Shown: piece by piece, positions 1-23,630 of the stretch
Position numbering within the stretch: position 1 is the first letter of the stretch
How the letters are laid out: each line of letters begins with the position of its first letter
Virus record (IMG/VR): IMGVR_UViG_3300027782_000366
Location: 1-23,630 of that record
Direction: 5' to 3' (one strand)
Source: a virus
Length of the DNA: 23,630 bases
Made by a program: the position numbers and the translations under genes
The notes under the pieces: generated by a model
Told to the model about the DNA's origin: nothing
Databases searched by the model: none
Seen by the model: only the letters and a program-made list of their open reading frames with translations

Positions 1-95
1 GGTGCCTCGGTCTCCTCAGCAGGTGCCTCGGTCTCCTCAGCAGGTGCCTCGGTCTCCTCAGCAGGTGCCTCGGTCTCCTCAGCAGGTGCCTCGGT
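1..95. repeat. 21-bp in-frame tandem repeat encoding an acidic Pro-Ala heptad
   Basis: Four perfect 21-bp units lie at 1-21, 22-42, 43-63 and 64-84, followed by an 11-bp partial unit (85-95). On the minus strand each unit encodes seven residues (AEETEAP in rotation). The array touches the window edge and probably continues. The units are identical at DNA level, which points to recent slippage or unequal recombination rather than selection on the protein alone. Confidence 0.95.
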
Positions 96-491
96 GTCGC
101 TCTCTTCCTTCGCAAACACGTCGCGAAGCTTTGAAGCAAACGACTTAGGCGCACTCTTGGAGTACTCTTCGTCCATCTTGGTCTCTGGACGCTCTTCCTC
201 GCCAGTCTCTCCTTCAGCTTTGTCCTCAGCTTCGTCCTCTTCCATCCGACTCTGCAAGTAAGAAGTCACTGTGTCCAGCGCCTTCTTGACCTCAGTGTCC
301 GCGTCAGAGAACAGCCAAGTCCCATACTCGTTCGTGAGACTGTTAAGCACGTTGCTCGCATTCTTCTCTACGAGCTCGATGGTCTCGCCAAGTTCCTTGC
401 TCTTCATCATGAGCCAGCCAGGAAGTTCGTTCGCGGGATCATCCACGCCAGACACTTCCGTGATCTCTAGGTTCTCAAGCTTGGTGGCCAT
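1..491 (-). CDS. Scaffold-like acidic head protein, 3' end outside window
   Basis: The reading frame starts at ATG (complement of 489-491) and stays open to the window edge, so about 163 codons are visible and the C-terminus is missing. The N-terminus carries the motif EVSGVDDPANELP (residues 12-24), close to the V-x-x-VDxPAN signature seen near XkdF-type prohead proteases and scaffold or core proteins. The middle is helical and very acidic, followed by a basic stretch (KSFASKLRDVFAKEE) and then a run of the heptad TEAPAEE that continues off the window. It lies downstream of the prohead protease in the head module, which fits a scaffold or protease-associated core protein that is removed during head maturation. 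That role is inferred from context and composition. It does not share the N-terminal tag found on the protease and the Dps-like protein. Confidence 0.6.
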   Translation of the reverse strand, partial: MATKLENLEITEVSGVDDPANELPGWLMMKSKELGETIELVEKNASNVLNSLTNEYGTWLFSDADTEVKKALDTVTSYLQSRMEEDEAEDKAEGETGEEERPETKMDEEYSKSAPKSFASKLRDVFAKEESDTEAPAEETEAPAEETEAPAEETEAPAEETEA

Positions 492-532
492 CTAAAGAGA
501 AGGTACTCCCTAGAGAGCAGCTGTGTGCAAGA

Positions 533-1669
533 TTAAGCAGATGCAAGTTGTGGGAGAGAAGACCGTATGCCGTAGAAGAAGAAGCCACCGATCATTGCAT
601 CGTACATTGACGTCACTTTGTTTGGGAGAGTGACGCCGCCTGAGTTTAGAGTGTACATAAGACCAGTGCCCTGGATGGACGTTGTGCCACCGGCAGCATA
701 CCCAACTGCGTGCGAGTAAATGATGCTGCCAGCATTAGTTGTGTCAACACCGAATCCGATGTAGTAGTTTCCAGCCTCAAGAAATGTTGACGACACAGAG
801 ATGTTCTCCTGTCGCCAGTTGCTTCCGGTACCCGCGAACGCAGTGGACGCTGTTTCCACAATCTTATGACCGCTCTGATCGTAAATGCCCCACTTGTAGT
901 TGCCAGTTAACGCAGTTGCACCGTGGAGGTACTGCCACCTAAGCTTCGCTACTGTGATTGACTTTGGGATTGAGATCAAGTAAGCAACTTGGTGCAAGTC
1001 ATACGTCGAGCTTAACGTGTAGTTGTCTGACGTGTTCACGCTTATCGCAGGCGGAACGACAGGGTTGACGACGTCACCAGCGCTATACGTAGCAGTTCCG
1101 ATCGTGGCACTTGACGGTTGTGCGTACCCAATGAACGCCATTGCGCGGCGGTCAGTGATGTCGCTCGCAGCGATAGACGTTGCGCCAGCTGGCACAACGA
1201 TGTCGGCCAAGTGAAGAGCACTTGTCGGTAGCGCCGGTGCGCCTGTGCGGTTTGTGGCAGTGGCTCCAGCTGATGCTGTTCCAGACACAATGCGAAGGCG
1301 CGCAACGTTCAAGCCACTTGAGTCATGGGTGTTGTCCAGCACTTCAAGTACGACAATGTCAACTCGTGGATTCGTTGAGTCAGCAGCAGACACAGTCAAG
1401 TTCTGCGTGGTGCTGTCTTGGCGGCAGTAATAGAGGCCCTGGTCTGTCACAGCGTCGCCGCGCACCCACGCTTCTGCCGACCCCGTTGTCTGGACATTCA
1501 TCCCAGACTGCGCTTGGATTCTGAAGTCGTCGTAGCCCTTCACACCCTCGCCTGTTGGCTGCTCGCCGACTGCTAGCCTGCGAAGGTCAAGCGCGGAGTA
1601 GCCTGGTGAGGCACCGGTCCCGCCCTGCGTCATCAGCGGCGGCAGTGTTAAGTCAATGGGATTGGCCAT
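533..1669 (-). CDS. Virion fibre / baseplate-type structural protein
   Basis: A 378-residue protein starting at ATG. Residues about 48-175 resemble a domain common in actinophage minor tail or appendage proteins: a DFRIQAQSGMNV segment, then AWVRGDAVTDQGLYY, then NPRVDIVVLEV and LHLADIVVPAGA, ending in DITDRR. Residues about 185-378 are rich in Ser, Thr, Gly, Ala and aromatic residues, with strand-like segments such as LEAGNYYIGFGVDT that suggest a beta-sandwich tip able to bind a receptor or glycan. No signal peptide or membrane segment is evident. It sits between small unknown genes downstream of the prohead protease and the scaffold-like gene, an unusual place for a fibre; it could be a head fibre or decoration protein. 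Virion protein is a confident call; the exact position in the particle is not. Confidence 0.7.
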   Translation of the reverse strand: MANPIDLTLPPLMTQGGTGASPGYSALDLRRLAVGEQPTGEGVKGYDDFRIQAQSGMNVQTTGSAEAWVRGDAVTDQGLYYCRQDSTTQNLTVSAADSTNPRVDIVVLEVLDNTHDSSGLNVARLRIVSGTASAGATATNRTGAPALPTSALHLADIVVPAGATSIAASDITDRRAMAFIGYAQPSSATIGTATYSAGDVVNPVVPPAISVNTSDNYTLSSTYDLHQVAYLISIPKSITVAKLRWQYLHGATALTGNYKWGIYDQSGHKIVETASTAFAGTGSNWRQENISVSSTFLEAGNYYIGFGVDTTNAGSIIYSHAVGYAAGGTTSIQGTGLMYTLNSGGVTLPNKVTSMYDAMIGGFFFYGIRSSLPQLASA

Positions 1670-1705
1670 TTGTAGATCTTAAAGCGAGAGTCGCAAAGGC
1701 GAGAC

Positions 1706-1891
1706 TTAGTCGCTCGATGGCTCCAACGACTCAGCGAGAGCTTCTAGCGACTCTTCCTCAAGTTCGTTCAAGCCAAACCATTGCTCGTCAAGAAGTCGCT
1801 CAATCACAGAACGAATGGCGTCACCAGCTCGAGGCTTGATGTGAACGGTGTAGTGGTCAGGCACGAACATGCCACGAACGTCATTACTCAC
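1706..1891 (-). CDS. Small hypothetical protein
   Basis: A 61-residue, acidic, mostly helical protein with no family recognised. The frame starts at GTG and overlaps the stop of the upstream gene by eight bases, as seen elsewhere in this genome; an in-frame ATG at residue 8 (MFVPDHYTVHIK) is an alternative start. The C-terminal half is dominated by Glu and Leu (LNELEEESLEALAESLE), which suggests an amphipathic helix or short coiled coil. Its position between the protease and the fibre-like protein suggests a head-related role, but nothing in the sequence shows one. Confidence 0.5.
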   Translation of the reverse strand: MSNDVRGMFVPDHYTVHIKPRAGDAIRSVIERLLDEQWFGLNELEEESLEALAESLEPSSD

Positions 1892-2282
1892 AAGTCACAT
1901 CCACTATGTATGTACGCCTGAGCATCTGACTTAATAGTTGCGTGTTGTCTGCAGCAGTAGGCGGCACAGTGATGTCGTATGGGTACGCAAACTCAGCGCG
2001 GAATCCATGTTCGTGCTCTACCACATGACCCCAGAGCGAGACGATACCGAATACTGCTCCAGGTGGTGTGCTTGCCCTCGCTTTGCTCTCGTGCTTCCAT
2101 GCGTGAACGCCACATATGCACTTAATGCCAGGGGGCTCGCTACAAGCACTGAACAAGACGGGGTCCCGGCCGCAAGTAGCTCTAAACGGGACACCCGGAG
2201 ACCAGACAGCGTCGCGGTCAAGGCTGAGAAGCTCGCCTGCATTGCTTACCCGCCAACTCTTCCACGCGTGTACTGCGTCCAT
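1884..2282 (-). CDS. Conserved hypothetical protein with WGHVVEHEHGFRAE motif
   Basis: A 132-residue protein starting at ATG, preceded by a strong ribosome binding site (AAGGAG, complement of 2287-2292, 4 bases upstream). Two features look conserved: a Cys pair in KCICGVHAWKHE near residues 54-65, and SLWGHVVEHEHGFRAEFAYP near residues 82-101. An N-terminal HAWKSWRVS segment echoes the later HAWK. I recall a similar pattern (HAW at the start, CxCG-I/V-H/Y-A, then WG-V-EHE-G-RAE-AYP) in small uncharacterised proteins of actinobacteria and their mobile elements, but I know no function for it. The His, Cys and Glu content is compatible with metal binding; that is inference. Confidence 0.65.
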   Translation of the reverse strand: MDAVHAWKSWRVSNAGELLSLDRDAVWSPGVPFRATCGRDPVLFSACSEPPGIKCICGVHAWKHESKARASTPPGAVFGIVSLWGHVVEHEHGFRAEFAYPYDITVPPTAADNTQLLSQMLRRTYIVDVTCE

Positions 2283-2398
2283 GGGTCTCCTTGCTCTCTG
2301 GTGTTGGTCTCCCCGCGGTGCTTCACAGCCATTGGCTCAGGCACCGGAACCTTCTTCAACGAAACGGTGTAGCGCTTAACAGTTCTTCCCACGCGCAT
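2246..2398 (-). CDS. Possible small overlapping gene (50 aa), uncertain
   Basis: Between the end of the XkdF-like gene and the next gene, a different frame is open from an ATG (complement of 2396-2398) for 50 codons. It would overlap the upstream gene by about 23 bases and the downstream gene by about 37. The product is basic and Lys/Arg rich (MRVGRTVKRYTVSLKKVP at the N-terminus) with no recognised family. It fills an otherwise empty 93-bp gap in a genome with hardly any gaps, the main argument for it. Against it: no clear ribosome binding site, and the frame is open further upstream inside the protease gene, so chance is possible. Confidence 0.22.
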   Translation of the reverse strand: MRVGRTVKRYTVSLKKVPVPEPMAVKHRGETNTREQGDPWTQYTRGRVGG

Positions 2399-2972
2399 TC
2401 TGACCACGCTGATTGCGACGCCTAAACCGCACAAGTTCTTTCGACACCTCAGCATCGCGAACTCGAACTGCTTTACCGCCCATCGAATACCCACGCATCT
2501 TACCGCTCTTGACGAGTGGCCACGAGTCTTCAGACCAGATGACGCCCATGTACACCGTGTTTGCGGGCAGCGTCACCTTTGCTTTCTCAATCTCTCCAGG
2601 TACTTGAAGCTCAGCGTCAACTGGGAACGGCCACTGCATTATTCCGACGATGTCGCCAACGTGTTCTTTGCCGTGCTGCTTCATTAGCTTTCGGTCGCCA
2701 CTCTTCGCGTAGTCCCACACAGCTTTCTGAAGCTCTACATCATCTGTGAACTCGTCGTGGGCATCAACGGCTCCTGGAGCGTAAAGAACTCCAAGAGTGT
2801 ACCTGTGCTCGTCAGCAGCTTTACTCATGACACCATACGAAATGCTTTCGCTGCCAGCGTCATCATCAGCTGCTGGAGACTCGCTCTCCCAAGGTGGCGC
2901 GCTCGACGAAACCTTCTTCGCGAAGTCACGCATTGCCCCAATCGGGCTATCGTCTCTAAATCTCCAGCTCAC
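2376..2972 (-). CDS. XkdF-type prohead maturation protease
   Basis: A 198-residue protein matching the XkdF-like caudoviral prohead serine protease family. After a tag and a low-complexity linker (residues 1-45), the domain begins with LGVLYAPGAVDAHDEF (60-75), continues through KQHGKEHVGDIVG (about 98-110) and VYMGVIWSEDSWPLVKSGKMRG, and ends with GYSMGGKAVR (161-170). By analogy with this fold, H100 is the likely catalytic His and S163 the nucleophile. The enzyme would cleave scaffold and capsid proteins during head maturation. The start is GTG, because an in-frame TGA immediately precedes it; no good ribosome binding site is visible. The first 13 residues (MSWRFRDDSPIGA) are identical to those of the Dps-like protein next door and are encoded by the same repeated DNA. 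Confidence 0.85.
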   Translation of the reverse strand: MSWRFRDDSPIGAMRDFAKKVSSSAPPWESESPAADDDAGSESISYGVMSKAADEHRYTLGVLYAPGAVDAHDEFTDDVELQKAVWDYAKSGDRKLMKQHGKEHVGDIVGIMQWPFPVDAELQVPGEIEKAKVTLPANTVYMGVIWSEDSWPLVKSGKMRGYSMGGKAVRVRDAEVSKELVRFRRRNQRGQNARGKNC

Positions 2973-2992
2973 TCAATAGACTTTAGCCGCTA
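2932..2992. repeat. 61-bp perfect direct repeat, copy 1 (protease start)
   Basis: Identical over 61 bp to 3520-3580. On the minus strand it contains a TAA, about 10 bases of leader, the GTG start and the first 13 codons of the protease. Its upstream end carries a vestige of the last codons and stop of the isomerase gene, which are genuine only in the other copy. No canonical ribosome binding site lies inside it. Confidence 0.97.
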
Positions 2993-3008
2993 GATGCTGC
3001 TTGCGATC

Positions 3009-3560
3009 TTAGTCGCGAATAGATGACCGCAGCTGCCATGACCATTTCTGATGCTGGTCAATGCGGTCAGCTGCGAAGTTTGCGATGCCTTGCTGATTCG
3101 CAACTGTGGCAATCTCGAACACTTCGTTCAAGCACTCAAGTACTTTCTCGTTCGCATCAAGAAGATACGCTGACATCGCAGCTGGCTTAGCTTCAATGAG
3201 CGGGGGATCACCAAGCTCACGCGAAGAGATAAAGTCGGTCATCCTGAATGGTGCGAACACGCCAAGCTTTCGGATGTTCTCTGCCCAGCCATCAATGCTT
3301 CCCCACACGTCTTCGTAGATCTCTCCAAAGAACTCGTGATACTCACTGAAGTCTTTGCCCTCCACGTTCCAATGGAAGCCATGAGCAGTTGTGTAGAGAG
3401 TAAACGTGTCAGCGAGCACAGTGTGAAGCTGCTTCACTAACGCAGTTGCTGGGTCAGCGTACTCTGCTTCCTCAGAATGGTTCTCCACGCTCTCCCCAAC
3501 TTCATGGGCGATTGCGCGGATTGCCCCAATCGGGCTATCGTCTCTAAATCTCCAGCTCAC
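3009..3560 (-). CDS. Dps-like ferritin-family protein with N-terminal tag
   Basis: A 183-residue protein whose residues about 36-183 match the Dps family (DNA-binding, iron-oxidising ferritin-like dodecamers). All four classical ferroxidase ligands appear to be present: H63 (GFHWNV), H75 (EYHEFF), D90 and E94 (SIDGWAENIRKLG). The family oxidises Fe(II) with peroxide, stores iron and shields DNA. Residues 1-35 are extra relative to the fold: a basic tag (MSWRFRDDSPIGA) identical to the protease's, an amphipathic helix (IRAIAHEV), then an acidic linker. The start is GTG, ten bases after the isomerase stop. Its place among head genes and the tag shared with the prohead protease suggest it is packaged in the capsid, where it could protect DNA or bind iron; this is inference. 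Confidence 0.85.
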   Translation of the reverse strand: MSWRFRDDSPIGAIRAIAHEVGESVENHSEEAEYADPATALVKQLHTVLADTFTLYTTAHGFHWNVEGKDFSEYHEFFGEIYEDVWGSIDGWAENIRKLGVFAPFRMTDFISSRELGDPPLIEAKPAAMSAYLLDANEKVLECLNEVFEIATVANQQGIANFAADRIDQHQKWSWQLRSSIRD

Positions 3561-3580
3561 TCAATAGACTTTAGCCGCTA
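3520..3580. repeat. 61-bp perfect direct repeat, copy 2 (Dps start)
   Basis: Partner of 2932-2992, 588 bp apart. It spans the last codons and stop of the isomerase gene, the leader, the GTG start and the first 13 codons of the Dps-like gene. Recombination between copies would delete exactly 588 bp (the whole Dps gene) and leave one intact start, placing the protease directly after the isomerase. Confidence 0.97.
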
Positions 3581-4152
3581 CGAAGCTGCCCGAGTGTGCC
3601 TCCTGGGTGGTGGTTAGCGAGATCGGACGAGTCTACTCCACGTAAGTAAGCAACACCGACTGCTATCGCGTCTGCGACGGCAGAAGCAGTCACGAACGAA
3701 GTCGTTGGAATACTCTCCCAAGCTTCGTTATGCGGCGTGTACCCAGTCACAACTTCGTCGCTGAATGACTTGCTGCCAGTCGGCGCTCCAACGATTGCGA
3801 CAACTTTACATTCGCGCTCCACAGCGAGTGATGCAAGCGCGTGAACTTCAGACGTTGTGCCGCTCGCTGACACGCACACAAGCACAGACCCTGGCTCCAT
3901 CGCTCCGATGTCGCCATGAACCGCTTCGACTGGATGAAGGAAGTGTGCTGGCCTGCCAACTGAAGCAAGCAAGACAGCCATCCGCTGCGCAATGATCCCA
4001 GACTTTCCCACACCAGAAGTCCAGATGGTTCTCGCGTTGCATAGGAGCGAAGCGACCCGCTCAATAGAGTCGTGAATGTCTTTGTTGTTCGCAAGCTCGC
4101 TTAGAGCACTGGCTTCTGCGCTGAGCACAGTCTTTGTCGGCCAAGCTGTCAC
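3571..4152 (-). CDS. KpsF/KdsD-type sugar-phosphate isomerase, SIS domain only
   Basis: A 193-residue single SIS domain. GVGKSGIIAQRMA (47-59), FLHPVEAVHGDIG (71-83), SASGTTSE (95-102) and HHPGGTLGQ (181-189) are signatures of the KpsF/GutQ/KdsD family, which interconverts ribulose 5-phosphate and arabinose 5-phosphate. From memory of the E. coli KdsD active site, the catalytic set maps to K50, H79, E102, E143 and H182, all present. The protein stops just after HPGGTLG and lacks the CBS-domain tail of full-length KdsD, as do some catalytically active short homologues. It starts with GTG in a GTGA overlap with the nucleotidyltransferase-kinase gene, so the two are probably translationally coupled. 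It probably supplies a pentose phosphate to the sugar-activation pathway; other ketose-aldose substrates cannot be excluded. Confidence 0.85.
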   Translation of the reverse strand: MTAWPTKTVLSAEASALSELANNKDIHDSIERVASLLCNARTIWTSGVGKSGIIAQRMAVLLASVGRPAHFLHPVEAVHGDIGAMEPGSVLVCVSASGTTSEVHALASLAVERECKVVAIVGAPTGSKSFSDEVVTGYTPHNEAWESIPTTSFVTASAVADAIAVGVAYLRGVDSSDLANHHPGGTLGQLRSG

Positions 4153-5702
4153 GGTCGTATTCCCGCGATGGCTGCTTGCTCAGCTCCTGCCAAGAAGAGA
4201 GCAACAGCTTGGTCGCCGTCGTGCAGTGGGGCGCCGGACAGCAGCACCCACGCAACAAGAAGAGATGTGGTTGTGTCGCGTCCGCCCATCTCTTCGTAGA
4301 GAACTTCTGTGTCCTCTTCTCTACTCGGCCAGATGTCAAGTGTTCGGCTAGTGCCGCTGCCCGACACGCTGAATAAGTCGTGTGCGATGGCTGAGAATAT
4401 TGGTGAGTACAAGATCTTCGCAACGTCATACCGAATGTCGCCAATAGCACCTACACCACCCCACGAGCCACGCGGGTCAAGCAACTTGAAAGTAGATGTC
4501 TTAACGTCCCACAAGATGTTCGTAAAGTTTGGGTCGCCGTGTATCGTTCCCCATTTAACCGTTGGGACTAGGAGTTCACGGGCAGCAGATCTAACTTCCT
4601 CAATGAGTCGTGCGCCAGAGTACGCTCTTCTTCCGTTCACCTCTATGACATCGCTAAGCGGAGCGATCTCGTCAAGTAAGCTACTACTCTTGTACCTCTC
4701 CGCAAGGTTCTCATCGTACATCTTAAGAGCTTGCTCCTGTGTCCCAGATGCTTCGCTGCCAGCGCACTCCCAGTGGTATCGCTTGAGCTGGTGTCTTAGA
4801 GTAGAAGCAATGTGGCTCCACATGTTCGGGCTAGGCGGCGAGTACAGCCAGAGACTCGCAAGAGTCGGCGACGAGATGTACTCCATCGTGTACGAGTTGT
4901 CGTTTGCTTCAAAGACTCGTGGGTAGAGATGAGGAGCGCACGGCGGGTCAGCGACAATCTTCGCCTCGTCTCTAACTCTTCCAGTCTTCACAAGTAGTCC
5001 GCGATCGTCAAGAGTAAGTTCGTTGAACGATCGGCTGATGAACACTGTGTGCTGTGCGCGGGATAGCGCTGCGATGTCGCCGACGTCGAGCCAATCACCG
5101 TCGTACACCTGCACAGCTTGCGCGCCAATCCGAGATAAGAACGGTGCCATTCCAACTTCGCATGCTGTGCATTCTGACGCAGCGATCGTCTTAAGCGCAG
5201 ACGACTGTGCGTCAGTAGTCGTGGCAAAGTGGTAAGCGCCGACCGCAACTTCGTCTCCTGGCTCGACTTCAGCGTCTACCCAAAAGTCGTGGAAGAGAGC
5301 ACAGAACTGTCGGGCAGACGGCGCGGGAGAAACTGCGACGGAGTCGCCGCTAAGTGGGATGCTCCTCGTTGACTTCAAGTATGTGTCAGCGAACAAGACA
5401 ATGAGTGAGGCGTCTCCATCGTCGAATGTTGCGTGCGTGATAGCGTCCACGGGTCCTCGAGCGGATGGCTGCTCGTCCACAGTCACTCCTGGGATCCCAA
5501 CCTGCTCAACGATTGCTTTCACCTGTGCTGCTTGGCTTGGCGACACAACGACACGAATCTCAGTGCATCCAACTGAGCGAAGTTGTTGGACTTGGTGCAC
5601 AAGCATTGGCTTCTCGCCAACCTGCACCAAGCACTTGGAGAGTCCTTGCGCCGCAGGACCAAGCCTCGTCGCCAACCCACCGCTGAGAATCAAGCCGTTC
5701 AT
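4149..5702 (-). CDS. Bifunctional sugar nucleotidyltransferase / sugar kinase fusion
   Basis: A 517-residue two-domain protein. Residues 1-215 form a nucleotidyltransferase: LSGGLATRLGP (6-16), K23 in SKCLV, a metal-binding D106 in LFADTY, and DGDWLDVGD (201-209). It would couple a sugar 1-phosphate to an NTP. A linker with SRSFNELTLDD (223-233) is typical of capsule-locus proteins of this layout. Residues about 250-517 form an aminoglycoside/choline-kinase-like phosphotransferase: HGDPNFTN (388-395) is the catalytic loop and LLDPRG (407-412) replaces the DFG metal site. The layout recalls heptose pathways, where an isomerase, kinase and nucleotidyltransferase act in series. It overlaps both neighbours by four bases. 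Substrate specificity cannot be read from the sequence; capsule-like or arabinose-like sugars are both possible. Confidence 0.8.
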   Translation of the reverse strand: MNGLILSGGLATRLGPAAQGLSKCLVQVGEKPMLVHQVQQLRSVGCTEIRVVVSPSQAAQVKAIVEQVGIPGVTVDEQPSARGPVDAITHATFDDGDASLIVLFADTYLKSTRSIPLSGDSVAVSPAPSARQFCALFHDFWVDAEVEPGDEVAVGAYHFATTTDAQSSALKTIAASECTACEVGMAPFLSRIGAQAVQVYDGDWLDVGDIAALSRAQHTVFISRSFNELTLDDRGLLVKTGRVRDEAKIVADPPCAPHLYPRVFEANDNSYTMEYISSPTLASLWLYSPPSPNMWSHIASTLRHQLKRYHWECAGSEASGTQEQALKMYDENLAERYKSSSLLDEIAPLSDVIEVNGRRAYSGARLIEEVRSAARELLVPTVKWGTIHGDPNFTNILWDVKTSTFKLLDPRGSWGGVGAIGDIRYDVAKILYSPIFSAIAHDLFSVSGSGTSRTLDIWPSREEDTEVLYEEMGGRDTTTSLLVAWVLLSGAPLHDGDQAVALFLAGAEQAAIAGIRP

Positions 5703-6949
5703 TTAAGTCCGGTGCGCTCAGCAATCGTGTTCATGCACAGCTGAAGAGACACGGCTTTCTTGTAGAGACTGCGCTGCATCTCTGTGAGCCAGGTGTACGT
5801 TTCTTCGCTGTCACGCACAGCTGCCACTCGTGACGCAAGCTCTTCAGGCGTCCGAACGCGAAGCCACCGCGCAAGATGCTCAAGGTCGCTGTCTTGAACG
5901 ATGCCTGCTTCAACCTGCTCAAGCGTCGGAATGATGTGGCCTTGCGAGTCGTAGTCAGGGTGGAAGAAGCACACAGCGCCAAGTGCAAACGATTCCCATG
6001 GCTTTGTCGTTGCCCACTTAGAGCCAGACGATGGTGTCGTGAATGTTGACTTCACCATGCCCAAGATCCCGGGGACGTCAGCATGGTGGATGGGGTCAAT
6101 CGCTTCAAGACCAAGTTTCTGGAGACCGGTCTCTGACCACTTGCCCGCCATTAGCACTGGCTTAAGCGGCATCACCCAATCTGCGACGATGTCAGCTCTG
6201 TTGAGTTTCACGTATGAACGAGCTTCGTTCACCAAGATGCCGAAATGATGGCGGTCGTTGAAGCCTGCGCCAGCGCCGTCCCACGCGTCGGGTATGCCAA
6301 CGATCTCAAGCTGGGAGTAGATGTAGCGATGCTCAGCCATCCAGACACCAGGAAGATCCGGGTCCCACTCAGCAGGCCAACCGTCTGGGTCTTGTGGGTC
6401 TTCCCAGCGGTAATGTCTCTGCTTGCGCGACCACTCGTACTGACCAAGCATTGGCTGCTGCAGAGGCCATTTCAGATCTCTCGCCTTTATGTAGTTGCGT
6501 GGGTCAGGATGAAGCCACACTTCTTCTCGCGATGGGTCTGCGTCACGCCACTTGTTGATCCCGCGAACGATCGGTGCAGAGTACCGGAGGAATGCTTCTT
6601 GTGGCGACGTGACGTCGTTGCTGCCATTCGTCTTTCGTATTGGCTGGTTGGAAGTCCCGTGCTGGCCCGCCCACACAACGATGGCGTCAAGATCTTCGTA
6701 ATGCTGAGCGACGTCATCAGCTGCTTCGTTCCAATCCTTTGTCTTCTTAAGCTCTGGGACGGTGACGTTCTTCTCGACTGCTGCGTTCTCGCCGCCGCCG
6801 TGGCGCCCGACGATAACGAACTCATCGTTTGGGTACGTTCGCGCAAGTCTATTCAAGAGCAGGAGTGGCTCGTTGTCCCCGCCGACCGGTCCCCACTTGT
6901 CCGGGTCAAGCAGCATTGAGCGACCAAGCTTTGCGTATCCAACCTTCAT
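5699..6949 (-). CDS. Glycosyltransferase, GT-B-like
   Basis: A 416-residue protein starting at ATG, first gene after the 139-bp intergenic hairpin region. The N-terminal half looks like a Rossmann domain (VGYAKLGRSM, GGDNEPLLLLNRLA, FVIVGRHGG). The C-terminal half carries KPWESFALGAVCFFHPDYDS (near residues 317-336), which matches the donor-binding region of GT-B enzymes, where a conserved acidic residue near a Gly-rich turn contacts the nucleotide sugar. The C-terminal helix region (LEHLARWLRVRTPEELASRV) is also usual in such enzymes. There is no signal peptide or membrane segment, so it acts in the cytoplasm. Encoded with the isomerase and nucleotidyltransferase genes, it would use the activated sugar they make. 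The acceptor is unknown: modified phage DNA or virion proteins are the leading options. Confidence 0.75.
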   Translation of the reverse strand: MKVGYAKLGRSMLLDPDKWGPVGGDNEPLLLLNRLARTYPNDEFVIVGRHGGGENAAVEKNVTVPELKKTKDWNEAADDVAQHYEDLDAIVVWAGQHGTSNQPIRKTNGSNDVTSPQEAFLRYSAPIVRGINKWRDADPSREEVWLHPDPRNYIKARDLKWPLQQPMLGQYEWSRKQRHYRWEDPQDPDGWPAEWDPDLPGVWMAEHRYIYSQLEIVGIPDAWDGAGAGFNDRHHFGILVNEARSYVKLNRADIVADWVMPLKPVLMAGKWSETGLQKLGLEAIDPIHHADVPGILGMVKSTFTTPSSGSKWATTKPWESFALGAVCFFHPDYDSQGHIIPTLEQVEAGIVQDSDLEHLARWLRVRTPEELASRVAAVRDSEETYTWLTEMQRSLYKKAVSLQLCMNTIAERTGLK

Positions 6950-6993
6950 GGAGAGATCTTATCGAATCACGCCGGGGATTATGCGGCAGAACA

Positions 6994-7021
6994 ACACAAG
7001 CCCGCGTGAGCGGGCTTGTGT
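6994..7021 (-). terminator. Strong 12-bp perfect stem hairpin, probable terminator
   Basis: The arms ACACAAGCCCGC (6994-7005) and GCGGGCTTGTGT (7010-7021) are perfectly complementary around a 4-base loop. It lies about 70 bases downstream of the large terminase stop. The minus-strand sequence after the stem (TGTTCTGCC) is only moderately T-rich, so a classical intrinsic terminator is likely but not certain; an RNA processing or stabilising hairpin is possible. Confidence 0.65.
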
Positions 7022-7077
7022 CTGTTGCTTGCCGCCGGAGAAAGCAGCAGTCCGACGGCGGTTAGTCAAACATAACG

Positions 7078-7083
7078 ATTATA
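7078..7083 (-). promoter_or_regulatory. Possible -10 element (TATAAT)
   Basis: The minus strand reads TATAAT here, just after the large terminase stop and upstream of the sugar cassette. There is no recognisable TTGACA at the usual distance, the hairpin lies between it and the next gene, and the window encodes its own sigma factor whose preferences may differ. A weak call. Confidence 0.2.
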
Positions 7084-7088
7084 CTCAG

Positions 7089-8477
7089 TCAGAACGAGAA
7101 GATCTTGCCGATGCGACCCTTCCTCGCTCCTGCATCTGTGTACTCGCACGCGATCGCCAGAGCCATCACTGAGTCCTGAACAATGTTGTCGTCAGGAATC
7201 TGATACCCACGCAACTCTACGTCAAGCTGTGGGTAGTGCTTGTCGGAGTAAGCAAGTTGGTGCTTCTCCACGAGGAACTGAAGCTTGTCTATGATGCGCG
7301 CCTTACTTGGCTTCGTTGTCTTAAAGAGTGTCACTTCACGCTCTGGGATCTCGAGGTTCTCAGCGACTGCTTCGCCAGCAGCGTTAGCTTCAATGGCAAG
7401 TACGCCTGGGTACTCGTCGTGCATCTGCTCGATGACGCGTTGGAGTTCTGGGTATGGGACTCCGCGGAGTCTCTTGTACTCGACGACGTTCACGGGACTT
7501 GACTGGTCGGTGACATCAATGGCAATGATCACAGCTGCGTCGTGGTGACGACCAACATCACATGCCACAACGTACTTGTGCTCCTCTACCGGTGACATTG
7601 GGCCGGTGCCTTGCGACGAACACACGTCCAAGTCTCCAGCCTTGAACTTAAACACTCCGCCGCCGAAGAGAGCGTCTTTCCACGACATCGCGTACTCTCG
7701 ACGAAACTGCTCCTCAGTCATTGCTTTCTTCTTGTCTTCAAGCCACTTCATGTCTCGGTCTGGTCGCTGAAGCGCGTCAATAAAGATAGGAGCAACGTCA
7801 GTGTCTCCTGCCATGCACCGACGCCAGAACATTGCTGGGAAGTTGTTCGGGCCCATGCCGGTTGTGATGATGTGGCATGTCCCAGCCATTGACGGCTCGA
7901 CTGCCTGCCACACACGAGCTGGGTTGCCCATCCGCGCCCACTCATCTACATGGCCGTGCGTGCACGTTGCTTCAACCGCGGTGTCTTCGTCTGCCGGGTA
8001 CGCAACGACAAGTCTCTCATCGTCTTCACCTGCGATGAGAGAGAACTCATGCGATGTGTTCACGCCGACCGGAAGCGTAAGCCAGGGCGGGAGTCGCTTA
8101 AGCCCGTACTTGACGCCATTCAAGAGTTCCACAGCTGCGTGGTCGCGACGCGAGAACAAGTGTATGCGTTCGTTCGTCCCACGAAACCTAGCGCACCATG
8201 CGTCGTATGCTGTTGCGATCGTTGTGTATCCAAGCTTCCTTGCTTTCAGCGCGAAGAGCTTCTCGTTGCTCTCCACGGCGTCGCAGAACTGCTGCTGCCC
8301 AGACCATAACTCGTTGCCAAGCTTTCGCTGCGTGCCCGTTCTTGAGTCGATGAAACTCCAATACTTCAAGAAGTGACGGAAGTCGGTGGCGCACATGACG
8401 AGTTCTTGAGTCTTACGTTCATCGCGCTGAATGTCTGCGGCGTAAAGCGGGTGTACGGGTATGCGAAGCTCAGTCAA
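7089..8477 (-). CDS. terL: Terminase large subunit
   Basis: The packaging motor and genome-cutting nuclease. With a TTG start at 8477 the protein is 462 residues. The ATPase domain has a variant Walker A, KARKLGYTT, of the form common in phage terminases, and a Walker B ending in HGHVDEWARM. The C-terminal RNase-H-like nuclease has VACDVGRHHDAAV, LAIEANAAG and DSVMALAIA as its acidic motifs. The frame is open upstream to 8750, but that part lies inside the small terminase gene and has no packaging motifs. TTG at 8477 would give an eight-base overlap with the small subunit stop, like other junctions here; ATG at 8396 is the alternative. It acts with TerS and the portal to fill the prohead. Confidence 0.93.
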   Translation of the reverse strand: MTELRIPVHPLYAADIQRDERKTQELVMCATDFRHFLKYWSFIDSRTGTQRKLGNELWSGQQQFCDAVESNEKLFALKARKLGYTTIATAYDAWCARFRGTNERIHLFSRRDHAAVELLNGVKYGLKRLPPWLTLPVGVNTSHEFSLIAGEDDERLVVAYPADEDTAVEATCTHGHVDEWARMGNPARVWQAVEPSMAGTCHIITTGMGPNNFPAMFWRRCMAGDTDVAPIFIDALQRPDRDMKWLEDKKKAMTEEQFRREYAMSWKDALFGGGVFKFKAGDLDVCSSQGTGPMSPVEEHKYVVACDVGRHHDAAVIIAIDVTDQSSPVNVVEYKRLRGVPYPELQRVIEQMHDEYPGVLAIEANAAGEAVAENLEIPEREVTLFKTTKPSKARIIDKLQFLVEKHQLAYSDKHYPQLDVELRGYQIPDDNIVQDSVMALAIACEYTDAGARKGRIGKIFSF

Positions 8478-8967
8478 TCTGCTTGCCCGTTGTCTCAGCA
8501 ACCACAGCAGCTGCTTTCGCGCGCGGGTCTCCACGGACTTCGTCTGCGCCTTGAACGACAATGACTGCTGCTTGAGCGGACCCAGGACTTGCTCCTTGCG
8601 AGTCTTGCGTCGTGCTAGCGAACGCAGCCTCTCCAAGCGCTTGTAGTAGCATCTCTGCTGCTCGCAGCCGTATCGTCCAGGCTGGGTCTCCGTCCTTTGT
8701 CTCAGCCTCGAGAGCGTCTCTGAGCTGGTCAATAGAGGCGCGCGCTCCATCTACGATGTCAACGCGCACACGGCGAAGTAGCGGTTCCATCTCCTGTGAC
8801 ACACGGGTGCTGAGTTCGCTTACTTGCTCGCGGTATGGTTCCATCTGGCGCCAGCGAGCCAAAGATGACTCACTGATGCCAACTGCCTTTGCTGTCTCTT
8901 CGCGCGAGAATCCTTGCGCGTCCAGTACCGCGGCCTGCTGCTGTTGTGGTGTTAGAAGTTCTCCCAT
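8470..8967 (-). CDS. terS: Terminase small subunit
   Basis: A 165-residue protein starting at ATG and overlapping the upstream HAD gene by 16 bases. Residues about 7-40 form a helix-turn-helix (LDAQGFSREETAKAVGIS, then SSLARWRQ) of the type that starts small terminases and recognises the packaging site. A central helical segment (about 45-110) would form the oligomerisation ring, and an Ala/Gly-rich tail ends the protein. It lies directly upstream of the large subunit, the standard arrangement. The assignment rests on the HTH, size and position rather than a catalytic motif. Confidence 0.75.
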   Translation of the reverse strand: MGELLTPQQQQAAVLDAQGFSREETAKAVGISESSLARWRQMEPYREQVSELSTRVSQEMEPLLRRVRVDIVDGARASIDQLRDALEAETKDGDPAWTIRLRAAEMLLQALGEAAFASTTQDSQGASPGSAQAAVIVVQGADEVRGDPRAKAAAVVAETTGKQID

Positions 8968-9497
8968 GACTGTGCTTGCTCGATTACGTCCTCGTATCTA
9001 ACTCTATCTTTAGACGCGTGTACCGCGAGCCAGTCAGTCTTGTCGCCCACAAGAGAGCAGGTGCTCATGAGATCGTCGAAGTAGATTCCGCGTGGAGCAA
9101 CTTCGTTAAGCATTGTTGGGCGAAGCTGAGGGGCGACGCGGGAAGCACGGAACGTGACGCAGTCTGCGACGCCAACTGCTCGGAGAGCAATCCCAAGAGA
9201 GTCCTGGCATGAGCTTGTGATGACGCCGACTTCCCAACCAATGTTGAAGAGATCGCGGACTGCTTGAGCAGCAGGAAGCGCGTGAAGCACGGCGTGAGAT
9301 AGGAGGTCGATGTACTTCTGAGCTTTCGCGTCGTGTATCATCGCAGCACGCTCAGCTCCAACCTTGTCTGGGAGCCACACGTGCCACGGCTTGCCGAAGA
9401 AGTCATCGGGCGGAGTCACGCCGGACATGACATACGCTTCGCGTGCGTATGCCTCTGTGTCGACGATTGTTCCGTCTAAGTCGAAGATTGCGTTCAC
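8952..9497 (-). CDS. HAD-superfamily phosphatase (subfamily I-like)
   Basis: A 181-residue protein starting at GTG in a GTGA overlap with the preceding small gene. Motif I is FDLDGTIVDTEA (5-16), with both catalytic Asp residues; motif II is VITSS (about 113-117); motif IV is IYFDDLMST. A helical cap lies between motifs I and II. An obvious motif III Lys is not clear; Arg in LRPTM could serve. The substrate is unknown. Phage HAD enzymes often trim nucleotides or repair DNA ends, but a sugar bisphosphate is also possible: the sugar cassette would need a phosphatase if its kinase makes a bisphosphate, as in the heptose pathway. That link is inference. Confidence 0.75.
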   Translation of the reverse strand: MNAIFDLDGTIVDTEAYAREAYVMSGVTPPDDFFGKPWHVWLPDKVGAERAAMIHDAKAQKYIDLLSHAVLHALPAAQAVRDLFNIGWEVGVITSSCQDSLGIALRAVGVADCVTFRASRVAPQLRPTMLNEVAPRGIYFDDLMSTCSLVGDKTDWLAVHASKDRVRYEDVIEQAQSWENF

Positions 9498-9679
9498 TTT
9501 GATGCACTCAGTTCGTCATCTGCGGCTTTGCGACTTGTGTACTGGTTAGAATCCCCACGGTAAAGTGGCCACGGGAGTTCTTCGTCCTCCCGGATTCTTA
9601 GCAATAGACACAAGCGGCGTCCTTGGTGTCTGTCGTGCAGCTCCTTAGGATGACCGCAGGCAGAGCACCAGCGCGCCAT
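9494..9679 (-). CDS. Small Cys/His-rich protein
   Basis: A 61-residue protein. The ATG (complement of 9677-9679) overlaps the metallophosphoesterase stop by one base (TAATG) and is followed at once by CSACGHPKELHD, so it is preferred over an upstream start 28 codons earlier, which would lie inside the previous gene. The CxxCGH, later HD and a further Cys (residue 27) resemble a small zinc-binding knuckle of the kind found in many short phage proteins. The rest is charged with no other motif. It ends in a GTGA overlap with the HAD gene. Function unknown; zinc binding is inferred. Confidence 0.65.
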   Translation of the reverse strand: MARWCSACGHPKELHDRHQGRRLCLLLRIREDEELPWPLYRGDSNQYTSRKAADDELSASK

Positions 9680-10857
9680 TATTCGAACTTCCTGCCGTCT
9701 GGAAGCAGCAGTCTGCCAGCAACGTACACGGCGGGGGCGAGCGCAAAGTCGTTGTCTCCCCATACGTGGCCGTAAACGAATCCCTGCTGCCAGTCAGGTT
9801 CAGATGTGTACCCCAAGCCGTCTTCAATCGAAGCCATCGTCCCTGCTTGCACAGCAACGCGAACGTCAATCGGGTCATGCTTAGTGCGGTAAGTAAACTG
9901 CAGACGATGTGAGTGTCCTTGCACCTGAGAGTTGGAGTGTTTAGAGAGCATGGTGTCGCCTGCACTCTTTGACGTGACGTACCCGTGGCGAGCAGTCAAA
10001 GACTTCGTGACAGGGAACTTTGCTCGCTCCCAGTTAGAATCACCGTCGCCAGCCATCTCGACTCCAAGTTCCTCTAAGCGCCACAAGCGGCGTAGTGAAT
10101 AAGACGACACCTGCTCCTCAAACGCAGGGCCAACGCCACGGAGCTCGGGTGCTTTGTCGAACACATAGTGCTCAACGCGAGCGTCGTGGTTTCCTGGGAG
10201 CATCACAACACGCGTGGTCGGAGATGAAGCGCGGTAGTCGCTAAGAACTTCGAACACAGCACGGTTGCATTCAATCACTGACTGCCTGAAGCCGTCAGTC
10301 TCGCGGTGACGAGACACGGTTGAGTAGTCAGCGATGTCGCCAAGCAGCACAAGCAGGTCGGGCTTCTCGTCCGCAAGGAAGTCGCAGAACAAGCGATGAA
10401 GCTTCTTGTCGTGGTGCGGGCAATGTTGGTCGCCAGCCAAGACCACTGACCTATCACCTTTAAGTGGAGCAGTTGGCTCCGGCGGAGGAGTCCAAGCGGC
10501 TGGGTCAACCGGCGCGATGAGGAGTTCAGTTGGGACGACGTCAACTCGCAACTGCGGCTGTGGTGGGTCACCCCACTGATTCGCTCTGACGCGAACGATC
10601 TTCCAGTCTTCGATGTCCAAGCCAAACTTAGCGAGCAACTCTTCTGGAGATGATACCGCGCCAAGCGGACTCGTCAGAGTAGCAGACCCATCGTCGTTGT
10701 CAGTCCGACCTTCGCCGCTGCGAACGTTCTCCCAGCGCGATTGCACTGACGAACGAGGCGCGCCCGAGAGGCGGGCTGCCTCAGAGACTGACGTGGCGGT
10801 ACCGTTCTGAAGTAGCTCAACTGCTTGGTCAACCTTTGGGTTCGTAGATGAAGCCAT
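9679..10857 (-). CDS. Metallophosphoesterase with N-terminal HTH
   Basis: A 392-residue protein starting at ATG with an AAGG-type ribosome binding site. Residues about 8-42 form a helix-turn-helix (VSEAARLSGAPRSSVQSRW). The catalytic calcineurin-like domain spans about 135-385, with AGDQHCPHHD (D-x-H), LLGDIADY (GDxx), LPGNHD (GNHD) and QGHSH (GHxH) in order, so the two-metal site is complete. Such enzymes hydrolyse phosphodiesters or phosphomonoesters; similar proteins are common in phages of Actinobacteria, near the packaging or replication genes. The HTH suggests binding to DNA, perhaps as a sequence-guided nuclease or phosphatase. The real substrate is unknown. Confidence 0.87.
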   Translation of the reverse strand: MASSTNPKVDQAVELLQNGTATSVSEAARLSGAPRSSVQSRWENVRSGEGRTDNDDGSATLTSPLGAVSSPEELLAKFGLDIEDWKIVRVRANQWGDPPQPQLRVDVVPTELLIAPVDPAAWTPPPEPTAPLKGDRSVVLAGDQHCPHHDKKLHRLFCDFLADEKPDLLVLLGDIADYSTVSRHRETDGFRQSVIECNRAVFEVLSDYRASSPTTRVVMLPGNHDARVEHYVFDKAPELRGVGPAFEEQVSSYSLRRLWRLEELGVEMAGDGDSNWERAKFPVTKSLTARHGYVTSKSAGDTMLSKHSNSQVQGHSHRLQFTYRTKHDPIDVRVAVQAGTMASIEDGLGYTSEPDWQQGFVYGHVWGDNDFALAPAVYVAGRLLLPDGRKFE

Positions 10858-10866
10858 GTGTTTACC

Positions 10867-12129
10867 TTAGCTTCTCACGGGCTTCTTAGTGCGGTCAACG
10901 AGATGCGAGACTTCCGTTGGCCACTTCTTATAAGCCTGTGTTGAGTCGTGTATGTACTCGTTGTCGCCAATCTTCTCGCCTTGCTGGCCTGGGTCGCCGT
11001 CAAGCGCTCTCCCAAACCATCCGCTCACCCAACGCCCAGACTCGACCGGGCAACACTTTCCGATGAGCATTGACGACTTGTTCACATGGCCCGATGGCCA
11101 CTGCCACTCGTCTGGGTACCCCATGAGACGAGCGAGTTCTCGGATTGTGAAGAGACGATCTTCTTTGTAGTGAACGAATCCGTGCACGCCGCCGCCTGTG
11201 AGGACGTACCCAGGACGGTCAGGGTCTACGCGACGGGGCCATGACCAGCCACGGACATCATTCTTCTCGTGGTCCCACTTGTCTTTCAGCGACGGCGGAA
11301 TCTTCCCGTACCGCTTAAGTGCTTGGTGGATTGTCTCGCCAGGCTCCCAATGCTCGACGAGATCGCCAAGCACTCGTGAAAGTCTCGTTGGACCTTCAGC
11401 GATTGTCTGGTGATCGCCCACCATGCCGTCGCTACGAAGCTTTGGCCTCGCCCAGTCAGATGGCTTGCGCTTGAGCTTCTGGTCTTCCCACTGAAGTTCG
11501 AGACCGATGAGGTCGTCAATCGCGTCGCGGTATGTGACTACCTTGCGCGGCTCTGGGTCGTCAACACCGAACGGAATCCGGTGAAGCACCAAGTAGTAGC
11601 GGTGGCGCATCTGCGCAGATCCGACTGACGATCCACTCATCAAGACGTGTGTCATGTCGTATGTCTGGCCAGTTGCGTCGCTCAAGTTCTTTCGCAGCGT
11701 CTGCATCAGTGACCGCCCTTGCTTGTAAGCGCCCTGAACCGACTCGAGCGATACAATGAGAGGGCCGTCTTTGCCGTCGGGACCGGTGCATCGTCCCGCA
11801 TACGAGATAAGATCTTTCATGCATTGGTTTATCGCGGAGTCAGGGCCACGAGAGTTCTCGCCTTTGGAGATGTTCATCAGTGAGAATCCTGAGCACGGGG
11901 GTGTGCCGCACAGCAGAGCGACGTCTTCTTGTGGCGTCCAAGACTCAACGGGACCGACTTCCTGCTCCCACTCACTTCCGATGATTGCGCGGTTGTCGTC
12001 CATCGTCTGGTCGCCGAAGCCACCGGGCAGTGATGCGCGATGAATCAAGTCAAACTTGCCAGTCTGAACAGTGGCGAGAGACCACGCCCCTGCTAGTCCT
12101 TGGCAGTCAACGAACTTGTACTTACTCAC
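10867..12129 (-). CDS. DNA cytosine-C5 methyltransferase, divergent
   Basis: A 420-residue protein starting at GTG, with a strong ribosome binding site (AGGAGGA, complement of 12137-12143, 7 bases upstream), which fixes the start. Motif IV is GTPPCSGFSLMN with catalytic C79; motif VIII is QMRHRYYLV; the C-terminal motif is FTIRELARLMGYPDEW. Two motifs are unusual: the SAM-binding motif I reads VDCQGLAGAWSLA instead of the usual D-FxGxGG, and motif VI reads ESV rather than ENV, keeping the Glu. The enzyme would methylate cytosine in a specific DNA sequence, protecting against restriction. Target specificity cannot be read. If phage cytosines are 5-hydroxymethylated, a normal C5 methyltransferase could not act on them, a point against (or a constraint on) that hypothesis. 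Confidence 0.8.
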   Translation of the reverse strand: MSKYKFVDCQGLAGAWSLATVQTGKFDLIHRASLPGGFGDQTMDDNRAIIGSEWEQEVGPVESWTPQEDVALLCGTPPCSGFSLMNISKGENSRGPDSAINQCMKDLISYAGRCTGPDGKDGPLIVSLESVQGAYKQGRSLMQTLRKNLSDATGQTYDMTHVLMSGSSVGSAQMRHRYYLVLHRIPFGVDDPEPRKVVTYRDAIDDLIGLELQWEDQKLKRKPSDWARPKLRSDGMVGDHQTIAEGPTRLSRVLGDLVEHWEPGETIHQALKRYGKIPPSLKDKWDHEKNDVRGWSWPRRVDPDRPGYVLTGGGVHGFVHYKEDRLFTIRELARLMGYPDEWQWPSGHVNKSSMLIGKCCPVESGRWVSGWFGRALDGDPGQQGEKIGDNEYIHDSTQAYKKWPTEVSHLVDRTKKPVRS

Positions 12130-12478
12130 CGTATCGTCCTCCTGGTTTCTGTCTGTCTGAGTTTACTTGCTGCTTGCGACCAAACCGCTCACGCAGTTCG
12201 TCGTCGTTGCATCCTGCTGCGATAAGAATGTTGAAGACGAAGTGTAAGACATCTACACACTCCTCCTTCACTGCTTCTTTGTCCTTCATGCCGCTCTTCT
12301 TTGACCAAGGCTTCCACTCAACCTCGTGTAGTGCTTCGTGCAACTCATCGGTCGCAGCGAGGACATTCCACCGCACGTACTCGCTCTGCTCGTCTGGCGT
12401 AAGATCGTTCGGGTCTACGCCAAAAGCTTCGCGTTGAAGCTCAAGCTGGTCAGCCAGCGGCCGCCACTCGCCTCCCAT
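12122..12478 (-). CDS. All-alpha NTP pyrophosphohydrolase (dUTPase/dCTPase or MazG-like)
   Basis: A 118-residue helical protein starting at ATG directly after the DUF669 stop. Its metal-binding pattern is TDELHEALHEVEWKPW (43-58, with E45 and E48) and EECVDVLHFVFNILIAAG (72-89, with E73 and D76), the ExxE...ExxD arrangement of dimeric dUTPases and MazG proteins. The KPW and LHF elements fit the dimeric dUTPase branch best. That superfamily also includes the T-even phage dCTPase-dUTPase (T4 gp56), which removes dCTP and feeds dCMP to hydroxymethylation. It would hydrolyse a dNTP to dNMP and pyrophosphate; whether the base is U or C cannot be decided by eye. It overlaps the methyltransferase start by eight bases. 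Confidence 0.78.
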   Translation of the reverse strand: MGGEWRPLADQLELQREAFGVDPNDLTPDEQSEYVRWNVLAATDELHEALHEVEWKPWSKKSGMKDKEAVKEECVDVLHFVFNILIAAGCNDDELRERFGRKQQVNSDRQKPGGRYGE

Positions 12479-13096
12479 TTAGAAGGCGGGCGGCGGAGTG
12501 TCAGGAATGGCGGGCGCCGACGGCGCTACACCGTTCTCGCTCGGTGCTGCAGACTCAGCGGGTGCTGGTTCCTCAGCGGCCGGCATGGCCGGTGCCTCAG
12601 GCATCGCGGGCGCAGCAGGCGCGGGAGGCGCAGCAGGCGCGGGAGCAGGGGCAGATGCAGTTGGCATGGGAGCACTTCCGTTCCCGATGCTGACGAGCTT
12701 AATGCCGCCGATCGGAATGTCGTTCCGTGCTTCGCCTTGCCACTCACGGTTGTTCACCTTGAGCATGACGACTCGTCCGACCATTGCGTTCGCAACTTCG
12801 TCGAGCGAGTTGGCAGCAGCGAAGAACTCTTCGTCAAGACCGAAGCCCTTCATCTGCCTGAAGAAGATCGACCGCGCAGCCTCAGACAGCGTGAACTGCC
12901 CCGCCAAGAATCGCTTCCCAGCGTATGGACCGCTCGTGATCTTGAAGGTCGGGAGGATCCCTGCGTTGCCGCTCTTTGCGGTCCGCACAGTTGCGGAGAT
13001 GACCTCTGCCTCGTACTCCTGGCCGGGGTCTAGAACGACAAGCTCGTCGTCCTGCTGATACTGCTGAAACAACTCTTGTAGATTCACACTACTCAC
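12479..13096 (-). CDS. DUF669-family single-stranded-DNA-binding-like protein
   Basis: A 205-residue protein starting at GTG, with AAAGGAG about 6 bases upstream. Residues 1-140 match DUF669 (ending ARNDIPIGGIKLVSIG), a phage family found next to Sak4-type recombinases that probably binds single-stranded DNA. Residues about 141-205 are a disordered Ala-Pro-Glu tail containing an 18-bp tandem repeat, and the protein ends PPPAF. Bacterial SSB proteins also have a disordered acidic tail ending in a hydrophobic Phe tip that docks partner enzymes, so this tail may do the same. The gene overlaps the Sak4 gene by eight bases, consistent with a recombination pair. Confidence 0.8.
   Translation of the reverse strand: MSSVNLQELFQQYQQDDELVVLDPGQEYEAEVISATVRTAKSGNAGILPTFKITSGPYAGKRFLAGQFTLSEAARSIFFRQMKGFGLDEEFFAAANSLDEVANAMVGRVVMLKVNNREWQGEARNDIPIGGIKLVSIGNGSAPMPTASAPAPAPAAPPAPAAPAMPEAPAMPAAEEPAPAESAAPSENGVAPSAPAIPDTPPPAF
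12609..12644. repeat. 18-bp tandem repeat, two perfect copies
   Basis: Two perfect 18-bp units (12609-12626 and 12627-12644) inside the DUF669 tail, each encoding six Pro/Ala residues. It expands the linker in frame and probably arose by slippage. Confidence 0.9.
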
Positions 13097-13802
13097 TATT
13101 CACTCCTTTGTTAAGTCGCTGATATAAGTCAGCGATGCTTGGGTTCTTGATGACTGGTCCGCCCAGTCTCCCTGTGCCGTCCTTTGCCACTGCTTGTGGC
13201 GCTGGCTGGACAAGAAGAGTTCGCACCATGTCTTGTGTTCCTGAGTCAAACTGTGTGTAAAGGTACCCGACGACGTCCATGAAGTAGGGCACAGTTGTCC
13301 TTAGCTGTCCCTGGAGCAGTGGACGCCTAATGCCGCCATCGTCAATGCTGCCGACAACGAAGACAATGACATCTACAGTGTTCGATGGAGACAGCACAAG
13401 GTCACGGTAGTTGCGGATGAGTGACTCAAGACGACGAAGCACCTCGCCCCAGTCTTGCTGGTTAAGCTGCTCCATTCCTGCGACTTTGTCTATGAGTCGC
13501 TTCTGGACTTCCATCAGCGAGTCGATGACCACAGACTTGAACGGGTGCTGCCCAGACTGAAGCCACTGAAAGACCCGTGCCATTGAATCGAAGTCGTAGA
13601 TGGGGGCGATGCAAGTCTCCCACTCTCCTGCCTCTGGTGGCGCGTCCTTCATCGGATCCCACTGAACCTTTGGCTCTGAAGGCGTGTAGTGAGCGCGTCC
13701 TTCAGAGTCAAGAATGAGGCGAGGAGTTGGAGCAGTGTCGCCAAGCCAACTCTTTCCGGTTCCTGACTCACCATGGACGAGCATTGTGAGCGGTGTTGTC
13801 AT
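13089..13802 (-). CDS. Sak4-like RecA-fold ATPase / recombinase
   Basis: A 237-residue single-domain RecA-fold ATPase. Walker A is HGESGTGKSWLG (residues about 9-20) and the Walker B-like strand is SVVIDSLMEVQ (about 89-99). Size, the conserved EVLRRLESLIRNYRD helix, and the DUF669 gene immediately downstream fit phage Sak4 proteins, single-strand annealing or strand-exchange recombinases that work with an SSB-like partner. It has no signal or membrane segment. A gap of only 30 bases separates it from the nuclease gene. It is probably part of an annealing-type recombination and repair set with the Cas4-like nuclease and the RuvC-like resolvase. Confidence 0.85.
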   Translation of the reverse strand: MTTPLTMLVHGESGTGKSWLGDTAPTPRLILDSEGRAHYTPSEPKVQWDPMKDAPPEAGEWETCIAPIYDFDSMARVFQWLQSGQHPFKSVVIDSLMEVQKRLIDKVAGMEQLNQQDWGEVLRRLESLIRNYRDLVLSPSNTVDVIVFVVGSIDDGGIRRPLLQGQLRTTVPYFMDVVGYLYTQFDSGTQDMVRTLLVQPAPQAVAKDGTGRLGGPVIKNPSIADLYQRLNKGVNSE

Positions 13803-13832
13803 ATGTATAAATGTACTCCTTCTCTCACGGTG

Positions 13833-14771
13833 TTATGCGGCATTGGGCCCAGACGACTCGTAGCGAGCAAGCGGGTCCCCGGTTTCGTATAAGTCGTTCA
13901 ACGCTGCTTCAACATCTGACCCATCGTCGAACATAGGGCAGATCTTCCTGAACTCGCAGTCCCAGCGGCAGTCGCGTCCTGGGTTTGGGTACACAACGTA
14001 ATGGTGTTCGTCACCGCGGTCAAGTTTCTCGTGCGCTTCTAAGATGTCGCGTGCGTGCGCAACGACGTGCTTCCAATGGTTACGCAACTCATTTTCGTTG
14101 TGCCGCACTTCCTCGCGTCCGTAGAATGGCGGCTTTGCGCGTGCTGACCGCTTAACCTTGCGGAGCATGTTGTAGATGACGCCCTGTGCGCGATGAGTCT
14201 CCTCGCCCTCTTCTTTCAGTTTCAAGAACTCGACGAGGTGCTCGGTCAGCAACTGGGTGTCAAGTTGAAGCGTCTCAAGGTTCTGGTCGAGTGACGCAAC
14301 GGTCTTGGTCTCCAACGCGAGGCGAGCACCGTCAGTCTTCCGCTCCATCCGCGCGTCAATCTTGGAGAGTAGTGTGACTCCAGGGAAGAGTTCTATCTCC
14401 ATCTCAGACTCGGGCTCAATGCACATAAGGTCAGAATCAGCACCCGTCTCCTCAAGCCACTGAAGGTATCCTTCCATCATGATGGTGCAGAGTTCGCCTT
14501 CTGCTTCAATGTCTGCTTCGTGGTCTGGGTTGTTGGAGATGTCAGTTGCCACAGACTTCTGGATGAACTCAAGCGGGTCTTCTCGCTTTGCGACGTCGGG
14601 TTCGTAGTAAGCAGCAAGTGCGTCGTGTACTCGAGTCCCGATGGAGAGAGGGCGGTTGAAGTCGATGCCGGTCGGACGGTACCCGCGGTAATAGGAGAGC
14701 CACCACTTGCGGCGGCACCGTCTCCACGTCCGCATCTCAGAGTTTGTTAAGCGAAGAGTCTTAGAGGTCAT
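13833..14771 (-). CDS. PD-(D/E)XK nuclease, Cas4/AddB-like, with Fe-S cysteines
   Basis: A 312-residue protein. The ATG at 14771 overlaps the DUF6378 stop by 11 bases and starts MTSKTLRLTNSEMRTWRRC; upstream codons in frame look like chance extension. The N-terminal segment (SEMRTWRRCRRKWWL) and GTRVHDALAAYYE match the start of PD-(D/E)XK exonucleases of the RecB/Cas4 type; SKIDARMER and LALETKT supply the catalytic Asp and E-x-K. One Cys near the N-terminus (C19) and three near the C-terminus (DCRWDCEFRKIC) make the classical iron-sulfur staple seen in Cas4 and AddB. It would resect DNA ends to expose single strands for Sak4 and the DUF669 protein. No CRISPR array or other cas gene is nearby. 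Confidence 0.85.
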   Translation of the reverse strand: MTSKTLRLTNSEMRTWRRCRRKWWLSYYRGYRPTGIDFNRPLSIGTRVHDALAAYYEPDVAKREDPLEFIQKSVATDISNNPDHEADIEAEGELCTIMMEGYLQWLEETGADSDLMCIEPESEMEIELFPGVTLLSKIDARMERKTDGARLALETKTVASLDQNLETLQLDTQLLTEHLVEFLKLKEEGEETHRAQGVIYNMLRKVKRSARAKPPFYGREEVRHNENELRNHWKHVVAHARDILEAHEKLDRGDEHHYVVYPNPGRDCRWDCEFRKICPMFDDGSDVEAALNDLYETGDPLARYESSGPNAA

Positions 14772-15051
14772 CGTCGCCTGCCAGCACTGACGCAAGAGCA
14801 GCATAGCCGCTCATGTCAGTTGCGGAGTCGCGGTGGTATCCTTCACGCATCCGCATTGCTTTCAAGATCGCCATCATCACAGCGACGTCAACATCTGTCA
14901 CCTCAGCACCGAGGTAAGCAGTCCACCCGGCAGCAATGCGACCAAAGTTCTCTCTTGGGTGCCCGTAGTGCTTGAGTCTTTCGCCGTGGATGAGGTCGTT
15001 GGCCTCCTCGAGCACAGTCTTCTTCACTTTACGATGTGTTTCTTTACCCAC
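14761..15051 (-). CDS. DUF6378-type conserved phage protein
   Basis: A 96-residue helical protein of a family common in phages (DUF6378): VLEEANDLIHGERLKHYGHP, then NFGRIAAGWTAYLG, DVAVMMAILKAMRM and DSATDMSGYAAL. The function is unknown; Asp, Glu and His are spaced along helices in a way that recalls all-alpha nucleotide pyrophosphohydrolases, but I cannot confirm that. Three starts are possible. GTG at 15051 is preferred because GAGGTGA (complement of 15056-15062) lies just upstream. GTG at 15027 would make a GTGA overlap with the nucleotidase-like gene and gives a typical MKKTVLEEA start. A more upstream TTG at 15069 is least likely. Confidence 0.75.
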   Translation of the reverse strand: MGKETHRKVKKTVLEEANDLIHGERLKHYGHPRENFGRIAAGWTAYLGAEVTDVDVAVMMAILKAMRMREGYHRDSATDMSGYAALASVLAGDDDL

Positions 15052-15599
15052 TGTGTCACCTCGCTCCAACGGTCGAATGGTCGAATAAGTCCATCGCTAC
15101 TGAAATGTAGCTCTTCGTTCCAAGTGCGGCGCGGCAAGTGAACCGTCACGCCGAGGTTCCCTGCCAGCCCTTCAGCGTAAGAAGGGTTGTCCTCAACGTA
15201 TGTGGCGCAGCGAGGCATGATCTCGTGCTTGTGAGAGCCAGGCGGCACATGCACAACTGTGTGCGGAAGAAGTTCTTGGTCGGCAAGCCAGCGGAGAGTC
15301 GCTGGAGTGACGTCTCTTGGACGCTTTGTCACGATGACAATGTTCGCACTGTCTTGAAGTTCGCGCACTGCGCCAATCCCGTCTGGGAATGAAGAGCCGT
15401 CTTCAAAGAGACGCTGTCGTGCTCCTCGAGACGACCAGAGCCACTTCCAATCCTTCTCTGTAATCTGGTCGCGGATCTGGTCCCAGTACTGAGACGGGTC
15501 GCTGGGGATGATTACACCGCGGTTCTGCAGAAGTTCGCGCGCAGTAGCATCCCAGTTATAGAGGCACCCGTCGAGATCCACGCCTACGAACGGTTTCAT
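15024..15599 (-). CDS. HAD phosphatase, 5'-nucleotidase (NT5C)-like
   Basis: A 191-residue protein. ATG at 15599 makes an ATGA overlap with the helicase stop and is chosen over a GTG four codons earlier. Motif I is VGVDLDGCLYNW, with two Asp and the G-C/V-L-Y form typical of 5'(3')-deoxyribonucleotidases; motif II is VIVTKRP; motif III is the Lys of SHKHEI; motif IV is TYVEDNPSY. A helical cap lies between motifs I and II. It probably removes phosphate from a nucleotide monophosphate, perhaps helping to balance pools for phage replication. A different small phosphate ester as substrate is possible. Confidence 0.8.
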   Translation of the reverse strand: MKPFVGVDLDGCLYNWDATARELLQNRGVIIPSDPSQYWDQIRDQITEKDWKWLWSSRGARQRLFEDGSSFPDGIGAVRELQDSANIVIVTKRPRDVTPATLRWLADQELLPHTVVHVPPGSHKHEIMPRCATYVEDNPSYAEGLAGNLGVTVHLPRRTWNEELHFSSDGLIRPFDRWSEVTQWVKKHIVK

Positions 15600-17308
15600 T
15601 GGTCGAGCCACTTGCGTAGCATCTCCTTATCGCGAACGACTTCTTGGAGCCGGCCCTTCTTCTCTTCGTAAGCACGGTGCACTCCTTCTTCGCACGTGTC
15701 TTCCGTGATTATGTCGATGATTCTTACTGGCCGCTCCTGGCCGTGGCGGTGCAGGCGGTCTTCTGCCTGTGCGTTCTTTAGCGCGGAGTAAGATCGTTGG
15801 AGAAAGACGGCGATGCTTGATGCCGTAAGAGTTAGCCCTTCGCCGCCAGCACCAAGAGTAACGAGTAGATGCTGCACGTCTCCGCCCTGAAACCGCTTAC
15901 GGTTGAAGTCGCGGTCAGCTTGTGAGACTGCACCGGTGATCTGCGCGACCTGAAGGTCTTCTCCCGCCATGCGGGCAGCAGCAAGCTCGATGAGTTGACG
16001 CGACTCAGCAAACACAACAAGTTGCTCGTCGCCAACTTCTTCGACGAGGTCCATGAGTGCGTCAATCTTACACGATGGTTCTTGAAGACGCATCTGCCCA
16101 TCGTCGTTAATGTCTCCATACGCTGCCGCAAACTGTAAAAGTCTAGTGAGGCGAGTGAGTGGGTTCGTTGCCATAAGCACGCCGCTGTCCAACTCAGCAA
16201 GCATGTCTTCACTCAACTGCTTGTATGCTTTCGCTTGCTTCGTTCCCATCTGCGCCCACCTTGTCTCAGGCGGCATCTTTGGCGGAAGCTGTGAGAGAGC
16301 AATCTCTTTCGGGCGACGGAGAAACCTTGGGTCAAGTATCTTGAAGAGTTCTTCGCGCATCTCGCCGCGGATGCCGACGACGTCCATGAAGCCGAATGCG
16401 TTCCACGACTGCTGCGCATACCGCTCGATGAATGAGTTCTTTGACGGCCACTCGTCTGGGTCAACGAAGTGCATGATGGACCATAGGTCGTTGGGAGCGT
16501 TCGCAATCGGAGTTCCTGTGAGTGCGAATCGGTACTCAGCTTGCTTGCCAATCGCCCACAGTGCTCGGGTTTGCTTTGCCTTTGGAGACTTGGCACGGTG
16601 TGCTTCGTCGGCAACAACTGAGCGGATGCCAAGACGGTTGAGTTCTTTCAGTTCCTTCTCTGTGTCAGACAACTTGATGTACCCATAGCCTGCCAACTTT
16701 GAGTGACGCATCACGAGTTCCCAGTTCATAATGAACACGTCATGCTGCTCAGCAAGAGTCTTGCGCCGCTTCTGTGCCGCGCCTTCAAGAACAACGACGT
16801 CGCGGTTGGGTGCCCACTTCGCAAACTCGTCGCGCCATGTTCGCTTCATTGAAGTCGGGCAGACGATGACTGCTGGGAATGCGTCTTCTCCCAGGTTCTC
16901 AAGTGCTCTGATTGTCTGCACTGTCTTTCCCGTTCCCATCGGGTCGCATAGTGCAGCACGCTTCGCAGTGGTCAAGAACTTTACACCTGCTCGCTGGAAC
17001 GGAAAGAGGTCGGGTTCAGACTGTGTGAGTTCGTCAGCGTCGTCTGACTCGCGAAGCGAGAGGCACACGTTCACGCGGTCGTTGGTCTCCGTCCAAGCCC
17101 AAGCGTTTAGTTTGTCGCCGATGGTCAAGCGGTCGCCGAAGACACCGCGCAACTGAAGACACGCAGCGTACGTAAGAGGGACGGTCCACTTCTGGTCTGC
17201 GTTGCTCCACCGCGCTCCTGGGACTTGCGTCACAAGTTCTTTGTCGCGGTACTCGCACCTAACGTGAACGCGATCTGGCTTGACTTCGTCAATGTCTGCT
17301 ATGACCAT
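15596..17308 (-). CDS. SNF2-family DNA helicase/translocase
   Basis: A 570-residue superfamily 2 ATPase starting at ATG, four bases after the RuvC-like stop. Residues 1-75 resemble a small N-terminal fold with a HARP-like look (VPGARWSNADQKWTVP) that may bind DNA branches. The motor follows: CDPMGTGKTVQTI (Walker A, 121-133), VVADEAHRAKSP (DEAH, 231-242), RFALTGTPIAN (motif III) and, in the second lobe, LVTLGAGGEGLTLT and QAEDRLHRHGQ (motifs V and VI). Phage SNF2 proteins of this size are common next to polymerase and recombination genes; they may remodel forks or branched DNA. The precise role here is inference. Confidence 0.9.
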   Translation of the reverse strand: MVIADIDEVKPDRVHVRCEYRDKELVTQVPGARWSNADQKWTVPLTYAACLQLRGVFGDRLTIGDKLNAWAWTETNDRVNVCLSLRESDDADELTQSEPDLFPFQRAGVKFLTTAKRAALCDPMGTGKTVQTIRALENLGEDAFPAVIVCPTSMKRTWRDEFAKWAPNRDVVVLEGAAQKRRKTLAEQHDVFIMNWELVMRHSKLAGYGYIKLSDTEKELKELNRLGIRSVVADEAHRAKSPKAKQTRALWAIGKQAEYRFALTGTPIANAPNDLWSIMHFVDPDEWPSKNSFIERYAQQSWNAFGFMDVVGIRGEMREELFKILDPRFLRRPKEIALSQLPPKMPPETRWAQMGTKQAKAYKQLSEDMLAELDSGVLMATNPLTRLTRLLQFAAAYGDINDDGQMRLQEPSCKIDALMDLVEEVGDEQLVVFAESRQLIELAAARMAGEDLQVAQITGAVSQADRDFNRKRFQGGDVQHLLVTLGAGGEGLTLTASSIAVFLQRSYSALKNAQAEDRLHRHGQERPVRIIDIITEDTCEEGVHRAYEEKKGRLQEVVRDKEMLRKWLDQ

Positions 17309-17311
17309 CGT

Positions 17312-17746
17312 TTAAACCTTACTCATTAGTCGCTTTAAGTCTACGGCACGGTGTCGTGAGAGTGCGAGGAGCAGGTGTCGTTGCGCGTCGCGGCAGTGGT
17401 CTGTGCCGGGGATGTACCACCCGATCCTCTTCAACTTGTCGTCTTTAGCGAAAGACTTGGCGTCTGACGGTGGTTGAAGTTCAAAAGAGACTTCCTTAAG
17501 AGCACAGAGGTAGCGGAGGGCGCCGATGGACTCGATGGAGGCCAAGCCATCTTGTGACTTCTTAGCGGTGTGGGCGTTAATGCGAAACGATTCGCAGACA
17601 ACGAGGTCTGGCGACTCCTCAAGTTGACGGTGAACGAATCCAACAGCGTCCCAAGTCGGCAAGTCAACTGACTCGATGTCATCGGTTCCTCGCCACACTG
17701 CGATCCCGGTTGTCCCGCCTGGGTCAACTGCGATGACGTGCTTCAC
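17312..17746 (-). CDS. RuvC-like Holliday junction resolvase
   Basis: A 144-residue RNase-H-fold nuclease. The start is GTG at 17746, which forms a GTGA overlap with the polymerase stop and has GGGGAG (complement of 17754-17759) 7 bases upstream. Acidic residues fit a RuvC active site: D8 in AVDPGGTTGIAVW, a Glu in VVCESF, and a late Asp in HCRDAQRHLLLAL. It would cut four-way junctions formed in recombination or replication before packaging. Such short RuvC-like proteins are frequent in phages. Confidence 0.83.
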   Translation of the reverse strand: MKHVIAVDPGGTTGIAVWRGTDDIESVDLPTWDAVGFVHRQLEESPDLVVCESFRINAHTAKKSQDGLASIESIGALRYLCALKEVSFELQPPSDAKSFAKDDKLKRIGWYIPGTDHCRDAQRHLLLALSRHRAVDLKRLMSKV

Positions 17747-19473
17747 TTGGCGTCTCCCCACGACATGACGGGTGGCGAACAGTCAATCTCTAGCGGGACG
17801 CTGAAGAGGTCTCTCTCAGGCATCACTGTCTTAATGACATTAGAGACTTCGTCCGCCTCGTCCTCTGGAACCTCAAAGATGATCTCGTCGTGCACGGGTA
17901 AGCGGATGTACTCATTAAGACCCGCTTGTGACAGTTCCACCAACTTCAACTTCAAGATGTCAGCGGTCGACGAAGACTGCACAAGATAGTTGACACCGGT
18001 GTACGCGCGCCGCGCTTCCACGGGCAAACGGCGGCCAAGACGCGTGATGACGAATCCTGTCTGCCCGCCGCTGTCCATCGCTCGTTGTCGTATGCTGTGG
18101 ATGAGTTTTTCTTGGAATCTCTTAACGCCAGGGAAGAGTTCGTCGTAGCGGTGGAGAAATCGTTCAGCAACATCGGTGCTTACTCCCGCGGTCATCGCAA
18201 ACTTTGTTGTGCCTGCTCCGTAGATCTTTGCGAATCCACAGTTCTTGGCGAGTTGCCGCTCTTCTGACGTCACGCTGCCAATGTCCTTGTTGTACACCTG
18301 TGCTGCAGTCCACGTGTGGAGATCTTCGTTGCGCTTGAATGCTGCGATCATTTCCTGCTCTTGCGCGTAGTGAGCCATCACGCGCAACTCAATCTGCTGA
18401 AAGTCTGCTGAGATAAGACGGTGTCCTTCGCGAGCAACGAACGCGTCACGGACAACACGCCCACGCGGGAGAGTCTGAAGCGCGGGCGATGTCACAGACA
18501 TACGACCCGTCCTTGCTCCCGTTGGTCGCACTGACGGTCTCAGCACGCCGCCGACTTCAAGAGCAGCGAAGTTGCTGAAGTAAGAAGTAAGAAGTTTGTC
18601 AGCGGCACGGAACTCGCGAATCGTTTCTGCCTCGTGGATTCCTTGCACTGTTGCGACGTGGTGAAGAACATCGTCGTCAACTGAGAGGTTTCCTTTGTCG
18701 GTCTTCTTGAGCAACTGCGCGCCACGCCCGACCAGGAAGTCCCGGAGTTGCTGGTCGGACCGTGGGTTGTTAATCGGTAGTTGCGACCTGAGGTGCTCCA
18801 TCTTCTGCGCAAGTTCGTTTGACTTTGCTTCGCAGTACCCAAGGTCGATGGCCATGCCTGTCAACTCCGCGTCTCGCAAGACGTGGATGCACGCCAACTC
18901 AACTTCGTAGACTTCCTTGAAGTCCTGGACCTGCGGCCATAGCTTCTCCGCCAACTGCGCGGTGATGATGGTGTCGAGTGCTCCATACGCCCAGTACCCC
19001 GGGAAGTCAACGGGTATGCTGCTCCACGTCCACCCTTGCTTTGCTTTGGCAGCAGTTAGCATCTTCTGCCCAAGCCCGGCGGACTTATCTATGTACCGCG
19101 TGCCAAGTTGCTTGAGCGCGGTTGACTTCATCGGGTCAATCAGATGAGCCATGATCATCGTGTCGTGTGCTTGCGCCTGCGGCACAATGTACCCATCGCG
19201 CTTCAAGAACTTTGCGTCAAAGAGAAGGTTGTGCGCAACCATCTTGCCGCTGTAGTCTGGGATGACTTCGCCAACGAGGCCGCCCCATTGCTCGTAAGGG
19301 ATTGCCCAACCGTCGTCTGTGTCGCCAAACTGAGCAAGACGAATCTTATCTCGCCCGACGTTCAGTCCCTCGGTCTCGAGGTCGAATGCAAGCCAATCAC
19401 GCCGCTGCCCAAGCCACTCTTTGAACGATAGTGCGTCGTCAAGAGTTTCGATTAGGTGAACGTCGCCTTTCAC
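17743..19473 (-). CDS. polA: DNA polymerase A (family A), proofreading type
   Basis: A 576-residue replicative family A polymerase without the 5'-3' nuclease domain. The 3'-5' exonuclease is present: D31 and E33 in FDLETEG, NLLFDAKFL and the late Asp in YGALDT. Polymerase motif A is DFQQIELR (D357), motif B is RQLAKNCGFAKIYG (R406, K410, F414, Y418) and motif C is VHDE (527-530). F414 matches E. coli Pol I F762, the Phe form that strongly favours deoxy over dideoxynucleotides. The GTG start overlaps the hydroxymethylase-like gene by GTGA, so both are probably made together. Confidence 0.95.
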   Translation of the reverse strand: MKGDVHLIETLDDALSFKEWLGQRRDWLAFDLETEGLNVGRDKIRLAQFGDTDDGWAIPYEQWGGLVGEVIPDYSGKMVAHNLLFDAKFLKRDGYIVPQAQAHDTMIMAHLIDPMKSTALKQLGTRYIDKSAGLGQKMLTAAKAKQGWTWSSIPVDFPGYWAYGALDTIITAQLAEKLWPQVQDFKEVYEVELACIHVLRDAELTGMAIDLGYCEAKSNELAQKMEHLRSQLPINNPRSDQQLRDFLVGRGAQLLKKTDKGNLSVDDDVLHHVATVQGIHEAETIREFRAADKLLTSYFSNFAALEVGGVLRPSVRPTGARTGRMSVTSPALQTLPRGRVVRDAFVAREGHRLISADFQQIELRVMAHYAQEQEMIAAFKRNEDLHTWTAAQVYNKDIGSVTSEERQLAKNCGFAKIYGAGTTKFAMTAGVSTDVAERFLHRYDELFPGVKRFQEKLIHSIRQRAMDSGGQTGFVITRLGRRLPVEARRAYTGVNYLVQSSSTADILKLKLVELSQAGLNEYIRLPVHDEIIFEVPEDEADEVSNVIKTVMPERDLFSVPLEIDCSPPVMSWGDAK

Positions 19474-20318
19474 AGCTTGGACTCAGCAAGGTGGTCGTCA
19501 AGCACAGCGCGGTACCAATGCTCGGTCCGTGTCTCGTTGCTTGGTCGCTCACGAGCGTAAACCTTGTGCGCACGGTCCATCACCTCAGCATAGGACTTGG
19601 CGATGCCGTCTCCAAAGCCAACAAGCGGCGGGACAGCAACTGCTTCGTCAGGAGTGTGCAACTCAGAGATGGCTTCCTCGTCACGGTCAATGTACACATG
19701 CATTGAGTTTGCGTGGTGGTAGTAGGAGCCAACCTTCAAGCCAAGGGCGGTCGCCATCGAAAGTTGAAGTTGAGTAAACATGAAGAAGTCGTGAGCGACG
19801 CCCCACCACACATCGTTCGACCTCATCGTTGTGAAGAGTTCAAGTTTGCTTTCGCGGATCATGAACTGAAGGACGAGCGTGCACGGGAGATCGCGTGGCG
19901 TGAAGTCGCCCATGTCGTATCGCGCGTCCCAGATTGAGATGACTGCCTGTCTTGTGTCTGGGTCGTCGCGCAATCGTCGCTCCACAGCAGGCAACTGATT
20001 GCGAATGCGTGGACCGTATGCTCCGTGCAAGATCCCTGCGTCAAGGAACCGCCGGAAGTTGGAGCCGGCAGAGACCATAAGAGCAGGGTCAGCGATGCCG
20101 CCGACGAGCATGAGTGCTTCTGCTGCAGCGATTGCTGGGGAGAACTTTCGTCCGATGCCAATCGGCAACGAGTCCGCTGGGTTCTCAAGCACCACAGTCA
20201 CCGCTGGGATCTCGAGGGTTCGCTCTCCGCGCGGTGATGTCTCGCGACCTTTGCTTGTGACGAGGTCCACAAGGTCAATGTAGCCTTGCCGCATGTTGTC
20301 AAGAACGATCGTTTGCAT
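19470..20318 (-). CDS. Thymidylate-synthase-fold enzyme, predicted dCMP hydroxymethylase
   Basis: A 282-residue protein starting at ATG, with a strong ribosome binding site (GGAAGGAG, complement of 20325-20332, 6 bases upstream). By alignment from memory with E. coli ThyA, the catalytic Cys is C146 (DLPCTLVLQF), and phosphate/base ligands are R166 and D169 (MRSNDVWWG), H207 and Y209 (MHVY). The residue equivalent to ThyA N177, which reads the uracil ring, is D177 (VAHDFF). Asp here is the known switch to cytosine specificity in T4 dCMP hydroxymethylase (gp42), whose CT after the Cys and MRSNDV also match this protein better than ThyA does. It would convert dCMP to 5-hydroxymethyl-dCMP using methylenetetrahydrofolate. 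An altered-specificity thymidylate synthase-like methylase remains possible. Confidence 0.75.
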   Translation of the reverse strand: MQTIVLDNMRQGYIDLVDLVTSKGRETSPRGERTLEIPAVTVVLENPADSLPIGIGRKFSPAIAAAEALMLVGGIADPALMVSAGSNFRRFLDAGILHGAYGPRIRNQLPAVERRLRDDPDTRQAVISIWDARYDMGDFTPRDLPCTLVLQFMIRESKLELFTTMRSNDVWWGVAHDFFMFTQLQLSMATALGLKVGSYYHHANSMHVYIDRDEEAISELHTPDEAVAVPPLVGFGDGIAKSYAEVMDRAHKVYARERPSNETRTEHWYRAVLDDHLAESKL

Positions 20319-21264
20319 ATGCTGCTCCTTCCAGGGTGGTCGTTGCTGCTGCGAACGCGATAAGTGTTGCTAAGTAGAAGCGACCTTCGCCGCGCTTAAA
20401 TCGTTTCACGTAAGACGGGTGCGGTGCGGCACCGTGCGGAACACCTTGCTTCTTCAGAACTTTCTCAGCCTTCTTCCCAAGAGCAACGACTGCTGGCCGC
20501 CCAAGCAAGTTCCACAAGTCGCGGATTGCTTCTGGCTTCCCGTCCAAGTCAAGAGCGTTCACTAGTCCAATGTTCTCCCAGGCATCAGCGTCCACAAGTT
20601 CATCAAGCATAAACTCGCCTGATGTCCCAGGCATCGGGACGAAAGGCAGACCGTTCCAAGCAAGTCCATCGTCGCCGTTGCACTGCTCGCCTACGAGGAG
20701 AGCGCGCGGGCGCGGAGACCCAACGTACCGCGGCGTGATGTTAAAGATCGGCGACACGAACTCTGCCGACGCCTCTGCCACTGAAGCGATCCCGTCCATC
20801 TGGTCTTCAACTTGGCCACGGCCAAAGTTGTATGTGATGACCGGTGACGCGCACATCTCAGTAAGAGTCTCGATGAACGCGTCGTTGGCGTCGTATGCCT
20901 GCCGCTCGTCAATAGGTTCGTCGCTGTCCTGAAGAGCGGCGGATAGGTCGGTGAAGTCGCGTTGGCACAGGACGTAGGTTGTGCCACGACTCATCATAAA
21001 GAGTTCCATGTAAGCAAACTGCGACGGCGTGAAGTCGGATTCGCGGTCGAAGATCTGAGGCCACACCAGTTCGCCAACGTGGCCGCGGTCAAGTATGATT
21101 GTGTCGTGTCGTGGGTCGTAGTCAAGCATTGGCTTGATGTACTCAGCAATCGCTGGCCCGCTTGGCGGACCGCTGTGAACGACGTGCCCGTGCTCGCCAG
21201 CAAGAGCGCGAGCAAGCGTCGTCTTCCCAGTCAGGTCAACTCCTTCAAGCAAGACGGCGGTCAT
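20299..21264 (-). CDS. P-loop deoxynucleotide kinase fused to UDG-like domain
   Basis: A 321-residue protein; ATG at 21264 makes an ATGA overlap with the sigma stop and leaves MTAVLLEGVDLTGKTTLARA as a natural kinase start. Residues 1-150 resemble thymidylate/dNMP kinases: Walker A EGVDLTGKTT (7-16) and DTIILDRGHVGELVW as the DR-type motif. Residues about 175-300 resemble the uracil-DNA glycosylase superfamily: ALLVGEQCNGDDG (motif 1), NALDLDGK, VVALGKKAEKVL and HPSYVKRF (motif 2). The usual GExPG in motif 1 is altered to GEQCNG, so glycosylase activity is doubtful. It overlaps the hydroxymethylase-like gene by 20 bases. A kinase for a modified dNMP would fit. Confidence 0.75.
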   Translation of the reverse strand: MTAVLLEGVDLTGKTTLARALAGEHGHVVHSGPPSGPAIAEYIKPMLDYDPRHDTIILDRGHVGELVWPQIFDRESDFTPSQFAYMELFMMSRGTTYVLCQRDFTDLSAALQDSDEPIDERQAYDANDAFIETLTEMCASPVITYNFGRGQVEDQMDGIASVAEASAEFVSPIFNITPRYVGSPRPRALLVGEQCNGDDGLAWNGLPFVPMPGTSGEFMLDELVDADAWENIGLVNALDLDGKPEAIRDLWNLLGRPAVVALGKKAEKVLKKQGVPHGAAPHPSYVKRFKRGEGRFYLATLIAFAAATTTLEGAAYANDRS

Positions 21265-22157
21265 GCGTCTGGGTCCTTGCGCACGCACGTTGGGTCTGTC
21301 TGCTCGCTGTTGTCTTTCATGGAAGCAAGCACTCGTGACAAGTCGTTTGGGTCTGCGTCGGCGACTACATCTTGGAATGACATCTCGCGACGCAACTTAG
21401 CAAGTGCCGCTCGCTGCGCTCGCTGAACAGCGTGTGGCTGCACGCCTAGCGCAACAGCTACATCGTCGCGTGATCGCACAGGACCGTTGAAGCCAAAGCG
21501 AAGTTCAAGAACCTGCCGCTCAAGGTCGGAGAGAGTTTCCATCGCCCGCCGGAGGTCGTCGTTGCGCCCAAGGTCTAAGTTGTCTGCTGGGTTGACTGCG
21601 TCGGGATCCTCAATGATCTCGTGGAAGGGAGTACCCGATTCGCTCATCACGTTGTCAAGAGAGCGGTTGGCTTCTGGCCCATCGAACGCAGTCTCTACTT
21701 GACCAAGCGGAATGTCAAGAGCGAGCGAAATCTCGTCTGCTTCCGCGTCGGGGTGTTGGTTGAGATACCGCTTTATCTTGCGACGGTTCTCAAGGATGTA
21801 AGCAGGGACACGGATCGTGTGCGATGTGTTCTGGACGTGCCGCTGAAGTGCGTGACGAATCCACCAAGTTGCGTATGTTGAGAACTTGAAACCTTTGCGC
21901 CACTCAAACTTGTCAACCGCTTTGTGCAGCCCCATCACGCCTTCCTGAACCAGGTCCTCAAGTGTGATTGCTGCTGACACATACCTCTTCGCCATTGAGA
22001 TAACGAGGCGGACGTTGTGTTCGATCATCAGTTCGCGCGCCTTGTGATCGCCTGCTTCAACTCGCTTCATCAGCGCGACCTCTTCTTCGCGCGACAAGAC
22101 GTGCCGCCGCGTCGCACGCTTCATGAACAGAGCGAAACCTGGCTGGGGATCGCTCAC
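21261..22157 (-). CDS. Sigma-70 family RNA polymerase sigma factor (SigA/RpoD-like)
   Basis: A 298-residue primary-type sigma factor with regions 1.2 to 4.2: FALFMKRATRRHVLSREEEV (1.2), DLVQEGVMGLHKAVDKFEW and KFSTYATWWIRHAL (2.1-2.4, to about residue 123), region 3, then LSDLERQVLELRFGF (4.1) and a 4.2 helix (SRDDVAVALGVQPHAV). It starts at GTG in a GTGA overlap with the helicase gene, with GAGAGGA (complement of 22166-22172) 8 bases upstream. In region 2.4 the positions equivalent to E. coli Q437 and T440, which contact the first base of the -10 element, are H102 and Q105; the recognition helix of region 4.2 also lacks the usual R-x-R. It probably redirects host RNA polymerase to phage promoters. 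Confidence 0.92.
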   Translation of the reverse strand: MSDPQPGFALFMKRATRRHVLSREEEVALMKRVEAGDHKARELMIEHNVRLVISMAKRYVSAAITLEDLVQEGVMGLHKAVDKFEWRKGFKFSTYATWWIRHALQRHVQNTSHTIRVPAYILENRRKIKRYLNQHPDAEADEISLALDIPLGQVETAFDGPEANRSLDNVMSESGTPFHEIIEDPDAVNPADNLDLGRNDDLRRAMETLSDLERQVLELRFGFNGPVRSRDDVAVALGVQPHAVQRAQRAALAKLRREMSFQDVVADADPNDLSRVLASMKDNSEQTDPTCVRKDPDA

Positions 22158-23630
22158 AGGAAGAATCCTCTCACCAGTGTTGCGCGTGTTGGCGAATCAG
22201 ACATGGGAGGAATGATTCGTTCATCGGTGCAGTCGTAGCGCTCTTCAAAGTACGCCTTCATGGCGCGTGACCGCCCAGGCAAGTCAGCGTCAATGCGACT
22301 CATCACGTATGGAGTCGTGAGCGAGCGGAAGCGAATGTATGTGCCGTGTCCAGCAGGATCGTTCCACACGATGCGGTGCCCGCTTGAGTCTGTGTGCGTC
22401 GCTGCCTCAAAGACTGCCGCTTCGTACTCGTTCTCTTGCGGTCGCGCCATCGCATCGTCAATCTGGCTGAGGTCAAGCGGCGGTAGGTCAGGGACGTCGT
22501 GATCGTAAGTGCGTGCGTGTTCCAAGTACGCCTCAAGCGTCTCCCAACCGGTGATGAGGCAGTCACGGTTGTATTCGGGCCGTGTTGTCGAAGTCTTTGG
22601 CATAGGCGGTAGGTCAGGCGCGGTGATGAGCCACTCATAGAACCAATGTGAGAACCGTTGGAGCGGCGCGGTCTGAAGAGTGCGAAGCGTGTCTGCTTTC
22701 TCCGACGACCGCTGTAGTCGCACGGTGATCATTCGCTCGACCTCACGCTCAAGTTGGAACACGTCCTCGCCCGCGATGACGACCGGCGCACTCATAAAGA
22801 ACTCTTCAACGGTTAGGTCGGCGCGTCCACGCGAAACGATTCCCGCTTCGTAGATGGCTGTGATCGCAGAAGCAAACGCCTCAAGCGCAATCTGCGACGA
22901 GGGTGCAGACCATTCGTCAATGAAGACGGGAACGGTTGTTGTCTGTGACAGCGTACGCAAGAGCGACCACCGCGTTGCCGCTGCGAGCGACAAGCCAATG
23001 CTTGAGCCAAACATCTTGGTGATGAGGCGTGCGGTCGTTGTCTTGCCGCTGCCCGAAGAACCAGAGAGGAACAACATTGGAAAGTGCGTGACTTCGATTC
23101 GTCTTGTGGCGGCGACGAACCAAGCGAGCGTCGGCGTGATGACTGACGGGTCGTTCAACTCAAAGATTGCTCGCATCCAGTCCCAGTCGAAAGTCCCCGT
23201 GTCGTCGAAGTGAACCTTCGTCTCAATCTCTCGTGGACCGACATACCGCCACGGGAGACGGCCAATGCTGCCGCCGGGATACGCAACTGCCGCGCCTGCG
23301 TATGGGTACGCGCTTGGCGCAGGATGCATCCCCACCCGGTTTGTTTGGAAGACCTCAGGCATAAGCGCAGACTCAGCGAGCAGGAGGTCGGTCAAGATCT
23401 GGACATCCACGTCGCTGACCGTTGGGGCAAGACCACGCTTGTGCGACCAGGCGCGGAACTTGCTCGAGGAATGAAGGTCAGACAGTTGGAGAGTGTCCTC
23501 CCATGTGCGGCCAAGACTTGTCACGTTGACTTCAATCGCTGGCTGAACAAACTCGTCGCCCGGAGTCAGGTGAGCAATCGGTTTCATCGTCCACTGATTC
23601 GTCATGGGTCGCACCTGGCCGTTGTTCGCA
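22154..23630 (-). CDS. P-loop helicase/primase-type ATPase, 5' end outside window
   Basis: The frame is open to the window edge above a GTG at 23614, so the N-terminus (possibly a primase) is probably missing; at least 486 residues are visible. The ATPase core has Walker A LSGSSGSGKTTTA (183-195) and Walker B VPVFIDEW (228-235), followed by a helicase-like segment with an R-rich stretch (EREVERMITVRLQR). This resembles the DUF927/superfamily-3-like helicases encoded near phage polymerases. It probably unwinds DNA at the replication fork with the PolA encoded downstream. A role as another DNA-dependent ATPase cannot be excluded. Confidence 0.65.
   Translation of the reverse strand, partial: ANNGQVRPMTNQWTMKPIAHLTPGDEFVQPAIEVNVTSLGRTWEDTLQLSDLHSSSKFRAWSHKRGLAPTVSDVDVQILTDLLLAESALMPEVFQTNRVGMHPAPSAYPYAGAAVAYPGGSIGRLPWRYVGPREIETKVHFDDTGTFDWDWMRAIFELNDPSVITPTLAWFVAATRRIEVTHFPMLFLSGSSGSGKTTTARLITKMFGSSIGLSLAAATRWSLLRTLSQTTTVPVFIDEWSAPSSQIALEAFASAITAIYEAGIVSRGRADLTVEEFFMSAPVVIAGEDVFQLEREVERMITVRLQRSSEKADTLRTLQTAPLQRFSHWFYEWLITAPDLPPMPKTSTTRPEYNRDCLITGWETLEAYLEHARTYDHDVPDLPPLDLSQIDDAMARPQENEYEAAVFEAATHTDSSGHRIVWNDPAGHGTYIRFRSLTTPYVMSRIDADLPGRSRAMKAYFEERYDCTDERIIPPMSDSPTRATLVRGFFL

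Follow-up and report, generated by a model that had tools for sequence, protein, structure and literature searches.

The question raised by this locus is why a Dps-like protein encoded among phage head genes begins with the same residues as the neighboring prohead protease, and whether a shared N terminus could bring Dps into the phage head. The window (the whole 23,630-nucleotide stretch that was analyzed, an IMG/VR virus record) carries a phage head module, and the gene order on the minus strand is terminase, sugar-related genes, SIS, Dps, protease, two small ORFs, head structural protein, and scaffold-like ORF. The genes concerned are the following.

3-491, minus strand: scaffold-like ORF that runs off the window; motif EVSGVDDPANELPGW and acidic repeats
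533-1669, minus strand: virion/head structural protein, downstream of the protease; PHROG head protein, E = 2.5e-17
2376-2972, minus strand: XkdF-type prohead serine protease, 198 amino acids, GTG start; PF14550, E = 1.4e-11; PHROG head maturation protease
3009-3560, minus strand: Dps-like protein, 183 amino acids, GTG start; PF00210, E = 2.4e-18; Foldseek matches to Dps structures
3571-4152, minus strand: SIS-domain sugar isomerase-like gene, directly upstream of Dps; PF01380, E = 2.3e-13

The scaffold-like ORF was assigned by motif and position because the Pfam scan of 3-491 gave no match; the same kind of gene also follows the protease in loci L078, L113, and L116. The window does not include the major capsid gene. 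Within the scaffold-like ORF, a 21-bp tandem repeat coding AEETEAP occupies positions 1-105. The SIS isomerase (3571-4152), a nucleotidyltransferase ORF (4149-5702), and a HAD phosphatase-like ORF (8952-9497) surround the terminase and head genes, and this set resembles an activated-sugar pathway.

The protease was assigned to the XkdF type (S78_2) by a profile match together with its place in the head module, with the scaffold-like ORF and the head protein downstream. A single-sequence query with the protease returned no relatives, and an alignment-based profile did find them; residues S163, H100, and H72 were invariant among these relatives and are candidate catalytic residues (the structure model is poor). 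No XkdF protease was found in the bacterial genomes searched. The identity of Dps was firm, as the protein has a ferritin-like four-helix fold and its best PDB matches in both sequence and fold were Dps proteins. The residues of the inter-subunit iron site (two His, Asp, and Glu) are present as H63, H75, D90, and E94, are invariant in the A2 alignment, and are kept in the Dps-protease fusions described below; the window Dps has Gly at the site that we take to be equivalent to E. coli D67. Approximately 36 extra residues precede the ferritin fold. The original prediction regarded such extensions as foreign to both families, a view that the comparison contradicts: relatives of the protease recovered by the profile search carry N-terminal parts of many kinds, so that additions are the rule in this family, and they are common in protease-linked Dps. 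Other phage Dps proteins also have distinctive N termini. The N terminus NGFRVVGAVEDDT is conserved on the Dps of L003-L015 and on no other ORF there. Several small neighboring ORFs in L003 (1425-2397) and L018 (426-1437) start with M(S/N)(N)W(S/K)xRYA, and a phage with such starts also encodes a Dps whose own N-terminal extension is conserved.

The results showed that the protease and Dps start alike (MSWRFRDDSPIGA) because a direct repeat of 61 bp, identical at every base (100% identity, spacing 588), covers both starts:

2932-2992, minus strand: copy before the protease; 2983-2992 is a non-coding remnant of the SIS gene 3' end
3520-3580, minus strand: copy before Dps; 3571-3580 is the real SIS gene 3' end, including the stop

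This confirmed the predicted identity of the two N termini, both ORFs having a GTG start, and the identity of 13 codons in DNA, with the shared DNA being larger than had been claimed. In each copy, 10 nt of the SIS gene 3' end (TAGCGGCTAA) are followed by a 10-nt spacer and then by 41 coding nt, which make up 13 codons plus two bases of codon 14; the 20 nt upstream of both start codons are thus also identical, 10 of these being the SIS gene end. No third copy was found within the 23.6-kb window, where the chance expectation of a 23-mer from the repeat with up to three mismatches was 0.00, and beyond the repeat the DNA likeness falls to 20 of 35 positions. The Dps gene is bracketed by a recent DNA duplication. 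The original prediction had offered recent duplication without function as its alternative; the perfect repeat, non-coding bases included, bears out the duplication, and the leader itself may or may not have a function. Because the duplication is recent and extends into non-coding DNA, the identity alone is uninformative on function; since the non-coding bases are exactly identical, too little time has passed for selection to be visible. The simplest history is that SIS was originally followed by the protease and that Dps was inserted later, doubling the junction; alternatively, the SIS-Dps junction may have been copied to the front of the protease. In L078, which has a related terminase and protease, the protease N terminus is short and no Dps adjoins it.

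The leader encoded by the repeat is found on two proteins of the window only, via this one duplication. Both ORFs read (V/M)SWRFRDDSPIGA and continue with MRDFAKKV or IRAIAHEV:

2934-2972, minus strand: protease leader (V/M)SWRFRDDSPIGA; low-confidence helix in the model, residues 12-23
3522-3560, minus strand: Dps leader (V/M)SWRFRDDSPIGA; low-confidence helix in the model, residues 10-24, followed by a linker and the Dps fold

In both models, a disordered linker follows the leader helix. Of the similar amphipathic continuation predicted beyond the identical residues, the evidence for similarity was suggestive only: the 11 residues past the repeat score 16 (BLOSUM62), which 0.08% of random 11-mer pairs drawn from window proteins attain, a hint that this likeness could predate the exact repeat. 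The amphipathicity was weak and not significant, as the helical moment was matched by 7% (protease) and 12% (Dps) of shuffles. A later GTG at Dps residue 25, preceded by GGAG, is a possible start of a leaderless Dps.

In other IMG/VR contigs, searches with an exact 23-mer and with two degenerate patterns of the DNA returned nothing relevant to the leader. Conservation in related phages, the mark of a T4-type signal, was not observed in these searches, and in the searched phages whose Dps and protease genes are neighbors but unfused, the two share no short leader, which is the situation that the original prediction had named in advance as counting against it. Such side-by-side genes without the leader weaken it as a general signal, and a role of these 13 residues as the delivery signal is hypothetical. 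Short N termini common to several other ORF pairs occur in relatives, none of them pairing Dps with the protease. The start of the L078 protease (YRFKKGSS) was considered as a relative of the leader and rejected, being only vaguely alike (shuffle p = 0.09).

A connection between Dps and prohead proteases is repeated in other phages. In 31 of the best 80 viral loci nearest the window Dps, Dps and a prohead protease are parts of one ORF (30 recognized by local profiles, and L241, an XkdF-DUF6496-Dps protein, by Pfam), and Dps lies directly beside a protease gene in 7 more of the 80 (local profiles); these counts are biased upward because this second scan was seeded with protease-linked Dps and its best 80 matches were kept, and the proportions are not a census. 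None of the 75 loci of the first Dps scan was protease-linked. When Dps domains were merged at 90% identity, there were 12 fused clusters (some members of which are cut by contig ends), 9 adjacent clusters, and 47 others. Among the protease-profile relatives, a Dps gene or domain directly adjoins the protease in seven loci. Adjoining Dps genes are present in L095, L113, L116, L126, L128, L166, L167, L181, and L227, and the fusions include the following arrangements.

L177, L198: RH domain-Dps-TUDOR-S78
L172, and L244 directly after the portal: RH-Dps-S78
L175, L210, L223: other N terminus-Dps-S78
L228: phrog_9427 protease-RH-Dps
L241: XkdF protease-DUF6496-Dps

Pfam and PHROG scans identified Peptidase_S78 with Ferritin in L172, L177, and L244, Peptidase_S78_2 with Ferritin in L241, and a head maturation protease with Ferritin in L228. 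A search of bacterial genomes for Dps-S78 fusions yielded one MAG contig, L244, in which the order terminase, portal, RH-Dps-S78 places the fusion in the usual protease slot. In the openly accessible literature searched, no description of a fusion between Dps and a prohead protease was found. Larger assemblies were also seen: one 1005-residue ORF (L128, 2807-5824) joins an RH domain and Dps to a minor head protein region and to a Zeta-toxin-like kinase, and in L212 (7980-9098) and L231 (7977-9101) Dps carries at its C terminus a fused, unrelated domain, about 200 residues long, with no Pfam match.

The RH domain spans about 100 residues, bears the motif RM..yf.RH..D...P..G.VAW..WGGD, and corresponds to part of phrog_2859. 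On the N-terminal side, it precedes Dps in L095, L128, L166, L172, and L177, whereas in L109, L117, L126, L132, and others it precedes the XkdF domain; in the isolate phiPsal1, the prohead protease shows matches to RH and to S78 and none to Dps. RH is thus an N-terminal module common to Dps and the protease where the short leader is absent, and it is independent of the window duplication. The window Dps groups with those of L128, L166, L167, and L227, all protease-linked, with support of 80/90 that is not decisive. In a different clade, made up of stand-alone phage Dps (L164, L170, L174, and others), the flanking genes are those of replication initiation, and the head linkage is therefore not simply the place where phages keep Dps. 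Phage Dps therefore occurs in at least two settings, and the window Dps belongs, with moderate support, to the head-linked one.

These results suggest, with a probability of about 0.5, that Dps is an internal head protein in the window phage and that the leader recruits both Dps and the protease to the prohead; the broader reading has the same probability, namely that a set of uncultured tailed phages load Dps into heads via the protease, to which it would be tied through a fusion, through an N-terminal domain common to both, or, in the window phage, through a copied leader. For head entry, the part played by the leader, its cleavage, and the function of Dps in the virion, we infer the following course. 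The leader on both proteins would bind the scaffold or the inner shell surface, so that Dps would be recruited into the prohead together with the protease, which may trim the leaders later. Dps would stay inside with the packaged DNA and would remove iron or peroxide, or bind DNA. The leader would have reached the second gene by the 61-bp duplication, the simplest occasion being the insertion of a Dps cassette between SIS and the protease. The Dps dodecamer is about 9 nm across and, when folded, too wide for the tail tube, which makes a role inside the particle likelier than injection as a cage. The original prediction joined delivery to the leader, and the two parts fared differently. Delivery of Dps into the prohead is well supported as a prediction from in-frame fusions, adjacency, and the shared N-terminal domain, but the leader, a putative delivery signal, was absent from every other locus searched; in the window phage, the shared leader may stand in for a fusion.

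The same repeat would also arise as a by-product of insertion, the 61-bp duplication having given both genes one start, with an idle leader and a Dps that fights oxidative stress in the infected cell. The perfect identity, which includes the 20 nt upstream of the starts and the SIS-gene remnant, agrees with such an origin, as do the absence of the leader elsewhere in the viral contigs searched and the interpretation of gut-phage Dps as host stress protection (PMC8008677). However, the frequent fusion or adjacency of Dps to prohead proteases and the grouping of the window Dps with protease-linked Dps would be left unexplained, and we regard a mere by-product with an idle leader as rather unlikely. 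Dps could also be head cargo through another contact, such as the scaffold, DNA, or its own surface, with the leader being incidental or removed. The unfused adjacent Dps in L113, L116, L167, and L181, which occupy the same head position without a protease-shared leader, would fit this mode of entry, but N-terminal modules common to Dps and the protease (RH elsewhere, the leader here) would be unaccounted for, and it appears improbable.

The repeat may instead be an expression signal, a ribosome-binding region with the first codons, copied so that Dps and the protease are made with equal timing and dose. It covers -20 to +41 at both starts and contains AAAG at a suitable spacing, as at several starts in this contig. 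Yet 41 of its 61 bases are coding, and it has only two copies in 23.6 kb, with other genes using other start regions; a regulatory repeat was rejected as the main explanation because such a motif would be expected at many gene starts, and we consider an expression signal very unlikely. Six small minus-strand ORFs in L127 (1817, 6222, 8477, 10484, 12751, and 15474) share starts like MEQTLNNERxNSM, which are possibly a repeated expression signal in that locus.

Returning to Dps as a head protein brought in with the protease, the closest functional model, by analogy, would be the internal proteins of T4, which enter heads by a common N-terminal signal (PMC3012670). The likeness to the T4 capsid-targeting sequence is that unrelated proteins carry one short N-terminal sequence, which in T4 leads to the prohead core (PMC3012670). 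In the window phage, by contrast, the protein sharing the leader is the protease itself, of the XkdF type, there are only two carriers, and entry and cleavage are only predicted. Encapsulins with ferritin-like cargo would be the closest structural parallel: they have an HK97-fold shell, and their cargo, of the ferritin superfamily, enters by means of a short peptide or an N-terminal domain or as a fusion with the shell (PMC8346489). The proposed likeness lies in an HK97-type shell with ferritin-family cargo, whereas here the shell would be that of a phage head filled with DNA, and the prohead protease would act as the carrier in place of a C-terminal peptide that binds the shell. Dps proteins of Gratiaviridae and Lactobacillus phages are likewise encoded by tailed phages and are described as enzymes for host oxidative stress, but no head or protease link is reported in the parts of that source available (PMC8008677). 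Arthrobacter Laroyevirus and Pontimonas phage phiPsal1 also have prohead proteases joined to other domains (2H phosphoesterase with XkdF, and RH domain with S78, respectively), although not to Dps.

Proteases of this kind showed two further features. In Arthrobacter and Microbacterium phages (L082, 7272-8390; L083, 6925-8097), a 2H phosphoesterase (2'-5' RNA ligase-like) is fused to the XkdF protease; depositors have named these proteins RNA ligase, aldolase, or protease, and the phosphoesterase is possibly another protease-borne cargo enzyme. A P-x-V-x-x-VHVD-x-IM-like peptide lies at the C terminus or between domains of XkdF proteases in the following ORFs.

L116, 388-1128: XkdF-protease ORF with the VHVD-type peptide
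L126, 7287-8525: XkdF-protease ORF with the VHVD-type peptide
L181, 7136-7936: XkdF-protease ORF with the VHVD-type peptide
L227, 5689-7881: XkdF-protease ORF with the VHVD-type peptide

This peptide also occurs within long MuF-like ORFs (L089, L120, and L141) and matches the N terminus of the capsid protein (MPQPSINQVHIDAIL; capsid genes at L113:7538, L116:3295, and L181:9901), perhaps as a head-assembly peptide shared through mimicry.

The literature searched discusses phage Dps only as a host stress enzyme (PMC8008677). Phage Dps has so far been taken as a helper of the infected host, and its repeated fusion to prohead proteases points to a virion protein instead. A virion Dps could guard packaged DNA against iron and peroxide. 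If this reading is true, phages would use the prohead protease to carry cargo, and HK97-type viral heads with ferritin-family proteins inside would be a viral counterpart of iron-storing encapsulins, which would bear on how encapsulins acquired their ferritin-family cargo.
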